Part shown: positions 1 through 64,000 of the stretch, one piece after another | Numbering within the stretch: position 1 is the stretch's first letter | Layout: each line of letters begins with the position of its first letter | Assembly (NCBI RefSeq): GCF_019879105.1 | Contig: NZ_CP082249.1 | Location: 2,790,001 to 2,854,000, forward strand | Source: Natrinema sp. SYSU A 869 | GTDB lineage: Archaea; Halobacteriota; Halobacteria; Halobacteriales; Natrialbaceae | Direction of reading: 5' to 3' | DNA length: 64,000 nt | The notes under the pieces: generated by a model | The model's input: only the letters and a program-made list of their open reading frames with translations | Databases searched by the model: none | Told to the model about the DNA's origin: nothing | Program-made: the position numbers and the translations under genes

Positions 1-964
1 TCGACTCTCCGCACGTGGTGATTTCGTGGGCCAGCGTGAGCGCATCTTCGATAGCCTGTGCCGCACCTTGCCCAGCAAACGGCAACATTCCGTGGGCCGC
101 ATCGCCGGCGACGACGACTGACCCGCGATGCCACTGTTCAAGTGGCGGGACGTCCGCCAAACCAGTACTGAGCACAGTCTCGGTATCAAGTGACTCGACG
201 ACAGAGGGAACCGGAGCGGGAAACTCCGAAAACAGTCCGATCAGCATTGCTTTCGTCGGCCGTGAGTCGGTTCGTCCCTCAGCGGTGGACTCCGGCGCTG
301 TAGTGAACCAGTAGAACCGATCGGCGTCGGTTGGCGCACCGCCGGTGTAGGTCCCCTCGCCCCACACCTCGAGCCCCCGAGTTCGGTACTGCTCAGGTAG
401 ATCTACCGTAGCGATGGCTCGATAGACGATACTGTCCAGCGCTCGCGGTTCGACGTTCGGTGCGACGGCGTCCCGGACGACAGAGTTGATTCCGTCCGTG
501 CCGATGAGGATGTCGGGCTCGATTTGCGTGCCGTCGGTAAATCGGACGGCCGGCGTTTCCGTGTCAGTCACCGCTTCGCACGTCATTCCGATTCTGACTT
601 CGGCGTCCAGTTCGTCAAGGAGTATCCGCTGCAGTTCGGCGCGGTGTATCGCCATGAAGCCGTAGCCGAAGTCGGCCCGTTCGACTCGGTCCAGATCGAA
701 TCGCGTCAGCACTCGTCCGCTTGCGGACCGAATCAAATTGTCTTCGAGGGGAACTCCCGCCTCTCGGACGCGATCGACGATTCCGAGGCGGTCCAAAACG
801 AGTAACGCGTTCGTCTGTAGCAGGATTCCGGCGCCGATGGGTCGGTACTCGGACGCAGCCTCATATACGGTCGGGGTCCAGCCCCGCCGTTCGAGCGCGA
901 GTGCCGTGGTTAGTCCACAGATCCCGCCTCCGATGATAGCGACGTCACGTCTCTCTGGAGTCAT
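1..964 (-). CDS. FAD-dependent monooxygenase, 3' end outside window
   Basis: The reverse strand encodes a flavoprotein hydroxylase of the UbiH/salicylate-hydroxylase type, which uses NAD(P)H, FAD and O2 to hydroxylate a small molecule. It starts with a Rossmann loop GGGICGL at residues 12-18, has the DG motif GTDGINS near residue 155 and the FAD-binding motif GDAAHGMLPFAGQG near residue 290. The gene runs off the left edge, so the C-terminal part is not seen. ATG at 962-964 is the start just ahead of the Rossmann strand. It diverges from the HTH-10 regulator at 1130 with a 165-nt spacer, so that regulator may control it (inference). The substrate cannot be told from sequence. Confidence 0.88.
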   Translation of the reverse strand, partial: MTPERRDVAIIGGGICGLTTALALERRGWTPTVYEAASEYRPIGAGILLQTNALLVLDRLGIVDRVREAGVPLEDNLIRSASGRVLTRFDLDRVERADFGYGFMAIHRAELQRILLDELDAEVRIGMTCEAVTDTETPAVRFTDGTQIEPDILIGTDGINSVVRDAVAPNVEPRALDSIVYRAIATVDLPEQYRTRGLEVWGEGTYTGGAPTDADRFYWFTTAPESTAEGRTDSRPTKAMLIGLFSEFPAPVPSVVESLDTETVLSTGLADVPPLEQWHRGSVVVAGDAAHGMLPFAGQGAAQAIEDALTLAHEITTCGES

Positions 965-1129
965 CAGCGTTTTTGGCACGAACTGATGGTCATCTCGTCG
1001 CTGCGGGAGCGTTCGCGGCGTCTGATGGTTCGGTTCCGTTCCATATCTATCGATTAACACCGAGCCGTGAAATTTCAGCTGCCGATTATCTACGCTGCTT
1101 TAAACCGCGCCAGATATCTTCCCATACGT

Positions 1130-1786
1130 ATGCGATATCTCACGGTTCTCATTCACCCGGCCGAGGGCGGTGCGTTCCATCCGCTCGGGGAGAAACTCAC
1201 GAAAGAGTCAGGGATCGAGCGGGAAGCGATTCACCACGTCGAACACCTCGCCGACGACACGGTGCTGTTGTTCGCCGAGGGGAGCGGAGACCGGGACCGA
1301 TACGAGGAGATAATGCGGGACTCGCCGTACGTCGTCGACTATCTCGTTTCCGGGGCGGACCGGTGGATGGCTGTAAATCAGTTCGAACCGACGGACGCAA
1401 CTCGGCGCCTGCTGGAACGTCAACGCGAGTCGAACGTCGTCATCGAGACGCCAATCTACTTCACCGCCGATGGTTCGCTACGGATAACGTATCTGGGAAG
1501 CGACGCTGCCTTTCGGGAGTTGTTCCGCGACTCCGTCGAGGAGACGACTGTCACGTTCGATGTCGTCGAAACGGGCGACTACGAACCGGACGAAGCGACG
1601 CTCACGAGACTGTTGACGACGCGCCAGCAGGAAGTGCTCGAAGTAGCGGTCGAGATAGGGTACTACAGTGCGTCTCGGCAATCCACGCTCGACGATGTGG
1701 CAGACGTTGTCGGAATTGCGCCGACGACCGTGGGCGAGCACCTCCGAAAAGTGGAGGAGCGCGTGTTCGGTGCTCTCGTTCGTTGA
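1130..1786 (+). CDS. HTH-10 (bat-type) transcriptional regulator
   Basis: A 218-residue protein of the haloarchaeal bacterio-opsin-activator-like family. The C-terminal 55 residues form the HTH-10 domain: the segment LTTRQQEVLEVAVEIGYY leads into a helix-turn-helix around DVADVVGIAPTTVGEHLR. The N-terminal 150 residues are the usual ligand-sensing half without a recognisable cofactor motif. I chose ATG at 1130 (MRYLTVL) because the upstream in-frame extension from 1067 is unlike the family and would overlap the promoter region. It diverges from the FAD monooxygenase, a common arrangement for a local regulator and its target. The target assignment is inference; the family call is secure. Confidence 0.87.
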   Translation: MRYLTVLIHPAEGGAFHPLGEKLTKESGIEREAIHHVEHLADDTVLLFAEGSGDRDRYEEIMRDSPYVVDYLVSGADRWMAVNQFEPTDATRRLLERQRESNVVIETPIYFTADGSLRITYLGSDAAFRELFRDSVEETTVTFDVVETGDYEPDEATLTRLLTTRQQEVLEVAVEIGYYSASRQSTLDDVADVVGIAPTTVGEHLRKVEERVFGALVR

Positions 1787-1839
1787 TTTTCACGTGTGTA
1801 CGAACGTCGCTTGTGAAATCGCATTCCCGGTAATAGTTG

Positions 1840-1866
1840 GGCCTCAGCGCTCATACTGCGCGAAAC
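1840..1866. repeat. Dispersed repeat, internally deleted copy
   Basis: GGCCTCAGCGCTCA (1840-1853) is followed directly by TACTGCGCGAAAC (1854-1866). The same two blocks, with one to two mismatches each, occur at 4597-4610 and 4676-4688 with about 65 nt between them. This copy therefore looks like a deletion derivative of the longer one. Confidence 0.45.
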
Positions 1867-2019
1867 TACGGTTGGTTGCTACGATTCTGGCGGATCGTCA
1901 CAGGGCTGGCTGATCACCACATCTGTGGTGCATCGGCAATGAGTCGGTCTATCGAACATCTGACGCAAGGCTTGGCCGCCCTATGTAATAGGTGATGGTC
2001 AATCGACCCCAAGAGGAGA

Positions 2020-2193
2020 ATGAGTGATCTGACTACCATGATAGATAGTATTCTCAGGAAGGTTATTTGTGATGTGCACGATCAACTGCTGATAATGGGT
2101 ATCAACGTCACGAAATTTATCGCCAAAGATACCGTCAGAGACAAGATATCCAAGGGATATCTCGATAACCGACAACAAAATACCGGAATCTGA
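2020..2193 (+). CDS. Doubtful small ORF (57 codons)
   Basis: An open frame starting ATG at 2020 (or 2038), preceded by AAGAGGAG that lies very close to the first ATG. The product is mixed in charge, lacks the strong acidity of haloarchaeal proteins, and has no recognised motif. It lies in a worn intergenic stretch. It may be a fragment or chance; no function is proposed. Confidence 0.15.
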   Translation: MSDLTTMIDSILRKVICDVHDQLLIMGINVTKFIAKDTVRDKISKGYLDNRQQNTGI

Positions 2194-2419
2194 ATCGGAG
2201 CGGGTGGCTGACCAGCCTTAAATGTGAACAAATGATTCGTCTAAGATAGTAGTTCTACTTCTTCTTCCAGCGGAATTCTCCCTGTTTGATGGTCATATGT
2301 ATGGTCGGTGCGACCTACAGATTTTGATAAGTGAATTGTCATATACTACAATACGAACTCATTCCTCGACGTACCGTAACTAATTCGGGCAAAACGACAG
2401 TCTCTTTCTAAATCGCGTT

Positions 2420-2661
2420 CATGTGAGAGGGTCCTCCACCTCCTTTAACAATTGCCGCATTCGACGGTTGCTCAGAGCGTCCGAGAGCCACCCCGTGACC
2501 AGGAACGCCACGCCGACGAATACGAACAGCCAGCCGATCAGGTTCGTAATCAGACCCGTAAAAAGATGGAGTATCGCCGTTCCGAAGATTAACGACACGA
2601 ATCCGGTTCTGATGTGGGCGAGAACCGTCCGAGAATAGGCAGGGACAGGGTCTTTCCGATC
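2420..2661 (-). pseudogene. Truncated DUF202-like small membrane protein
   Basis: The reverse strand reads about 70 residues that match the DUF202/YidH pattern: RTVLAHIRTG followed by two hydrophobic helices (about FVSLIFGTAILHLF and LIGWLFVFVGVAFLVTG) and a basic tail. No ATG or GTG lies upstream of the RT-LA-IRTG motif before an in-frame TAA, so the N-terminus is lost. It ends at TGA complementary to 2420-2422. It is convergent with nothing and lies just before the GT-C gene. Either a remnant or a gene with an unseen frame error. Confidence 0.5.
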
Positions 2662-2680
2662 GGATCGCGGTTATCGGCGA

Positions 2681-4462
2681 ATGAGGATACCGTCTCGAGC
2701 GCGGACCGGACTTCGAATCGCCGCAGCGATGCTGATCGACTCGATCAAAACCCTCCGCCCGACCGATCGGGACCGAACCGCGATCGCCGTCCTCCTCGCC
2801 GCCGGCGTGTACGTCTACTACGCCGACCTCGGCGGGTCGACGCTCCAGTCCTTCGACGAAGCGATCTACGCGTCGATCGCGCGACGGCTGAGCCGCGGCG
2901 GATCGTGGATCGTCCCTCGCATCGACTGGGCCGCCGACGGGGCCGTCGTCGCCGAGATGCTCTTCCTGCAGAAGCCCCCGGGCGCGTTCTGGCTGCAGGC
3001 GATCTCGATGCGCGTCTTCGGTGCCACCGCGTTCGGCGCTCGCTTTCCGTCGGCGACGTTCACGATCGCGACCGGCGTGCTGGCCTACGTTTTCGGTCGG
3101 GACCTCTTCGACCGCAGGGCGGGGTTCGTGGCCGGGCTGGTCTGGCTGACGACGCCGCAGGTGTTCGCGGGGATGAACGGCGGTCGGAACGGCGGAACCG
3201 ACACCGCGCTCGTGTTCTTCGGCACCCTGTTCGTCTACCTCGTCTGGAAGGGCGTCGCCGACGATCGACGATACCTCGCGTACGCGGGGTTCCCGGCGGC
3301 GGGCGCACTCCTCGTCAAGGGACTGGCGGCTGGCACATACCCGCTGGCGCTCCTCGCGCTCGTCCCCTTCGATCTGCTCGGGCGTCGACGGCTCCTCTCG
3401 CGAGAGGCGGCGATCGGCGCGGCGGTAACGCTCGTACTGGCGTTGCCGTGGCCGATCCTCGCCTGGCTCCGTCACGGTGACCTGTTCCTCGAGGAACTCG
3501 TTTTCAAGCACGTGATCGCTCGGGCGAGCGGCTCGTTCCCACCGTACCACGAGACGACGTTCGGATTCATGTCCTATCCGTACTTCCGGCACCTTCCCTC
3601 GTACTTCGATCCGTGGCTGTACTTCCTGCTCCCGGCGGTCGGCGTCGTCGCCGTCGTCGCGGTTCGCGTTCGGGTTACGGAGGGGCGCTCGCAACCGCTG
3701 CGCGATACGACATTCCTGCTGTGGTGGTCCGCGAGCGTCTTCACCTTCTTTTCGGTCACCGGGAACCAGGCCTGGTACATCCTGCCGCTGTACGTTCCGG
3801 CGGGGCTGCTGGTCGGTCGCTTGGTCTCGCTGGTCGCGTCGCCCCGATCGATCGACCACTCCCTCGCGGTCGGCGGCGTCGTCACGGGCTGCGTCCTCGC
3901 GTTGGTCTTTACGTTTCGACTCGACGTGACCTCGCTCGTCCAGTACCGACTGCAGGACCACATTCCCGGCGGCGTCGCGTTCGCGCTCGTCCTCGTCGTC
4001 GCTGCGATCGCGGTTATCGCCGAGCGGCCGCTCGACTCGACGCTGCGGCGGCGATGGCGCGACGTCGACGTCTCGCGGCTCCGGACCGTCGCGTTCGTAG
4101 CCCTCGCGATCCTTCTAGTGTCTACAACCGCCGAACCGGTCGAAATGGGCGGCTCGGCGTTGGACGAGCAACAGGAGGCCGCGGGGACGCTGATTGACCA
4201 CCAGACGCCCCCGGACGCGACGGTCTTCGTCGTCCCCGAATCCACGCAGGCTGGCGGGTTTCACTCGCTGGTGTTCTACTCCGATCGGTCGATCGAGCCG
4301 GTCGAGGAGACGCGGGCCGAATCGAACGATCGAATCAGGTACCTGTTCGTCCACCAGGAAGCGGCAGCCGACCTTAATCGGGAGCGCCGCGTCGTCGCCA
4401 CGCTCCACGACGAGGACGAGACGTACTACGTACTCGAGTTGGGGCCGCCCGACGGCGGATAG
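2681..4462 (+). CDS. GT-C glycosyltransferase, family 39 / ArnT-like (PMT_2)
   Basis: A 593-residue integral membrane protein with roughly ten or more hydrophobic helices and a C-terminal outward-facing tail of about 120 residues. Family-39 enzymes move a sugar from a polyprenyl-phosphate carrier to a protein or lipid on the outer face of the membrane. The diagnostic acidic pair of the first loop is present (FDEAIYA, D59-E60), as is KPPG at 98-101 in the same loop. ATG at 2681 gives 16 extra residues before a second ATG at 2729, which is the likelier start. Acceptor and sugar are unknown. Confidence 0.82.
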   Translation: MRIPSRARTGLRIAAAMLIDSIKTLRPTDRDRTAIAVLLAAGVYVYYADLGGSTLQSFDEAIYASIARRLSRGGSWIVPRIDWAADGAVVAEMLFLQKPPGAFWLQAISMRVFGATAFGARFPSATFTIATGVLAYVFGRDLFDRRAGFVAGLVWLTTPQVFAGMNGGRNGGTDTALVFFGTLFVYLVWKGVADDRRYLAYAGFPAAGALLVKGLAAGTYPLALLALVPFDLLGRRRLLSREAAIGAAVTLVLALPWPILAWLRHGDLFLEELVFKHVIARASGSFPPYHETTFGFMSYPYFRHLPSYFDPWLYFLLPAVGVVAVVAVRVRVTEGRSQPLRDTTFLLWWSASVFTFFSVTGNQAWYILPLYVPAGLLVGRLVSLVASPRSIDHSLAVGGVVTGCVLALVFTFRLDVTSLVQYRLQDHIPGGVAFALVLVVAAIAVIAERPLDSTLRRRWRDVDVSRLRTVAFVALAILLVSTTAEPVEMGGSALDEQQEAAGTLIDHQTPPDATVFVVPESTQAGGFHSLVFYSDRSIEPVEETRAESNDRIRYLFVHQEAAADLNRERRVVATLHDEDETYYVLELGPPDGG

Positions 4463-5190
4463 GGCCACGGTCGTGCACTGGACGCCGGCGATCAGTCCGT
4501 CCGACTCCGACCGGCGATCGAATTTATCACACTGGTTTTGGATGCTCTGCTATACAGTTGTTCAATACCGATAGCACCTCTTCGGTAAGAGATGCAGGCC
4601 TCGGCACTCACGGCTCATCTTCTATCCATAATTCGGAACGAGATACTGACTTGTCGGCCTTCATTTGCATCTATATACTGCGCTAAACACCCGTGTCGGT
4701 TACGAAGAGACTTATCTCGTTCTATAAGATGTTTGTCTGCTCCAGAAAGTGCTATAGTAACCAAAAGAATACTCTTTCATCATTTCCTGGAAATGGAGTT
4801 TTCGTGGGAAACATTTTGAACTCGAACCCTGAAGAGCTGTGCCTACTAGATAAGATATGGGAATTGAAGAAAAGGTGATTAGTGCTATTGGCAAGGATTG
4901 TAGACTACCAGCAGATAGGTTTAATGGAGGTTCTATAGCGACAAGAATAATAAATAAACCCCATATTATTAATTCTATATAATATAAAATACTTATTTAG
5001 AAATATTTATTATGGACATTATAGTTAAATTCTCATCCAATACTATTGTAATCTTCGGTTCAGTTTATTCTCAAGGAAGATCTACACGGACATAGGCCTC
5101 TGATCTACCCGTGACTGGTCAAGATGCATCTTCCTAAAGTAGAACCTGATGAGCTCTTACTGTGTCTTGTTATTCATTACAGGCACTGAT
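4463..5190. other. AT-rich intergenic region with dispersed repeat copy
   Basis: Composition drops sharply from the surrounding GC-rich DNA, with runs of A/T between about 4900 and 5060. The first 250 nt hold the longest copy of a dispersed repeat. No ORF longer than about 75 codons is convincing. It is the downstream side of the island that carries the nuclease-like gene at 5191. Confidence 0.6.
4545..4725. repeat. Dispersed repeat, longest copy
   Basis: Shares GGCCTCGGCACTCA (4597-4610) exactly with 6421-6434 and shares a second block (4676-4688) with 1854-1866. Upstream, both 4.56 kb and 6.37 kb carry related ATACAG...ATT...GAGATGC text. The copies at 4.6 and 6.4 kb flank the AT-rich island in the same orientation. 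Confidence 0.4.
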
Positions 5191-6231
5191 TCAGTATTGA
5201 TGCTCGAAACTAAGCTCACTATATTCGTAAGAGTATGATTTGATACCTGCTTCATCACATCGTGAACTGAGGTTAGCTGGCAGCACATATGTCTGCTCAC
5301 CCAATTCTTTCTCGAGATGTTTGCAAAATGCGATGGTGATATCCCGGTCGCCGTCACCATCTTCTGCAGCCTCGAGAACCACTGCTAGATCCGGATCGTC
5401 GTAATCTGGTTTGATGACGTAGTCGCCCGGAGTGAAGGGGTTCTCTGCGTGCTCAAGATTAGTGTGCTTGTAGGTATAGAGCTTGATATCTTGATCATCA
5501 CAGTAGGATGCAAGCTTCGCGGGATGAATTTCGCGCCAGTTGCCAGGCCCGTCATCGAGCATATTTGGAAACGCGACGCTGACGGCTTCGCCGTCCATCG
5601 TCTGCCCGTAGAGATTGACATCGTGTTCCGGTGGGAGTACCTCTACGACCACCGCAACTGATGCATCGGTATCTTCTGCTTTGACCACTCGGTCACCGGG
5701 TTTGAACGGGTTCTCCGGCTTCTGATTCATGTGAGCCGTGTTCGGCCCCAGATCCTGTAACTCGTTCATCGGCCGAGCAGCGAGGTGAGCGAGTTTCTCC
5801 GGTTCCTCACCGGAGTATGCGTCTTGGGTTTTGACTTTCGACTTGAGCGTTTCAGTTCGCTCCCAGCCGAGGAGGATAAGCGCGTCTTCGTTGTCGCGGT
5901 GCCAGACCATCACGATGATATCGTCGTCCGGATCGTTCTCGAGGATATTTGCCGGACGAAACGCAGAGACGTCCCTCGAGGTTTTCACGTCGATCTCGTA
6001 GCCGAAGACATCGAAGTCGTGACCGGAGAAACTTTCCGGGTTGCAGCGCCGAATTGCCGCTTCATTCTCCCACCCCCACATCTCGACAGGGAGGTACTCT
6101 CGACAGAACTGCTCGAACGCAAGTTCACCGAGGTTTCCGATCCGTTTGACGTCCAAATCATCTGCACCCTGAATGACTGCTTGGTGATGGGCACGCTCTC
6201 TATCGATTTTGTCGGGGGTATAGAGATACAT
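5191..6231 (-). CDS. PD-(D/E)XK-like nuclease fused to two copies of an unknown repeat
   Basis: A 346-residue protein that I cannot name. The N-terminal 130 residues look like a PD-(D/E)XK fold: helix NLGELAFEQF (E36), then HDFDVFGYEIDVKTS with D74 and the D81-x-K83 pair. After a linker come two units starting NPFKPGD (174) and NPFTPGD (264). Both continue as V-K, an acidic strand, VAVV-E, PA-L, CD, IK-Y-Y, with a period near 90 residues. Composition is more AT-rich than its neighbours and repeat copies lie on both sides, suggesting transfer. It stands alone, with an AT-rich promoter region beyond 6231. Nuclease fold is inference from motifs; defence or DNA-processing roles are possible. Confidence 0.6.
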   Translation of the reverse strand: MYLYTPDKIDRERAHHQAVIQGADDLDVKRIGNLGELAFEQFCREYLPVEMWGWENEAAIRRCNPESFSGHDFDVFGYEIDVKTSRDVSAFRPANILENDPDDDIIVMVWHRDNEDALILLGWERTETLKSKVKTQDAYSGEEPEKLAHLAARPMNELQDLGPNTAHMNQKPENPFKPGDRVVKAEDTDASVAVVVEVLPPEHDVNLYGQTMDGEAVSVAFPNMLDDGPGNWREIHPAKLASYCDDQDIKLYTYKHTNLEHAENPFTPGDYVIKPDYDDPDLAVVLEAAEDGDGDRDITIAFCKHLEKELGEQTYVLPANLSSRCDEAGIKSYSYEYSELSFEHQY

Positions 6232-6563
6232 TACGTATGGATTAGTTGTTTGTATAATGTATCTTTCTTATCAGAGACCACTCCTGATACCGATAGAGCA
6301 AGAAGCGATACTCGAGTCTCCTAATGCGAATCTCTCGATGACATCACATTTTCGCCACCGTAGAACTACATACAGCCAGTATTGAGGCTGTAACGGAACG
6401 GGAGATGCTTGTAAACCGATGGCCTCGGCACTCATAGGGCTCGTCACCGCCGGATGCCGAGTCCGGCTCGGAGCGGGAGCATCGTCATCGGCCACGTGAT
6501 CCTACCGCCGTCGCTCCAAAGACGGTTTGGGTTCATCGGCGAAAACGGATACCGCTCGGTGAC
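6232..6563. other. Intergenic region, repeat copy
   Basis: Upstream region of the nuclease-like gene, AT-rich near 6232-6300. A third copy of the dispersed repeat lies at about 6363-6440 and includes a 6-bp hairpin (ACAGCC/GGCTGT) around 6370-6389. No gene seen. Confidence 0.5.
6363..6440. repeat. Dispersed repeat copy at island edge
   Basis: Contains GGCCTCGGCACTCA at 6421-6434, identical to 4597-4610 and in the same orientation, so the two bracket the 1.8-kb AT-rich island. Confidence 0.4.
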
Positions 6564-6779
6564 TTATGACCCGCGTCCGGCGTCCTCGGTCGCGAAAGCC
6601 GCGTTCCACTCGTCGATCAGGTTCTCGAGTCGGCCCGTATTCCCATGCGAGAACATCCGCTGGGCGCGATCGGTGGCCGTCAGCGGATCCGCGACGTCGC
6701 TCGAGGGGGCCGTTCGAGTGCGGGTAGTGGTTCGTGTCGGTTCGGCGTCGGTCGTGGACTGCAGGCGTTGGGTGCTCAT
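6564..6779 (-). CDS. Small hypothetical protein (71 aa)
   Basis: A 71-residue frame starting ATG. The first 35 residues are a Thr/Ser/Arg-rich flexible segment; the last 35 (with RMFSHGNTGRLENLIDEWNA) form an amphipathic helix of normal haloarchaeal composition. I do not recognise a family. It stands alone between the island and the GT2 gene. Composition and a clear start argue for a real gene, but the short length keeps the call weak. Confidence 0.4.
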   Translation of the reverse strand: MSTQRLQSTTDAEPTRTTTRTRTAPSSDVADPLTATDRAQRMFSHGNTGRLENLIDEWNAAFATEDAGRGS

Positions 6780-7152
6780 GTCGGTCGGGATGTGGATATC
6801 GTCGAAAATCGGTACTCGTCGTTCGGCAACGAACTCACGCTACTACGTGTACGACCGACATCTGTACTCACCCCTATCCGCCCCTAGGTTATAAAAGTTC
6901 ATGATAGATGTCGCCTCTTCGGCCTGGTGTATGAAACCAAATACCACGGATGTAATTCGCACGGAACAGCGATGCGACCATCGAAGCCGCGTCCGTCGTA
7001 CCGGATTTCGGTGACTCGAGGGACCTGTTCCACTCGAGATGCCGGTTCTCCAATGATCTCTCGATCTCTGTTGCAGCCGGCTGACACCCCTCGAGAGCTG
7101 CCGCGACTCCGATACCTTGAGAACCCGCGGCCGAGTCCTCACGCGTAACACG
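6780..7152. other. Intergenic region, nothing recognised
   Basis: Divergent spacer between the 71-aa gene and the GT2 gene. It contains an AT-rich step (about 6885-6905, TTATAAAAG) that could be a TATA-like element. No gene or repeat seen. Confidence 0.4.
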
Positions 7153-7839
7153 ATGGCGAGCGATGATCAGGACGGCGACGACGGGCCGGACGTGAGTTTC
7201 GTGGTGCCGGCGCGAAACGAGGCCGAGTACCTCCGTGGGACGCTGGCCAGTCTCGCGGGACTGGACACGGACTACGCATACGAGGTGATCGTCGTCGATG
7301 GCAACTCGAGTGACGGGACGCCGGCGATCGCCCGCGAGTACGGTGCGACCGTCGTTTGCGAGGGCGGCTCGAGCATCGCCGCCGCCCGAAATCTCGGGGC
7401 CGACCGCGCGACCGGCGAGTGGCTCGCGTTCATTGACGCGGACACGCGGGTTCGGGCGAACTACCTGACCGACCTGCTCGGTTTCGTTGAAGCCGAGAAG
7501 CTCGCGGCTGCGAGTTCGTACTGCCGGATCACCGGGCCACGACGAGCGAAAGCGATGGAGCTAACGATCAATCACGTCTTTTCACGGCTCGAGCGGCCGA
7601 TCCTGCCAGGGTTCAACTGTCTCGTCCACCGGCAGGCCTTCGACGAGATCGGCGGTTTTCCCGACGTGGCGAACGAGGACACGGCCTTCAGCCGATCGCT
7701 CGCCGGCCGGTTTCCGACGGCCTACTACCCGACGGTTCTAGTCGAGAGTTCGGGCCGGCGGATCGCCGACGTGGGATTGACGGGGACGCTGTGGCACTAT
7801 CTTCGGCTGGACGTCGAACGGCTCCGCACGGACTACTGA
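7153..7839 (+). CDS. Family 2 glycosyltransferase (GT-A fold)
   Basis: A 228-residue cytosolic GT2 enzyme that transfers a sugar from a nucleotide-sugar or related donor. The nucleotide-binding strand VSFVVPARNEAEYL is at the N-terminus, EVIVVDGNSSDGT follows, and the metal-binding motif AFIDADTR (DAD form of DxD) lies near residue 100. Acceptor-side motif GGFPDVANEDTAFS with the ED pair is near residue 180. There is no membrane anchor, unlike DPM-type synthases. I start it at ATG 7153 (MASDDQD), as the upstream extension is basic and atypical. Acceptor unknown. Confidence 0.85.
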   Translation: MASDDQDGDDGPDVSFVVPARNEAEYLRGTLASLAGLDTDYAYEVIVVDGNSSDGTPAIAREYGATVVCEGGSSIAAARNLGADRATGEWLAFIDADTRVRANYLTDLLGFVEAEKLAAASSYCRITGPRRAKAMELTINHVFSRLERPILPGFNCLVHRQAFDEIGGFPDVANEDTAFSRSLAGRFPTAYYPTVLVESSGRRIADVGLTGTLWHYLRLDVERLRTDY

Positions 7840-7980
7840 ACCGCCGTGTGGGATTTTGCCGCGTTCGGAATCGTGGATTACCAATCAGGACTGGCGACGC
7901 GTCGGTCGTCCATCCGAGGGAAAGGGGCCGGTGCTGCCGCTACTCGAGACGACGGTGAGAGAAGGTGGCCGGTGTCCGCG

Positions 7981-8142
7981 TTATGAGACGAACGTCAGCA
8001 ACTGGACCAGCACGCCCAGCATGACGCCGACCGCGATGACCGTCTTGGGATCGATACGAATGGCGTTCGAGTCCTCGGAGTCGAAGTACCGGACCAGCCC
8101 GGCACTGGACATCAGGCCACCGGTGTTCTGTCCTTTATCCAT
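7981..8142 (-). CDS. Preprotein translocase subunit SecG (Sec61 beta)
   Basis: A 53-residue single-span protein, the archaeal Sec61-beta/SecG subunit of the SecYEG protein-export channel. The cytosolic half has the family signature [16 protein letters not shown] and then [10 protein letters not shown], followed by one C-terminal membrane helix ([13 protein letters not shown]) ending three residues later. Length and topology fit the family exactly. It lies convergent to the GT2 gene and divergent from thioredoxin. Confidence 0.92.
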
Positions 8143-8218
8143 ACCTGTTTCTATGGGCCCCTCAAACTAAACCTTTCGACCGGGCTGCGTCCCCGATCAC
8201 GGCAATGTGATGGCAGTG

Positions 8219-8234
8219 GGAAACCCTTATGCGC
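8219..8234 (+). promoter_or_regulatory. Likely core promoter of thioredoxin gene
   Basis: GGGAAACCCTTATGCG has the GAAA (BRE-like) plus TTAT (TATA-like) pattern of haloarchaeal promoters. Its centre is about 30-35 nt before the ATG at 8261, predicting a transcript that begins at or just before the start codon. Confidence 0.4.
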
Positions 8235-8260
8235 GGCGCGCGGCAACTAGCGTTGACCGC

Positions 8261-8530
8261 ATGACTGTCACACTTAAGGACTTCTACGCGGACTGGTGTG
8301 GCCCCTGCAAGACCCAGGATCCGATCCTCGAGGAGCTCGAGGACGACTGGGAGGGCCGATTCGAAGTCGAGAAAGTAAACGTCGACGAACAACAGGACGT
8401 CGCCAACGAGTACCAGGTTCGATCGCTGCCGACGCTCATCATCGAGAACGATGACGGCATCGTCGAACGGTTCGTCGGCGTCACCCAGCGCGACGACATC
8501 GAGAACGCCCTCGAGTCGGCCGGCGCGTAG
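8261..8530 (+). CDS. trxA: Thioredoxin
   Basis: An 89-residue thioredoxin-fold protein with the classical redox centre WCGPC at residues 11-15 and the cis-proline strand SLPTLII near residue 55. It reduces disulfides in cytosolic proteins. The in-frame extension upstream from 8207 is rejected because it crosses the promoter and is not thioredoxin-like; ATG 8261 (MTVTLKDFYADW) matches short archaeal thioredoxins. The neighbouring F420:NADP reductase gene is convergent. Confidence 0.93.
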   Translation: MTVTLKDFYADWCGPCKTQDPILEELEDDWEGRFEVEKVNVDEQQDVANEYQVRSLPTLIIENDDGIVERFVGVTQRDDIENALESAGA

Positions 8531-8644
8531 GGACGACCACCAGCTTTTCGCGGCTTTCAACTGACCGGCAGCGCCCCGGCTATCTCCCTCGAGTCACAGC
8601 GATTGTCGGAAACCGAGCCCACACTGAGTCGCAGTCGGCTTGAT

Positions 8645-9313
8645 TTAGGTCCACTTCACGCCGACGTCGTGCATGTCTGCGTTGTACTTCGCGATGTTGA
8701 TGACCAGCGGCGTGACGCTCTCGACTTCGGCCGCGTTGGCCAGCGGCCCGGCCTCAAGTGCGCGCAGTCCGTCAATTTCGTTGGCGACCGTCAGGACGGT
8801 GTCTTTGGCATCGTCGTCGTCGGCGACGACGAGCGTGTCGAGATCGAGATCGTTCTCGAGATTCGACAGCGCGTCGGCTGCGAGGTTGTGGAAGGCACCG
8901 ACGACCGGCACCTCGTCGGGGGCCCGCTGCGCGACGAGCTGGGTGACGCTGCCGGCCTCGGGCGGGTGGTAGTGGAGGCCGTCCTCGTCGCCCTGCATCC
9001 CGACGGCGGGGGTGACCAGAATCGAGTCCGAATCGAGGCTGTCGGAAACCGCTTCGACCGTGTCACCGACGTAGTACGGCGGGACGCTGCAAATAACGAC
9101 ATCCGCGCGATCGGCCGCCATCTCGTTACCGAAGCCCTTGATATCGACCTCGTCGGTGCGATCTGCGAGTTCCTCTTCATACTCCGCGACCGCGTCGCGG
9201 GCCTTCTCGGGATCCCTCGAGCCGATGAGGATCTCGTGGCCCGTATCGCGAGCAAACCGTAGCGCGAGTCCTTCGCCGATATCGCCGGTGCCGCCCAGTA
9301 GTGCAATTCGCAT
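8645..9313 (-). CDS. npdG: NADPH-dependent F420 reductase (F420H2:NADP oxidoreductase)
   Basis: A 222-residue enzyme that exchanges hydride between coenzyme F420 and NADP in the cytosol. The N-terminal Rossmann loop GGTGDIGEGLA is followed by GSRDPEKA, which contacts the NADP 2'-phosphate. CSVPPYYVGDTVEAV and GAFHNLAADAL are the further family blocks. The true start is ATG 9311-9313 (MRIALLGG); the longer frame adds an unlike 39-residue arginine-rich stretch. This gene is one of the markers of an F420-using archaeon. Confidence 0.92.
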   Translation of the reverse strand: MRIALLGGTGDIGEGLALRFARDTGHEILIGSRDPEKARDAVAEYEEELADRTDEVDIKGFGNEMAADRADVVICSVPPYYVGDTVEAVSDSLDSDSILVTPAVGMQGDEDGLHYHPPEAGSVTQLVAQRAPDEVPVVGAFHNLAADALSNLENDLDLDTLVVADDDDAKDTVLTVANEIDGLRALEAGPLANAAEVESVTPLVINIAKYNADMHDVGVKWT

Positions 9314-9428
9314 ACGCACCTCTCGGGACGGCACTCGAATAAAAGGGCCGGAGATCGGCCGATATCGCCGGATTCTCGGACGACCGGCGGTCGGCGATCG
9401 GCGGTCCGCGGCCGGCGTGAACGCACTC

Positions 9429-9551
9429 ACCCGGAAACGGCGGAATGAGGCCCAGCACCGCCGCGGCGATGGTGGATCCGACGACGATCGCGCTGATACC
9501 GAGGGAGACAGCGGTCGTCGACGAACTGGTAATCACTGCCTGTTCGCTCAC
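9429..9551 (-). pseudogene. Possible small membrane-protein remnant
   Basis: From a GTG at 9549-9551 about 41 residues read as a hydrophobic helix-rich peptide (with VSLGISAIVVGSTIAAAVLG). The same frame is also hydrophobic upstream of the GTG to a TGA, with no start. It then runs into arginine-rich non-coding frame. It may be a broken membrane gene or one with a base error near the CCGGG at its end. Weak. Confidence 0.2.
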
Positions 9552-9790
9552 GGCGATGAACAGCAGCGCGAAGCCGACTGGAGCGACCGTTCCGAGAATG
9601 TCTATGAAAACGTCTCAGACCGCCGATCGAACGATGGTGTATAGTTCCCCTGCTTGAGTCCGTCGACTGTATCGCCGCTGGACTTCCCTTCTGTTTCAGG
9701 GCCAGTCGGTACATGAACAGCTACGAAAAGTCGACAAATAACACGGAACATATAATAAATATATTCATATGCGGTAGAGTAAAAGCAATC

Positions 9791-10467
9791 ATGAAGCGTG
9801 GATATTTAATCTCATTTTCAGTCTTACTCATTGAATTTATTTTAGTCCTTAACCCAATTTATTTTATTCTGGTGGGGGAGGGGATTCAGAAATAATATAT
9901 TATGTCGATAATATCGAAAACGAAACTGCGGCCGAAGCGGCCATTCAATCCTCTGAAGAAGTATTACACTGTCCCGGTGAACGACCCTGTGCGCTGGAGT
10001 CCCGAATACTCGAGAACGGATCCGTTGAATACGACGGGATCATAGACGATTACAGGGACGATCCTCGCACCGACCGCCCACCGTGGTATCCGGTCGTCAG
10101 AATCGAGGGGGAAGTATATCTTCCAGAGTCCGAATCCCGCGGTAATAAAACAGTTCTGACGCTCTCGCAGATCAGTTATCTAGAGGCCGTCGAACGCACT
10201 GCTGTCGATTCGGCAGACCGGCCAGCAGAGGTCCGGAGGGCGGCCGAAACGGGGTCGGTCACCGTATACGGAGAGCGAATCGAAGACTTCGAACGGTACA
10301 GGATCATCGAACACGATGGGGAGTACTACTGGACGTATCGGTCTAAAAAAAGCGGTGGACACTGGACAGACAACGGTCGCCTCGCTGCAGTAAGAGCGGC
10401 GCTATTCGTTCTGGGGAGCGGATTACTGGCGTACGCCGGGTGGAGAGTCCGAAATACGACCGACTGA
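9791..10467 (+). CDS. Membrane-anchored extracytoplasmic protein, frame break at G-run
   Basis: About 225 residues if one base is restored. The gene starts ATG 9791 with an N-terminal membrane helix (ISFSVLLIEFILVLNPI). The frame then breaks in the G-runs at 9874-9883, and the downstream frame continues openly to TGA at 10465-10467. The middle is an acidic extracytoplasmic domain with one Cys pair (HCPGERPC). The C-terminus is a second membrane helix (AALFVLGSGLLAYAG) and a short basic end. The downstream frame has no start of its own and begins right after a stop, which supports one gene. Family not recognised. The 5' part is more AT-rich than neighbours. Confidence 0.62.
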
Positions 10468-10501
10468 TGATTGCTCGTGCGATCGGTTTGACGGAACACC
10501 G

Positions 10502-10759
10502 TCAAGGGGCTTCGTCCTCGTCCAGATTCATCGCTGCGCCCAGTCCGCCGTCGTAGGCGTCGCGCTCTCGCACCTCGCGGATCCGCTGCTCGAGCCGGGT
10601 CTCGAGCTCCGCCCGCCGCTCCTCGTCGACGTCGGGGTCGGTCGCCAGATCCCGGACGTCCTGCCGGGCGGTCCGCAGGACGGAGACGGCCTCGGCGGTC
10701 TCGAGGTCGGCGGCACGGTCCAGCGCGCGTTCAACGTCCGCGAGCGTGGTTTCGGTCAT
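10502..10759 (-). CDS. Hypothetical acidic helical protein (85 aa)
   Basis: An 85-residue, strongly acidic, all-helical protein (MTETTLADVERALDRA...). Two heptad-rich helices around 5-40 and 45-68 suggest a coiled-coil hairpin or dimer. No cysteine, signal or membrane segment. Composition is typical of haloarchaeal proteins and the start is clear. It diverges from the GDPD gene. I know of no function. Confidence 0.65.
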   Translation of the reverse strand: MTETTLADVERALDRAADLETAEAVSVLRTARQDVRDLATDPDVDEERRAELETRLEQRIREVRERDAYDGGLGAAMNLDEDEAP

Positions 10760-10857
10760 ACCGGCGGTTGGCGGGGCACACGCATCAACGACGGGCCGGG
10801 AACTGCCACGTCGTCCCGTAGCGCAGTTTACATTACCCGCCCGCTCCTCGGTCCGGT

Positions 10858-11685
10858 ATGGTCCGCCCTGCCGTCATCGCCCACCGCGGCTACGCCGGTG
10901 TCGCACCCGAAAACACCGTCACTGCGGCCACGCGCGCCGCCGAGCGCGATGAGACTGCGATGCTCGAGATCGACGTCCAGCCGGCTGCCTGCGGAACCCC
11001 GGTCGTCGTCCATGACGAGCGCCTCGAGGGGACCCGCGACGGCCGGCCGCTGACCGACGCGACCGGGCTCATCTGGGAAACATCACTCGAGGCGCTCCAA
11101 GAGACGCGAGTGCTCGGTACCGACGCGACGATTCCGACGCTCGACGAGTTGCTCGCGGCCGTCCCTGAGACGGTCGGCGTCAACGTCGAACTGAAGAATC
11201 CCGGAACCGCGGACCTGCGAGTCGGCGAATCGCTTCCAGCGGACGAGTGCGCCAACCGTCGCGAGATTTGGCAGCCGTTCGTCGAGCGCGTCGTCGCCGA
11301 CTGTACGGACTTCGGCAGTGACCTGCTCTTTTCGTCGTTCTGCGAGGGAGCCATCGCGGCGCTGCGCGAGACCGCCGAGTATGCTGCCGCCCCGCTGCTC
11401 CAGGATGACCTCGAGGCCGGCCTCGAGATTGCGCGTCGCTACGACTGCGAGGCGATCCACCCGCCGCGGAGCGCGATTGTCGGGACCGACCTGTCCGGAG
11501 CGGCGTACACCGGAGGTTCGGCCGCCGAACCGAAGATCGACGTGCTCGAGACAGCCCATGACGAGGGCCGAGCGGTCAACGTCTGGACGGCGAGGAACTG
11601 GGTCCAGTTCGACGCGCTCGCGGCGGCTGGCGTCGATGGGATACTAGCCGACTACCCCGGGCTGGATGAGGGCTCAGACGTGTGA
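10858..11685 (+). CDS. Glycerophosphodiester phosphodiesterase
   Basis: A 275-residue GDPD-family TIM-barrel enzyme that hydrolyses glycerophosphodiesters to glycerol-phosphate and an alcohol. The catalytic HRG (AHRGYAGVAPENT, residues 8-20) and the metal ligands ENT and E-x-D (MLEIDVQ, near 40) are present. The second catalytic His lies in VVHDERLEGTRDG near 52, and VELKNPG supplies another acidic ligand. No signal peptide, so it acts in the cytosol, probably in lipid head-group turnover. Ends TGA 11683-11685. Confidence 0.9.
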   Translation: MVRPAVIAHRGYAGVAPENTVTAATRAAERDETAMLEIDVQPAACGTPVVVHDERLEGTRDGRPLTDATGLIWETSLEALQETRVLGTDATIPTLDELLAAVPETVGVNVELKNPGTADLRVGESLPADECANRREIWQPFVERVVADCTDFGSDLLFSSFCEGAIAALRETAEYAAAPLLQDDLEAGLEIARRYDCEAIHPPRSAIVGTDLSGAAYTGGSAAEPKIDVLETAHDEGRAVNVWTARNWVQFDALAAAGVDGILADYPGLDEGSDV

Positions 11686-12013
11686 TACTGACGACGGTCG
11701 GCGCGATGCCGTGGCGACACTTTGAGAGCTTGCGACTGCTTCCGAGCCCGCTCGACGAACCGTTTTCCTCCGTTTGACGGGTTTTGACGGCGTGAGGCCG
11801 CGCAACTCGATCGCAGCTTCACCTTCATACGGGAAGTACTGCCTGCAACTGCGCCGGATACCTTGATACGACAAATCGTGCAGAGGATGTGTTGACTATG
11901 TATCTCGTCGCGCGTTCGGGGAGCCGTTTCGATCGTCGATTTGCAGGCGAAACCGGCCCCGCCACGTTCCGAAATGGTGTCGACTCAAGGCACCGTTCAG
12001 GAGGTGGTGCTCG
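11686..12013. other. Intergenic region upstream of cytochrome oxidase
   Basis: Holds a weak 39-codon ORF that overlaps the oxidase start and a strong ribosome binding site. A gene for oxidase subunit II, which might be expected, is not here. Otherwise nothing recognised. Confidence 0.5.
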
Positions 12014-12017
12014 ATGA
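11898..12017 (+). CDS. Possible 39-aa leader ORF overlapping coxA
   Basis: ATG at 11898 opens a basic 39-codon frame whose TGA overlaps the oxidase ATG (ATGA), as in translationally coupled pairs. The oxidase Shine-Dalgarno sequence lies inside it. The product is basic and Gly/Arg-rich, unlike haloarchaeal proteins, so chance is likely. Confidence 0.2.
   Translation: MYLVARSGSRFDRRFAGETGPATFRNGVDSRHRSGGGAR
11999..12006 (+). promoter_or_regulatory. Strong Shine-Dalgarno site for the oxidase gene
   Basis: AGGAGGTG, seven nt before ATG 12014, is complementary to the 3' end of archaeal 16S rRNA. It fixes the start and implies this mRNA has a leader, unlike the leaderless genes nearby. Confidence 0.7.
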
Positions 12018-14484
12018 GTGATTTTCCACCGCAGACGACCATCAAGCGGTGGTTGGTGACAACCAACCACAAGGACGTCGGACTTCTCTATCTGGCAACG
12101 GCGTTGTTCTTCCTCGTCGCCGGCGGTGTTCTCGCATTGCTGTTCCGCGCTCATCTGTGGGAGTTCGGCGGCACCGGCCTTCTTACGAACACCGAGTACA
12201 ATCAGTCGGTCTCGATCCACGGGTTGTTGATGGTGTTCTGGTTCATCTCGCCCTTCGGCTTCGGCTTCGCGAACTACATCGTCCCGCTCCAGATCGGGGC
12301 GAAGGATCTCGCGTTCCCGCGACTGAACGCGCTGAGCTACTGGTTCTTCCTCTTTTCGGGGCTTCTCGTCTTGCTCTCGTTCTTCCAGGGGACGACGTGG
12401 GCCAACGGCTGGTACATGTACGCGCCGCTGAACGTGCCGATCTACAACCCCGGCTACACGCTGACGATGGGCGGAAACACGACCATCCTCGCGTTGACCC
12501 TGTTCGTCATGTCGGTCACCCTCGGTTCGGTGAACTTCCTGACGACGATCCACCGCTGTCGCGCCGAGGGGCTGGGTCTATGGAACATGCCGTTATTCAC
12601 GTGGGCGACGCTGCTGACTGTCTGGATGATGCTGTTCGCGTTTGCGGCGCTGCTGGCTGCGCTGATTCTCATGCTCTCCGATCGCCTTCTGCTCACGCAG
12701 TACTTCTCCTCGACGGAACAGGGCTCGAGTCTGCTCTGGGGACACATCTTCTGGTTCTTCGGCCATCCGGAGGTGTATATCGTCTTCTTCCCGGCACTGG
12801 GAATTATATTCGAGACGTTCCAGACCTTCTGCGGTCGGCGGCTCGTCGGCCGGAAGTGGGTCATCATCGCAATGGTACTCGTCGCGGTCCAGTCCTTTTT
12901 GGTCTGGATGCACCACATGTTCCTGACAACGATCAACCTCCCGATCAAGACGCTCTTTATGGCGACGACGATCGGAATCTCACTGCCTTTCGATCTGATG
13001 GTCTTCTCGCTGATTTATACCATGGTCAAGGGTCGCGTGCGCTTTACGACGCCGTTCCTGTTCAATCTCGGCGCGCTCGTCCTGTTTATCATCGGCGGCA
13101 TTACCGGTGTCTTCCTCGGTGCCGTCGTCCTTGACTACGAGTTCCGCGGAACCTACTGGGTCGTCGCACACTTCCACTACGTGATGGTTGCGGGGGTCAC
13201 TGCGCTGATCGGCGGCCTCTACTATTGGTGGCCCAAGTTCACCGGAAAAATGTACGACGAACGGCTCGGAAAGCTCAGCTTCGCGGTCTACTTCCTCGGC
13301 TTCAACCTGCTGTACTTCCCGATGTTCCTCGCGTGGGAGACGCCCCGTCGCGTCTTCCACTACCCCGAGGGGACCGAATTCTACCACCAGCTGGCGACCG
13401 TCGGGGCCTTCGTCATCGCCACGTCAGTTCTGCTCGTCTTCATCACGCTCGCGAAAAGTTTCGTTTCGGGGCCTGATTCGCCCGGTAACCCGTGGGCATA
13501 CTCACGGACCGCCGAGTGGGCGACGACGTCGCCCCCGCCACTCGAGAACTGGCCGAACCGCCCCAGTTATGCCAGCGGAAAACTCGAGTTCGTCGACGAC
13601 ACGACGGCGGCCGACGGCGGTGCGGTCGCCCACGAGCGGACCGGACAGGTCGACTCGCTCGAGGCGGACCACGAGGATCACGCGAGCATTTGGCCGTTCG
13701 GGATCGGGATCGGCATGTTCGTCATGTTCCTCGGACTATCTGGATTGACGCCCTACGTCGCCGACTTCGCCACCGCACGCGGGGCGGAACTCGCCGGCAC
13801 ATCCGCCGGGTCGGAGAATATCCTCTATCCCGTGCTCTCGCTCGTCGGCGTCGGCATCTTGGGAGTCGCACTCTTCGAGTACGGCCGCGAGGAGTTCAAC
13901 GCGCCCAGAATGGCCATCGCCGAACGCTGGCCGTTCGAGGGGGTCGGCACGACGAAGACCGGCGTCTGGTTCTTCCTGGCCTCGGACGTCGTCGTCTTCG
14001 GTGCCGTCATTGGGGCGTACATCTTCATGCGGATCCATACCGGCTGGGGCGAGATCGAGACCGTGCCGCCATCGGCGACGATCGGTCTGATCAACACCTA
14101 CGTCCTACTCACCTCGAGTTTCACGGTCATCCTCGCGCTCGTGATGGCCGAACGGGGAACAAGCGCGGCCTCCTGGGATCGATGGGAATCACGCTGTTGC
14201 TCGGGTTCACGTTCCTCGCGATCAAGGGCTACGAGTGGAGCCAGGAGTTCGCCCACGACATCTACTGGTTCACCGAACTCCAGTACTCGATGTACTTCGT
14301 GACGACCGGCCTGCACGCCCTCCACGTCATCCTCGGACTGCTCATCGCCGTGTTCATGATCTACCGTATCGTGTCCATCGACGCCTACCTCGAGGACGAC
14401 CGCCCGGTGGAGTACTTCGGGCTCTACTGGCACTTCGTCGACATCGTCTGGGTGATCCTGTTCCCGCTGTTCTACCTGATGTAG
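12014..14484 (+). CDS. coxA: Cytochrome c oxidase subunit I + III fusion, one frame break
   Basis: A heme-copper oxygen reductase of about 823 residues that reduces O2 to water and pumps protons across the membrane. The subunit I part has the heme and CuB ligands: HGLLMVFW, GHPEVYIVFFPALG with the His-Tyr pair, HHMF and HFHYVMVAG. After a soluble linker (about 500-545) a subunit III part follows, starting near KTGVWFFLASDVV and ending HFVDIVWVILFPLFYLM. The frame breaks at GGGG 14154-14157; adding one G gives ERGNKRGLLGS and restores the rest. No subunit II gene is adjacent. Linked I-III fusions are known in archaea. Confidence 0.9.
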
Positions 14485-14608
14485 CGGGCCCGGATCGCGG
14501 TTGTTCGATTTAATCGTCCGCTCTCGCTTGTCCGACTCGAGTCGGAAGCCGCCGCGGGACCGGTCAGAATCAGCCGGATACAAGGCGATCACCGCCGAAC
14601 GAACAGCT

Positions 14609-15376
14609 ATGAAACTCTCGAGCGTCGTCGATCGACTCGACGAGGAGATTGGAACCGCCGACTACGCCGACCTCGATGCTAGCGCGAACGGATTGCAGGT
14701 CGGGCCGGACGACGGCGAGATCGAGCGCGTCGCGTTCGCCGTCGACGGCGTCCGCGAGACATTCGATCGGGCGATCGAAGCTAACGCGGATCTGCTCGTC
14801 GTCCACCACGGTCTCTCGTGGGGCGGCTTCGACCGCGTGACCGGCCGGACCTACGACCGGATCGCCCCCCTGATCGAACACGACCTCGCGCTGTACGTCT
14901 CGCACCTCCCGCTGGACGGCCACCAAGAACTCGGTAACGCCGCCGGCGTCGCCGATCTGCTCGGACTCGAGGATCGCGTCCCCTTCGGTGAACTCGGCCC
15001 CGAATACATCGGCCAGCGCGGGACGGCGGCCGACCCCTACGCACCGGCCGACCTGCGCGAGCGCCTCGAGCGAAATCTCGAGACCGGAGGCCAGCCGGTC
15101 CAGCACCTCGCCTTTGGCCCCGACGAGATCGAGGACGTCGCGATCGTCACCGGCAGCGGCATCGACTGGCTCGATGAGGCCGTCGACACCGGCGCGGACG
15201 CGCTGGTGACTGGCGAAGGGAAAGGGAAGGCCTACCACGAGGCCCAAGAAGCAGGAATTCATGTCTTCCTCGCAGGTCACTACGCGACGGAAACCTTCGG
15301 CGTGCGATCGCTGCAAGACCTAGTCGAGGAGTGGGGCCTCGAGACGACGTCTCTCGAGGTTCCGACAGGACTGTAG
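14609..15376 (+). CDS. Nif3-like dinuclear metal centre protein
   Basis: A 255-residue member of the Nif3/YbgI (DUF34) family, toroidal hexamers with a two-metal site; related to GTP cyclohydrolase I type 2 but of uncertain activity. The family signature VVHHGLSWGG near residue 68 gives two His ligands, and AGHYATETFGVRSL near 220 gives the third His and Glu. I start it at ATG 14609 (MKLSSVVDRL), since the longer frame from 14501 adds unlike sequence overlapping the oxidase end region. It follows the oxidase gene on the same strand after 124 nt. Confidence 0.88.
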   Translation: MKLSSVVDRLDEEIGTADYADLDASANGLQVGPDDGEIERVAFAVDGVRETFDRAIEANADLLVVHHGLSWGGFDRVTGRTYDRIAPLIEHDLALYVSHLPLDGHQELGNAAGVADLLGLEDRVPFGELGPEYIGQRGTAADPYAPADLRERLERNLETGGQPVQHLAFGPDEIEDVAIVTGSGIDWLDEAVDTGADALVTGEGKGKAYHEAQEAGIHVFLAGHYATETFGVRSLQDLVEEWGLETTSLEVPTGL

Positions 15377-15602
15377 CGCTGCCCCGTCGATCAGTGCTGG
15401 GCTGGGTCCCATACTGGGTCGTCACCCTTGCCGGTCGACCCCTCAATAGCCGGTGTTGGCCCGTGACAGGGTGTTCCTACCGCCAGTTTCAGTTCCGAAA
15501 CGCCGACTCGACGGGTGTCTCGAGGGAACAGTCGGCCGATAACAATAGTCGTCCCGCGGCGACCGTCACGTCACTCTCGGAGTCGGCTCCGGGAGAGTTC
15601 AC

Positions 15603-16451
15603 ATGACAACGGATGATTCACAAACCCGACGGGACTACCTACGAACCGTCTCCACTACCGGTGCAGTCCTCGGTGGGAGCGTACTTGGCGTCTCGAGCGC
15701 CAGCGCCGACGGTCAGCCCGACGACCACGATCCGACGGGGATCGACCCTGCCAAGATTCGACTCGAAGCGACCTGCGTCGACGCAGATCACGACGCGGCG
15801 CTGTTCTGCGTCGAGAACGACACCGACGAGTGGGCCCACCTCGAGTGGCGGACCACGCCGGTCGAGGACGGTATCGAGTTTCTGGACTGTCAGACCGTCC
15901 GCGTCGTCGGAGATTTCACCGAAGTGATGGTCGACGCATCGTTCGACACCGACGCCGGTATCGGAAACACGACTTGGCAGTTCGGCCCCGTCGACGGCAG
16001 CGCTGTCGTTGACATTGCTGACATCGACGAGATCCCCGAGAATTCGATCGTCAACACCGTCGACGCGTTCCGAGAGGGGACCCCTGTCGTGCCACACGGT
16101 GGCGATATCTCGGTCGAGAACCGGGAGTACGAAGCGTGTCAGGAGGACCATTTCGGTGAGGTTGTCGACTCGCCTTCGAGCGACCCCGCGACCCAGACAA
16201 CGGCGTCCGATGAGGACGCGACGAGCGGACCTGACAGTGATGACGGTCGCAATGCGCTGGCCGTCCCACCGAATGAGACACGGCGGTTCGTCGCCTCGGG
16301 CGACGACGGACTCGCGACCGTCGCCCTCTTCTCCGATGGCGAACGGATCGGGACCGCCTCGAGTACGGCCGCGGACGACTGTTCGATTCCGATACGGTGG
16401 TGGCGGTGGTATTCCGCTGGACGAGACTGTCTGACGTCCGATCGCATGTAA
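15603..16451 (+). CDS. Tat-exported protein of unknown function
   Basis: A 282-residue protein whose first 36 residues form a twin-arginine signal (TRRDYLRTVS, then a hydrophobic AVLGGSVLGVSSASA), so it is exported folded. The mature part is acidic and beta-rich with four or five Cys, resembling haloarchaeal secreted domains that start 'IRLEATCVD', and is followed by a Thr/Ser/Asp-rich linker. The last 25 residues (from about 16377) become Trp/Arg-rich. An alternative frame there gives a glycine-rich end (VRFRYGGGGGIPLDETV), so the C-terminus may also be affected by a base error. No enzymatic motif seen. Confidence 0.72.
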   Translation: MTTDDSQTRRDYLRTVSTTGAVLGGSVLGVSSASADGQPDDHDPTGIDPAKIRLEATCVDADHDAALFCVENDTDEWAHLEWRTTPVEDGIEFLDCQTVRVVGDFTEVMVDASFDTDAGIGNTTWQFGPVDGSAVVDIADIDEIPENSIVNTVDAFREGTPVVPHGGDISVENREYEACQEDHFGEVVDSPSSDPATQTTASDEDATSGPDSDDGRNALAVPPNETRRFVASGDDGLATVALFSDGERIGTASSTAADDCSIPIRWWRWYSAGRDCLTSDRM

Positions 16452-16570
16452 CTCACCGTCGACGTGTAATGTTCTGATCGACTGCTCACGACTGCTGTCG
16501 ACGGTATCGGCCGCGACCGGCGATCCGACGGCCGACCATCTCAAGGATTGAGACCGCGACGTTCAAACCG

Positions 16571-17653
16571 ATGGCTCGCGGAGCCGAGGACATGAGCGAC
16601 GAGCACGATCACGGCGGCGACGCCGACGGCGAGACGGACGGAGACGACCATCACGAGCCCGAGCGGGAGACCTTCTCGCACGATCCGGTCGGGCACGCCG
16701 AGGTCCGCGCGGGCATGACGGTCGGCGAACTCGCGGACGAGTACGGCAACGCCGGCGTCGGCGCGGCGGACCTCCACGAGGCCGTCGACGTGACCGAGTC
16801 GATGTTCGACGACGACGTGACCGTCTTCTTCGGCCTCGCGGGCGCGATGGTCCCGACGGGGATGCGAGCGATCGTCGCCGACCTGATCCGGGACGGCCAC
16901 ATCGACGTCCTCGTCACGACGGGCGCGAACCTCACGCACGACTCGATCGAAGCGATCGGCGGGAAACACCACCACGGCGAGGTCCACGCCGAGGGGAAGA
17001 CCGAGCGCGAACACGACGAGACGCTGCGCGACGAGGGCGTCGACCGCATCTACAACGTCTACCTCCCACAGGAGTTCTTCGCGACGTTCGAGTCCCACCT
17101 GCGCGACGAGGTCTTTCCGGTCCTCGAGGAGGAGGGCGTCGTCTCGATCCAGCGACTCACCGAGGAACTCGGCCGCGCGAACGCCGAAATCAACGAGCGC
17201 GACGATATCGACGAGGACGCGGGCATCGCCGCCGCGGCGTACGAGAACGACGTGCCGATCTACTGTCCCGCGATTCAGGACTCCGTGCTCGGCCTGCAGG
17301 CGTGGATGTACTCCCAGACCTCCGACTTCTCTCTCGACGCGCTGGCGGACATGACGCACCTGACCGACATCGCATATCACGCCGAGGAAGCCGGCGCGTT
17401 CGTCGTCGGTGGCGGCGTCCCCAAGAACTTCACCCTCCAGACGATGCTCGTCGCGCCCGATGCCTACGACTACGCCGTCCAACTGACCATGGACCCCAAA
17501 CAGACCGGCGGCCTCTCCGGCGCGACGCTGGACGAAGCCCGCTCGTGGGGCAAACTTGAGAAGGACGCTGACAATGTCTCCGTCTACGCCGACGCGACGA
17601 TCACGCTCCCGCTGGTCGTCGCAGCGGCTCTCGAACGGCTCGAGGAGGAATAG
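16571..17653 (+). CDS. Deoxyhypusine synthase
   Basis: A 360-residue NAD-dependent enzyme that transfers an aminobutyl group to one lysine of eIF5A, the first step of hypusine formation. The catalytic lysine sits in the family signature LDEARSWGKL near the C-terminus, and the central blocks GANLTHDSIEAIGG and DVPIYCPAIQDS are the NAD/polyamine-site motifs. The first 28 residues are a His/Asp/Glu-rich tail. ATG 16592 is an alternative start. Its substrate eIF5A is encoded in this window at 46027, next to agmatinase. In Haloferax, agmatinase has been linked to this pathway. Confidence 0.93.
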   Translation: MARGAEDMSDEHDHGGDADGETDGDDHHEPERETFSHDPVGHAEVRAGMTVGELADEYGNAGVGAADLHEAVDVTESMFDDDVTVFFGLAGAMVPTGMRAIVADLIRDGHIDVLVTTGANLTHDSIEAIGGKHHHGEVHAEGKTEREHDETLRDEGVDRIYNVYLPQEFFATFESHLRDEVFPVLEEEGVVSIQRLTEELGRANAEINERDDIDEDAGIAAAAYENDVPIYCPAIQDSVLGLQAWMYSQTSDFSLDALADMTHLTDIAYHAEEAGAFVVGGGVPKNFTLQTMLVAPDAYDYAVQLTMDPKQTGGLSGATLDEARSWGKLEKDADNVSVYADATITLPLVVAAALERLEEE

Positions 17654-18201
17654 ATCGGGCGGACTCCGCTGAGAGCGGTCCGGACGCGATCGGTCGCTCA
17701 CCGGCAGCGAACCGTTCCGGAGACCCGTTTCGATCGCCTCGCACGGACAGACGTACCGTCTCGGCTCGAGAAGCGACCGACCTCGCCCGATAGAGCATGT
17801 ACGGTGGCGCGCGCTGAGCCGTGGTGAACGACGAGTGAACCACGGCTCGATGTCGTGCGAGGCATGAGCGAGCGCCGTATGGCGCGAGTGAATCGGTTGG
17901 GGAGGGTGTGGAAATCCCTCGTTGCCACGGTAGCAGAACGCGCTACGGTTCTAGTCGGTGGGATCGAACGTCGAATTTGGTACGGAAACGACGAAAAGCG
18001 TCCTGCTCGTTCTGGCGGCACGGAATTACCACGCCCTCCCCAGCCGATTCGTTCGCTCTCTTCGATCGCTCACTCATCCCTCGCGCAGTTTCGGCCCGCG
18101 TCTCACTGACCATTCGACACGGCCCAGCGCGCGCCACCGCACACCGATTGATCAATCAGAAGTGAGACAGCAATCGGCTGCACTGGCCGTTCTCCAGATA
18201 C
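17654..18201. other. Intergenic region filled by an inverted repeat pair
   Basis: Between DHS and the MBL gene. The part 17803-18138 is the head-to-head repeat pair described separately; the rest shows nothing. Open frames here are overlapped by the repeat and are not genes. Confidence 0.6.
17803..18138. repeat. Structured intergenic repeat, head-to-head pair A/B
   Basis: Copy A (17803-17936, +) runs from GGTGGCGCGCGCTG to TTGCCACGGTAGCAG. Copy B (about 18022-18138, -) is its inverted partner, with an 85-nt core between them. Copy A has a perfect 10-bp hairpin GAGCCGTGGT/ACCACGGCTC and a second hairpin GCGCC-GTAT-GGCGC at 17872-17885 ahead of the conserved GGTTGGGGAGGGTGTGG. The outer ends GGTGGCGCGCGCTG are terminal inverted repeats. 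Same family as 39399-39749 and 47321-47559. Confidence 0.75.
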
Positions 18202-19085
18202 CTAGCTGCGACGATCTGACGGCGGTTCGAACTCGTAGGTCTTACCGTGCTCGAGGTACTCTACACGATCCTCGAGCCCCGCTTTTTGACCGCCGCTTTG
18301 AAGTTCGACAGCGGCGACCGGAACACCTCGTAGTCGTTGTAATGGATCGGGATCGACGTCTTGGCGTCGATCAGGTCGACGGCTTCGACACCTTGTGCGG
18401 CGTCCATCGTCAGGAGTACACCCAGAATTCGCGTCCCGCCGAGGTGGAGCAGCGCGAGGTCGATCTCGGGGTAGCGCTCCGGAATCTCCTCGAGCGCGTC
18501 GTAGACGATTGTATCGCCAGAGACGTAGAGCCGCACGAGCGGTGGTTCGGCCGGACCCGAATCATCGGATCGGAACTCGAGCATGCTCCCCATCACCGGC
18601 GGCAGTCCCTTCGAGACGACCGGCGGACCGTGGCGGCCGGGCATCGCCGTGATCGTCAGCCGAACATCGCCCTTCTGGAGGTCACACTCCTCCCAGGTCT
18701 CGAGCGGATAGGTCTCATGAAACCCCTTTTCGGCGAGTTCCTCGGCCGCGTGGTGGGTCGTGATGATCGGGAGCCTTTTATCGAGTTTCTCCTCGACGAC
18801 GCGGTCGAAGTGGTCGCCGTGATAGTGGGACAAGAGGACGAAGTCGATCGACGGCAACTCCTCGATCTCGATGGCGGGATCGGTTCGCCGCCGGGAGGTG
18901 ATCCCGTAGCCGAGGTGAACGTGATCGCCGCTGTGGAGGAAATTCGGATCCGTCAGGATCGTAAAGCCGGCGTACTCGATAATCACTGTCGCGGTCCCGA
19001 CGAAGAAGATCGACCCGTGCTCAAGGTCGGCGTCGTCCGTCTCGGCCGTCGGGAACTCGAGGTCGGCGGCGCGGAACTGGCTCAT
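18202..19085 (-). CDS. MBL-fold metal-dependent hydrolase, frame break near C-terminus
   Basis: A metallo-beta-lactamase-fold hydrolase of about 294 residues, UlaG/L-ascorbate-lactonase-like. The zinc motif is LLSHYHGDHFDR, further ligands are in VSGDT and the terminal PIHYNDYEVF, and the strand VGTATVIIEYAGFTILTDP is typical. The frame breaks in the five-base T-run (A-run on the coding strand) at 18283-18287; one added base gives KKAGLEDRVEYLEHGKTYEF and a stop at 18202-18204. Start ATG 19083-19085 (MSQFRAAD). It diverges from the flavoprotein gene. Substrate unknown. Confidence 0.85.
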
Positions 19086-19234
19086 GGCGTTCCCTCCACC
19101 GCGCGCCTGTTTCAACCCATTTCGGACCTGACGAGACTGCCACTGTGTCTGATACGAGCGCGGAGACACCGGGAACGGTCCGGCCGCATATGCACGGCGC
19201 AGCCTCAACCGGCTGGCCGTCCGACGGGATTGTC

Positions 19235-20434
19235 ATGAGCGATCTACTCGAGTACGAGGTCGCCGTCGTCGGCGGCGGCCCCGCGGGGCTGACGACGGCG
19301 CTGTACACGACTCGGCTGGGCCACCGAACCGTGCTCTTCGAGAAGGAAGGCGGTCGCCACGCGATGGTGAGCCACGTCCACAACATGCCGGGCGTCTCCG
19401 AGAACGTCTCCGGACGGGAGTTGGCAGCCCACGCCGTCGCACAGCTCGAGCACTACGGTGGCGACTTCTACCCGGATGCCGTCGAGTCGGTGACGAAACT
19501 GGGCGGCGACGAGGCCGACGGCACCGCGGACGGCAATGTCGACCCTCGATTTCGACTCGAGGCGGCCCACGCCACAGTCGATGCCGACAGAGTCGTCTTC
19601 GCGACCGGCTTTCGCGATCGGAGCCCCGAGGTGCCGGAACTCGAGCGGTTCACCGGCCGCGGCCTGCACTACTGCCTGCACTGCGATGCGTACACGCTGG
19701 GCGATGGGTCGGTCTTCGTGCTTGGCCACACCGAAAGCGCTGCTCACGTCGCGATGACGATGTGTAATTTCACCGCCGACATCGACCTCCTCCTGAACGA
19801 CCGCGAACCGGAGTGGGACGACGAGATTGATACACAACTGGCCGCCCACCCAATCGATCGGATCGAGACGGCCGTCGTCTCGGCGTACGACGAGGAAAGC
19901 ATCGACACGGACGAACCCCCGTGGCTCGGCGGCCTCGCCTTCGCCGATGGGACCGAGCGGGACTATCTCGGCGGGTTCGCGATGTACGGCTCCGCGTACA
20001 ACGCTGAGTTCGCCGCAGAACTCGGCTGCGACCTAAGCGACGACGGTGCAATCAACGTCGACGAGAACCGGGAGACCAGCGTCGACGGCGTCTATGCCGT
20101 CGGCGACGTCACCCACGGCCAGAACCAGACCACGATCGCCATCGGCGACGGTGCCTACGCCGGCCTCGCGGTCCACAAGGATCTGCGTACGTTCCCCAAG
20201 TCGCTCGACGAACTCGAGGCGAGCGACGGAACGGACGACAGCGATGCGGACAGCGACGGGACGGCTGGCAACGGTGCGAACGACGATGATGTGGACGGTG
20301 GCATCGGCGAGAGCGACCTCGAGCGAGCGGTCCCCGGAAGCCCGTCCGACCTCCGGGCGCAGATGCGACGGGTCCGCGAACTGGAGACGCATCCGGGGTT
20401 GCGCGAGCCGTCGCCGGACAGGGGACGCGAGTGA
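19235..20434 (+). CDS. FAD/NAD(P)-dependent oxidoreductase, thioredoxin-reductase-like
   Basis: A 399-residue flavoprotein. FAD loop VVGGGPAGLTTALY is at residues 8-21 and the FAD-end motif GVYAVGDVTHGQNQTT near residue 285. A CLHC pair sits where thioredoxin reductases have the active CxxC, so disulfide reduction is possible. The last 80 residues are a long acidic linker and a basic helix absent from standard enzymes. ATG 19235 is chosen over the GTG at 19145, which adds 30 low-complexity residues. It diverges from the MBL gene and converges with the PPOX gene. Confidence 0.82.
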   Translation: MSDLLEYEVAVVGGGPAGLTTALYTTRLGHRTVLFEKEGGRHAMVSHVHNMPGVSENVSGRELAAHAVAQLEHYGGDFYPDAVESVTKLGGDEADGTADGNVDPRFRLEAAHATVDADRVVFATGFRDRSPEVPELERFTGRGLHYCLHCDAYTLGDGSVFVLGHTESAAHVAMTMCNFTADIDLLLNDREPEWDDEIDTQLAAHPIDRIETAVVSAYDEESIDTDEPPWLGGLAFADGTERDYLGGFAMYGSAYNAEFAAELGCDLSDDGAINVDENRETSVDGVYAVGDVTHGQNQTTIAIGDGAYAGLAVHKDLRTFPKSLDELEASDGTDDSDADSDGTAGNGANDDDVDGGIGESDLERAVPGSPSDLRAQMRRVRELETHPGLREPSPDRGRE

Positions 20435-20449
20435 GGGGCTGTCCGGCGA

Positions 20450-20857
20450 TCACTCGAGCGCATCGTCGTAGATCCGGTAGGTCGCCGAGCCGACATCGAT
20501 CCGAACCAGCGCGTTTTCCGCGTAGGCCTCGGAATCGGCGTCGTACTTCTCGTTGATCCGGCGGCGGGCAGCAGTGGTCTCGGCCTCGTCATCGACGACG
20601 GTCGCGGTCCCGAGCAGCGTCACCATCCAGCGCGTGCGCCCGGCCTCGTCCTTTTGTATCGAGAGCGCGACCCGCGGGTTCCGCCTGATGTTCGCCAGTT
20701 TCTGCCCCGTCGTCACGATCTCGACCGTCTTATCCGCGTACCGGTACCAGACCGGCGCGACGTGGGGTCGTCCCTCGACGCAGGTTCCCAGATGGGCCAT
20801 CAGCGGCTCGCTCTCGAGCAGTCGTTCCGCCATCGGTGGGACCGTCGTCACGGTCAT
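20450..20857 (-). CDS. Pyridoxamine 5'-phosphate oxidase-family flavin-binding protein
   Basis: A 135-residue split-barrel protein of the PPOX superfamily, which binds FMN or F420. The barrel strands read HLGTCVEGRPHVAPVWYRY, then VEIVTTGQKLANIRRNPRVALSI, the typical flavin-phosphate-binding region. Such small versions are usually F420- or FMN-dependent reductases rather than PdxH. Start ATG 20855-20857 (MTVTTVPP). It lies head-to-head with pdxT, 98 nt apart, but a true PdxH role is not shown. Confidence 0.82.
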   Translation of the reverse strand: MTVTTVPPMAERLLESEPLMAHLGTCVEGRPHVAPVWYRYADKTVEIVTTGQKLANIRRNPRVALSIQKDEAGRTRWMVTLLGTATVVDDEAETTAARRRINEKYDADSEAYAENALVRIDVGSATYRIYDDALE

Positions 20858-20955
20858 ATCGCCGACGGGGAGCGGCAAAAGCGGCTGCCATGGCGGTGCC
20901 GGCGTGCTGGCCGCGCGCCGCGGACTTTTTCACCGCACCGTCCATATCCGTGGCT

Positions 20956-21572
20956 ATGTCACTGACTGCCGGCGTCGTCGCGGTGCAGGGCGACGTCGAG
21001 GAACACGCGGCCGCCATCGACCGCGCCGCCGCGGCCCGCGACCACGAGGTCACAGTTCGCGAGATCCGGGACTCGGGGATCGTCCCCGACTGTGACCTGC
21101 TCGCGATGCCCGGCGGCGAATCGACGACCATCTCCCGACTGGTCCACAGCGAGGGAATCGCCCCCGAGATTCAGGACCACGTCGCCGCAGGCAAACCCCT
21201 GCTCGCGACCTGTGCTGGCCTGATCGTCGCCTCGAGCGACGCCGGCGACGACCGGGTCGACGAACTCGGACTGCTCGACGTGGGCGTCGAGCGCAACGCC
21301 TTCGGCCGGCAGAAAGACAGCTTCGAAGCGCCGCTCGAGGTCGCAGGCCTCGACGACCCGTATCCGGCGGTGTTCATTCGGGCACCCGCAATTGATTCGG
21401 TCGGCGAGGCCGACATCCTCGCGTCGTGGGACGACCGCCCCGTCGCGGTCCGCGACGGCCCCGTCGTCGGGACTTCGTTCCATCCCGAACTGACCGCCGA
21501 CAGTCGAATCCACGGTCTGGCCTTTTTGAAAACGAGGCCGCAGCAGTGCCGGCGCTCGAGGACGCACAGTAA
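20956..21572 (+). CDS. pdxT: PLP synthase glutaminase subunit PdxT, frame break at T-run
   Basis: The class I glutaminase that feeds ammonia to PdxS for pyridoxal 5'-phosphate synthesis, about 205 residues. MPGGESTTISRL is the oxyanion motif, ATCAGLIVAS holds the nucleophilic Cys, and TSFHPELT holds the His-Glu of the triad. The frame breaks in the five-T run at 21523-21527. With one T added the end reads HGLAFFENEAAAVPALEDAQ and stops TAA 21570-21572. PdxS is not in the window. Confidence 0.92.
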
Positions 21573-21648
21573 CAAAATCATCTCGAAAACGGGGCCGCCG
21601 AAGCTCCGAAACCCCGGACCTCACCGGATTGCGTCGACCCCGCACCGA

Positions 21649-21816
21649 TTACTCAGAGTCCGTCGACTCGAGCGCGCCGGGTGCGATCAGGCAGCCACAG
21701 GGCGAGGCCACCGCCTCCATCGGCCCCCTGACCGCCGTCACTAGCACTGACTCCCCACAGCGGGGACAGTCGGGAAACGACACCGAAGCGTTCGACTCCG
21801 CGTCGTCATCGGGCAT
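21649..21816 (-). CDS. Small zinc-ribbon-like protein (55 aa)
   Basis: A 55-residue protein with CPRCGES at residues 17-23 and PCGC near residue 42, a CxxC...CxC set that could bind one zinc. There is no membrane span. Small proteins of this type are common in haloarchaea and mostly unstudied. It converges with pdxT after 76 nt. ATG at 814-816 of the 21-kb block and the normal acidic composition support a real gene. Confidence 0.6.
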   Translation of the reverse strand: MPDDDAESNASVSFPDCPRCGESVLVTAVRGPMEAVASPCGCLIAPGALESTDSE

Positions 21817-21948
21817 TCGTCCTCCGGCGACCCAGGCTCGAGGGTGCGCTCGAGACAGTTGATTTCGGCGTTGTCGCTGGTCGTAACGGGTGATTCAGCT
21901 GTCGTGCGGGACGTTTATATCCCGGTAGAATGTACGCAATCATGGCTT

Positions 21949-21975
21949 CAAATCCCTCCTAGGGGATTTGGAAGT
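21949..21975. terminator. Stem-loop (8-bp), possible terminator
   Basis: CAAATCCC-TCCTAG-GGGATTTG is a strong hairpin with flanking pairs. It lies between the zinc-ribbon gene start and the end of the 87-aa gene at 22008, so it may end transcription of the latter. No T-run follows on either strand, so the role is uncertain. Confidence 0.35.
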
Positions 21976-22007
21976 CACGTCTCGGGTGTTGGTCCACCCG
22001 GGGCATT

Positions 22008-22271
22008 TCAGCGCATGCCCCCTGCGGCGGATCGGAGCGCGGCTTCCGTTCTGATTGTTGTATTGATGTCCCTTATAACTACTGTTGGAGTGGTGGAACT
22101 ATCGCTGTTATCCAGCGCGGGAGAATCCGCATCGCCCTCGAAGCGCCCGAGGAACTGCTCGAGGACCGGCGGCTCGAGATACACGTCTTTCTGATAGACA
22201 ATGGCATCGTCGGGGTCGGCATCTGGGAACGGCAGGTCGACAGGTGAGCCGTTGTAGTGACGATGGATCAT
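22008..22271 (-). CDS. Hypothetical protein (87 aa)
   Basis: An 87-residue frame starting ATG (MIHRHYNGSPVDLPFPD). The first 50 residues are Pro/Asp-rich with normal haloarchaeal composition (DAIVYQKDVYLEPPVLEQF). The last 35 are Ser/Thr-rich and less typical. No recognised domain. Supported by composition and start only; the downstream third may be beyond the true end. Confidence 0.45.
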   Translation of the reverse strand: MIHRHYNGSPVDLPFPDADPDDAIVYQKDVYLEPPVLEQFLGRFEGDADSPALDNSDSSTTPTVVIRDINTTIRTEAALRSAAGGMR

Positions 22272-22461
22272 CACACACGAGCACCCCCGAAACGAACTCG
22301 AGCGACATAATCCAGCAACGGAAACGGAACAATACGGGAGAGAACGAAGTGACGGGACGGTTTCGGGAGTGTGACCACCATCCCGGAAGCGTACGTTTAC
22401 GGTGCCGAAGCGGGTACGATCCGTATATGATCGCAGACACCGACGAGACGGGGGAGACACG

Positions 22462-22902
22462 ATGACGGGGACCGATTCGAACGAGTCTCCGGCCGACCTC
22501 CGCGAGGACGCCGCTAGACACGACGAGATAGCCGACGGCCTTGAGGACCTCCTCGCGGAACTGCGCGACGAGGAGATCAAAGACTCGCGACTCGAGGGTC
22601 TGTTCGACGAGGTTAGCTCCAGCGATCCGAACATCTGGAACATCGTGAGTGCGTTCATCGACGTCAAGGACGGCGAGGCGGTGGTCACCGACGAGTCGAA
22701 GCTGGCACAGGGGAGCTGGGCACCGGAAATCGTCGAGGGCTGTGACACGATGATCACCCTCGACATCGAGTATGGGATGATGCCCGACGAGTTCACATAC
22801 ACCGCCGGAAAGAAACTGAACCAACGAATCGAGGAGTTCCGGGAGCGGGCGGTCGAGGCGAGACGGAAAGCTGATGCACTCGAGGACGACGCGGACGACT
22901 GA
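22462..22902 (+). CDS. Hypothetical acidic protein (146 aa)
   Basis: A 146-residue, very acidic protein. A helical N-terminus (DEIADGLEDLLAEL) leads to a small mixed domain with VTDESKLAQGSW and TMITLDIEYGMMPDEFTY, and a C-terminal charged helix likely to be coiled coil. No Cys, signal or membrane span. ATG 22462 (MTGTDSN) is preferred to the basic 20-residue extension. Function unknown. Confidence 0.65.
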   Translation: MTGTDSNESPADLREDAARHDEIADGLEDLLAELRDEEIKDSRLEGLFDEVSSSDPNIWNIVSAFIDVKDGEAVVTDESKLAQGSWAPEIVEGCDTMITLDIEYGMMPDEFTYTAGKKLNQRIEEFRERAVEARRKADALEDDADD

Positions 22903-23224
22903 GAGGAATCAGCGGAGATACTCGTGAACGACCTCGGACTCACGGGACGGGGTTCTCGCCTCCATCGTCGATAAATTCGAGAATCTAATCGATCGTGACC
23001 GTCACTCAGATCACGCGAAAGAATAACATTCAACTAGTACCAACCCTCGGGTGACGGTCGCCGGCGACCGTCGACGCTCCGGACGGTCGGGGGCCCGTCT
23101 GGTTGGCGTCGCTTTTCGTGCGGAATCTGGTTGTGTACTATTACAGAAGGACTCCCATGGCTGTTGGTCAGCTCTATAATTGAGGGTGTATCGCAGTCGG
23201 ATACGTTGGGAGTTATGAGGACGC
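22903..23224. other. Intergenic region with a perfect 20-bp palindrome
   Basis: GACGGTCGCCGGCGACCGTC at 23053-23072 is a perfect inverted repeat between two convergent genes, followed by a second related GGACGGTCGG. It may act as a terminator or an operator. Nothing else is seen. Confidence 0.4.
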
Positions 23225-23671
23225 TCAGACGACCATCCGTTCTCGTTCGAATTTCTCGTCAGTCGTCCCGTTCTGATCGGTATTATCCTCGTCCTCATCT
23301 GTCCGCCACCGCCACGAGCCTACCTCAAGCGGCTCGAGCGAGACGATCACATAAGAGCGATCGGGCCAGGTCGCTTGGGCAGCGTCAGTCGCGCTCGGCC
23401 GCGGCGGCCCGCGGGGATGGGAGTGATAGAAGCCGACGATCTCCTCGCCCCGATCCTCAAGGCGCTCGAAGATCGCCAACTGCTCTTCGGGATCGATCTC
23501 GTATCGCGTTCGCGGCGTTTCGGCGACGTTCGTGGCCGGATACTGCGAGTGCACGCGGCTCTGCCCGTCGGGCTCGTACTCGCCACCGAGGACCCCACAG
23601 ATTTCGTCGGGGTTGCCGTCGCGGGCGCGCTCGAGAATCGCCTCCCGGATTGCAGTCGGCAGGATGATCAC
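23225..23671 (-). CDS. JAB/JAMM metalloprotease-like protein
   Basis: A 148-residue JAMM-domain protein, a zinc isopeptidase fold that in archaea removes SAMP ubiquitin-like proteins or acts in cofactor sulfur transfer. The motif is complete: the general-base Glu in NPDEICGVL near residue 22, then GFYHSHPRGPPRPSATD with both His ligands, the Ser and the Asp. GTG at 23669-23671 is the start; it overlaps the stop of the BtuF-like gene by 4 nt (GTGA), showing translational coupling. Substrate is not known. Confidence 0.85.
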   Translation of the reverse strand: MIILPTAIREAILERARDGNPDEICGVLGGEYEPDGQSRVHSQYPATNVAETPRTRYEIDPEEQLAIFERLEDRGEEIVGFYHSHPRGPPRPSATDAAQATWPDRSYVIVSLEPLEVGSWRWRTDEDEDNTDQNGTTDEKFERERMVV

Positions 23672-24647
23672 GGGCTCGAGTCGATTTCGGCTCGAGACTC
23701 GGAGTCGGCGGGGTCGGTCTCCGATTCGAGGCCCTCGAGTTCGTCGAACGGAACCGCGATATCCGCAGCCGGCCCGTCGAACAGGTCCGGCTGGATGATC
23801 GGTGCCAGTGCCTCGAGCGTGTCCACCAGCCGCGGACCGGGCCGGTTGAGGTAGTGGTCGCCGTCCATTGCCCAGACGCGGCCCTCTTGTACTGCAGTGA
23901 GGTCGTTCCATCCCTCACGCTCGGTGAGGTCCGTTCTGTTCTGTGCGGTCTGCTCGAGGTCGAAGCCACAGGGCGCGACGACCACGATTTCGGGATCGTA
24001 CGCGCGGATGTCGGTCCACTCACGCGGGCTCGAGCGCTCGCCGACATCGGCCAGCCCGTACTCGCCGCCGGCCCAGTCGACGAGTTCGGCGGTCCAGTGG
24101 CCCGCAACCATCACGGGGTCGGTCCAGTCGAAGATCGCCACGCGCGGCCGGTCCTCAGCTGGTATCTCGGCGGTTCGATTTCGGATCGCTTCGAGTCGTG
24201 ACTCGAGGTCCTGTCGGACCTTGCGAGCCCGCTCTTCGCGATCGACCGCGCGGCCGATCCGATCGAGGTCATCCAGCACGTCGCCGACGCTGTGGGGGTC
24301 GGTCGGAACGATTTCGGGATCTGCATCTATCCGATCGACGGCGTTCTCGATCACCGCCACGTCGACCGCACAGACGTCGCACATTCCCTGTGTGACGATC
24401 ACGTCCGGCTCGAGGTCGTCGAGCGTCTCGATATTCACGTCGTAGACGCCGTCCGCGGAGTCGGCGGTCTCGAGTACCTGCTGATCGATCTCGCTGCTCG
24501 AGCCCGAGGCATCGATTCGCGATCGGGTGACGGCGGGCGCTGACGCGGCCGTCGGCGGGTGGTCGCATTCGTGGGAGACGCCGACCGGCTCGCAACCGAG
24601 CGCGGCGACGGTCTCGGTCGCCGAGGGAGCGTCGTGACGATTCGCAT
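23668..24647 (-). CDS. Cobalamin-binding (BtuF-like) protein, frame break near start
   Basis: A periplasmic-binding-fold protein of about 326 residues, BtuF/TroA type III, but with no signal peptide. It starts ATG 24645-24647 (MRIVTTL), then breaks in the GGG (CCC coding) at 24625-24627. Adding one base gives PSATETVAALGCEPVGVSHE and joins the long frame. VTQGMCDVCAVD and FDWTDPVMVAGHW are further blocks seen in haloarchaeal cobalamin-binding proteins. The absence of a signal suggests it acts in the cytosol or is retained. It is co-translated with the JAMM gene. Confidence 0.85.
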
Positions 24648-25276
24648 AGTCGCTCGTACGGATCGGGTAACCAAAAGCGGCGGCCTCGATGATGGAAGCC
24701 GTCGAACTACTCGCCGAGAGGAGGGGTGTCGTCGTAGACGTCGGGAATCGGCGTCGTTCGCGGAAAGCGTCGGATACGATGCGTGTACTCGGGGGCGTTC
24801 CGTCGCTCGATCAAATCGGCTCCCCGATCCGGTATCGCGGTTCGATCGAAGGCGTCGTTCGGCTATCGCGCGGCGGTCGGACCGGGCCGAAACGATACAG
24901 TGTCCTAATAACACGGATCGCGGTAGGGACGAACGAGCGATCCGGCGTGAAGTTGGGCTCCATTTCCGTCGGACGTGCGACCGACTCGAGCGTTGAGCCG
25001 CGGCTCCGTGACGTTGCACTTCGGTAGATAATCTACCGGATACGCTTCGAACGGCTGGTTCGTATTCCGAGCAGGGGTTACCGATCCCCCGACGCCACAA
25101 CGTCTCCGGATCCCTCCGGAGTCCGTCTACCGCCACATCGTCGCCGTCCGCTCACGAGCCCTAGATTCATCTCACTCCGTCGCATAGCTCTCGTTGGATC
25201 GGTCCCTGCTCCGTCTGATCGACTCGACGTTGCGACAGGCCCGTTCCTCGAACCGGCCTCCCCTGCCAGTACCCGT
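24648..25276. other. Intergenic region with one weak small ORF
   Basis: Spacer between the divergent BtuF-like and ASST-like genes. A 35-codon frame on the minus strand (24707-24814, TTG start) ends in a protein-like stretch RIRRFPRTTPIPDVYDD and may be a gene fragment. No repeat or RNA gene seen. Confidence 0.4.
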
Positions 25277-26580
25277 ATGAACCAGCGAACCCGCGTCGCC
25301 GTCGTCACCGTCCTCATCGGCCTTTTGATCGCGTCACTCGGCGTCCAAGCAGTCATTATTGATCGCGAGCCGAGAGTCGTCACCGACGACGGTAGGTATC
25401 CCGGGAACACGCTCGTCGGCGTCCATTCGTACAACGACGACGGGCGGGTCGTCGAACTGACGCCCGACGGTGAGGTCGTCTGGGAGTGGTCGGTGCCGGA
25501 CTCGCGCGTGTTCGGCGTCGAACAACTCGACGAGGGGACGGTGCTGGCAGCCGTCGCCGTCAGGACGCCCGCCGAAGACTGTCCCGAGGAGTACCTCGAG
25601 TACGAGGAGACAGACCATCAGTGCGTCCACAATCGTGTCGTCGAACTCGATAAGGACTCGAAAGAGGTCGTCTGGGAGTACGACTGGTACGACGAGTTCA
25701 TCGCCGACCACGAAGTCCACGACTTTGAGCGCCTCGAGAACGGCGAGACGGCGATCGCCGACATGGGGAACGATCGCGCGTTCACCGTCGACCGCGACGG
25801 CGAGATCACCTGGGAGTGGCACGCCGAGGATCACCTGACGCCCGGCACGCCGTTTTACGAGGAGTACGGCGGTCCCGAAAAGGAGGGGAACACGACGACT
25901 GGACGCACATGAACGACATCGACCAGCTGGAGAACGGCAACTTCCAGATGAGCATCCGCAACTTCGACGTGATCATCGAGGTCGATCCGGGGACCGACGA
26001 GATCGTCGACGTCGTCGGCGAGCCCGGGAACCACGACGTGCTGGATAAACAGCACAATCCGCACCGCATCGAAGACCAGGGGACGATGGTCGTCGCCGAC
26101 AGCGAAAACGGGCGCATCGTCGAACTCGATATCGAGTCCGAAGAGCGCGTCTGGCGCTACACCGGCCCCGCGAGCGATCCCCTCCAGTGGCCCCGGGATG
26201 CCGATCGGCTGCCTAACGGCAACACGCTCATCACCGACTCCCGGAACAACCGCGTGCTCGAGGTCGATCCCGACGGCGAGATCGTCTGGCAGTTCGACGA
26301 TCTCGATGGCGAGGTGATACCGCTACCGTACGAGGCCGACCGGATCGGCATCGACGAGCGGTCCGATGTCCCACCGGGGACCGAACTGACCGCGGTCGAC
26401 GACGAGCCCGGCCCTGTCGAGTCGGCGATTCGGAAGGGGGCGGCCATGGCCCAATACGTCTTCCCAACGTGGATGCACCTTCCACAGGTGCTGCACATCG
26501 CCGGCATCGCCCTCGGGGCGCTCTGGCTCTGTGCGGAGGGGGTCATCCTCGGCTGGCGGCGGATCAGGGCCCGTCGGTGA
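25277..26580 (+). CDS. Arylsulfotransferase-like (ASST) beta-propeller membrane protein, frame break
   Basis: About 434 residues. An N-terminal membrane anchor (VLIGLLIASLGVQAV) is followed by propeller blades with repeated GEVVWEW, EVVWEYDW and GEIVWQFDD strands, and a C-terminal helix (VLHIAGIALGALWLC). ASST enzymes transfer sulfate from aryl sulfates to phenols or glycans outside the cell. The frame breaks at GGGG 25885-25888; one added G gives EKEGEHDDWTHMNDI. HDDWTHMN and DKQHNPHRI carry His residues that may be catalytic. It converges on the glycan/lipid cluster. Confidence 0.78.
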
Positions 26581-26671
26581 TTGGGTCCGGCCGCGAGGCC
26601 ATTGCGGCCGCGTTGGTCCTGGTTAACGTTCCTCGAGTGTCTCGGGTCGCCGGTCGCTGGATGCGGACCGC

Positions 26672-27637
26672 TCAGCGAGTCGCCTTGTACGTAAGAAACA
26701 CCGCCGTCCCGAGCGCCGCGGCGTACCACAGCGTTCCCACGCGGATCACAATCGTGGCGGCAGCCGCGACGGCTTCGGGGTAGCCGAACGTGAGCAGCAC
26801 GCCGACCATCGACGCCTCCGCCGCAGCGATCCCCCCGGGGAGCATCGATACCGCGCCGACGACCGAGCCGAGGCCGAAGACGAACAGGCCGATCACGACG
26901 CTGGTCTCGAGGCCGAACCCCTCGAGGACCAGCCAGAGGGCGACGCCCTCCAGGCCCCACGCCACGAGGCTGAACAGGGTTGAAACGACCAGTGGGCGCA
27001 CCCGGAACAGCCGGTAGGCGCTCTCGTAGAACCGCTCCAGTTCGGTCGCGTAATCGCCGACGACCGGGAGCGACTCGAGTCGTCCGATGACGGCTAGACT
27101 GGCCTGTCGCCACTGGAGCAGGCCGATACCGGCCGCGATAGCGCCGAAGACGACGACGATAGGGAGCGACGAGCGGCTGTAGACCAGCAACCCGAGCGCG
27201 GCCATCGCGCTGAGCGCGATGAGGTCGGTGATGCGCTCGGCGCCGACGACGGAGGTGATCTTGCTCGCGGGGATGTCGCGCTCCTTTCGGAGGAACCACG
27301 CCTTCCAGACCTCGCCGGCTTTCCCCGGCGTGACGACCATCATCAGGCCGCTGAAGAAGGTGATTGCGCTCGCCTCGAGCGGGATGTCCACCTCGAGTCG
27401 CCGGAGGTAGTAGTGCCACTTGGCGAACCGAAAGCCGTACCCGACGGTCGTCAGGCCAATGACGGCCGCGAACGTCTCCCAGTTCAGGGTGGCGAGGGCG
27501 CTCGTCACGTCGCCGACGTTCGCGTAGGCAGCGAGGCCGAGGAAGACGACGACCGAGAGGAGCGCCGTCAGCCAGACGCCGTGGTCGCGGACGACCGCCC
27601 GACCGTAGTCGACGACGGTCCCATCGTAGTCGCTCAT
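26672..27637 (-). CDS. Lysylphosphatidylglycerol synthase TM-region / flippase-like membrane protein
   Basis: A 321-residue protein with about eight membrane helices, of the UPF0104/MprF N-terminal (flippase-like) family. Family blocks are RFAKWHYYLRRL, MMVVTPGKAGEVWKAWFLR near residue 100 and SMLPGGIAAAEASM near residue 265. Members flip or handle lipid-linked molecules; archaeal AglD belongs here with a GT domain that this protein lacks. Its ATG overlaps the stop of the PHP gene (ATGA), so UbiA-PHP-this gene form one operon. A role in moving a polyprenyl-sugar is inference. Confidence 0.82.
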   Translation of the reverse strand: MSDYDGTVVDYGRAVVRDHGVWLTALLSVVVFLGLAAYANVGDVTSALATLNWETFAAVIGLTTVGYGFRFAKWHYYLRRLEVDIPLEASAITFFSGLMMVVTPGKAGEVWKAWFLRKERDIPASKITSVVGAERITDLIALSAMAALGLLVYSRSSLPIVVVFGAIAAGIGLLQWRQASLAVIGRLESLPVVGDYATELERFYESAYRLFRVRPLVVSTLFSLVAWGLEGVALWLVLEGFGLETSVVIGLFVFGLGSVVGAVSMLPGGIAAAEASMVGVLLTFGYPEAVAAAATIVIRVGTLWYAAALGTAVFLTYKATR

Positions 27638-28329
27638 CGCCGCGGGAACCCTCCCGACGTGAGCGTCCCGACGACGCGACCGGAAGCGGTGCGGAACTGG
27701 TGGAGTTTCGTCGCGACGTGCCCTGAGAGGTACCGTCCGCGACCACCCGCTCGAACGCGTCCGTCGCGGACGGCGTCCGCGAGCGAGCCGCCGCCCTCGA
27801 TGCTGGTGTACGCACGGCCGATCTCCATCGGGAAGTGAGCGTCGCTCCCGCCAGTCGCTGGCAGGTCGTGGGCGGCCGCGAACGCCGCTGCGCGCTCGTT
27901 GAACCGGCGGCGGACGCAGCGGGAATTCACCGTTTCGACCCCGTCGACGGCATCCGCGAGTGTGTCGAGATCTGTCTCGTAGTACTGTCGCAGTGCGTCG
28001 AACGGATGCGAGAGGACGGTGACGCCGCCCTGCTCGTGGACGTGGTCGACCACCGTCAGCGGATCAGTTTGAGGCGGTGCCTCCGTTACGTCGAGCGCCA
28101 GGAGGTGACCCTCGGTCGTCGTCACTTCGACCGCGGGGACCACATCGAGGTCGTCCGGCGCGGCGTCCCGAACGGCGTCGACGTTTGCGAGCGTGTCGTG
28201 GTCGGTGACAGCGATACCGTCGAGTCCAGCGGCGGCCGCTGCCGCGGCCACGCGCTCGGGAGGTGTGCTCGAGCAGGGCGAGGCGTCCGTGTGTACTTGG
28301 AGATCGTATCGCCGCGTCATGGTCGTCAT
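27634..28329 (-). CDS. PHP-domain phosphoesterase
   Basis: A 231-residue PHP-fold metal-dependent phosphatase. The ligand sets are DLQVHTDASPCS (H-x-D form), GIAVTDHDT, then the catalytic Glu in VPAVEVTT, LSHPFD near 105 and GGSDAHFP near 165. Known relatives hydrolyse nucleotides, histidinol-phosphate or DNA ends. It lies 31 nt after the DPPR-synthase-like gene and overlaps the flippase-like gene by 4 nt. It could therefore be the phosphatase of that pathway (inference). No signal or membrane span. Confidence 0.88.
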   Translation of the reverse strand: MTTMTRRYDLQVHTDASPCSSTPPERVAAAAAAAGLDGIAVTDHDTLANVDAVRDAAPDDLDVVPAVEVTTTEGHLLALDVTEAPPQTDPLTVVDHVHEQGGVTVLSHPFDALRQYYETDLDTLADAVDGVETVNSRCVRRRFNERAAAFAAAHDLPATGGSDAHFPMEIGRAYTSIEGGGSLADAVRDGRVRAGGRGRYLSGHVATKLHQFRTASGRVVGTLTSGGFPRR

Positions 28330-28360
28330 AGTGGTCTCGATGTGGAGTGGGGTGAGCGGG

Positions 28361-29275
28361 TCACGCGATCATTTTGAGGAGACGGGCCGGAACCCCGTAA
28401 AGGACCGCGATGACGAGGAGTCCCCAGACGACGAGGTTGATGAAAAACGGCCGGTCGCCGAAGAGGAACTTCGGGTCACCGCCCAGCGTCTGCGTGTGGG
28501 CGAGGAAGTGGTAGCGGAAGACCGCGAAGAAGGCGAACGGGAGCGTGGACATCATCCACAGTCCGCCGCGAAAGAACGTGTAGAGCGAATAAGAGACAAC
28601 CAGCGCCGCCAGAACGACGACGAGTAACTGGTCGAGCGTCTCCTCGGTGTACTCGGCGAGGGTAGCGCGTGATGCGGCCGGATCGTCACTGACGATCATC
28701 TCGTGGCGGCGCTTGCCGAGCGCGAGCATGAGCGCCCCGAGGAACGTACAGACGACGAGCCAGGGGCTCAGGTAGACGTCGATGGCGACGACGCCTGCGA
28801 TGGCTCGCAGGACGAACCCGACGGCGATGACCATCACGTCGACAATCACGATGTCCTTCAGAAACGAGGAGTAGAGCGCATTCTGGGCGAGATACGCGCA
28901 GACGACGAGGAGGAACAGCGGACCGATGTACCAGGAGAGGGTCAGTCCGCCGACGAAGAGCAGGAACGCGAACGACACTGCCACAGGAATCGGCACCTGT
29001 CCGCTGGCGATGGGGCGGTGTTTCTTCCGCGGATGGTTACGGTCCTCCTCGATATCGAGGATGTCGTTGCCGATGTACGTCGTGCCCGCGATGGCACAGA
29101 AGGCGACGATCCCGAGGGCGACGTTCGTTGCGGCGACCGGATCGAACAGACTCCTGGAGAAGACGAATCCCAGAAGCAGAACGCTCTGCTTGTACCACTG
29201 CCAGGGACGTATCTCCTTTACTAGACCCGAGACGGCGCCGACGAACCGGCTCTGGTCAGTGTACGCACGAGCCAT
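28361..29275 (-). CDS. UbiA prenyltransferase, decaprenyl-phosphate phosphoribosyltransferase-like
   Basis: A 304-residue membrane protein with about nine helices. The UbiA aspartate motif reads YIGNDILDIEEDRNHP and continues KKHRPIASG. The second block is IVDVMVIAVGFVLRAIAG, then GKRRHE. These forms, and the opening RPWQWYKQSVLL, are those of DPPR synthases (Rv3806c type), which move 5-phosphoribose from PRPP to a polyprenyl phosphate, rather than of ubiquinone or heme prenyltransferases. ATG 29273-29275 (MARAYTDQ) is chosen over a TTG 10 codons upstream. First gene of the UbiA-PHP-flippase operon. Confidence 0.85.
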   Translation of the reverse strand: MARAYTDQSRFVGAVSGLVKEIRPWQWYKQSVLLLGFVFSRSLFDPVAATNVALGIVAFCAIAGTTYIGNDILDIEEDRNHPRKKHRPIASGQVPIPVAVSFAFLLFVGGLTLSWYIGPLFLLVVCAYLAQNALYSSFLKDIVIVDVMVIAVGFVLRAIAGVVAIDVYLSPWLVVCTFLGALMLALGKRRHEMIVSDDPAASRATLAEYTEETLDQLLVVVLAALVVSYSLYTFFRGGLWMMSTLPFAFFAVFRYHFLAHTQTLGGDPKFLFGDRPFFINLVVWGLLVIAVLYGVPARLLKMIA

Positions 29276-29750
29276 CAGTCTTTCCACTCCCACAGTCGAC
29301 GACAAAAAGTTCCGGCTTGCCTTTAGCGGCTGGCCGACGCTATGCTGCCGCTAACCGCCGATCTGCCGTCGGGAACGCAGCATCTAAACCGTGATCGGGA
29401 ACTGATTGCCCCAATGAACTGTTTCGGGAAGAGAAACCGAGTGTTAGAGTAGATTACCGTCACTTCGAACACTCTCCGTGTGCTCCTCGCAGGAGCCGCG
29501 TGCTCGAGCGACAGCGGATCGTCGGGAATACGAGCCCCATAACGTACTATTGCAGTGCAAACCACTGGTTCGCTAGCGTCTGCATGCCCGGTATCACGAG
29601 AGCAAGCGATCGCTCGTCTCGAACGTCTCTCTCGCTCTCTCGCAGTGTCGCCCCTCGGTTTCGCCTTCCACAAAGATAATCGGCTGTATAAGGCTGTGAA
29701 ACGCCGATACACTATTGAGGCGCCGTAATGACATCCAGTTTGATACCACG
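29276..29750. other. Divergent intergenic region of the glycan cluster
   Basis: Lies between the UbiA (-) and epimerase (+) genes and must hold both promoters. There is a short hairpin (CTCCTCGCAGGAG) near 29483. No gene is seen in either strand. Confidence 0.5.
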
Positions 29751-30840
29751 ATGAGCGACAGTGAGCACGCCAGCGGCGACTCGAGTGGTTCGGTTCTCGT
29801 CACGGGGGGGACCGGGTTCCTCGGCCTCCACACGTGCCAGCACTTCCGCGACCAGGGGTGGGACGTCACCGCGTTTGATCTCAAGCCGTTCGAGGCGGAA
29901 GACGACACGGACGGCATTGACTTCATCGAGGGGACGTCCGAAGCGAGGAGTCGGTAGCCGACGCGCTCGAGGAGAGTGGTGCCACCGCGGTGGTGCACGC
30001 GGCGGCCGCGCTCCCGCTGTGGGACGACGACCGCATCCGCGAGACGACCATCGACGGGACGCGAAACGTGCTCTGGGCGGCGAACGAACACGATGTCGAG
30101 CGGGTCTGTTACATCTCCTCGACCGCGGTTTACGGAACCCACGACGCACATCCGATCACCGAGGAATCGTCTCTGGATGGCGTCGGCCCCTACGGCGAGG
30201 CCAAGATCGAGGCCGAGAAGGTTTGTCAGGACTTCCGTCGCATGGGAATGTGCGTCCCTATTCTCCGCCCAAAGACGTTCATCGGTCCGCAGCGACTCGG
30301 CGTGTTCCAGGTGCTGTTCGACTGGATCGAGGACGGCGCGAACGTCCCGCTCGTCGGCTGGGGAACAACCGCTACCAGCTGTTGCACGTCCACGACCTCG
30401 TCACTGCCATCGAACTGCTGCTCACCGGAGACGAAGAGGCGGTGAACGACACGTTCAACGTCGGTACCGACGAGTTCGCCACGATGAAAGCGGACTTCCA
30501 GGCCCCTATCGACTACGCGGGGACGGGCAAGCGAACCATCGGGACGCCCGCCTTCCTCACGGTCGCGGTCCTCCGTGTACTGGATACGCTAAACCTCTCT
30601 CCGCTGTATCCGTGGGTCTACGAGACGGCCCACGAGGATTCCTACGTCTCCGTCGAGAAACTGAAAGACCTCGGCTGGGAGCCCGAGTACTCCAACCAGG
30701 AGGCGCTCGTGGAGACGTACGAGTGGTACCTCGAGAACTACGAGGCCGACGAGACGGCTGACGGGACCGGCCTCGACCACCGCGTCGCGTGGGATCAGGG
30801 TGCCCTCGCCGTCGCGAAGAAGATCTCACAGCGGATCTGA
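29751..30840 (+). CDS. NAD-dependent epimerase/dehydratase, two frame breaks
   Basis: An extended short-chain dehydrogenase of about 363 residues that alters a nucleotide- or lipid-linked sugar. It has VLVTGGTGFLGLH at residues 16-28, the catalytic YGEAK (Tyr-x3-Lys) and VCYISSTAVYG before it. Two breaks occur, each cured by one G: GGGG at 29930-29933 (IEGDVRSEESVADAL) and GGGG at 30360-30363 (VGWGNNRYQLLHVHDL). It diverges from the DPPR-like gene and is followed 1 nt later by a GT-C gene, so it is likely to process the sugar in that pathway. Substrate unknown. Confidence 0.88.
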
Positions 30841-30841
30841 A

Positions 30842-32200
30842 ATGGCCGTCCGTTCACGCGTCGTGAGTCGTTCCAGATGGGTCGCCGTCCTCGGTCCGGT
30901 CGTCGCCGTCCTGTTCGTCGCCGGCTTCGTCAGATACATGCTCGTCGACTGGCCGACGATCGCGACCGATCCCGCGTTCTTCCAGCATACGGGCTGGTAC
31001 GTCCTCAACGGCGGCGTTCCGTATCTCGATGTCTGGGACGTGAACCCGCCCGTTCCGTTCGGGATCGCAGCCGTTCTCTCCCTCCTCTCCGGCGGGGACA
31101 TGCTCGTCCTGCACGGCCTCAGCTCGGCGTTCACGACGTTCGTCGCTGCTATGAGCGTCCTGCTCGTCGGGTGGGTGGCATACCTCGTGACCGGAGAGGA
31201 CGCGGCGGCGGTCGCCGCCGGCCTGACGATGCTGGTCGTCCCGGAACTCTTCCTCCTCTCTCCGGAAGGGGTGCGAGCCCAGTTCTATGCACTGTTTTTC
31301 GGTGTCCTCGCGCTCGCACTCGCCCTTCGCGACCGCCCCTTCCTCGCCGGGGCCATCGCGGCACTGAGCGCCGGTTCGTGGCAATCGGGAGGCGTCTTCG
31401 CGCTACTGGTCGTCGGAATGGCCTACCAGCGAAACAGGCGGACGGGCGCGCTCTGGACCATCGCGGGCGGCGGCGTCGTGACCGGCGTCGTCGTCCTCGT
31501 GTTCGCGGCCGTAGGTGCGCTCGTCCCCATGTTCGTCGAAACGGTGGTCGCGACGCTGTCCGCCGGATCGTCGTACACCCTGGCCGAGCGCGTCTACTCG
31601 ATACTGCTCGTGTTCGGCTACGGGTCGCTACTCCTCCCGGTGGCGCTCTACGGCTGGGCGCACGCCGCCGTCCGCGACCGTTGGGAACGGTGGTGGATAA
31701 CGGCGGGCGGCGTGTTACTCGCCCTTCAGGTGCTGTTCGTCGACCTGGACGGCTCGACGGACGCGCTCCTGTGGCTTGCCTTCGTCGCGCTTGGCGTCGC
31801 CGTCACCGTCGAGCACGTAACGACGTGGTGGTCGGCGACGCTGGAGCGCCGCGGTGATAACGCGACCCGGGCCACCCGACGTCGATGGACGGCCGTCGCC
31901 GTCGTCGCCGTCGTTGCGGCGCTCGTTCTCTCGGGACTAGTCTGGCACTTCGGCTCGCCAGCCCCGCAGTCGACGCTCTACGCGATGCAACAGGATGCCG
32001 AGCCGGAGGCAGACCCACTGCCAATAACGCCGGATGATGCGGACGTCCCGTCGATGCAGACCATCTATTGGGACCAGATGAAACCGGAGACCTGTCACTA
32101 TCGGTTGAGTTGGAACGAGGTGCGGTGGATCTCGATGACTGACGATCGACTGGACAGACGGGCGTGCGACGGGTGGCCGAGTCGAACCGATCACGGCTAG
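30842..32200 (+). CDS. GT-C-like membrane glycosyltransferase
   Basis: A 452-residue protein with some ten membrane helices and an outward C-terminal tail. The first loop holds TDPAFFQHTGWYVLNGGVPY and LDVWDVNPPVPFG, the pattern of polyprenyl-phosphate-sugar-using GT-C enzymes of the DolP-mannose type. ATG 30842 is one nt after the epimerase stop, so the two are cotranscribed. The tail has a Cys pair (ETCHY, RRACDGW). Donor and acceptor are unknown; transfer of the pathway's lipid-linked sugar is inferred from context. Confidence 0.72.
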   Translation: MAVRSRVVSRSRWVAVLGPVVAVLFVAGFVRYMLVDWPTIATDPAFFQHTGWYVLNGGVPYLDVWDVNPPVPFGIAAVLSLLSGGDMLVLHGLSSAFTTFVAAMSVLLVGWVAYLVTGEDAAAVAAGLTMLVVPELFLLSPEGVRAQFYALFFGVLALALALRDRPFLAGAIAALSAGSWQSGGVFALLVVGMAYQRNRRTGALWTIAGGGVVTGVVVLVFAAVGALVPMFVETVVATLSAGSSYTLAERVYSILLVFGYGSLLLPVALYGWAHAAVRDRWERWWITAGGVLLALQVLFVDLDGSTDALLWLAFVALGVAVTVEHVTTWWSATLERRGDNATRATRRRWTAVAVVAVVAALVLSGLVWHFGSPAPQSTLYAMQQDAEPEADPLPITPDDADVPSMQTIYWDQMKPETCHYRLSWNEVRWISMTDDRLDRRACDGWPSRTDHG

Positions 32201-32260
32201 CGGTTTGGCAAGGTCGTACTCGAGCGAGTGTGACCGACGACGCAGACGCTGGCAGCGATT

Positions 32261-33805
32261 CTATCCGCCGTCCGACGTCCGCTCGAACTGGACTACTGTA
32301 ATTCCGTTGTACCGTTTCACCGCTACCGGGCCGCGATACTCAGCGCGGCCCTCCACCGCCTCGAGAATCCGTTGGTTGGTCGATGAACCGGTGTACGAGA
32401 GGACGATCCAGACGTCGTCGTGCCCGTCGACGGATGCCCGTATTTCGTCGGCCGACGCGTCGGGGCTAATCCGAACCGTAGGCACGTCCGACTGATCGAA
32501 GTAGTAGCTGAACGTCCGCTCCGTGAACGGTCTGCTCACGAGGACGACATCGTTGTCGTCGACGTTCGACTCGACGTCGGCGGCGGCCCCCCGCCACTGT
32601 TCTTTCTGGTCGTTCTGATAGTACGCCGGGAGCGGCAACGCGAGACCGACGAGGAGCACTCCGACGACGGCGTACCGAAGCGACGGGCGAGAGAACGTCC
32701 GCACGCCTATCGCGATCAAGAGGAAAAACGCCAGCGACGCGCCGATCGAGTACCGATCCACGAAGATCGGCGCGACGACGTGCGAGAGGGCGATCGGGAC
32801 GAGTATCGGGACGACGAACCAGAGGACGACCACGTACATGGCATTTACTGGCGCGTCCTGGCGATCGGACCCTGAGGCCGTCGCTCGCTCGCTCGAGAGC
32901 GCGAGTACCAGACAGCCCACGACCACGAGCGAGACGAACAGCGGGAACGACTCACCGAACAGGTAGCCGCCGAGATACGCGGCGAACATCTCCCTGACGG
33001 TCTCGGCCGTCGGTAGCGGAATCCACGAGACGTTGCTCGTTTCATCGCCGTGGGCCGCTACCGTACGGCGGCCCAACCGCACCAACCACGGGGCGAGCAG
33101 GAGGGCTGTGATCCCCTCAAGGGTGATCCAGCGGCGGACGGTCAGTCGCGACCGGGGGACGATCCGGACGAGGTATCGAGCGAAGACGTACGCGTTCTGG
33201 GCGAGTATCACGAACAGCCCGAAGACGTGTGTATAGCCGAGGAGCACCGTGGAAACGACGTACCAGATATCGTCCCGAACGCCCTCCTCGTCGGCCGGTC
33301 TCTCCGTCTGCATGCGTACGAACCAGTAGAATGAGAGCGCTGTCAGCAGTGCGAGCAGATTGTACATCCGTACCTCCTGTGAGTACCAGATGTGAAACGG
33401 TGAGACAGCGACGAACACCGCTGCGATCGCTCCGACCTCTCGGTCGAAGAGTCGCCGACCGACCCCGTAGAGGACGACTACCGTGGCGATTCCGACGAGG
33501 GCCGATAACAGTCGAGTGGCCAGTTCGGTCGTTCCGAAGACCGCCGTCCAGCCGGAGAGGAGAAGATAGTACAACGGCGGGTGGGGATCGTTCCCCGGCA
33601 CGCTGATCAGGAGTTCGAACGGCGTGTTCGACGTAGCAGTGGTCACCGAGACGACTTCGTCGACCCAGTAACTCTCGGAGTCCAGCCGGAAGAGCCGAAG
33701 CGCGGCCGCGAGGAGAGCGATCGGATACAGTTCAATCGGGATACTGGCCAGGGACCGATCCCAGTTTCTCCCCTCATCTTTCTCGGTCGTCGGGGACGGC
33801 GACAT
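32261..33805 (-). CDS. Family 39 glycosyltransferase (PMT_2)
   Basis: A 514-residue GT-C membrane protein. The first extracellular loop has the acidic pair SYWVDEVVS and then NDPHPPLYYLLL, both hallmarks of family 39; about eleven helices follow and a soluble tail of about 130 residues. It would transfer sugar from a polyprenyl phosphate outside the cell. It converges with the GT-C gene at 30842, ending 60 nt from it. Second such enzyme in the cluster and third in the window. Confidence 0.85.
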   Translation of the reverse strand: MSPSPTTEKDEGRNWDRSLASIPIELYPIALLAAALRLFRLDSESYWVDEVVSVTTATSNTPFELLISVPGNDPHPPLYYLLLSGWTAVFGTTELATRLLSALVGIATVVVLYGVGRRLFDREVGAIAAVFVAVSPFHIWYSQEVRMYNLLALLTALSFYWFVRMQTERPADEEGVRDDIWYVVSTVLLGYTHVFGLFVILAQNAYVFARYLVRIVPRSRLTVRRWITLEGITALLLAPWLVRLGRRTVAAHGDETSNVSWIPLPTAETVREMFAAYLGGYLFGESFPLFVSLVVVGCLVLALSSERATASGSDRQDAPVNAMYVVVLWFVVPILVPIALSHVVAPIFVDRYSIGASLAFFLLIAIGVRTFSRPSLRYAVVGVLLVGLALPLPAYYQNDQKEQWRGAAADVESNVDDNDVVLVSRPFTERTFSYYFDQSDVPTVRISPDASADEIRASVDGHDDVWIVLSYTGSSTNQRILEAVEGRAEYRGPVAVKRYNGITVVQFERTSDGG

Positions 33806-34092
33806 ACTACCGATTGCAACGATTCAGCGTATGAATGTTGGTCAGCTAACTGCGCTCACCGGCCGGATTACCGTCCCCTTCACAGCCCGAAGACAGCGGA
33901 ATTCCGAGTCGAGCGAATCGGAGCGTCGTGTCTCTCGCAATTCTTTGCTTCGCACGACAAATGGGGCAGTTCGCAGGCCACCCCCGTTCTGCCGTAAGCG
34001 CTGGCGAGAGGCTGCGAATGTGGATCCCTGACTGTGCTGATCGAGAGGGGCGCCCGCATTCACCCGAAACGGCCGCCGCTCGGAGTTGCGTT

Positions 34093-35958
34093 CTACTGTT
34101 CGGACGACGACACGCCCGAAAGCGCCGCCTCGAGTTCCCGAACCCCCTCCTTCGACGTTCGATCGGGGTTCGCAAGAACGCACACCGGCTGCTGGCCGAG
34201 GGAGACGAATCCAAGATCGAGCCGATCAGCGGTCTCGCGCAGCCCGAGGCCGGCGTCGGCATCGCCCGCGATAACCTTGCGGGCCGGGCTCTCGTGGGCG
34301 CGCAGGCCCAGCTCGAATCCGTCGATCGCGTCGACGATCTCATGGCGGTCCGATCCCCGTTCCCCGGCGAGGTCGGCGACCGAAGCACCGAGACTCGAGC
34401 GCAGCCCCGAATCCGTCGTCCGATTGACGAACCGCAGATCGCGATCGACCAGATCCTCGAGCCCCTCGATCTCGTCGGGGTTGCCGGCCCGGACGACCAG
34501 CCCCCACTTGCGTTCCCAGCGCCCGATTTCGGTTGCCTCGAGTTCTCGATCGAGCGGTCCTGCGGCCACAGCGATATCGGGGACGCCCTCGCGGAGTCGC
34601 CGCAGGCCGGGCCGGGTCCCGACCGAGAGGTAGCGCGGGTTCTCGAGCCCGTCGAGCAGTCGCGAGACCGTCGGGTCGTCCTCGCCGACGCCGAACAGCG
34701 TCGGCGGACGGACGTCCGGCGAGAACAGCGTGACCGTGACGGGTTCGCCCTCCTCGAGGTAGTCGGTCTCGGGGCCGACTTCCACGACGCCGTCGGCGTC
34801 CGCGAGGCTGGTCGTCGCGCCGCTGCCCTTGTCAACAGGGTAGACGAGCGTCTCGCCGTTGCCGTCCGTGACAATCCCGACCGGCATGAGCCGGTGTCGA
34901 CCCTCCTCGTACCGTTCCTGTCTGGCCAGCCGGCCGGAGACCGTCGCGGATGCGGGCTCCGGCGTTCCGGCCGCCTCGCGGATCGCCGGTGCAACGAAGG
35001 TTCGGAAGACCATCATCGCGGAGACGGGATAGCCGGGGAGGCCGACGTACGCGGAATTATCCAGCCGACCGATCAGCATCGGCTTCCCTGGTTTGACGCT
35101 CACGCCGTGGAGCAGCAACTCGCCCTGTTCCTCGATAACCCGATAGATAACGTCGACCGCGCTCGCGCTGGTCGATCCCGAGGAGAGCACGAGGTCACAC
35201 TCGTCAGCCGCGGTCCGCAGAATCTCCTCCATCTCGTCTTGCTCGTCGCCGGCGTGGGGGTAGAGGACAGCCTCCCCGCCGGCATCTTCGACGCCCGCGG
35301 CGATGGTGTAGCTGTTGACGTCGTAGATCTCGCCGCGCTCGCTGTCGAGGTCCTCCCCCGGCCGGACGAGTTCGTCACCTGTCGAGACGATGCCGACCTG
35401 CGGTTTCGCTCGGACCGGCACCTCGTCGATCCCCAGCGCCGACAGCAGGCCGATGTCGCGAGGCGTGATCGTCGTTCCGGGACCGAGCGCGCGTTCGCCG
35501 GCGGCGACGTCTGCCCCCGCGAACATGACGTTGTCACCGGGAGCGACTGAGGTACGGACCAGGACCTCGTCGCCGTCAGCGTCCGTATCAGTTCGCTCGA
35601 CGGGGACCATCGCGTCTGCGCCGTCTGGCATCACCGCGCCGGTCGAGATTTCGACAGCCTGCCCCTCCTCGAGCGCCACGTCCGGTTTCGCACCCGCGTG
35701 GATCTCACCGACTATCTCAAGGCGGGCAGGATCAGCCTCGTCCGTGCCGAACGTGTCCCGGGCCCGGAGGGCGTAGCCGTCGAGGCTCGCCCGGTCGAAC
35801 CCCGGCACGTCGAGTTCGGCGTCGAGTCGCGCCACGAGCACCCGGCCGCGTGCATCCTCGAGTGAGACGCGCTCGATGCCGCCCTCAAGGGCCAGCGAGT
35901 CGATCGCCTCGCGTGCCTCTGCGGGGGAGGCGAGATCGCGGAATTCCTTGCGGTTCAT
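34093..35958 (-). CDS. moeA: MoeA-type molybdopterin protein fused to a PBP (LysR-substrate-like) domain
   Basis: A 621-residue fusion. Residues 1-400 are MoeA, which inserts molybdate or tungstate into adenylylated molybdopterin: FDRASLDGYAL, STGAVMPDGADAMVP, IGIVSTGDEL-type strand and LSSGSTSASAVDVI are its blocks. Residues about 430-610 form a periplasmic-binding-protein-like domain (LSVGTRPGLRRLREG, VNRTTDSGLRSSLG), without a signal, as in archaeal moeA-PBP fusions; it may sense molybdate or the cofactor. A second, unfused moeA lies at 37923. Start ATG 35956-35958. Confidence 0.92.
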   Translation of the reverse strand: MNRKEFRDLASPAEAREAIDSLALEGGIERVSLEDARGRVLVARLDAELDVPGFDRASLDGYALRARDTFGTDEADPARLEIVGEIHAGAKPDVALEEGQAVEISTGAVMPDGADAMVPVERTDTDADGDEVLVRTSVAPGDNVMFAGADVAAGERALGPGTTITPRDIGLLSALGIDEVPVRAKPQVGIVSTGDELVRPGEDLDSERGEIYDVNSYTIAAGVEDAGGEAVLYPHAGDEQDEMEEILRTAADECDLVLSSGSTSASAVDVIYRVIEEQGELLLHGVSVKPGKPMLIGRLDNSAYVGLPGYPVSAMMVFRTFVAPAIREAAGTPEPASATVSGRLARQERYEEGRHRLMPVGIVTDGNGETLVYPVDKGSGATTSLADADGVVEVGPETDYLEEGEPVTVTLFSPDVRPPTLFGVGEDDPTVSRLLDGLENPRYLSVGTRPGLRRLREGVPDIAVAAGPLDRELEATEIGRWERKWGLVVRAGNPDEIEGLEDLVDRDLRFVNRTTDSGLRSSLGASVADLAGERGSDRHEIVDAIDGFELGLRAHESPARKVIAGDADAGLGLRETADRLDLGFVSLGQQPVCVLANPDRTSKEGVRELEAALSGVSSSEQ

Positions 35959-36085
35959 AGCGGTCCTTCGGACGCCGAGGCTAAAAACGTCGGTCGACTC
36001 ACCGTAGTCTCTCGGCCGCCAGGCGTTGCCTGTGAAATGTTCTCACACAGCAATGATTAAGCGTCAGCCCGAAGAGGTGCGATCC

Positions 36086-37212
36086 ATGTCACGGCTTTCC
36101 GATACAGACCGCGAGCGCATCGCTGCCCTCTTCGACCGTCACCTCGAGGCCGGGCTCCACCACGGGGCTCAGTTGGCCGTCTACGTCGACGGCGAGCCGG
36201 TGATCGACCTCGCGGGCGGCGTCGAAGCGCCGGACGGCCCGGATGAGACCCGCGAGACGCGGCACATCCTCTTCTCGAGTACAAAGCCCTACGCCGCGGT
36301 CACCCTGCACTCCCTCGTCGAGGAGGGGGAACTCGACTACGACGACCGGGTGGTCGACCACTGGCCGGAGTTCGCCGACGAAGGCACCGAAAGGCCGAGA
36401 TCACCGTCCGACAGGTACTCAGCCACACCTCGGGACTCAATCGAGGCGAGATCGATGATCGGCCTGACCTCTGGGGTGACTGGGATGCCGTGGTGGAGCA
36501 CCTCGAGGAGATGGAGCCGAACTTCCCGCCGGGGGAGACGCCGGCCTATCACGCGCTGACGTTCGGCTGGCTGGTTGGCGAACTCGTCCGCCGCGTTTCC
36601 GAGACGCCGATTGAGCAGGCCGCTCGAGAGCGCGTCTTCGATCCGCTCGGACTGGACGACACCGGCATCGGGTTGCGAGACGACGAGGACGACGATGTCG
36701 CGACGCTCGTCGGGTTCGAGGAATTCGACCGCTGTCGAGATCCCGGCGAGGGACTGGGCGATCACACCGAGGTCGCGGCCCCCTTTAATTCAGAGGAGAT
36801 CCACCGCGCCGTGATCCCCGCCGCCAACGGCATCGGAACCGCCGGCGACATAGCCCGCTTCTATGCCTGTCTCGCAAACGGCGGCGAACTCGAGGGGACG
36901 CAACTCCTCGAGTCCGAGACCGTCGAGCGGATGACGCGCCTCGAGGCCGAGACGGAGTCGGATGGGACAATCGGCCGAGAAGGGCGATTCGCGCTCGGCT
37001 TCTGGAAGGGTGGGACGACGGTTGCGCCGTACGGTTCGCTCTCACCCGAACACGTGTTCGGCCACGCCGGCCTCGGGAGCAGCGTCGGCTGGGCCGACCC
37101 CGAGGAGAACATCAGTTTTTCGTACGTGACGAATGGGGTTCGCGAGGGGTCCTACGAACACGTCGCCCGCGTGAATGGGCTGGCGGATGCGGTTCGACAG
37201 GCGCTCCGGTGA
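36086..37212 (+). CDS. Serine hydrolase / class C beta-lactamase-like, frame break
   Basis: About 375 residues of the EstB/penicillin-binding family. The nucleophile motif SxxK is SSTK in LFSSTKPYA near residue 73, PAYHALTFGWLVGE gives the tyrosine, and FGHAGLGSSVGWADP is the third motif. No signal peptide, so it is probably a cytosolic esterase. The frame breaks in the A-run 36390-36392; one added A gives GTEKAEITVRQVLSHTSGL. ATG 36086 (MSRLSDTDR) is preferred over the earlier 36026. It sits between two moeA genes with no evident link. Confidence 0.88.
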
Positions 37213-37292
37213 GTCGGTGACCGAACCGACTGCTCGTCGTGCCTCAAGCATGCTGACCGAACAGTGATACGTCACCCGTCCCTATCCCGCCT

Positions 37293-37916
37293 ATGGCGGA
37301 TTTCGGGACGGCCGCGCTGCAATTCATTCAGCTGTATGGCCCGCTCGCGCTGTTGCTCTTTACCTTCCTCGAGACGTCGATGCTCTTCCCCTTTTTCCCG
37401 AGCGAGGTCGTCGTTCCGGCCGCGGCCGCGCTGTTGATCGTCGATCCGATTTCGTTTGTCGTCTTCATCGCGGCGGCGACTATCGGCGGAACCGTCGGGT
37501 CCTACGTGCCGTTCTACGCGTTTCGCGGCCCCGGATCGCGCGGCCTCGGCCGTCTTCGGGAGCGGATCAACGTCTCCGAGGGCGCGACCGAACGCGGGCG
37601 GCAGTGGTTCCGCCGTTGGGGAACCTCGTCGGTCTGCTGGGGTCGGTTCCTGCCGGGGCTCCGGTCCGTCGTCTCGATCCCAGCCGGACTCGCCCGAATG
37701 TCGCCGGCTCGGTTCGGCGTCTACACGGCGGCCGGCACCGTCCTGTTTTATGCTGCTGTCGGCGCGGTCGTCTACTACGGCCGACAGCAGTCACTGTTCG
37801 CCGCCGCCGGCGCCGCCGCCACCGATCGCCCGGCCCTCACCGCGGCGGTCGTGATCGTCGGCCTCGCAGTCGGTCTCCTAGTCGTCGTACGGCAGCGACG
37901 GACGGAACGGGAGTAG
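37293..37916 (+). CDS. DedA / VTT-domain membrane protein
   Basis: A 207-residue DedA-family protein, a group that scrambles or imports lipid carriers across the membrane. The re-entrant-loop block is TFLETSMLFPFFPSEVVVPA near residue 25, and GRFLPGLRSVVSIPAGLARM near 122 holds the conserved FxPGxR(S/T) arginines. A C-terminal helix ends the protein. It follows the serine hydrolase on the same strand after 80 nt and converges with moeA, 6 nt apart. Confidence 0.9.
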   Translation: MADFGTAALQFIQLYGPLALLLFTFLETSMLFPFFPSEVVVPAAAALLIVDPISFVVFIAAATIGGTVGSYVPFYAFRGPGSRGLGRLRERINVSEGATERGRQWFRRWGTSSVCWGRFLPGLRSVVSIPAGLARMSPARFGVYTAAGTVLFYAAVGAVVYYGRQQSLFAAAGAAATDRPALTAAVVIVGLAVGLLVVVRQRRTERE

Positions 37917-37922
37917 TAGCGA

Positions 37923-39248
37923 TCAGGCGTTCGGCTCCCAGTTCTCCACGACCACCGTCTCGCCCGCCGGAATCCCCTCGCGGTCGTCGTCGACGACCAC
38001 CCAACCGTCCGCCAGTGCGACGCTCGAGAGCACGCCTGACCCGCTCGCCCGGGTCGGAATCGCCGTGTATTCGGGTTCGTCACGTTCGCGATCCGCATCT
38101 CCGCCATCGCGTGCCTCGAGTCGAACCCGCGCGAACGTACGCGTCCCGGGTTCGCTCGGAATCTTGCGCTCGAGTCGGGCCCGCGTGGTCGGGTGGGGAT
38201 CAGGCGTCGTTCCCTCGAGCCAGCGCAAGACTGGTCGGAGGAACTGGACGGCGTTGACGATACAGGCGACAGGATAGCCCGGCAGTGCGAGCACTGGCGT
38301 GTCTTGAACGATCCCGAGACAGACGGGATGGCCGGGTTTGAGCCCGACGCCGTGGATGAGCACCTCGCCGAGGTCGTCAATCACTTCCGGCAGCAGGTCG
38401 CGTTCGCCCACCGAGGAGCCGCCGGTGGTCACGACCACGTCCTTTGTCAGATCCCGCTGGATTGCCACGCGCAGCGACTCGGGGTCATCGGTGACCACGT
38501 CCCGATAAGTCGCGCGAGCGCCCCAGCGCTGGGCCAGTCGCGAGACCGTCAGCCCGTTCGTCTCGATCACCTCGCCGGGATCGGGGTCGCCCGCGACGAG
38601 TTCCTCGCCGGTCGGCACGACGCCGACAGTCGGCTGCTGGGCCACCGCGACGCGGTCGTAGCCCGCCGACCGCAGGAGCCCCAGATCCGACGGCCGGAGC
38701 CGGTGACCCGCCTCGTAAAGGTGCTGGCCCGCCTCAATATCCTCGCCGACCGGCGCGACGTTTTCCCCCTCCGCGACCGCGTCCTCGACCTCGAGTTCGC
38801 CGACCGACTCGAGGTCAGTGACGCGTTCGATCATGACGACGGCGTCGGCACCTTCCGGGAGCGCGCTGCCGGTGTGGACCCGGGCGGCCGTTTCGGGGTC
38901 GATGTGGTCGGCGGTCGCGTGGTCACCCCCATCGGTATCGCCGGTTGGCTCGGCGATCCGCAACACTTCCGGCGAGCGATCGCTCGCCCCGAACGTGTCC
39001 GCGGCCCGGACGGCGTAGCCGTCCATCGCTGCCCGCTGGTAGTGGGGTACGTCTCGAGCAGACGTCACGGGCGCGGCGAGGACGCGGCCGTCCGCGCGGT
39101 CGACGTCGACGGTCTCGGTCCCGCAGGGTACGTCCGAATCGGCGTCCCCACTCCCCTCGATTGCCTCCCTGAGAATCCGGCGCGCTTCGTCGACCGGCGT
39201 TCGGACCTTGAATCCGGCCTCCGTGCGCTCGCGGTCGGCTCCTTCCAT
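37923..39248 (-). CDS. moeA: Molybdopterin molybdotransferase MoeA
   Basis: A 441-residue MoeA, the final molybdate-insertion step of molybdenum cofactor synthesis. Blocks are YQRAAMDGYAVRA, HTGSALPEGADAVVMIE, VGVVPTGEEL, ETNGLTVSRL and TTGGSSVGERDL (GGSSxG catalytic loop), then LPGYPVACIV. Its N-terminal extension of about 25 residues is acidic. ATG 39246-39248 (MEGADRER) is taken; the upstream TTG is unlikely. It is an unfused paralogue of the gene at 34093. Confidence 0.93.
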   Translation of the reverse strand: MEGADRERTEAGFKVRTPVDEARRILREAIEGSGDADSDVPCGTETVDVDRADGRVLAAPVTSARDVPHYQRAAMDGYAVRAADTFGASDRSPEVLRIAEPTGDTDGGDHATADHIDPETAARVHTGSALPEGADAVVMIERVTDLESVGELEVEDAVAEGENVAPVGEDIEAGQHLYEAGHRLRPSDLGLLRSAGYDRVAVAQQPTVGVVPTGEELVAGDPDPGEVIETNGLTVSRLAQRWGARATYRDVVTDDPESLRVAIQRDLTKDVVVTTGGSSVGERDLLPEVIDDLGEVLIHGVGLKPGHPVCLGIVQDTPVLALPGYPVACIVNAVQFLRPVLRWLEGTTPDPHPTTRARLERKIPSEPGTRTFARVRLEARDGGDADRERDEPEYTAIPTRASGSGVLSSVALADGWVVVDDDREGIPAGETVVVENWEPNA

Positions 39249-39894
39249 ACGGTGACTCGAGTCGTCGGAGGCCAAAAGCGTGGGGGAACCCGTCGTCTGA
39301 TCGGTCGTTCGGAGGAGAATCTGGGTGTCACAGACCGGCTCTCTCGTCCGATTGTTCAGTAGAGGTGGGGTATCGCTCCGAACCCACCAACCGACGTGCA
39401 GTGGCGCGCGCTGTATCGCGGTGAGCGGATAGCGAACCGCGGTTCAAACTCGTGCGAGGGATGAGGACCGCAGCGAACCGTATGAGCGAGGACCGCAATC
39501 GGCTGGGGAGGGCGTGGCGACCCCGTGTTGCCACGGTAGCTGGACATGTTATTTTCTATTCCCCTAGTCAGAATCCATCATTCCATACATACGCGACTGG
39601 ACCAGTGTACTCGAGAATGATCGAACCGAAACGGAAGCATCCTATTATCGTGGCAACACGGGATTTCCACACCCTCCCCAACCGATTCGCTCGCACAAGT
39701 TCCCACCGCGGTTCGTTCGTCACTCACCGCGATACAGCGCGCGCCACTGCACGGTAGGTGGTCTCTTCGGAGTGAGATGGCGCTTCTCTCTCTGTCTATC
39801 GGCTGTCATGGGACTAATCCGCAGACCGCTCGGAGGGCGTCGACGGATCGCCGCGACCGCGGGGTTTTTCGTATCGGCGTTCGAACCTGTATCC
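39249..39894. other. Intergenic region filled by an inverted repeat pair
   Basis: Between divergent moeA and hsp20. The repeat pair 39399-39749 takes up most of it. GGGTTTTTCG near 39871, 27 nt before the hsp20 ATG, may be that gene's TATA element. Confidence 0.6.
39399..39749. repeat. Structured intergenic repeat, head-to-head pair C/D
   Basis: Copy C (39399-39540, +) and copy D (39647-39749, -) face each other around a 106-nt AT-richer core. The outer 30 nt (CAGTGGCGCGCGCTGTATCG and onward) are identical between copies. C has TCGCGGT/ACCGCGG with a G-U type pair as its first hairpin. It also has a direct repeat GAGGACCGCA before the conserved GGCTGGGGAGGGCGTGG. D lacks that middle segment entirely. 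Both end TTGCCACG. The layout is that of a MITE-like element with long terminal inverted repeats. Confidence 0.78.
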
Positions 39895-40257
39895 ATGTCA
39901 GCGCTCCGCGACGCGTTGCGGGACCTCTCCGAGGACGTCTTCTTCGATCTGCTCGAGAGCGAGGACGCCTACCTGCTCGTACTCGACGTCCCCGGCGTCT
40001 CCGCCGAGTCGCTCGACCTCGCGATCGATGACGGTCGCATCTCAATCGACGCCCACCGAGAGAAAGAACCGGCCGGCGACTACCAGTACCTCGAGGAGAA
40101 CCGATCGCTCTTTCTCGACGTCGATCTCCCGTTGCCCGACGACGCGTCCGACGCCGGTGCCGAGGCGACGGTCGACCGTGGCGTCCTCGAGTTGATGCTG
40201 CCGAAACGCGGTGCCCACGGGGAGACGACGATCGATATCGTTGACGAGGACTCCTAA
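39895..40257 (+). CDS. Hsp20-like small heat-shock protein (alpha-crystallin/CS fold)
   Basis: A 120-residue protein with one alpha-crystallin beta-sandwich: LLVLDVPGVSAESLDLAI, ISIDAHREKEPA, FLDVDLPLP and GVLELMLPKR (the GVLxLxLPK end motif). Small heat-shock proteins hold unfolded proteins for refolding. The N-terminal arm is only about 20 residues. ATG 39895 (MSALRDAL) is the start; longer frames read into the repeat. The ABC1 kinase gene follows within about 20-80 nt, so they may share a transcript. Confidence 0.87.
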   Translation: MSALRDALRDLSEDVFFDLLESEDAYLLVLDVPGVSAESLDLAIDDGRISIDAHREKEPAGDYQYLEENRSLFLDVDLPLPDDASDAGAEATVDRGVLELMLPKRGAHGETTIDIVDEDS

Positions 40258-40333
40258 CCTGGGGTGACCGAGGCTGGTTTCCCTCCGCGCATACAAGCGA
40301 TTCGTCATCGTCGCCTGGCAGTTCCTCCCGCTC

Positions 40334-41979
40334 TTGCTCGCCTACGCCCGCGACCGGCGACGCTTCCTCCTGTTCGGGCGTCGCCGCCGGGTTGATCCCG
40401 AGACGCACCGCCACCGAGCCGAGGTGCTGCTCGAGTCGCTGTTGACCCTCGGACCGACGTTCATCAAACTCGGCCAGTTGCTGTCGACCCGTCCTGACGT
40501 GCTCCCGCCGGCGTATATCGACGTTCTCGCGTCGCTTCAGGACGACGTGCCGCCGGCACCCTGGCCCGAGGCGAAACAGGTGCTCGAGGACGAACTCGGT
40601 CCGGTCGACGAGCGCTTCGCGGAATTCGACACCGAGCCGATCAGCGGTGCGAGTCTGGGGCAGGTCTATCGGGCGCGCCTCGACCCCGAGAGCGAGCGCG
40701 CACGGGCCGGAACAGACGGTGAGACTGGGCCCGATGTCGCCGTTAAGATCCGCCGTCCGAACATCGAGGATCTCGTCCGAGCCGACCTACGAGTTATCAA
40801 GTGGTCGCTGCCGATCCTGCTGTACTTCGTCGACGACGCCCGCTCGTTTTCGCTGGAGAATCTGGCCGAGGAGTTCTCGAAGACGATCCGTGAGGAGATG
40901 GACTACGAGCGCGAGGCAGCGATGCTATCGGAAATCCGCTCTCACTTCGCCGACGACGACCGCTTTCTCATCCCCACCGTGATCGAGCGTCACTCCAGTG
41001 CGCGCGTGCTCACCATGGAGCACATCGAGGGGACGAAGATCAACGACGTCGAAGAACTCGAGCGCAAGGGAATCGACCGAACCGAGATCGCGGAGAACTT
41101 GGAGCGTGCGTACCTGCAGATGATCATCGACGACGGGGTCTTCCACGCCGATCCCCACCCGGGGAATCTCGCGGTGACCGATGACGGACGAATCGTCTTC
41201 TACGACTTCGGCATGTCGGGACGGGTCGACCAGTTCGTCCAGGACAAGATCGTCGACTTCTACATCGCCGTCGCCAATCAGGACATCGACGGTATCCTCG
41301 ACGCCCTCGTCGAGATCGGCACGCTTTCGCCCGATGCGGACCGGGGCGTCATGGCCGAGGTGATGGAAATCGCCATTCAGGACGCCCGCGGCGAGGACGT
41401 CGAACAGTACCGGGTCAACCAGATTATCGGCCAGATCGAGGACTCGATCTACGAGTTTCCCCTCCGGCTGCCGAAGAACCTCGCGCTCGTCCTCCGGGTC
41501 GCGACCGTCGTCGAAGGGGTCTGTGTCACGCTCGACGAGGATTTCGACTTCATCTCAGTCGCGACCGACTACCTGACCGAGCAGGGGTATCGCGAGGAAT
41601 CCATCCGACAGTACATCGACGAGACGGGTCGACAACTCCGCCGATCGGGCGAGTCGCTGACGCGGCTCGCGCCCAAGGCTGAGCAAACGCTCGATCGGCT
41701 CGATCGGGACGACCTCTACGTCCGCATCGGCCTCGAGGACAAGGAGAACGTCTTCGACAAGCTCGCCAAACGACTGGTCTACGGCATGCTCCTCACGATG
41801 TCGCTGTTCTCGATGGGCGTGCTGTACGCCCTCGAGGCCCCCGGGCATCGGTCGTCGCGGCGGGTTTCTCGGTGATCGTGCTGATCCAGCTCTACCGATC
41901 GTTCCGCTCGCCGACGTCGATCGGCGCACGACCGCAGTTCACGCGACAGAACCTCCGCCAGCGCCGTGGCGAGGAGTAG
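40334..41979 (+). CDS. ABC1/AarF (UbiB) family atypical kinase, frame break
   Basis: About 548 residues. Atypical kinases of this family bind ATP and assist quinone or isoprenoid lipid biology at membranes. KxGQ-type loop FIKLGQLLSTRPDVLPP is near residue 40, then ISGASLGQVYRA (A-rich loop), VAVKIRRP, FHADPHPGNL (catalytic) and VFYDFGMSG (metal). Two C-terminal membrane helices follow. The frame breaks at CCCCCGGG 41838-41845; one base gives APGASVVAAGFSVIVL and a stop at 41977. Homologous-looking sequence extends upstream to 40268 (LRAYKRFVIVAWQFLP) without a clear start, so TTG 40334 is only a placeholder. Confidence 0.88.
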
Positions 41980-42066
41980 CGACGGCGCGTTCATCACCGA
42001 CTGAATATCGGTTCGAATGGAGTATCCATCCCATTACAATATCCTCTCTACCGGTTCGATCGGGTA

Positions 42067-43740
42067 ATGGCGACAGTGTTGCTCGCGAATCCGAATGCTG
42101 CGATCGTTACCAGCAACGAGCGACGGTGGATCCTCTCTGGGACACACCAGCGTGAACTCCGAGCGGCGATCGAACGCGGAGCCGACGTTCAGGACGTCAA
42201 AGCGCTCCACGACTCGCTGCCCGGCGAGGGGACGTTCGTCGTCCTCTCGGAGCGGGCGGACGAACCGACGGTGCGGGCCCACCGCGGCATCACGTCGGCC
42301 TACGAGGTGTTCTACTGTCTCGACTCGAGCGGCGAGCCGGTTCTCACCGACCTGTTTCGGAACGCCCTCGCCCGACTCGAGCCGGGCGATCGGACGGTCC
42401 CGGACCGGGCGAAAGCCGATCACCTGCTCTATCGGACGACGCCGATTGATTCCTACGTCGAACGGATCCATCGCCTCGGCCACGGCGAGACGCTCTCCTG
42501 GACGCCGGGGGAGACCACGCCACGAACCGAACTGACGGAGACGCTCGAGCCCGAGTCCGATCTCTCCCCTGCGAGCGCACACGACCGGCTTGACGAGGTG
42601 CTGTCGGCGATCTGTGCCCCCATCGCGGACGACTCGTCGCTCATGCTCTCCGGCGGCGTCGACTCGACCGTCCTCGAGCCCTACCTGACGAATCCCACGG
42701 AGAGCGTGACCGCGTCGTTCGACACGCCCGAACTGGAATTCGAACGCGAGTATGCCGACCGCGCGAACGACCTCGTCGAGACCGACCGCGAGGTCGTCGA
42801 GATGACCGAGTCGAACTATCTCGAGCGGCTCGAGGCGGCCGTCGACGCGCTGGGGATGCCGCCCCATCAGCTCCAGACGCCGACATTCGACGGAATCTAC
42901 CGCGAGTTTGATGGGAGTGAACGGCTCGTCAGCGGTCAGGGGGCGGACGCCGTCTTCGGCCTCGGCGGCTCGCTCGAGGTCGCTCGCACGGTGTGGCGGA
43001 CGCGCCACCTCGGCTACGTCCCGCCCGTCGTCGAGAAACTCCGACAGCATCGGGACGTACTCGAAGAACTCCGGCGACATCCGTCCGATCCCGACGGGAA
43101 GGGGCTCCAGTTCGCGGTTTACACGGACGTGCCGTCGGTCGTTGATGCGATCGGCAGCCGGCGGTACGAGCGACGACAGCGCGAGCGCTACGAGTACGCG
43201 ATGGATCGCGTGCCCGCGCCGACCGGGGATCAGTACGCCCGGCATGTCCACGTCGGCCAGTGGGTCGACTTCTTCTGCGAGGACGCCATCTCCGTCTGGC
43301 GGCAGGCCGGCCTCGCGCGGGAGCGCGAAATGTACACCCCGTTCGCGGGCAAGGCCGTCGCCGAACTCGCGCTCGGGCTTTCCTCGCCCGAGCGCTACGT
43401 CCACGACGGCGAGCCAAAACACGTCCCGAAGAAACTACTCGGCGAGTGGTACCCCGAGTATGACCGGAGCAAGCCGAAAGGGAACGGGAACTTCCCCGCG
43501 GAGCGATTCCTCAGATCGGGACCGCTCGAGTCGGTCTTCGACCGCTACGAGGTCCCCGAGTTCGCGCCGGACGTCTCGGGCGCGCTCGTCGACCGCTCGT
43601 CCGGCCTCGCGTGGAACCTGGCCAGCTACGCCGTCTGGCGCGACCGCGTCCTCCGATCTGACGATCTCGAGCCCGTCTCCCACACCCGGTCCGTGTCGGT
43701 TCCCTCGAGGACGCCCCAGTCCGAAGGGGAGACGGTGTGA
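42067..43740 (+). CDS. Asparagine-synthase-like amidotransferase without glutaminase Cys
   Basis: A 557-residue protein with an AsnB-type ATP-pyrophosphatase domain: LMLSGGVDSTVL near residue 195 is the PP-loop and VSGQGADAVFG near 295 the aspartyl-adenylate region. The N-terminal 180 residues resemble a class II glutaminase fold, but the protein begins MATVLL with no Cys at position 2. It probably uses ammonia or another amine, or makes a different amide. It stands alone, 126 nt before the enolase-like gene on the same strand. Confidence 0.82.
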   Translation: MATVLLANPNAAIVTSNERRWILSGTHQRELRAAIERGADVQDVKALHDSLPGEGTFVVLSERADEPTVRAHRGITSAYEVFYCLDSSGEPVLTDLFRNALARLEPGDRTVPDRAKADHLLYRTTPIDSYVERIHRLGHGETLSWTPGETTPRTELTETLEPESDLSPASAHDRLDEVLSAICAPIADDSSLMLSGGVDSTVLEPYLTNPTESVTASFDTPELEFEREYADRANDLVETDREVVEMTESNYLERLEAAVDALGMPPHQLQTPTFDGIYREFDGSERLVSGQGADAVFGLGGSLEVARTVWRTRHLGYVPPVVEKLRQHRDVLEELRRHPSDPDGKGLQFAVYTDVPSVVDAIGSRRYERRQRERYEYAMDRVPAPTGDQYARHVHVGQWVDFFCEDAISVWRQAGLAREREMYTPFAGKAVAELALGLSSPERYVHDGEPKHVPKKLLGEWYPEYDRSKPKGNGNFPAERFLRSGPLESVFDRYEVPEFAPDVSGALVDRSSGLAWNLASYAVWRDRVLRSDDLEPVSHTRSVSVPSRTPQSEGETV

Positions 43741-43868
43741 CCGCGCTGGCACTGGCGACGGCCGTCTCGAGACCGACGAGGAACGGCCAAGTAGGCCACC
43801 GCAGTTCCCTCGAGTGACGCCGGCGAATCCCCCTCCAAGCCTTTCCACCCCGGGCTCGAACGATCGGT

Positions 43869-44945
43869 ATGGACTACGATTGGATCGCGGACCTCTCGGT
43901 AGCGATCGACGAAGTGTCGACCGAGCGCTTGGAGCGGGAGACCTCGAGCGAGTTCACCCGCGTGACGACGGAGCTCTCCCTTCCGGGACCAAAACCGGAC
44001 GGTGACGGCGCGGTCACCGGATGCGGCGAGGACGTCACCTACGAGGCCGCGGATCACGACCGGCTGGCGGAAACGGGGCTGCCGGATCTCACCGGCGAGT
44101 ACACCCTCGAGTCGTTTTCCGACCGGCTCGCAGACCTTGATCTCTTTCCGGGCGGCGCACCCGACCGCGCGGTCTTTCGGAACTACCGGCGCTGGGGCCT
44201 CGAGAGCGCCGCGCTCGACCTCGCGCTCCGACAGGCAGAGACCGATCTCGGGAGCGAACTGGGTCGAACTGCCGATCCCGTCCGGTTCGTCGCCAGCACC
44301 CGGCTCGGCGAGCCGCCGACGACCAACCGGCTCGAGTCGCTGCGCGAGCGGGTCCCCGCCCTCGAGTTCAAGCTCGACCCGATCTCGGCGTGGGACGACG
44401 ACCTCGTCGCGGCCATCGGCGAGACGGTCGGCACGGATGCTGTCCAGATCCTCGATCTGAAGGGCCAGTACGAGGGTACCGACGTCGACATGCCGGCGGA
44501 TCCCGACCTGTACGAACGCGTCCTCGAGGCGTTCCCCGAGGCTGTCATCGAGGATCCCGCGTTAACCGACGAAACGCGGCCGCTATTCGAGGACCCCGCT
44601 GTCCGAGAACGGGTCTCCTGGGACGCCCCGATCCACGGTCTCGAGGACGTCGAAGCGCTGCCCTGGGAGCCCGACTGGCTCAACATCAAGCCCTCCCGGT
44701 TCGGCTCGCTCGAGTCGCTGTGCGAGACCCTCGCCTACTGCGACGATCGCAACGTTCAGCTATACGGCGGCGGCCAGTTCGAACTCGGCGTCGGCCGCGG
44801 CCAGATCCAGACGCTGGCGTCGCTTCGCTACCCCGACGGCCCGAATGATGTCGCGCCGCGGGCGTACAACGATCCCGCGGTCGGAGACGGGTTGCCGGAG
44901 AGCCCGCTCAAGCCGCCCGCGAACCCCGCGGGCTTTCGCTGGTAA
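43869..44945 (+). CDS. Enolase-superfamily-like protein
   Basis: A 358-residue TIM-barrel protein with an enolase-superfamily capping domain. Barrel strands carry LEFKLDPIS (Lys), IQILDLKGQY (Asp), AVIEDPALTDE (Glu) and NIKPSRFGSLESL, the usual order of metal ligands and bases. Motifs are less exact than in mandelate racemase or MenC, so the reaction cannot be named. It follows the AsnB-like gene on the same strand. Composition is normal. Confidence 0.8.
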   Translation: MDYDWIADLSVAIDEVSTERLERETSSEFTRVTTELSLPGPKPDGDGAVTGCGEDVTYEAADHDRLAETGLPDLTGEYTLESFSDRLADLDLFPGGAPDRAVFRNYRRWGLESAALDLALRQAETDLGSELGRTADPVRFVASTRLGEPPTTNRLESLRERVPALEFKLDPISAWDDDLVAAIGETVGTDAVQILDLKGQYEGTDVDMPADPDLYERVLEAFPEAVIEDPALTDETRPLFEDPAVRERVSWDAPIHGLEDVEALPWEPDWLNIKPSRFGSLESLCETLAYCDDRNVQLYGGGQFELGVGRGQIQTLASLRYPDGPNDVAPRAYNDPAVGDGLPESPLKPPANPAGFRW

Positions 44946-44968
44946 TCAACCCGTCAGACACCTTTCAA

Positions 44969-45690
44969 TCACAGGTATCGATCCGTCGATCTGTGAGAGA
45001 CGAACGAGGATGCCTGTCGGCGGCGTTCAGAAGAAATCGGCGTTCGCTTGCTCCGGAGGATCATCGGCCTCCCGAGCGATTGGTCGAACCGATCCCGTTC
45101 GCCGACCGTCGGCTCCCGCGCCCAGATCACGGTCAAACGGAGGGGAGATCCCGTCGGCGGGAGCGTCTGTGTCAACTGGACATAGCTGATCCACAGGACA
45201 GTTCCGACTCCGTAGCATGTCACTACGGCCCAGTCCCCGGAAATCGGTACTACGATGGCCACGTACGGCGTGAGAACGACCAGCGCTATCCCTCCGACGG
45301 CCGCGATCGTCCCGCGCCGTCGGTCGCGCTTGTCGATCTCGAACTCGGGATTGATCACCGCCTCGACGGCCGGTCGGAACCCACGGTGAAACGCCATCAC
45401 CGCGGCGACGGCTGTGGCCGTTGTGACCGTGACGATTACCGCAATCCACGCCGCCGTCCCGAACGGCCCCGTGGAAGCATCGCTCGCAGACTCGGCACCC
45501 GGAAGTAGACGGTGTGGACAGTCAACGCGCCGAATATCGAGACCATCGTGAACAGTGTCCGACAGCCCGTAACTGTCGACTCGAGTCTCGTCTCGAACCA
45601 GTCGATTCTCCTGATACCGATCGCGAGGAGTCGACCGAACCGAACAGCCCACTGATCAACGCGACCGAAAACATCCCTACACGAACCCAT
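44969..45690 (-). CDS. Hypothetical membrane protein (about 240 aa), frame break
   Basis: Starts ATG 45688-45690 (MGSCRDVFGRVD) with an amphipathic N-terminus and one helix (TLFTMVSIFGALTVHTVYF). It breaks at CCC (GGG coding) 45498-45500; adding one G gives VYFRGAESASDASTGPFG. It then continues with three helices (AWIAVIVTVTTATAVAAVMA, TIAAVGGIALVVLTPYVAIV, WAVVTCYGVGTVLWISYVQL) and a basic tail. No family recognised. It converges with the enolase-like gene. Confidence 0.62.
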
Positions 45691-46026
45691 TCCATCTGTG
45701 TCTCAATCTATGTCAGCCGGGATATTATGTTCATTTCGATAAATATAGGTGTAATATACACTCTGTCAAGGCACAATCGATAGCATCGTTGGGATCAGCG
45801 CGCTGATACTATTGGACAGAGCTAGTTGACTATCGATCGCTGAATTCGTCCGTTTCCACAGCCGACGGACGATCTTTTGGATTGAATTTGCAGTGACTTC
45901 TGTCCGACAGTATGAATCGAACTCGAGTGGCTCCCGTCGATAGCCGGTTCCAGCGTTTCGTGACGACATGACACGCCGCGACGGCGTTCCAAACGGTTTA
46001 TGGCCGTCGGTTGATTACGCCGGGAC
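45691..46026. other. Intergenic region, AT-rich at one end
   Basis: An AT-rich patch at 45715-45770 and a 67-codon frame on the minus strand (45766-45969) that I do not trust. The eIF5A promoter is at the right end. No repeat found. Confidence 0.4.
45994..46003 (+). promoter_or_regulatory. TATA element of the eIF5A gene
   Basis: CGGTTTATGG, centred about 27 nt before ATG 46027, is the typical TATA position for a leaderless haloarchaeal transcript. Confidence 0.55.
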
Positions 46027-46401
46027 ATGGCGAAACAGCAGACCGAGGTTCGCGAACTCCAGGAAGGAAGCTACGTCATGATCGAGGACACGCCGTGTAA
46101 GATCAACGCCTACTCGACGGCAAAGCCGGGCAAACACGGCAGCGCCAAGGCTCGTGTCGAAGCCGAGGGCGTCTTCGACGGTAAGAAACGCTCGCTCTCC
46201 CAGCCCGTCGACGCGAAGATCTGGGTTCCGATTATCGAGCGGAAAAACGGACAGGTCGTCTCCGTCGACGGTGCTGACATGCAGATCATGGACTTGGAGA
46301 CCTACGAGACCATCACGATGCGCATCCCCGACGACGTCGATGTCTCCCCCGACGAGAACATCGAATACCTCGAGATGGAAGACCAGCGAAAGATCGTCTG
46401 A
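46027..46401 (+). CDS. eif5A: Translation initiation factor 5A (hypusine-containing)
   Basis: A 124-residue archaeal eIF5A that relieves ribosome stalling. The hypusine loop is [12 protein letters not shown], with Lys36 in PGKHG the modified residue. The N-terminal SH3-like barrel ([14 protein letters not shown]) and the C-terminal OB fold ([13 protein letters not shown]) are complete. Its stop overlaps the agmatinase ATG by one nt (TGATG). The modifying enzyme, deoxyhypusine synthase, is at 16571. Confidence 0.96.
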
Positions 46402-47288
46402 TGTTTCCCGGGGCGACCGACGAACGCGAGGAGACCAACACGGCGGCACAGTCCGATCGTGGAGGCGACACCGACACGCAAGGGCGCGAGCCCGACCGTG
46501 ACGGCGCGAACTTCGTGGTCGTCGGTGCGCCCCTGGACGCAACGACGACCTTTCAGCCGGGGGCCCGATTTGGGCCCCAGCGGATCCGATCTTTTGCGAC
46601 ACCGTTCGACGATTACGACCACCGGACGGACCAGCGTTTTTCGGACCTCGGCGTCGTCGACCACGGCGACGTTCGGGCGTGGAACGATGTCGAAGCGTAC
46701 CTTGAGTATCTGACGAGCACGCTTCGTGAGGCGGTCTGGAACGACGCCGTGCCACTGACGTTGGGCGGCGAACACACCGTCTCCCTCGCAGGCGCACGCG
46801 CCGTAGAACCCGAGGTATTCGTCTGTCTCGACGCCCATCTCGATCTGTACGACGAATACGACGGCAACCCGCTCTCGCACGCCGCCGTCACCCGACGAAT
46901 CCTCGAGGACGTCGAGTCAGTCGAGGAGGCGATCATCCTCGGCGCTCGCACCGGCAGCGAAGCCGAGTGGGAACGAGCGGCCGACGACGACGTGACCGTC
47001 GTTCCACCCGAAAACGTAGGGGAGTGGACGCCCGCCGATCGGCTCGAGAACCGCGACGTCTACCTGAGCGTCGATATCGACGCCGCAGATCCCGGCTATG
47101 CGCCGGGAACCGGGACGATGGAGCCGTTCGGGCTCGAGCCCCGCGAACTCCGCGACGTCGTCCGCGAAGTCGCACCCCACGCCAGCGGGTTCGACGTGGT
47201 CGAGGTCAACGACCGCGACGACGGTCAGGCGGCCGCCTTAGCCGCGAAACTGGTCCGGGAGTTCGTCTTCTCGAACGCTGACGGGTAA
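46401..47288 (+). CDS. speB: Agmatinase (ureohydrolase)
   Basis: A 295-residue manganese ureohydrolase that converts agmatine to putrescine and urea. Mn ligands are all present: GGEHTVS, CLDAHLDLYDE (DAHxD) and LSVDIDAADPGYAPGTG (DxDxxDP). The N-terminal 35 residues are an acidic extension. It is translationally coupled to eIF5A. This pairing is conserved in haloarchaea, where agmatine metabolism is tied to eIF5A modification. Confidence 0.93.
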   Translation: MFPGATDEREETNTAAQSDRGGDTDTQGREPDRDGANFVVVGAPLDATTTFQPGARFGPQRIRSFATPFDDYDHRTDQRFSDLGVVDHGDVRAWNDVEAYLEYLTSTLREAVWNDAVPLTLGGEHTVSLAGARAVEPEVFVCLDAHLDLYDEYDGNPLSHAAVTRRILEDVESVEEAIILGARTGSEAEWERAADDDVTVVPPENVGEWTPADRLENRDVYLSVDIDAADPGYAPGTGTMEPFGLEPRELRDVVREVAPHASGFDVVEVNDRDDGQAAALAAKLVREFVFSNADG

Positions 47289-47649
47289 TCCGGATCCGTC
47301 GCTCCTCGTCAAGTCAGTGCGGTGGCGCGTGCTGGGCGACGGTGAGCTAACGGCGAACCGTCGCTTGACTCCGCGCGAGGGATGAGTGAATGAGTGTTAA
47401 CGCGGAACCGGAGGTTCCGCGAACCATACGAATAGTGCGGGACCGGCGGTCCCGCATACCGTGCGAACGGGCCGTCGGCCCGTGAGCAGAGGGCGCTGCG
47501 CGCCCGTGAGTAGAAATCGGCTGGGGAGGGCGTGGCTCTCACTGTTCCACGATAGCAGAACAGCCTTTCCGAACTACCGTGTCCTCACGAACTTGAGAGT
47601 GATTCGAGCGAGAGTACACCCTTTTCACGTCTCGAGCAAATCCCCGAGT
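47289..47649. other. Intergenic region carrying single repeat copy E
   Basis: Between agmatinase and the Nudix gene. Nearly filled by repeat copy E; open frames across it are not genes. Confidence 0.6.
47321..47559 (+). repeat. Structured intergenic repeat, single copy E with four hairpins
   Basis: Begins GGTGGCGCGTGCTG and ends TTCCACGATAGCAGAAC like the other copies. The first hairpin is GCGACGGT/ACCGTCGC (47336-47343 and 47357-47364). Between the conserved GCGAGGGATGAG and GGCTGGGGAGGGCGTGG lie four unrelated hairpins, each with a 3-nt loop: 47401-47421, 47436-47456, 47467-47483 and 47491-47505. Their spacers share GAACC(A)TACGAA or GTGAGNAG. No inverted partner is present. Confidence 0.75.
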
Positions 47650-48141
47650 ATGACCGAGACGACGCTGTGTTTCCCGCTTCGGGACGGTGATGACGACGCT
47701 GATCGCGAGGTACTCCTCATCGAGAAACGCCGCGGCCTCGGCGAGGGCTGGTACAACGGCCCCGGCGGCAAGTGCGAACCCGGTGAAACGCCGCGAGAGT
47801 GCGCCATCCGCGAAACCCACGAAGAAGTCGGCCTCGAGGTCCGGGACCTCGAGAAGGCGGGCGAACTCACCTTTCTCCTCGACGGCGAGGAACACACCGT
47901 CTGTCACGTCTACCGTACGCGCTCGTTCACCGGCGAGCCGACACCCTCCGAGGAGGCCTATCCGGAGTGGGTTCCCATCGATGGCGTCCCCTACGACCGG
48001 ATGTGGGACGACGATCACCTGTGGCTGCCCGGCGTGCTCGAGGGGCAGACGGTCGCCGGCGAGTTCCAGTTCGAGGGCGGCGAGCCGTTAGACGAGGCCG
48101 AGTTCGTCGATCACGACCTCGAGTGGGACGTCCCATTTTGA
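47650..48141 (+). CDS. Nudix hydrolase (MutT/8-oxo-dGTPase-like)
   Basis: A 163-residue Nudix protein. The Nudix box is complete: GPGGKCEPGETPRECAIRET continuing HEEVGLE (G-x5-E-x7-REUXEE). The start TLCFPLRD and the PEWVPIDGVPYDRMWDDD region resemble MTH1-type enzymes that clean oxidised nucleotides. ATG 47650 (MTETTLCF) is the start; upstream frame is repeat copy E. Converges with the quinone oxidoreductase gene. Confidence 0.9.
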   Translation: MTETTLCFPLRDGDDDADREVLLIEKRRGLGEGWYNGPGGKCEPGETPRECAIRETHEEVGLEVRDLEKAGELTFLLDGEEHTVCHVYRTRSFTGEPTPSEEAYPEWVPIDGVPYDRMWDDDHLWLPGVLEGQTVAGEFQFEGGEPLDEAEFVDHDLEWDVPF

Positions 48142-48185
48142 TCGTTCGGTCGCCGTCGAACCGGTCCCGCGATTAGATCACCGAG

Positions 48186-49160
48186 TTACGGCTTCAACAC
48201 GACCTTCCCGGAACTCTTCCGGTCCTCGATGTACTGGTGGGCCTCGGCCGCGTCCTCGAGCGCGAACGACTCGCCTAGGATTACCTCGAGGTCGCCGCTG
48301 GCGAATCCCTCGGTCAACTCGGGGACGGCTTTCATGACCCGCGACGGATCGTGCATGGAGGCCTGCCCGAGATGGAACCCTTTGACGGTCTTGTTCTCGA
48401 AGAGCAGGCGCTGATTGCTGACCTCCGCAGGGACGCCGCTGGCGACGCCGTAGGTGACCATCCGGCCGAAGTGGGTCATCGCGTCGAGGCTGCGCTCGAA
48501 GACGTCGTCGCCGACGCTCTCTAAGACGAGGTCGACGCCCTCACCGTTGGTTTCGTCCTCGACGACCTCACGGAAGTCCGTCTCGGTGTAGTTAATCGGA
48601 TGGTCGCAGCCCAGCTCGGCTGCGAGGTTGAGTTTTTCCTGTGTGCTCGCAGTGCCGAAGACCTTAGCCCCGGCATTGGACGCTAGCTGGACAGCTGCGG
48701 TGCCGACCCCGCCGGCTGCAGCCTGAATGAGGACGGATTCGTCTTCCTCGAGGCCGCCCCACTCGAAGAGACAGGCGTGGGCGGTGAGAAACTGGACGGG
48801 GAAGCCGGCTGCCTCATCGAAGCTCATCGCCTCGGGGATGGGAAAGAGCAGGTCCGCGGCAGCGGTGACGTACTCGGCGTAGCCGCCGGTGTCGAGCATG
48901 CCGACGACGCGGTCGCCTTCCGACAGGTCCTCGACGCCCTCGCCGACCGCGTCGACCGTTCCCGCGGCTTCCATGCCGGGGACGTACGGCGCTTCGGGAC
49001 CGTCCGGGTAGTGACCCCGGCGTTGCATGATATCCGCGAAGTTGATCCCTGCGGCTTCGATGTCGATTCGAACCTCGCCAGCGTCCGGTTCCGGCGTCGG
49101 TACGTCGCCGACCTCGAGCGCGTCGCTGTCACCGTACTCGGTCACTTCGATCGCTTTCAT
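48186..49160 (-). CDS. Zinc-independent quinone oxidoreductase (MDR superfamily)
   Basis: A 324-residue NADPH:quinone reductase of the zeta-crystallin type. It has AAGINFADIMQRRGHYPD, PGMEAAGTVDAVGEGV and the NADPH loop IQAAAGGVGTAAVQLA near residue 145, with NYTETDF and ESVGDDVFERSLDAM following. No zinc-binding cysteines. ATG 49158-49160 (MKAIEVTEYG) is chosen; the longer frame is upstream leader. It diverges from the disrupted yihY gene. Confidence 0.92.
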   Translation of the reverse strand: MKAIEVTEYGDSDALEVGDVPTPEPDAGEVRIDIEAAGINFADIMQRRGHYPDGPEAPYVPGMEAAGTVDAVGEGVEDLSEGDRVVGMLDTGGYAEYVTAAADLLFPIPEAMSFDEAAGFPVQFLTAHACLFEWGGLEEDESVLIQAAAGGVGTAAVQLASNAGAKVFGTASTQEKLNLAAELGCDHPINYTETDFREVVEDETNGEGVDLVLESVGDDVFERSLDAMTHFGRMVTYGVASGVPAEVSNQRLLFENKTVKGFHLGQASMHDPSRVMKAVPELTEGFASGDLEVILGESFALEDAAEAHQYIEDRKSSGKVVLKP

Positions 49161-49308
49161 ATCGAATGCGTGTACCGGTGTCGCACACATAACGCTGTCA
49201 GAACCGGACAAAACCAAGAGAGCGTTCATTGTTGTCGGCAGGAGACCAAACTGGAACGGTTGCGACTGCCACGGGTGGGTTCAACAGGGCCATCGTCGTA
49301 CGACGGCT

Positions 49309-50325
49309 ATGTCGACCGTTGGGTCCGTCGTCGCTCTCGCGCGGGATCGGAATCTCACGTTTCTGGCGGCGGGGATCGCCTACTACGCGTTCGTCTCGAC
49401 GATACCGCTGCTATTGCTCGCCGTGACGATCGCCTCGTTCGTCGGGGGCCAGGCGCTGGCGGACCGCGTGAGTAGCATGCTCAGCCAGCAACTCTCGTCT
49501 TCGGGACAGCAGATGGTATCCCAGGCGCTCACTGATCCGTCCGGTCGGGCGGCCGCGTCCGTAGTCGGATTCCTCGCGCTGGCGTGGAGCGCCCTGAAGC
49601 TCTTCCGTGGCCTCGATCAGGCGTTCGACGAGGTATACTCGGACGACGTCGACGTGTCGCTACTGGGCCAGGTCCGGGACGCGATCGTCGTCATCGTCGG
49701 CACCGCACTCGCCGTCGCGCTCGTCGTCGCCGTCGGCGCCGTGCTCTCGATACTGAACCTGCAAATCCCGTTCGCCAACGTGCTCGGGTCGCTTGTGCTG
49801 ATCGTCGTCCTGACGATCGCGTTCCTACCCATATACTACGTGCTTCCACCGGTGAACGTGTCGCTCGGTGAAGTGATTCCGGGAACGGCACTGTCTAGTT
49901 ACTCTATTCCAACGTATAGGGGGATTTCAGAGCCTGTTACAGCGTCACCGGTGGGATCCGTGATTGTCACTGGTTATGTGAAGTTTGCTGAAGCAGCCGA
50001 ATTATCGCTGCTCATAGAACAGAGTCCGCCTATATCAGATCCAATATGGTAGTTTTACAGTCGGTATCGTCACTTCATTACCTCCCTGTATTGCGGTTTC
50101 TCTTATCTAGACAGGGCCCCGGGAACGATCGTCGCCGCGATCGGCTGGGTCCTTCTTCAGGTCGGGTTCCGGATCTACGCGGCCAACGCCGGCCGCTACG
50201 CGGCGTACGGCGTGATCGGTGCTGTCCTGTTGTTCGTCACGTGGCTGTACTTCGGCAGCGTCGTGATACTGCTGGGCGCGGCGGTAAACGCCGTCCGTCG
50301 GGGTGCGACGACGGAAACGCCGTAG
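49309..50325 (+). pseudogene. YihY/BrkB-family membrane protein, split by a MITE
   Basis: The frame opens ATG 49309 and gives a YihY protein (AAGIAYYAFVSTIPLLLLAV, ALAWSALKLFRGLDQAFDEVY, SILNLQIPFANVLG). It is interrupted after EVIPGT at 49886 by a 232-bp element, reads through to a stop at 50047-50049, and then the true C-terminus resumes at PGTIVAAIGWVLLQVGFRIY and ends TAG 50323-50325. Removing the element and one copy of the target duplication gives one 258-residue frame, so the insertion is the only lesion. Lost part is about 65 residues with the last two membrane helices. Confidence 0.88.
49887..50118. mobile_element. MITE (232 bp), IS5-like ends, 8-bp target duplication
   Basis: Left end GGCACTGTCTAG (49887-49898) and right end CTAGACAGGGCC (50107-50118) are inverted with one mismatch. 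CCGGGAAC occurs on both sides (49879-49886, 50119-50126), the 8-bp duplication typical of several IS5-group elements. There is no transposase; a short frame in it (KFAEAAELSLLIEQ) may be a transposase N-terminal remnant. It sits inside yihY. The autonomous partner is not in this window. Confidence 0.88.
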
Positions 50326-50398
50326 CACTCTCCGATCCCTGTCGACTCCGGTAGCGTGACCTCGAGACAACCGCGCCACCGAGCGTTCGCCCTTCGCA

Positions 50399-50408
50399 TG
50401 GTTTAAGC
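50399..50408 (+). promoter_or_regulatory. TATA element of proS
   Basis: GGTTTAAGCC, about 27-30 nt before ATG 50433, matches a haloarchaeal TATA element and predicts a leaderless proS mRNA. Confidence 0.5.
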
Positions 50409-50432
50409 CCGCGCTGACTGCATGTCGTACTA

Positions 50433-51914
50433 ATGAGCGACGAGAGTCAAGAACTCGGCATCACCGAGTCGAAATCGCATAAGCCCGGCGAGTGGTACGC
50501 CGAGGTCGTCCAAAAGGCCAACATCGCTGACTACGCGCCGATGGGCGGATTCATCGTCACGAAGCCCCGCGGCTACGCCCTCTGGGAGGCCATTCAGGAT
50601 TCGCTGGACGGCTGGTTCAAGGAGACCGGCGTCGATAACGTCTACTTCCCAATGTTCATCCCCGAGAGCTTCCTCGAGCGGGAGAAGGACATCGTCGAAG
50701 GGTTCGATCCGGAGGTCGCGTGGGTGACCCAGGGCGGCCACGAGGAACTCGAGGAGCGACTGGCCGTCCGGCCGACCAGTGAGTCGATCATCGCGCCGTT
50801 CATGGCCGACTGGACGCGCAGCCACCGTGACCTGCCGATGCGGCTCAATCAGTGGTGTTCGGTCGTGCGGTGGGAGGCGACGGAGACGAAGCCGTTCTTC
50901 CGGACGAAGGAGTTCATGTGGCAGGAGGGCCACACCGCCCACGCGAGCAACGAGGGCGCGTGGGAGGAGGTCTGGACACGTCTCGGCCAGTACGAACGCG
51001 TCTACGAGGACGTGCTGGCGATTCCGGTGCTCCGCGGGAAGAAGCCCGAACACGACAAGTTCCCCGGTGCGGACACGACGACGACCGTCGAGGCGCTGAT
51101 GCCCGACGGCAAGTCCGTGCAGGGAGCAACCAGCCACAACCTCGGCCAGAGTTTCGCCGAGGCCTTCGACATCACCTTCGCCGACGAGGACGAGGAAGAA
51201 CAGACGGCCTACACCACCTCGTGGGGCCTCTCCTGGCGTGCACTGGGTGCACTCATCATGACCCACTCCGACGACCAAGGGCTCGTGCTCCCGCCGACGG
51301 TCGCGCCCACGCAGGTCGTCATCGTCCCCATCTGGCAGGCGGACACGAAAGACGACGTGCTCGAGTACTCTGAGGAAATCGCCGACGACCTCGAGGACGC
51401 CGGCTTCCGTGTCGAACTGGACGACCGCGACGGACGCAACCCCGGCTTCAAGTTCAACGAACACGAACTCAACGGGATCCCGCTGCGACTCGAGATCGGT
51501 CCCCACGAGGTCGACGACGGGGAGGTCACGCTGGTCCACCGGCCCGACAACGCCGAATCCGTCGAGGACCGCGACGAGATCGTCGAGAGCGTTGACGAGC
51601 ATCTCGACGAAATCTTTGCCAAGCTCTATGAGACGGCCGAGGAGAACCTCGAGGAGAACGTCCGCGAAGCCCACAGTCCGGAGGAGATCCTCGGGACGAT
51701 CGGCAAACACGGCGGCTACGTGAAGACGCCGTGGTGTGGCGACGAGGCCTGTGAAGAGGTCATCAAGGAGAAGATCGCCGCCGAGATCGTCATGCAGCCC
51801 CTGGCCGACGAAGGCGGCGAAACTGCGGGAGAGGTTCCCGAACCCGACCACGACGAGTGTGGCGTCTGTGGCGATCCGGCGGACGAGATCGCGTACTTCG
51901 CGAAGTCGTACTGA
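50433..51914 (+). CDS. proS: Prolyl-tRNA synthetase (archaeal type)
   Basis: A 493-residue class II synthetase of the archaeal/eukaryotic type. Motif 2 lies in RPTSESIIAPFMADWTRSH and RLNQWCSVVRWE; motif 3 is near SWRALGALIMTHSDDQGL. An anticodon-binding domain follows. The C-terminal zinc domain has TPWCGDEACEE and CGVCGDPADEIAYFAKSY, ending in the conserved tyrosine. Length is normal. It diverges from nothing and stands before the structured spacer ahead of gltB. Confidence 0.96.
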   Translation: MSDESQELGITESKSHKPGEWYAEVVQKANIADYAPMGGFIVTKPRGYALWEAIQDSLDGWFKETGVDNVYFPMFIPESFLEREKDIVEGFDPEVAWVTQGGHEELEERLAVRPTSESIIAPFMADWTRSHRDLPMRLNQWCSVVRWEATETKPFFRTKEFMWQEGHTAHASNEGAWEEVWTRLGQYERVYEDVLAIPVLRGKKPEHDKFPGADTTTTVEALMPDGKSVQGATSHNLGQSFAEAFDITFADEDEEEQTAYTTSWGLSWRALGALIMTHSDDQGLVLPPTVAPTQVVIVPIWQADTKDDVLEYSEEIADDLEDAGFRVELDDRDGRNPGFKFNEHELNGIPLRLEIGPHEVDDGEVTLVHRPDNAESVEDRDEIVESVDEHLDEIFAKLYETAEENLEENVREAHSPEEILGTIGKHGGYVKTPWCGDEACEEVIKEKIAAEIVMQPLADEGGETAGEVPEPDHDECGVCGDPADEIAYFAKSY

Positions 51915-52069
51915 TTCGTTCGGCAGGGCGATTCTTTTGTCGTTTCGTTCGAATCAGACTCGAGCCGTCCTCGAGGACTAGCCGGCAGATCGTGGGTGAC
52001 TGTTCCACGCTGACCTAACTGTTTAACCCCAGGTACCTTACCGGGGGAGAATAAGTAGAAGGATGTGGT

Positions 52070-52093
52070 GTTCACTCTGGTGGGTGAACACTA
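52070..52093. other. 8-bp stem-loop upstream of gltB
   Basis: GTGTTCAC-TCTGGTGG-GTGAACAC, a perfect stem that lies 20 nt before the nested hairpin. Together they may be a terminator for proS or part of a leader RNA. Confidence 0.45.
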
Positions 52094-52112
52094 CGTGCCT
52101 CTGACATTTCCC

Positions 52113-52163
52113 CGCTACCGGGAGACCGTCCTTTCCGGACGGGGTTTCAACCGACCGGTAGCG
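52113..52163. other. Nested double hairpin upstream of gltB
   Basis: Outer stem CGCTACCGG (52113-52121)/CCGGTAGCG (52155-52163), 9 bp perfect. Inner stem CCGTCC (52126-52131)/GGACGG (52137-52142), with a TTTCC loop. A two-way nested RNA fold is predicted in either strand. It may be a leader element or an insertion-element end. Confidence 0.5.
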
Positions 52164-52329
52164 CGGACTGATCGACGCTTCTTCGGGACGTAATTGAAAC
52201 GAGCCGAGTACAGGAGTGGCCACTAGTGGTTAAGGTGTTCCACTATACCTTATATTGGGTTATATGTGTTAATAATACGCTTAGTCATAATGGATTAGCC
52301 TCTTATAGTTGTTTCCGCTACGGGTGTGT

Positions 52330-55300
52330 ATGACACAGCCACATATAGCGCCATCCACCGAGCGTTCAGCGGGGCTCGCCGACCCTGCGGACGCGCGGTC
52401 GAACTGCGGGGTCGGCGTCGTCATGGACCTCGATGGGGATGGGGGACACGACGTCGTCGCCGACGGGCTCGAACTACTCGAAAATCTCGAACACCGCGGG
52501 ACGACTGGCGCAGAGAAGAACACCGGCGACGGGGCCGGTATCATGCTCCAGACGCCCGACTCGTTCTTCGAGACCGTTCTCGACGCCTCCCTCCCCGAGA
52601 CCTATGCCGTCGGCTCGCTCTTTCTCCCACAGGACGGCGCGGCACGTGCGGAACTCCTCGACCTCATCGAAGAGACGTTCGATACCTACGGCCTCGACGT
52701 CCTCGAGTGGCGGGACGTTCCGACGAACAACGAGGACCTCGGTCAGACGGCCGTCGACTCCGAACCGGACGTCTGGCAGGTCGTCGTCACGCCCGACGAC
52801 GACATCTCCGGCGACGACTTCGACCGCCGTCTCTACGTCGCCCGACGCGCACTCGAGAACGCGGTCGAGGACGCCGCTATCGAGAACAAGGAACGGTTCT
52901 ACGTCGTCTCTCTGGACTCGTCGACGGTAGTCTACAAGGGGCTGCTGAAGGGCGTTCAGGTGCCCGCGTATTATTCCGATCTGACCGACGAGCGGATGGA
53001 ATCGACGTTCGTGATGGTCCACGAACGGTTCTCGACCAACACGCTCGGTGCCTGGCATCTCGCCCATCCCTACCGGAACATCATCCACAACGGCGAGTTC
53101 AACACCATTCAGGGCAACATCAACTGGATGCGAGCCCGCGAGACCGATATCGAGAGCGACGTCTTAGCGGATCTCGAGGCGGTCAAGCCGATCATCGATG
53201 ACCCCGAGCAGTCCGACACCGCAAGCGTCGACAACGCCCTCGAACTGCTGATGCAGGACGGCCGGGACCTCGAACACGCCCTGCGGATGCTCGTCCCCGA
53301 GGCCTGGCGCGGCGATGACGCGATGGACGACGACCGGAAAGACTGGTACGACTTCCACGCCTCGCTCGTCGAGCCATGGGACGGCCCGGCACTCGTCGCG
53401 GCGACCGACGGCGAACGCGTCGGTGCAGTGCTGGACCGCAACGGGCTTCGTCCTTGCCGGTACGACGTGACGACGGACAATCGGCTGATTATGGCCAGTG
53501 AGGCCGGCGCGCTCGAGACCGAACCCGAAAACATCGAAGAACGCGGCCGTCTCAAGCCCGGTCAGCTCTTCCTTGCCGACCCCAACGAGGGTCGTGTCAT
53601 TCCCGACGAGGAAGTCTTCGACGACCTCACCGATGACCGCTACGGCGAGTGGGTTAACCAGGAGCAGGTTCACTTGGACGACATCCGGACCACGAACGAC
53701 CGGACGCCACAGGGGGAAGTCGACGGCCTACGTGACTACCAGGCGACCTTCGGCTACACCCACGACGAACTCGAGAACCTGATCGAGCCGATGACCCAGA
53801 AGGGGAAAGACCCCGTCGGCTCGATGGGCGACGACACGCCGCTGTCGGTGCTGACGGATTTCAACCGGCCGCTGTTCTCCTACTTCAAACAGCTGTTCGC
53901 ACAGGTCACGAACCCGCCGCTGGACTACATCCGTGAGGAACTCGTGACGTCGATGGAGTCGCGACTCGGCTTCCAGCGGAACCTGCTCGACGAGTCGCCC
54001 GAACACGCCCGCCAGCTCGTACTCGACTCGCCGATCCTGACCGACGCCGAACTCGGCTCGATCCGTGACTGTTCGGCCAACGGCATGACGGCTGCGACGA
54101 TCGACATCACCTACGAACCCGAGAGCGACGAACTCGGCGCTGACCTTGAGGCGGCCGTCGAACGCGTCCGCGAGGACGCCGTCGAGGCGATCGAAGCGGG
54201 CAACGATGTCATCATCCTCTCCGATCGGACCGTCGACGAGGACCGGGTTGCGATCCCGAGCCTGCTGGCGACCGGCGGCGTCCACCACCACCTCGTCCGC
54301 AACGGACTGCGCAACCACGTCGGCCTCGTCGTCGAGTCCGCCGATCCGCGCACCGTCCATCACTTCGCGACATTGGTCGGCTACGGTGCCGGCGCGGTCA
54401 ATCCCTACCTCGCCTACCAGACCATCGAGGACATCACTGCCGGCCCCGATGGAGCCGACACCGAGGTCGCGATCGACGCCTACGTCGGCGCGGTCGAGGA
54501 CGGCCTCCTGAAGATCATGGCCAAGATGGGGATCTCGACCGTCGAGAGCTACCAGGGTGCCCAGATCTTCGAGGCCGTCGGCCTCGACTCCGGTCTCGTC
54601 GCTGAATACTTCGAAGGCACCGAAAATCGCACCGAGGGGATCGGCCTCGCCGAGATCGAGGAGGACCTCCGCGAGCGCCACGCGACAGCCTTCGGCAGCG
54701 ACGGCGAGGAATCGGACCTCAATCGTCACGGCGAGTTCGAACACCGCTCGGACGGAATCCACCATCAGTGGAACCCCGACACCGTCGGCGCGCTCCAGCA
54801 GGCCGTCCGCTCGAACGATTACGAGCGCTACGGCGAGTTCGCCGAAAAGATCAACGACCAACAGCAGAACCTCCAGACCCTGCGGGGCCTGCTCGAGTTC
54901 GATTCGGATCGCGATTCGGTTCCGGTTGAGGAGGTCGAACCGATCAAGGACATCGTCCAGCGGTTCTCCACCGCGGCGATGTCGCTGGGCAGCCTCTCAC
55001 CGGAGGCCCACGAGAACAACTCGATCGCGATGAACCGGCTGGGCGGTAAGTCCAACTCCGGCGAGGGCGGCGAACCACCGGAGCGGTTCAACACCGAACG
55101 CGAGTGTAACGTCAAGCAGGTCGCGTCGGGCCGCTTCGGCGTCACGTCGACGTATCTCTCGAACGCCGACGAGCTCCAGATCAAGATGGCTCAGGGTTCA
55201 AAGCCCGGCGAGGGCGGCCACCTCCCCGGCTCGAAGGTCAACGAGATGATCGCCCATGTCCGCAAATCCACGCCGGGCGTCGGCCTCATCTCGCCGCCGC

Positions 55301-56885
55301 CGCTGCACGACATCTACTCGATCGAGGACCTCAAGCAGCTGATCTTCGATCTCAAGGCCGCGAACGAGGAGGCGGACATCAACGTCAAGCTCGTCTCCGA
55401 GGCCGGCATCGGCACGGTCGCTGCCGGCGTCGCGAAGGCGAACGCCGACGTGGTCCACATCTCGGGCCACGACGGCGGTACCGGTGCATCGCCCAAACCT
55501 CGATCAAGAGCGCCGGCCTCCCCTGGGAACTCGGTCTCGCCGAGGCCAACCAGATGCTCTGTGCGACCGGCCTCCGCGACCGCATCCGCGTCTCGGCCGA
55601 CGGCGGGATGAAGACCGGCCGCGATGTCGCCGTCGCCGCCCTGCTGGGTGCCGAGGAGTACATCTTCGGGACCGCCTCGCTCGTCACCGGCGGCTGCGTA
55701 ATGGCCCGGCAGTGTCACAAGAACACCTGCCCGGTCGGCGTCGCCACCCAGCGTGAGGACCTGCGCAAGCGGTTCCCTGGCGAGCCCGAACACGTCATCA
55801 ACTACATGACCTTTATCGCGCAGGAACTGCGCGAGATCATGGCCGAACTCGGCTTCGAGACCATCGACGAGATGATCGGCCAAGTCGACGCACTCGAGCA
55901 GCGAACCGATGTCGACCACCCGAAGGCCCGCAACGTCGACCTCTCGGAAGTCCTCGCGGACCCCGGTAGCGACGTCCGCCGGAAGATCCGCGAGCAGGAT
56001 CACGAACTCGAGGACCAACTCGACCGCGACCTCATTGAGGCTGCGGCCGACGCGATCGAAGATCAGGAGCCCGTCTCGCTCGAGACCGAGGTCACGAACG
56101 TTGACCGGACCGTCGGCGCGATGCTCTCGAATCGCATCACCAGCCGCTACGGCGAGCCCGGCCTTCCGGAGGACACCATCACCGTCGACCTCGAGGGGAC
56201 CGCCGGCCAGAGCTTCGGTGCGTTCCTGGCAAGCGGCGTCTCGATGCATCTCGACGGCAGCGCGAACGACTACGTCGGCAAGGGACTTTCGGGCGGTAAA
56301 CTCACAATCCGGACGCCTGAGACCGCGGCCTACGACCCGACCGAGAACATCTCGATCGGCAACGTCGCCCTCTACGGCGCGACCGACGGCCAGCTGTACG
56401 TCAACGGCGTCGCCGGCGAACGCTTCGCCGTCCGTAACTCCGGTGCCAAGGCCGTCGTCGAGGGCCTCGGCGACCACGGCTGCGAGTACATGACCGGCGG
56501 CGTCGTCGCCGTCCTCGGCGAGACCGGGAAGAACTTCGCGGCCGGCATGTCCGGCGGCGTCGCCTACGTCTACGACCCCGATGACGAGTTCGAGACCAAG
56601 GCAAACACCGGCATGGTCTCGCTGCACGACGACTTAGAGGAAAAAGACGAGCAGATGCTCCGCCGACTCGTCGAGAATCACGTCGCCTACACCGGCTCCG
56701 AGCGTGGCGAACGCCTGCTCGAGAACTGGGAGCGCGCGCTCGAGGCCTTCGTGAAGGTCATGCCCGAGGCCTACTACGAGGCGATCACCGAGCAAGGGTC
56801 GGACGACGTCCGCAATGAACTGCCCGGTGCGCCTGAGGCGGCGGCCGAAGCCGAATCAGCCAACTTCGCGGCGAGCGACGACTAA
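52330..56885 (+). CDS. gltB: Glutamate synthase large subunit, frame break at C-run
   Basis: About 1518 residues, ferredoxin- or NAD(P)H-dependent GOGAT, which makes glutamate from glutamine and 2-oxoglutarate. The class II glutaminase starts RSNCGVGVVMDL near residue 20, its Cys following a short propeptide. Then come the central domain and the FMN synthase domain (GGKSNSGEGGE, HISGHDGGTGASP). The Fe-S cysteines are in CVMARQCHKNTCPVGVAT and the C-terminal GxGxG helix has GGKLTIRTP. The frame breaks at CCC 55492-55494; one added C gives GASPQTSIKSAGLPWELG. ATG 52330 (MTQPHIAPS) is the start. No small subunit is adjacent. Confidence 0.95.
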
Positions 56886-56959
56886 CTCGAACAACGCTTT
56901 TCTCTCGGATCGCACTGGATCGTTCGGTCGATCGATACGTTCTGTTCGCCGGCGCTTGA

Positions 56960-57610
56960 TTACTCCATCAACCGCACGTGAAAATACGGGAACCGAGCGT
57001 CCTCCTCGTCGGCCAGCGCGTCCCTGAACTCTCCCCTTTCGACCAGTTCGAACCCGGCTGACTCGAGTTGGTCTCGGGTGGCCGCCGCGCCGGCCATGCT
57101 CCAGCGCATCTCGGTGCCCGTCTCGAGCCAGTCCGGATTCGAACCGGTCCACTCGGTCCAGCCTTCCGTGAGGAGGAGCCGTCCACCCGGTTTGAGGACG
57201 CGCGCGAACGACTCGATCGCCGTCCGGTGGTCGTCGATCGGGACGTGAATCAGCGAGTACAGTGCAGTGATGGCGTCGAACGTGTCCGCAGCGAACGGTA
57301 TCCGAGTCATCTCACCCTGGCACAGCGCCACGTCGGGAACGAGCCGGGTCGCCGTCTCGAGTTGGTCCCGCGAGAGGTCGAGCCCGACGGCCAGCTCTGA
57401 GTCGCACCCGTTCGACGGGTCGAGGGTGTACTCGAGCGCCGGGGTTCCCTGTCCACAGCCGGCGTCGAGGAGACGAAATCCGGCTGGAAGTCCGTCGAAC
57501 AGCGCCTCGAGAGCTGCCGTCTCCTCATCGTCCCGCGTCGCGTTCCGTTCGTTCGCGTACGTTGTCGTGATTTCGTCGTAGGCGCGGCGGACGTCGTCCC
57601 GGTCGGACAT
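56960..57610 (-). CDS. SAM-dependent methyltransferase (class I)
   Basis: A 216-residue class I methyltransferase. Motif I LLDAGCGQGTPAL is near residue 48, the acidic residue binding SAM ribose is in AVGLDLSRDQLE, and motif IV/post ITALYSLIHVPIDDH follows, then VLKPGGRLLLTEG. Typical of Methyltransf_11/25 small-molecule enzymes. It begins ATG 57608-57610 and converges with gltB after 74 nt. Substrate unknown. Confidence 0.88.
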   Translation of the reverse strand: MSDRDDVRRAYDEITTTYANERNATRDDEETAALEALFDGLPAGFRLLDAGCGQGTPALEYTLDPSNGCDSELAVGLDLSRDQLETATRLVPDVALCQGEMTRIPFAADTFDAITALYSLIHVPIDDHRTAIESFARVLKPGGRLLLTEGWTEWTGSNPDWLETGTEMRWSMAGAAATRDQLESAGFELVERGEFRDALADEEDARFPYFHVRLME

Positions 57611-57685
57611 AGCCGTCCGTCTCGTGTGAGCGACAAATGTCTTCGGTCGCTGTGGGAATGCGACTCGCCTGTCCGTCAGGGACGA

Positions 57686-58305
57686 CTATTCTCTGCCGAG
57701 CGTCTGAAACTCCTCGTTCGGCCGCATCTCGGCGAACATCGCCATTCGATTGCTCATGTTGTAATAGGCAGTGACGGCTCCGATGTCCCAGATCGCTTCC
57801 TCGCTGAACCCGGCGTCCCGTAACGCCTCGAGATCCGCCGGTTCGACCTCGGTCGGTCGTTCGGTGAGTGTCACGGCGATGTCAAGCATCGTCCGATGGG
57901 CGTCGCTGATATCCGCGGTCCGGTAGTTCGCGATCAGCTGGTCGGCCAGCGTCGGATCCTCGGCGTAGATCCGGACGAGCGCGCCGTGGGCGACGTTGCA
58001 GTAGTAGCAGTGGTTGACGCCGGAGACGGCGACGATGATCATTTCGATCTCCTCGCGCTCGAGGGCGGTGTCCTCGACGAGTGCGTCGTGATACTGGAAA
58101 AGGCCCGAAAGTGCGAGGGTTTGTACGCGAACGCGGCGAATACGTTCGGCGTGAAGCCGGCGCGGTCGGTCTCCTCCGCGATTCGGTCCTGCAGATCTTC
58201 AGGTAGGTCATCGAACGCCGGAACGGGGAATCGGGCCATCGCGTCGTCGCTGAGTTCCGGGGTCGGTTCGGGCGTCGGTTCAGATTCGGAATCGGGATTG
58301 GCCAT
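57686..58305 (-). CDS. Carboxymuconolactone decarboxylase/AhpD-like protein, frame break
   Basis: About 206 residues, a peroxidase-related CMD-family protein. The redox pair is NHCYYCNVAHGALVR (CxxC with downstream His) in the AhpD motif. The first part reads ATG 58303-58305 (MANPDSES...). The frame breaks at the A-run 58098-58101 (T-run coding); adding one T gives HFRAFFQYHDALVEDTALE and joins the second frame. The N-terminal 20 residues are a Pro/Glu-rich tail. It probably reduces peroxides or disulfides. Confidence 0.87.
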
Positions 58306-58352
58306 AGCTACCGTTCCACAAGCGACTGTAATAATGCAGGGGCGAATGAGCG

Positions 58353-58763
58353 CTATCCGTCGAGGACGCCGCCCGCGTCGACCGCCGTCTCTCGAATCGC
58401 CGCCGCGTCGGGAGCCGCGAGGAGATGCGCCTCGCAGTTACAGTCCGATGCGCCGAATCCAGAGACGGATTCGCCGGGCAGCGACCGCGCCAGTTCACAC
58501 TCCCGATCGGCATCCGGGAACGTGATCGCACTCTCGAGATGCGCCGCTGGATGACCGAGTAGATAATCGATGTGCCAGTGTCGAGTCTCACGGTTGCCGA
58601 CGGCGAGTTCGCGGTGGCGATCAACGCGGCTGAAGCCGCCGGGGCCGAACGCGCTGCCGACGTAGGCGTACGCATCGGCGGCGAACTCGAGGTTTCCGAG
58701 CGCCCCGACCGAAATGCTCGTCGACTCGGTTACGCCAATTGCGAGGACGTACGTACCGCTCAT
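58353..58763 (-). CDS. DUF123 (GIY-YIG-like) protein
   Basis: A 136-residue DUF123 protein, related to GIY-YIG nucleases. Blocks: GTYVLAIGVTES, VGALGNLEFAADAYAYVGSA (the YVG in GIY-YIG position), RVDRHRELAVG and RHWHIDYLLGHP with His/Tyr. A C-terminal segment has CELARSLPG, FGASDCNCEAHLL typical of the family. Its cellular job is not settled. ATG 58761-58763 (MSGTYVLA). Confidence 0.85.
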   Translation of the reverse strand: MSGTYVLAIGVTESTSISVGALGNLEFAADAYAYVGSAFGPGGFSRVDRHRELAVGNRETRHWHIDYLLGHPAAHLESAITFPDADRECELARSLPGESVSGFGASDCNCEAHLLAAPDAAAIRETAVDAGGVLDG

Positions 58764-59163
58764 ACCGGATCGTCGGGACAGCGGTGGCAAAAACGAGGTG
58801 ATTTCGGATCGTGGTGACGGATATCGGCCGGCGATTCGAAGCCGTTAGCCCGACCAATCCTCGTCATGGGCTCGACCCTCGCCGGTCGGTCGTTCATGGG
58901 TGTAGCTGTGTAGATCGGTGGGTTCGGTCGGTCGTCGATTCCCGATTCGGCCCGATCGACGCGCTAGTCGCTGATGATCGTAGTGCTGCGGTAGGTTTAG
59001 ACCGAACGAGTGGATAAAACTCGAGCGTGAGTTCGCGTGAATGCCCATACCGGGGCAGAGCAGGGACTGAACTGGCGATAGACGGCTACCGGGGACGGTC
59101 GACCGGATCCGCTCTGGATCCGATTCGGTTTGAGTCCGTCTCCGCTCAAGTGAACGGCTCCAA
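58764..59163. other. Intergenic region, small ORFs only
   Basis: Between the DUF123 gene and the Zn-finger protein gene, both on the minus strand. A 44-codon frame (ATG at about 58894) ends in TGA overlapping the DUF123 start and has an FCHRCP motif, but is too short to trust. A 67-codon frame (MGIHANSRSS) lies just upstream. I see no RNA gene. Confidence 0.4.
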
Positions 59164-60167
59164 CTACCGGGAGTGGTTCGGCTGTGACAAGCCGTTTCCG
59201 AGGCCATAGACCTGCCGCGGGTCCGTGTTCGGACCGAACGCGAACAGCCCGCGAGCGGGTTCGTGTTCGTAGGTTACCCACTGTGGCAGAATCTGGGCCC
59301 CAATCAATTTGCGAACAGCCAGCTGTTTGAGCCGGGCGTCCGGCGCAAGGTGATCCGTCAGCCGCAGATCGATGATTCCGTCGAAGACGTACTCCTCCTC
59401 GGGATAGCCGTCCTGACCCGCCGTCGTCGCGGCGGCGACGATCGGCACAAATCGGGCCTTGCAGACGGTCGCTCGAACGTCTTTGATGAAGTCGTGCACC
59501 AACTGCTCCTGGAGCAACGACTCGAGTTCGTCCAGCGAGTCGATCGTGACCAGTCCCGTCTCGGTCATCTCGAGGTCGTCGAGCGCGCGGTGGAGACTGT
59601 TCGCCACCTCGCGACGGTCGCTCGGATCGCGGACCTCGACGATTGAATCTTCCGCGGCCTCGCCGACAACGTTGACCAGTCGGTTCGTCTGTCGAGGAAG
59701 TCGTCCCGGTCGTCAAGCCGATGAGTGAAGCAGTCGATGATCCGCAATCGGTCGTTTTCCAGCGCCGGGAGGACGTTCCAGCCGTTCCCGTAGAACCGTT
59801 CGAGCGTCGCCGTCGGCGGGTTAGCGACGGAGACGATGACGGCGGGTTCACCCCGCTCGAGTGCGCGCCAGACGAGTTCGGTCCCCAGTTCGGCGCGGCG
59901 GGTCCCTTCGTCGCCCGAGAGAAGGAGGAACGAGTCGGCAGGGATGCCGTTCGGAACGAGCGAGTCGAGCGGTTCGACGCCGGTAACGAACCGCTTGTAC
60001 GCGTCGGGATCGGGCATCGTCGAGTCGTCGTCGGCGGCCTCGCGGCAGGCGGTCGAACAGTATCGCCCGTCGTCGCTCTCCTCGGGATCGCCCGGGATCG
60101 GGTAGTGACAGTGATCGCACTCGAGTGGATACTCGCGAGTGCGATCCGTCCAGAGCTGTTCTGACAT
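59164..60167 (-). CDS. Zinc-finger RecA/KaiC-like protein, frame break
   Basis: About 334 residues. The N-terminus has an MYM/TRASH-like zinc finger (ECDHCHYPI and GRYCSTACREA). A RecA-superfamily domain follows: GVEPLDSLVPNGIPADSFLL, a degenerate Walker A (SGDEGTRRAELG, lacking GKT), AVIVSVANPPTATLERF and LRIIDCFTHRLDD. TGLVTIDSLDEL is a Walker B-like strand. The frame breaks near 59686-59695; one base gives RLVNVVGEAAEDSIVEV. No clear homopolymer there. A nucleic-acid or regulatory role is possible; no ATPase is claimed. Confidence 0.75.
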
Positions 60168-60334
60168 ACCGGAACGCTCTACCACGAACAGCATCAAAGA
60201 ACCCTCCCCTGAACGATGAAGGTAACGCCGGGTTCGATCGTCGTCGGATGAGTTCCCCGACCGTCCGGTTCCGGGTCTCTCCCCTCATCGCCATCTGTCG
60301 CCAGGGTTTTCTCCGACAGTCCTGTCGGTTCCGT

Positions 60335-61324
60335 ATGGACAACGCACTCGTTATCGGTGGTACTCGCTTCATCGGTCGCCACCTCGTGGACGACCTGCTG
60401 GCCCACGAGTACGATGTGACGGTTTTCAACCGAGGAAATCATGCGAACCCGTTCGAAGACGACAATCGAGTCGACCGCGTTGAGGGCGATCGGACGAACG
60501 ACACGGCGCTCGAGGCCGCGGCGACGACGGTCGATCCCGACGCTGTCTTCGACTGCGTGGCCTACCACCCCAAGGACGTCCGCGCCGCGACTCGTCTCTT
60601 CGACGACTGCGAGGCCTATGTCTACATCTCGAGCGGCGCGGCCTACGCTCGCGAGGAGATTCCGAAACGGGAGGGCGAGACGCCCCTACACTCCTGTACG
60701 GCTGACCAGGCGACCGACGACTCGTTCGAGAGCTACGGAAATCGGAAGGCAGAGGGCGACCGCGCCGTCTTCGCGGCAGCCGACAACGGCGTTCGCGCCA
60801 TGACCGTCCGACCGCCGATCGTCTATGGTCCCCACGACTACACCGAACGCTTGGACTGGTGGATTGACCGCATCAATCGCTTCGACCGGACCGTCGTCCC
60901 CGGCGACGGGACGAACCTCCGCCATCGTGTCTACGTCGAAGACGTCGCCAGCGCGCTCCGAATCGTCGCCGAACGCGGCGCGGCCGGCGAGGCCTACAAC
61001 GTCGGCGACCGACGGCTCGTCACCCTCGAGGAGATGGTCGAGTTGATCGCCGATTGTCTCGACACCGGCGTCGATATCGTCCACGCTGGGACCCGAGAGC
61101 TCGCTGCCGGCGACATCGAACTCGACGACTACCCGCTCTACCGGACGTATCCCCACGTCCTCTCGACGGCGAAACTCGCTGCCCTCGGCTGGGAGTCGAC
61201 GCCGCTCGAGGACGCAATGGCCCGGTCGGTCGACGACCATCTCGAGAGTGACCGGGACGGAGACGAGAACGGACCGGACCGGGAGGCCGAGGAGCGCGTG
61301 CTGAGTATCCTGGATACCCTCTGA
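60335..61324 (+). CDS. NAD-dependent epimerase/dehydratase
   Basis: A 329-residue extended short-chain dehydrogenase, isoflavone-reductase/UDP-sugar type. VIGGTRFIGRHLVD at residues 6-19 is the NAD loop and YVYISSGAAYA precedes the catalytic region FESYGNRKAEGD (Tyr-x3-Lys). C-terminal blocks are RHRVYVEDVASALR and GEAYNVGDRR. ATG 60335 is preferred over a 70-residue unlike extension. It diverges from the Zn-finger gene, and its stop lies 6 nt before the palindromic MITE. Confidence 0.85.
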   Translation: MDNALVIGGTRFIGRHLVDDLLAHEYDVTVFNRGNHANPFEDDNRVDRVEGDRTNDTALEAAATTVDPDAVFDCVAYHPKDVRAATRLFDDCEAYVYISSGAAYAREEIPKREGETPLHSCTADQATDDSFESYGNRKAEGDRAVFAAADNGVRAMTVRPPIVYGPHDYTERLDWWIDRINRFDRTVVPGDGTNLRHRVYVEDVASALRIVAERGAAGEAYNVGDRRLVTLEEMVELIADCLDTGVDIVHAGTRELAAGDIELDDYPLYRTYPHVLSTAKLAALGWESTPLEDAMARSVDDHLESDRDGDENGPDREAEERVLSILDTL

Positions 61325-61330
61325 GTAAGG

Positions 61331-61416
61331 CTATAGTAGCCACTGAAACGATTTACACACTGATCGCACAGCTGTCATGCGATCAGGTGTGCTGTGACTT
61401 TCAGTGGCTACTATAG
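61331..61416. mobile_element. Palindromic MITE (86 bp)
   Basis: CTATAGTAGCCACTGAAA (61331-61348) and TTTCAGTGGCTACTATAG (61399-61416) are perfect 18-bp terminal inverted repeats. The middle is a second near-palindrome with CACAC-TGATCGCA and TGCGATCA-GGTGTG. The whole element could fold as one long hairpin and end transcription from both sides. It lies between two convergent genes and supplies the last codons and stop of the M48-like gene (-). No target duplication is obvious. Confidence 0.82.
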
Positions 61417-62495
61417 TTCCGGAGTCGCTCGAGCCGACGCGCCGTTGACGGCGTGGCGGCGAGGCGCTCGTGGAGCCAACTTCTGTCGTCGGTTAGGTTC
61501 GGGGCGGCCTTGTACGCACTCGCGAGGACGTCGGCTCCCACTTCATCGGCCGCTCGGTGATCGGCGGCGACCTCACAGCGCTGGCAGTGCCGACAGCAGA
61601 GCGACCAGACGACGACGAGGACGGCGAGCGCGAGGATCACAGACGTCCAGACGGTTAGGCTTAGGAACAGGCTGAAGAGACCCGCCATGACGAGCGATCG
61701 CCGCTCGAGGAGCCAGAGTTCGTCAGCGGCGTCGGCGCGCGCACACAGTGCCGTCAGCTCGGCGTCGTCGAGGACATCGAACGCGTAGTCGGTGGCGTAC
61801 AGCCGCCGGTTCCAGAACGGTCCCTCGAGGGAGAGGATGGCAGTTTCGGTCTCCTTGCCAGGGAACACGCCGGCAATCGTCGCAGTCAGGTCGGTACGGT
61901 TAGCTGCGGCCTCGAGCCGCCGTCGTTGTTCGGCCGTCGGGTTGCTGACCGCCTGCGAGAGCCGAATGTTGTGTTGTAACCAGCCGTACGTCCCGATGGC
62001 GAGGACGGCGAACAGGAGCAGGATCAGCCGCAGGTTCGGATCCGACGTCTCGAGGAGTACCGTGACGGGGGCGATCGCACCCAGACAGAATATCGCGATC
62101 GCCGCGAGATATTTTGCGAGGCGGGCGACGGCCGTCACGGCGCTGATCTCGAGATCATTGTGTTCGCGGGCGTAGGGAAAGACGCCGAGGTACGTGACGA
62201 GGACGGTGACGATCGTGCCAGCTGCCGTCGGCACCCAGGCGAGCGGCGCGGCGAGTCCGCCGGACAGCGCCGGATGAACGGACGAGAGCGCCGTCTCAGT
62301 GCCGGCGACCAGCCCGGAGAACACGAGGGTGAGGAAGGTAGCGAGCCCCACGACGGCGAGGAGCCGGTGCGTCCCGCGCGACTGCCGGTCGTCCTCGCCG
62401 TCGCCTCGGCGTCGAACCGCGTACCGTCCGTACAGCCGGCCTGTGGCGTAACCGACAACGAGCAGTCCAAACCAGCGGGCGAGTACCGAAATCAT
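61401..62495 (-). CDS. M48 (HtpX-like) membrane protein lacking the metalloprotease motif
   Basis: A 364-residue protein with about six membrane helices, two near the C-terminus after a cytosolic domain, and the layout of the HtpX/M48 family. In the position where M48 peptidases have HExxH, after FDVLDDAELTALCA, the sequence reads ARADAADELW, with neither His. The third-ligand region (AADHRAADEVGADVL) keeps a similar helix. So it is a pseudo-peptidase. Its last residues (YSSH) and TGA stop come from the palindromic MITE, so the original C-terminus may have been cut. Confidence 0.72.
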   Translation of the reverse strand: MISVLARWFGLLVVGYATGRLYGRYAVRRRGDGEDDRQSRGTHRLLAVVGLATFLTLVFSGLVAGTETALSSVHPALSGGLAAPLAWVPTAAGTIVTVLVTYLGVFPYAREHNDLEISAVTAVARLAKYLAAIAIFCLGAIAPVTVLLETSDPNLRLILLLFAVLAIGTYGWLQHNIRLSQAVSNPTAEQRRRLEAAANRTDLTATIAGVFPGKETETAILSLEGPFWNRRLYATDYAFDVLDDAELTALCARADAADELWLLERRSLVMAGLFSLFLSLTVWTSVILALAVLVVVWSLCCRHCQRCEVAADHRAADEVGADVLASAYKAAPNLTDDRSWLHERLAATPSTARRLERLRNYSSH

Positions 62496-62669
62496 GTCTT
62501 CTGGTTCTAGTTGGAAAGTATACTATATGGCGTCTTCGACGTGATGGATCGTGTCGGACATCGGGAGAGCGGGTTCCGAGTCGATCGACTCTCGAACGGC
62601 TGGTGATTCCGGGCCGATCGGCGAGGCAACGAGGAAAGGCACATGTCCCAGGGGTGAGTCAGGTCAGGT

Positions 62670-63731
62670 ATGTTCGAGAAGTCGACGTGGATCCGACTCC
62701 CGCGAAACGTCGTCGTCGGCCACGACGTTCGTAGCGAGGTCGTCGACGTAGTCGACGATCTCCACTTACAGGGACGGCCGCTGTTCGTCACGAGTCCGAC
62801 GCCCCGTGAGGTCGCCGCGAACCCAATCGCGGCCGACTTCGAGGCCGCTGGGATCGACCCCGCGATCGTCACGATCGAAAAAGCGACCTTCGATGCCGTC
62901 GAACGGGTGATCGAGGTCGCCGAGGCCGAGGAGGTCTCCTATCTCGTCGGGATCGGCGGTGGGAAGGCCATCGACATCGCGAAACTGGCCAGTCACCACC
63001 TCGATATGGGCTTTCTCTCCGTCCCGACCGCAGCGAGCCACGACGGGATCGTCAGCAATCGCGGCTCCGTCCCGGACGGCGATTCCCGCCACAGCGTCGC
63101 CGCCGAACCGCCGCTGGCGGTCGTCGCCGACACCGGCATCCTCGCCGACGCGCCGTGGGAACTGACGACCGCCGGCTGCGCCGACATCATCTCCAACTAC
63201 ACCGCGGTGATGGACTGGCGGCTCGCTAACCGGCTCAAGGACGTCGAGTACTCCGAGTACGCCGCCGCGCTCTCGGAGATGACCGCCGAGATCCTCGTGG
63301 ACAACGCCGACCTCATCCGGCCGGGCCTCGAGGAGTCGGCCTGGGTCGTCACCAAGGCGCTCATGTCCTCCGGTGTCGCGATGAGCATCGCCGGCTCCTC
63401 GCGGCCAGCCAGCGGGGCCGAACACCTCTTCTCGCATCAGCTCGATCGATTGGCCCCCGAGGCAGCCCTCCACGGCCACCAGGTCGGCGTCGGCTCGATC
63501 ATGACCGCTTACCTCCACCAGGGAGAAGACGGTATCTGGCGCGACATTCGCGACGCGCTCTCGAGCATCGACGCGCCGACGACTGCCGCGGAACTGGGAA
63601 TCGACGACGAGACCGTCATCGAGTCGCTGACTACCTGCCACGAGATCCGCGATCGCTACACGATTCTGGGCAACGGGATGAACGAGCGAGCCGCTCGAGA
63701 CGTGGCAACGAAAACGGGCGTCATCGACTGA
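62670..63731 (+). CDS. egsA: sn-glycerol-1-phosphate dehydrogenase
   Basis: A 353-residue NAD(P)H-dependent enzyme that makes sn-glycerol 1-phosphate, the backbone of archaeal lipids. The NAD loop LVGIGGGKAIDIAKL is near residue 92, and PTAASHDGIVSN follows. Zinc ligands are Asp in AGCADIISN and His in GAEHLFSH and HGHQVGVGS. ATG 62670 (MFEKSTWIRL) gives normal length. Its presence is strong evidence for an archaeal genome. Confidence 0.96.
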   Translation: MFEKSTWIRLPRNVVVGHDVRSEVVDVVDDLHLQGRPLFVTSPTPREVAANPIAADFEAAGIDPAIVTIEKATFDAVERVIEVAEAEEVSYLVGIGGGKAIDIAKLASHHLDMGFLSVPTAASHDGIVSNRGSVPDGDSRHSVAAEPPLAVVADTGILADAPWELTTAGCADIISNYTAVMDWRLANRLKDVEYSEYAAALSEMTAEILVDNADLIRPGLEESAWVVTKALMSSGVAMSIAGSSRPASGAEHLFSHQLDRLAPEAALHGHQVGVGSIMTAYLHQGEDGIWRDIRDALSSIDAPTTAAELGIDDETVIESLTTCHEIRDRYTILGNGMNERAARDVATKTGVID

Positions 63732-63761
63732 GACGATCACTGAGTCGAGCGGCAATCAATC

Positions 63762-64000
63762 TTACCCCAGATCGGCGCGCTCGAACCGCCAGATTCCCAG
63801 TGCGATCGGCACCACGAGCCAGGCGATCATGATGGCGACCATAATTTCGGACTGGAGATACCACGGGAAGCCGTTGGGAACAGTCTGATTCGGGAATACG
63901 AGCGTTGTTGAGCGGAGGTACGCCGCCGTCGGACTGATCAGCGACTGGACGAACATGATCTGATTGCCAGCGATATCGAGTCCCATGAGGTCGTTGAACA
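63762..64000 (-). CDS. ABC-2 type transporter permease, C-terminal end only
   Basis: The last 78 residues of a membrane protein that continues past the right edge. One membrane helix (MVAIMIAWLVVPIALGI) is followed by RFERADLG, the ending common to NosY/ABC-2 permeases of haloarchaea. An extracellular loop (LVFPNQTVPNGFPWYL) precedes it. The start is outside the window; substrate is unknown. Confidence 0.75.
   Translation of the reverse strand, partial: FNDLMGLDIAGNQIMFVQSLISPTAAYLRSTTLVFPNQTVPNGFPWYLQSEIMVAIMIAWLVVPIALGIWRFERADLG

What the first reader, a model, noticed from the sequence alone, without database searches (positions are those of the whole stretch)
5191..6231. Unknown PD-(D/E)XK-like protein with two C-terminal repeat domains in an AT-rich island
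The first 130 residues carry E36, D74 and D81-x-K83 in the order of the nuclease fold. Two 90-residue units (from 174 and 264) repeat NPF-PGD, V-K, VAVV-E, PA-L, CD, IK-Y-Y, a domain I do not recognise. The gene is solitary, AT-rich and bracketed by repeat copies, as defence or mobile-element genes often are.
Basis: partly seen in the sequence, partly recalled or inferred. Interest (0 to 1): 0.66.

Follow-up and report, generated by a model that had tools for sequence, protein, structure and literature searches.

The report
Mobile haloarchaeal nuclease with reader-like repeats
A salt-loving archaeon carries, in a small foreign DNA cassette, a gene for a probable DNA-cutting enzyme joined to two copies of a small binding domain; relatives travel on plasmids, islands and a virus, so it is most likely an undescribed restriction-type defence enzyme, although no activity has been measured.

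Summary
The 346-aa ORF is real, and no Pfam, NCBIfam or PADLOC model recognises it. The N-terminal ~165 residues are predicted to form a PD-(D/E)XK nuclease core. Residues 174-346 are two copies of a ~85-residue domain predicted as tandem SH3-like (Tudor/Agenet-like) barrels. The same domain is fused in other haloarchaeal proteins to an HNH nuclease, ParB_N or a SWIM finger. About a third of sampled Halobacteria genomes hold a copy or remnant. Copies sit on plasmids, in islands beside Mrr, Dam, McrB-like and BREX genes, behind tRNA-Arg, and in pleolipovirus Halfgib1 beside a cytosine methylase. In the window the gene lies in a 1.8-kb AT-rich cassette flanked by a 14-nt direct repeat. One copy of that repeat is the 3' end of the C/D-box guide RNA gene sR-tMet, apparently a recurrent integration hotspot. 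No methyltransferase family tested is shared by all carriers, and one carrier lacks all three. Best explanation: a solitary, mobile restriction-type DNA endonuclease whose SH3-like repeats find the target, perhaps modified DNA. The fold and the mobility are well supported; the cleavage, target and defence function are inferred.

The parts
5191..6231 (-). 346-aa protein: PD-(D/E)XK nuclease domain plus two SH3-like repeats
   Evidence: ORF; homologues in 125 of 391 Halobacteria genomes at E<=0.001; dN/dS ~0.05
5737..6231 (-). N-terminal nuclease domain, residues 1-165; predicted catalytic residues E36, D72, D81, K83
   Evidence: invariant columns; AlphaFold2 and Foldseek
5446..5718 (-). SH3-like repeat unit 1, about residues 172-262
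   Evidence: alignment of units; Foldseek to tandem Agenet/Tudor
5194..5445 (-). SH3-like repeat unit 2, residues 263-346; absent from the ~265-aa single-unit forms (pleolipovirus Halfgib1, Haloferax and others)
6421..6493 (-). sR-tMet C/D-box guide RNA gene; its 3' end (6421) is the boundary of the foreign DNA
   Evidence: Rfam RF02163, 70.9 bits, E 3.4e-13; homology to congeners starts here
6421..6434 (+). direct repeat copy inside the sR-tMet 3' end (att-like)
4597..4610 (+). second direct repeat copy, far end of the 1.8-kb cassette (att-like)
4597..6434 (.). 1838-bp AT-rich cassette (47% GC against 63%) whose only sizeable conserved gene is the nuclease; no integrase inside
   Evidence: the sister genome G144 lacks the gene and has a single perfect repeat copy at the same site, with other DNA beyond it

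Best explanation
The protein is a metal-dependent PD-(D/E)XK DNA endonuclease. Its C-terminal tandem SH3-like (Tudor/Agenet-like) repeats act as the target-recognition or reader module and hold the nuclease core on DNA, which E36/D72/D81/K83 then cleave. It works as a solitary restriction-type enzyme with no dedicated methyltransferase. It is carried by integrative mini-elements, plasmids and pleolipoviruses, and protects the carrier against competing viruses and plasmids; in the viral copy this would be superinfection exclusion. The likeliest self/non-self rule is that it reads a modification or feature of foreign DNA (Type IV-like), because no protective methyltransferase is common to its hosts. 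Shown here: conserved nuclease motif, predicted fold, repeat architecture, mobility, association with restriction genes, strong purifying selection. Inferred: DNA cleavage, target, modification dependence, defence.
For: E36, D72, D81 and K83 are invariant in 31-34 haloarchaeal homologues, including three at 24-34% identity with different or shorter C-termini. In ~190-aa single-domain relatives from other families of the phylum E36 and K83 remain invariant and the D81 site becomes D/E. AlphaFold2 pLDDT 84.5, pTM 0.82. Foldseek: influenza PA endonuclease, a PD-(D/E)XK enzyme, for the N-terminus (probability 0.97); tandem Agenet/Tudor for the C-terminus (E 7e-4); haloviral HHTV-2 and HCTV-2 proteins and phage proteins annotated 'restriction endonuclease'. 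The C-terminal domain is fused to HNH, ParB_N and SWIM elsewhere. Neighbours: Mrr + D12 methylase, McrB-like AAA_5 pair, BREX, Dcm in pleolipovirus Halfgib1. PADLOC: 106 models hit among 142 neighbour proteins against 7 among 129 control proteins. Patchy distribution. Carrier genomes: D12 24/50, C5 19/50, N4/N6 46/50; carrier G142 has none.
Against: No activity has been measured. The Foldseek nuclease match is weak (TM about 0.45, E 0.018). Conservation is unusually strong for a defence gene (65-90% identity between genera). Some copies have MTases nearby, as in Type II systems. Most neighbours are not defence genes, and the six neighbouring D12 MTases come from one related Halorubrum cassette. 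SH3-like domains also bind protein or RNA.
Confidence: 0.6

Rival explanations
1. A Type II restriction endonuclease that cuts an unmodified site; the host is protected by a chromosomal orphan methyltransferase or by the linked Dcm/Dam.
For: Dcm lies immediately upstream in Halfgib1 and a D12 methylase next to the gene in seven Halorubrum-type loci. Orphan MTases are common in Halobacteria (PMC10609329).
Against: Of 50 carriers, 26 lack D12, 31 lack C5 and 4 lack N4/N6 methylases; G142, with a full-length gene, lacks all three families. The linked MTases belong to different families in different carriers, and most loci have none. Type I and BREX MTases were not scanned.
Confidence: 0.2
2. A nuclease used by the mobile element for its own processing (integration, resolution, replication) rather than for defence.
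For: It rides on integrative elements at sR-tMet, at tRNA-Arg and in pleolipoviruses. A fold relative is present in haloarchaeal tailed viruses.
Against: The carrying elements are unrelated to each other. The window cassette has no other mobility gene. Only one of the records searched in the phage collection has it, and pleolipoviruses encode their own Rep and integrase.
Confidence: 0.12
3. An RNA- or host-directed effector: the PD-(D/E)XK domain cleaves RNA, as in the cap-snatching PA endonuclease, in an abortive-infection response.
For: The best PDB neighbours of the N-terminal domain are influenza PA endonucleases; SH3-like domains can bind RNA or protein.
Against: Only fold-level, weak similarity. 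The reader domain elsewhere is fused to the DNA-acting HNH and ParB_N domains, and the genomic company is DNA restriction.
Confidence: 0.08

Closest known systems
Type IV / modification-dependent restriction enzymes built as reader plus nuclease (Mrr, MspJI/PvuRts1I class; HHPV4I of pleolipovirus HHPV4, PMC10101028)
   Same: Solitary nuclease joined to a separate recognition module; HHPV4I shows that a haloarchaeal pleolipovirus can carry such an enzyme and was proposed to serve exclusion of other viruses.
   Different: HHPV4I is SRA-wH-HNH; here the order is PD-(D/E)XK then tandem SH3-like repeats. No Mrr_cat, SRA or wH domain was detected, and modification dependence has not been tested.
PD-(D/E)XK nuclease superfamily (fold level; influenza PA endonuclease is the nearest solved structure)
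   Same: E...D...DxK motif and predicted topology.
   Different: No detectable sequence similarity to any solved nuclease and no Pfam family.
Tandem Tudor/Agenet (Royal family, SH3-like) readers such as AGDP3, SGF29, SETDB1, UHRF1
   Same: Predicted tandem SH3-like barrels; AGDP3 AGD1-2 is the only PDB match at E<=0.001.
   Different: Those bind methylated histone tails in eukaryotes. No sequence similarity was found and the ligand here is unknown.
N-terminal-domain proteins of haloviruses HHTV-2 (R4TKP5) and HCTV-2 (R4TA73)
   Same: Structural match at 2.8-3.5 A rmsd, 23-24% identity over about 100 residues.
   Different: About 140 aa, without the repeats; function unknown; not retrieved by sequence search.

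Membership tests
PD-(D/E)XK nuclease superfamily | acidic residue on helix 1, D on one core strand and (D/E)xK on the next, all conserved | tested here: met
   E36, D72, D81, K83 invariant in the haloarchaeal set; E36 and K83 also in distant ~190-aa relatives
PD-(D/E)XK nuclease superfamily | alpha-beta core fold | tested here: met
   AlphaFold2 secondary structure and PA-endonuclease matches, prob 0.97 but TM about 0.45
PD-(D/E)XK nuclease superfamily | metal-dependent cleavage of nucleic acid | not testable with these tools
   needs biochemistry
Mrr-type Type IV restriction enzymes | Mrr_cat domain (PF04471) | tested here: not met
   no Pfam match above threshold; a neighbouring gene does match
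Modification-dependent restriction enzymes (functional class) | a reader domain fused to a nuclease | tested here: inconclusive
   a tandem SH3-like module is fused and also occurs with HNH; its ligand is unknown
Modification-dependent restriction enzymes (functional class) | no dedicated methyltransferase needed | tested here: met
   no common MTase family in 50 carriers; G142 has none of the three families scanned
Modification-dependent restriction enzymes (functional class) | cuts modified DNA only | not testable with these tools
   needs biochemistry
Type II restriction-modification system | cognate methyltransferase always linked or co-resident | tested here: not met
   Type I and BREX MTases not scanned
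Tudor/Agenet Royal family | SH3-like barrel | tested here: met
   predicted model and Foldseek only
Tudor/Agenet Royal family | aromatic cage that binds methyl-lysine | not tested

The most novel reading that the evidence does not exclude
A new class of modification-dependent restriction enzyme in archaea, in which a haloarchaea-specific tandem SH3-like module reads modified or otherwise marked foreign DNA and is combined modularly with different nucleases (PD-(D/E)XK here, HNH elsewhere). The gene is dispersed by mini-elements that integrate at the 3' ends of tRNA and C/D-box guide RNA genes.
Probability: 0.3. Interest if true: 0.72.

Novelty: new variant of a known kind. Interest (0 to 1): 0.52.

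Why it matters
Unnamed 'hypothetical proteins' of this family are carried by about a third of sampled haloarchaeal genomes and by a virus, under strong selection, yet no family library knows them. If they are restriction enzymes with a new reader module, they add a defence family to a lineage whose restriction enzymes are hard to recognise by sequence (PMC10609329 makes this point), give a candidate superinfection-exclusion factor in pleolipoviruses, and offer a salt-active nuclease with an unknown target. The reader domain, also found fused to HNH and ParB_N, could be tested on its own for binding to DNA.

Tried and rejected
Family libraries: no Pfam, NCBIfam or PADLOC match for the protein. 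Sequence profiles against the PDB gave only chance or weak hits: uL18 E 0.004, Spt5 KOW E 0.05, dynein light chain E 0.45; the Spt5 hit fits an SH3-like C-terminus but was not relied on. The IMG/VR scan found no relatives. CTAG orphan methylase as protector was rejected: according to PMC10609329 it is nearly absent from Halorubrum, where the gene is common. Single-partner system rejected: no neighbour cluster is found with most of the homologues. Integrase-carrying element in the window rejected: no integrase lies in the cassette, and haloviral-type integrases were not found within 20 kb of sR-tMet in congeners. The sigma-70 promoter scan is not informative for archaea.

Full report
OBSERVATION. 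The ORF at 5191-6231 (minus strand) encodes 346 aa. It lies in an AT-rich patch: cassette 47.1% GC, gene 52.8%, window 63.3%. Homologues at 60-94% identity occur across Halobacteria. dN/dS between the window gene and its near homologues is 0.04-0.07, and lower still in the N-terminal half in most pairs, so the gene is functional. The acidic/lysine signature is confirmed with one correction. E36, D72, D81 and K83 are invariant in alignments of 31 and 34 homologues that include three distant ones at 24-34% identity. The C-terminal repeats are confirmed: 35% identity between the two units, E 1e-15 in a single comparison, and both are recognisable in ~20 homologues. Haloferax, Halobaculum, Halorussus and other copies, and the virus Halfgib1, carry only one unit (~265 aa).

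FOLD. AlphaFold2 on a 34-sequence alignment gave pLDDT 84.5 and pTM 0.82; the N-terminal domain alone gave 83.2 and 0.82. E36 lies in the long helix 26-46, D72 at the start of strand 73-75, and D81/K83 in strand 78-85, the order expected for a PD-(D/E)XK core. Foldseek with the N-terminal domain returns influenza PA endonuclease structures at the top (best probability 0.97, but E 0.018 and TM about 0.45), a fold-level similarity only. In the viral structure library the best matches are uncharacterised phage proteins, including haloviral HHTV-2 and HCTV-2 proteins at 2.8-3.5 A and phage proteins annotated 'restriction endonuclease'. The C-terminal half matches tandem Agenet/Tudor modules (AGDP3 AGD1-2, E 7e-4, probability 0.99), so the unknown domain is predicted to be a tandem SH3-like barrel.

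MODULARITY. A profile of the repeat unit finds the domain in other haloarchaeal proteins. These were read out and scanned: one is fused to an HNH endonuclease (L127), two scanned ones to ParB_N (L123, L130; two more, L131 and L132, look the same by eye), one to a SWIM zinc finger (L128), and others stand alone or carry an unknown tail. Conversely, the nuclease domain occurs with unrelated C-termini in L088-L090 and as ~190-aa single-domain proteins in other families of the phylum, where E36 and K83 remain invariant and the D81 position is D or E. A module shared by an HNH nuclease, a PD-(D/E)XK nuclease and ParB-like proteins is most simply a DNA-targeting module (inference).

MOBILITY AND COMPANY. 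Of 391 sampled Halobacteria genomes, 125 have a match, patchily within genera, and many of these are fragments. Copies lie on plasmids and in the induced pleolipovirus Halfgib1 (virus described in PMC7911831), where a C5 cytosine methylase is the gene just upstream. In Halorubrum-type loci an Mrr-domain nuclease starts 72 bp downstream, followed by a convergent D12 adenine methylase. In five loci an AAA_5 (McrB-like) ATPase and a ~450-aa partner lie alongside (no McrC domain was detected, so 'McrB-like' rests on AAA_5 only). On a Halomontanus plasmid it is in a BREX island. A control comparison gave 106 PADLOC models hit among 142 proteins within 2 kb of the gene, against 7 among 129 proteins from 40 arbitrary chromosomal stretches of carrier genomes. 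The counts are of models, not proteins, the six D12 methylases are one related cassette, and gene calling was a simple acidic-ORF filter, so this is an enrichment, not a rate.

CASSETTE AND INTEGRATION SITE. The direct repeat GGCCTCGGCACTCA occurs exactly twice in the genome, at 4597-4610 and 6421-6434. The right copy is the 3' end of an sR-tMet C/D-box guide RNA gene at 6421-6493, minus strand (RF02163, E 3.4e-13). In congeners, homology to the window begins at that 3' end (within ~20 bp) and everything beyond it differs from strain to strain. The sister genome G144 has no copy of the nuclease and a single perfect repeat copy at this site, followed by unrelated DNA (a one-mismatch copy lies 3.6 kb away). 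In 9 of 19 congeners a further copy with at most one mismatch lies within 20 kb on the variable side in the same orientation, and none in reverse orientation (control 0 in 480,000 strand-bases). The nuclease lies directly downstream of sR-tMet on the same strand in the window and at least five other Natrialbaceae loci (G322, G208, G378, G105, G151; two further loci within ~4 kb). In most of these the similarity around the gene ends near the gene itself, as if the gene had been brought there repeatedly or recombined. In Halorubrum it lies about 250-900 bp downstream of tRNA-Arg(CCG) in six loci. Other sR-tMet islands carry defence-like cargo (LmuB, REase_II, PtuA and other model hits). No integrase is inside the window cassette.

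MECHANISM. The anatomy suggests a nuclease core steered by an SH3-like reader. Whether it is Type II-like or Type IV-like was tested indirectly: if it cut unmodified sites, all carriers should share a protective methyltransferase. D12 methylases are found in 24 of 50 carriers, C5 in 19, N4/N6 in 46, and the complete genome G142 with a full-length gene has none of the three. The persistent CTAG methylase is nearly absent from Halorubrum (PMC10609329), where the gene is common. This weakens the Type II reading and favours recognition of a modification or another foreign mark, but Type I and BREX methylases were not scanned and the inference is indirect. The precedent for a pleolipovirus carrying a modification-dependent nuclease is HHPV4I (PMC10101028), which has a different architecture. 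From the raw sequence, an AT-rich TATA-like stretch ~25 nt upstream of the start codon suggests its own promoter (inference).

VERDICT. Confidence is about 0.9 that residues 1-165 have a PD-(D/E)XK fold, about 0.8 that the repeats are SH3-like, about 0.7 that the gene is mobile and defence-related, and about 0.35 that it is modification-dependent. It is filed as a new variant of reader-plus-nuclease restriction enzymes in what it probably works like; membership in the Mrr family was tested and not met.

Noticed in passing
window 6421-6493 (-) and 4597-4610; L206-L224: The 3' end of the C/D-box sRNA gene sR-tMet appears to be a recurrent integration hotspot in this genus: variable DNA starts at it in every congener examined, and a further copy of its terminal 14 nt is found in 9 of 19 congeners plus the window. 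A 2021 review of archaeal tyrosine recombinases (PMC8371274) does not contain the word sRNA or snoRNA in its main text, so this may be undescribed.
   Followed up: partly
L127:4434-5333, L123, L128, L130-L132, L120-L126: The SH3-like repeat domain is a wider haloarchaeal module fused to HNH, ParB_N or SWIM domains, or standing alone; it has no Pfam entry.
   Followed up: partly
L016, L017, L019, L020, L023, L027: Halorubrum-type copies lie about 250-900 bp downstream of the 3' end of tRNA-Arg(CCG), on the same strand.
   Followed up: partly
L044, L045, L047, L049 and many rows: Many homologues are fragments or split copies, suggesting frequent loss after acquisition.
   Followed up: no
L057:1-7500 (Salinigranum marinum plasmid): Upstream of the homologue lie E2/UBC and ThiF-family genes and a folE/queC/QueE 7-deazaguanine gene set, which may be further defence or DNA-modification loci.
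   Followed up: no
L209:8875-18734 and L216:14743-19132: Direct-repeat-bounded islands at sR-tMet in congeners carry defence-like genes; PADLOC hits over the island set include LmuB, a Type II nicking endonuclease model, PtuA and DndD.
   Followed up: partly

Follow-up and report, generated by a model that had tools for sequence, protein, structure and literature searches.

A putative mobile gene cassette for lipid-linked pentofuranose in the haloarchaeon Natrinema sp. SYSU A 869

Natrinema sp. SYSU A 869 carries, within the 64,000-nucleotide stretch of DNA analyzed here ("the window"), an inserted segment with seven genes (Table 1) that we read, at a probability of about three in four, as a cassette that moves horizontally and serves donor synthesis and transfer of a pentofuranose. 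Its UbiA-superfamily enzyme would transfer 5-phosphoribose from PRPP to dolichol phosphate at the cytoplasmic face of the membrane, the PHP protein would remove the 5-phosphate from the lipid-linked sugar, and the extended SDR would invert one ring hydroxyl (C3 to give xylofuranose or C2 to give arabinofuranose). The LPG_synthase_TM protein may then help the lipid to flip across the membrane, where the GT-C enzyme, perhaps together with the GT39-like protein, would pass the pentose to a surface glycan. We infer these catalytic steps, the lipid, the sugar and the acceptor from what is observed at the locus and in its relatives: gene content, conservation, co-occurrence, residue conservation, tree position and insertion. 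If true, this would place PRPP-derived, lipid-linked pentofuranose chemistry in archaea as well, with the PHP and LPG_synthase_TM proteins proposed as phosphatase and flippase of the archaeal pathway, and it predicts surface pentofuranose in strains such as Natrinema zhouii, Natrinema gelatinilyticum and Halostagnicola larsenii. Our literature search found no description of a pentose-lipid donor from archaea, and the accessible part of one review lists two pentoses in the lipid-linked glycan of Pyrococcus furiosus (PMC2952790).

Table 1. Features of the cassette, in window positions
Feature	Position	Strand	Evidence and remarks
ASST-like beta-propeller protein	25277..26580	+	ASST models match both pieces; one frameshift near 25884
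LPG_synthase_TM membrane protein, likely flippase for lipid-linked pentose	26672..27637	-	PF03706, 145.9 bits; role inferred
PHP + PHP_C metallohydrolase, likely 5-phosphoribosyl-lipid phosphatase	27634..28329	-	PF02811 and PF13263 above cut-off
UbiA-superfamily polyprenyl-phosphate phosphoribosyltransferase (DPPRS type)	28361..29305	-	UbiA match, NF008977, residues, tree
Extended-SDR epimerase, three frames (two frameshifts)	29751..30840	+	Pfam Epimerase
GT-C type transferase	30842..32200	+	PF15971, 102.4 bits; ORF listed from 30800
PMT_2/GT39-like membrane transferase, second candidate transferase	32261..33805	-	PMT_2/PMT, 56.6 bits
Inserted segment with the whole cassette	24693..34104 (ends approximate)	.	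No such segment found here in relatives that lack the cassette

A previous, sequence-only reading of this DNA had proposed a pentose-lipid donor route encoded by linked genes, after the model of the mycobacterial arabinose donor, and possibly sulfated glycans. It is supported in part, for the type of UbiA enzyme and the conserved linkage but not for arabinose or sulfation, and it missed both the insertion and the closest published analog. It placed the genes where we find them, including the 4-nt overlap of the flippase-like and PHP genes, the epimerase start and the spacing of 1 nt between the end of the epimerase and the ATG of the GT-C gene, and overlooked three frameshifts, two in the epimerase gene and one in the ASST-like gene. 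For the UbiA gene, relatives point to a start ca. 10 codons further in, probably near position 29275.

One-base frameshifts near 29929 and 30364 spread the epimerase over three frames, with its TGxxGxxG-type and YxxxK motifs both present on separate frames, and another one-base frameshift divides the ASST-like gene between two. Since a short G run adjoins each of them and both genes are open and intact in relatives, base-calling error seems likelier than decay. A cassette that is decaying in Natrinema sp. SYSU A 869 and makes nothing is in our view quite unlikely: three frameshifts do hit two of the seven genes, and G-run motif counts for the window versus relatives revealed no systematic loss and thus no sign of systematic sequencing error, but all three are one-base changes beside G runs, the remaining five cassette genes are open, and in Natrinema zhouii, which carries this gene set at the equivalent site, the genes are open.

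The UbiA enzyme and its gene partners

Placement of the window UbiA protein with the DPPR synthases (DPPRS), as had been proposed before, is supported by family models, binding residues and phylogeny. The protein matches NCBIfam model NF008977 at 241.6 bits (cut-off 234), as well as NF008978, NF006088 and NF008976 each below their own cut-off, and the first PDB match of its profile is the DPPRS structure 8j8j (E 5e-43). Compared with the PRPP-, Mg- and lipid-phosphate-binding residues of Mycobacterium tuberculosis Rv3806c (PMC10994848), it is identical at R22, K28, Y70, N73, D77, D81, K87, R90, Y138, K143 and K191, with Asn, Phe and Ala in place of Q135, Y157 and K208. K143 is kept in all relatives save one haloarchaeal row, and the other ten identities are shared by all 50 haloarchaeal, all 9 other same-phylum and all 6 bacterial relatives. 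None of the seven UbiA paralogues from the same genome that were compared has the full residue set, of which N73, R90, Y138 and K143 are also common to most paralogues and hence not diagnostic; the paralogue sequences are short at the N-terminus, so that four of them (L001, L002, L003 and L007) do not cover the K28 position, and a separate residue table gives Ala at this position for L002 and L003.

In a quick tree of 50 rows, including 24 of the 50 haloarchaeal relatives, 8 of the 9 others from the phylum and 7 of the 8 own-genome paralogues, the window protein groups with the DPPRS, away from the other UbiA subfamilies and from the seven paralogues. One of these (L003, on a very long branch) sits on the DPPRS side of the free tree, and constraining all seven to one side is not rejected, with a likelihood above that of the free search (p-AU 0.62). 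UbiA-family proteins are common, with 9 matches in this genome, and the enzyme might have been an ordinary quinone or lipid prenyltransferase that clusters with these genes incidentally, yet the DPPRS model, the residues, the tree, gene linkage and co-occurrence make this extremely improbable, and we rejected it.

The gene arrangement is beyond chance: of 50 additional haloarchaeal loci that carry this UbiA gene, all have PHP, 49 have the flippase-like gene and 47 have the epimerase; the conserved linkage on which the sequence-only reading had staked its case is thus real. At loci of named organisms, which share some genomes with the 50-locus set, UbiA and epimerase occur together in 10 of 10, and PHP and flippase accompany them in 9, with the tenth contig broken off within UbiA. 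Across 391 haloarchaeal genomes, UbiA is found in 46 and the epimerase in 42, all of them among the 46 (Fisher p 3e-52, uncorrected for kinship and with counts that share ancestry). Outside the haloarchaea, 5 of the 10 stretches read have UbiA, PHP and flippase in one place, and only one of the 10 (L137) has a strong epimerase. In 7 of 12 bacterial plasmid records with the nearest epimerase relatives, a UbiA gene lies no more than 9 kb away, and none was seen in the other 5 of these 12 stretches. PHP and flippase are present in G107, where no UbiA or epimerase was found.

These distributions also bear on the sugar itself, which might stay ribofuranose on the lipid while the substrate of the SDR is a nucleotide sugar destined for the same glycan at the surface. 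Such a division of labor would suit the non-haloarchaeal loci L132 to L136, which have UbiA, PHP and flippase without a strong epimerase, and L096 and L097, where the epimerase is not beside UbiA, but we judge it distinctly doubtful given that every one of the 42 epimerase genomes also has UbiA, including G324 and G358 with the epimerase on another contig, and that the bacterial epimerase relatives lie near UbiA as well.

Later steps and the identity of the pentose

Beside the synthase gene, the PHP gene occupies the place of a PAP2-type 5-phosphatase, and its product is likely the phosphatase of the 5-phosphoribosyl lipid. Its 4 PDB matches are all PHP-type phosphoesterases or nucleases, and several His, Asp and Glu columns, which together with the HxH motif we take to be the metal-ligand set, are invariant. 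Gln replaces the first His of HxH in all 50 haloarchaeal rows (His in 5 of 5 others), which makes phosphatase activity less certain, and the predicted structure is poor (mean pLDDT only 41). A gene swap in L137 increases the likelihood that PHP stands in for PAP2, an idea already raised by the sequence-only reading: in this non-haloarchaeal relative, an HAD-GtrA protein separates UbiA from a gene of the same epimerase family, and the 16.9 kb read contain no PHP or LPG_TM gene. No HAD domain was found in the window proteins scanned with family models.

The LPG_synthase_TM protein (PF03706) is likely the flippase for the lipid-linked pentose and belongs to a family known for flipping aminoacyl-phospholipids in bacteria. 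This family role, and an acceptor glycan that is not known here, would also be consistent with a pentosylated membrane lipid as the end product rather than a glycan donor, which we consider very unlikely in view of the GT-C type genes (PF15971 or PMT_2) that adjoin the core in many loci and of a polytopic neighbor in 44 of 50 loci (by a crude hydropathy count that picks the most hydrophobic frame). For the glycan donor that we favor, exchangeable GT-C enzymes are suggested in some families by Pfam hits and in the rest by this crude count only; hhalign comparisons of neighboring membrane-protein families with the two GT families were mostly negative, and one such neighbor is DUF389 and not a GT. 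Relatives of the window GT-C occur in 21 of the 50 haloarchaeal loci (at least 140 bits) and those of the GT39-like protein in 14 (at least 470 bits).

For the ASST-like gene, with relatives in 7 of the 50 loci (at least 700 bits), only the second piece in the window exceeds the cut-off of the ASST models, while an intact relative in L017 passes PF05935 with 55 bits. The 7 PDB matches of the latter are NHL-type propellers or kinase sensor domains, with no sulfotransferase structure among them. The sulfated surface glycans that had been suggested as a possibility from this gene rest on these model matches; we regard them as unsupported and rejected them.

Among 8 relatives of the extended SDR, the motifs TGGxGFxG and YxxxK are invariant, and the predicted structure of one relative's epimerase is poor (mean pLDDT 54). 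Precedent favors xylofuranose (C3 inversion) as the product, with arabinofuranose (C2 inversion) possible: in a characterized bacterial system with a single GalE-like SDR, the product is xylofuranose, and Xylf loci have an ORF13-type SDR, to which we liken the window epimerase by description, where Araf loci have DprE1/E2 (accessible text of PMC11127046). PF04030, the DprE1-type ALO domain and the sole domain tested for DprE1, has no match in the genome and matches 3 of 14 controls, Corynebacterium glutamicum among them. In two DPPRS-type loci of bacteria, UbiA is accompanied by an FAD oxidoreductase and an SDR, the combination expected of DprE1/E2, and this pair was not seen at the window cassette. 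Given the missing DprE1-type domain and the lone-SDR precedent, arabinose is not favored, and we dropped it as the default product; the mycobacterial-type arabinose of the sequence-only reading is not supported. That the same donor pathway instead ends in D-arabinofuranose through C2 inversion, as in mycobacteria, has in its favor that UbiA is a DPPRS relative and that extended SDRs inverting C2 of other sugars are known, but the missing PF04030 match, the bacterial gene sets and the distribution of SDR types all speak against this route, and we regard it as unlikely.

Insertion and mobility

The insertion that carries the cassette genes, ca. 9.4 kb in size, is missing from all 8 empty sites read: homology stops at window positions 24688-24692 and picks up again at 34105-34129, and in place of the insert the empty sites have 0.1-1.5 kb that does not align. 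The flanking genes lie 9657 bp apart in the window and 9798 bp apart in one relative, versus 263-4486 bp in the remaining 27 of the 29 genomes of the genus. Among the repeats listed (20 of 47 direct families and 25 of 52 inverted pairs), none is conspicuous as a terminal repeat of the insert. Because some species of the genus have the cassette and others lack it at the same site, matched strains exist for questions of glycans, viruses and mating.

Tentatively, and with more doubt than confidence, we propose a mobile archaeal surface-conversion cassette in which an unchanging module for the dolichol-phosphate-pentofuranose donor (UbiA, PHP, LPG_synthase_TM and SDR) is combined with an exchangeable GT-C and is borne by insertions in chromosomes, by large plasmids, by integrase-linked segments and by one or more tailed proviruses. 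Such a cassette might change glycans against viruses or mating partners like phage gtr operons do, and its PHP protein would represent a new class of phosphoribosyl-lipid phosphatase. A scan of IMG/VR viral contigs found no relative of the UbiA protein, and the sole one found in a phage collection is on an unannotated faecal scaffold (31%).

Comparison with known systems

The closest published analog is the group of bacterial three-component pentofuranose systems described in 2024 from Citrobacter youngae O1/O2, in a paper that also mentions O-antigen side-chain systems (PMC11127046). They share with the window a PRPP-using UbiA-type synthase, a phosphatase step, a lone GalE-like SDR, a flippase and a GT-C in one cluster, and synthase, flippase candidate and GT-C indeed lie in one locus here, though the flippase is of a different family than the prototype's. 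As far as the accessible text of that paper goes, their HAD phosphatase is fused to the synthase and their flippase is of the MATE type, whereas the window has a separate PHP protein and an LPG_synthase_TM protein; their transferase is GT136, and the GT-C of the window matches PF15971. Unlike these systems, the window also has an archaeal host and dolichol phosphate as the expected carrier.

Within archaea, Table 10 of a genome report lists PHP, a decaprenyl-phosphate phosphoribosyltransferase, one small gene and an NAD-dependent epimerase in this order in "Prophage 2" of Halanaeroarchaeum sulfurireducens M27-SA2, three of them with best hits from Haloarcula amylolytica (PMC4866403). These genes, which we compared by table entry, are inside a tailed provirus and receive no comment in that section of the report. 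Haloarcula amylolytica is also present in our haloarchaeal set, as L029. In Haloferax volcanii, AglD, AglR and AglS likewise place the last sugar on its own dolichol phosphate, move it across and transfer it outside by a membrane enzyme, and the activity reported for AglS is the Pfam name of PF15971 (DolP-mannose mannosyltransferase), a likeness by name; their sugar is mannose, whereas that of the window would be a PRPP-derived pentose (accessible text of PMC3871713).

The mycobacterial DPA pathway (Rv3806c, Rv3807c, DprE1/E2 and Rv3789) has a homologous first enzyme with most substrate-binding residues in common and the same kinds of steps, but differs from the window, for which no DprE1-type domain was found, in its phosphatase family, two-enzyme epimerization by DprE1/E2 and SMR-type flippase. 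The gtr operons linked to Salmonella and Shigella phages use donor enzyme families other than those of the window, and surface conversion in archaea is only a proposal, but they offer the same overall design of a mobile donor-plus-flippase module with an exchangeable transferase.

Insertion and mobility of the cassette

The cassette predicted to make a lipid-linked pentofuranose belongs to a three-contig genome of 5.67 Mb, and its genes and overlaps were found where the sequence-only reading had placed them (see table). Of the named relatives found for the locus, Natrinema zhouii is the nearest, with a UbiA identity of 88%. In the window, single-base frameshifts beside short G runs split the epimerase gene over three frames and the ASST-like gene over two, at positions where the relatives' genes are open. 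We consider sequencing error the likely cause, with recent decay as the alternative, and grade it likely rather than shown because counting motifs revealed no systematic error.

Features in the window and in loci (L numbers) of relatives
Feature	Position	Strand
Insert, left end	24688-24692	
ASST-like gene	25277-26580	+
Frameshift in ASST-like gene	25884	
Flippase-like gene (LPG_synthase_TM, PF03706)	26672-27637	-
PHP gene	27634-28329	-
UbiA gene	28361-29305	-
Epimerase gene	29751-30840	+
Frameshifts in epimerase gene	29929; 30364	
GT-C gene (PF15971)	30842-32200	+
GT39-like gene (PMT_2)	32261-33805	-
Insert, right end	34105-34129	
VTT-domain protein	L089:5739-6422	
140-aa protein	L092:7530-7952	
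Second extended SDR	L103:8975-9979	
DUF362 protein	L133:6892-8022	
PHP-flippase pair	L161:10457-12078	

The genes flanking the cassette are neighbours within the genus. Between the stretches matched on either side lie 263-4486 bp in 27 of 29 genus genomes, as against 9657 bp in the window and 9798 bp in genome G021. Homology to all eight empty sites breaks off and restarts at the insert ends, which are approximate because these sites keep 0.1-1.5 kb unaligned. The cassette sits at other positions in three further genus members, UbiA and epimerase occur on four haloarchaeal plasmid records, and haloarchaeal loci carry an integrase (L091, L092) or a member of a phage protein family without assigned function (L089, L092) near the cassette. 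Genes for PHP, epimerase and decaprenyl-phosphate phosphoribosyltransferase (DPPRS) also lie within a tailed provirus of Halanaeroarchaeum sulfurireducens, given as 49.5 and as 43.5 kb in a paper whose section on it does not comment on the three genes (PMC4866403); we infer that a 978-bp gene adjoining PHP there may be the flippase. A 140-aa protein lacking a Pfam match and a VTT-domain protein are each encoded alongside the cassette at five loci of haloarchaea, and the table of this provirus lists genes of similar lengths (PMC4866403).

Conservation across haloarchaea

With UbiA as the selection criterion, we compared 50 haloarchaeal loci from 48 genomes (7 via a relatives search, 43 via a class survey), of which all contain PHP and 49 the flippase-like gene. 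An epimerase-family frame above 200 bits is present in 47 stretches (all except L096, L097 and L102), though in pieces in L094 and divergent in L103-L106. These last four, the most divergent haloarchaeal cassettes, have a second, different extended SDR as a weaker match closer to UbiA, perhaps for another pentose. Of the two transferases, the PF15971 GT-C has matches in 21 loci (a weak one in L102), and the GT39-like protein has strong matches in 14. The ASST-like gene lies inside the window's insert, but its match is strong in 7 loci and weak (10) or absent in the other 43. The sulfation proposed earlier is not supported.

Class-wide counts among 391 genomes are lower bounds, with the best 5-7 candidates per genome scored: at least 46 have UbiA (E <=1e-40), at least 42 the epimerase (E <=1e-80) and at least 47 a cassette-type PHP (>=245 bits; next match 172). 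All 42 epimerase genomes have UbiA, on another contig in G324 and G358, and G107 alone among the 47 PHP genomes has no UbiA match while keeping PHP and flippase (Fisher p 3e-52 and 2e-59 for co-occurrence, uncorrected for shared ancestry). The G107 pair (L161), with neither UbiA nor epimerase, adjoins apparent glycan genes.

UbiA among its relatives

The window UbiA scores 241.6 bits against NCBIfam NF008977 for DPPRS (cut-off 234) and falls under the cut-offs of three sibling models. When a profile of eight haloarchaeal UbiA sequences was searched against the PDB, the top matches were two DPPRS chains (8j8j, E 5e-43; 8j8k, 7e-31), followed by DGGGP synthase (8e-6). We compared residues of M. 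tuberculosis DPPRS (Rv3806c), taking binding residues from PMC10994848, with D77 and D81 added on the basis of PMC11127046 and the motif in the alignment. The window UbiA retains R22, K28, Y70, N73, D77, D81, K87, R90, Y138, K143 and K191, as do 50 haloarchaeal (K143: 49), 9 other same-phylum and 6 bacterial rows, and differs at Q135 (Asn), Y157 (Phe) and K208 (Ala). Seven of the genome's eight UbiA paralogues were compared, the eighth having no locus, and none carries all of these residues: Y70, K87 and K191 are each retained in a single paralogue, and N73, R90, Y138 and K143 in most. We also computed a quick maximum-likelihood tree from 10 bacterial rows, the 7 paralogues, 24 of the 50 haloarchaeal rows and 8 of the 9 from elsewhere in the phylum. 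It places the window UbiA on the DPPRS side, where 25 haloarchaeal proteins, this one among them, form a starred clade. Six paralogues fall on the opposite side, and constraining all seven together gave a higher likelihood (p-AU 0.62); the deep branching order is unsure because of long branches.

Candidate phosphatase, favoured sugar and proposed route

In a phylum-wide search, 16 of 294 genomes match UbiA (E <=1e-12), 14 of them outside the haloarchaeal class, and we examined ten of these 14 neighbourhoods. UbiA, PHP and flippase are present in L132-L136, and UbiA and flippase on the 3.6-kb contig L130; neither PHP nor flippase was seen around UbiA in L131 (5.5-kb contig), L138 or L139. In L137, UbiA is followed by a HAD-GtrA fusion, an epimerase-family gene and a PMT_2 protein, and this swap of HAD for PHP gives the strongest indirect support for the PHP protein as the probable phosphatase. 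Against this role counts the first His of the HxH motif, which is Gln in 50/50 haloarchaeal rows and His in 5/5 others. A protein family with a DUF362 protein as its L133 member occurs in all five stretches L132-L136, adjoining cassette genes in L132, L133 and L135.

Bacterial plasmid DPPRS-type genes are partnered by HAD phosphatase and GtrA (Lactococcus), by PAP2 (Marivivens) or, at further loci, by FAD oxidoreductase and SDR. The Lactococcus stretch (L122) also holds LCP and oligosaccharide flippase genes, possibly forming a pentofuranose system of a dairy bacterium. The epimerase's nearest bacterial relatives came from a plasmid collection (12 records at E <=1e-25), and in seven (one Streptomyces, one Nonomuraea, three Sinorhizobium and two Rhizobium plasmids) a UbiA gene lies within 9 kb, as judged for the unannotated Nonomuraea stretch from hit positions. 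The remaining five stretches lack an annotated UbiA, but some of them end or carry mobile-element interruptions, and the plasmid annotation is incomplete. On the rhizobial plasmids (L142-L144, L147, L148), epimerase relatives accompany SMR transporter and GMC oxidoreductase genes, with UbiA genes nearby and, in NGR234, nodS and nodU as well; a pentose-lipid route in rhizobia is possible.

We favour xylofuranose over arabinofuranose as the cassette's sugar because a search of the window's genome for PF04030, the DprE1-type domain, gave no match and because of the precedent of Citrobacter youngae, where a lone GalE-like SDR (ORF13) converts the donor to xylofuranose, and arabinofuranose loci have DprE1/E2 homologues (PMC11127046).

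In the proposed route, UbiA would transfer 5-phosphoribose from PRPP onto dolichol phosphate, the PHP protein would take the phosphate off this lipid, the SDR epimerase would invert one hydroxyl, the LPG_synthase_TM protein would perform the flipping step and the GT-C would attach the pentose outside. Among the open-licence PMC papers listed in our searches, we found no account of this pathway in archaea; public annotation already carries gene-level names. The layout of the route parallels how H. volcanii adds mannose with AglD/AglR/AglS (PMC3871713).
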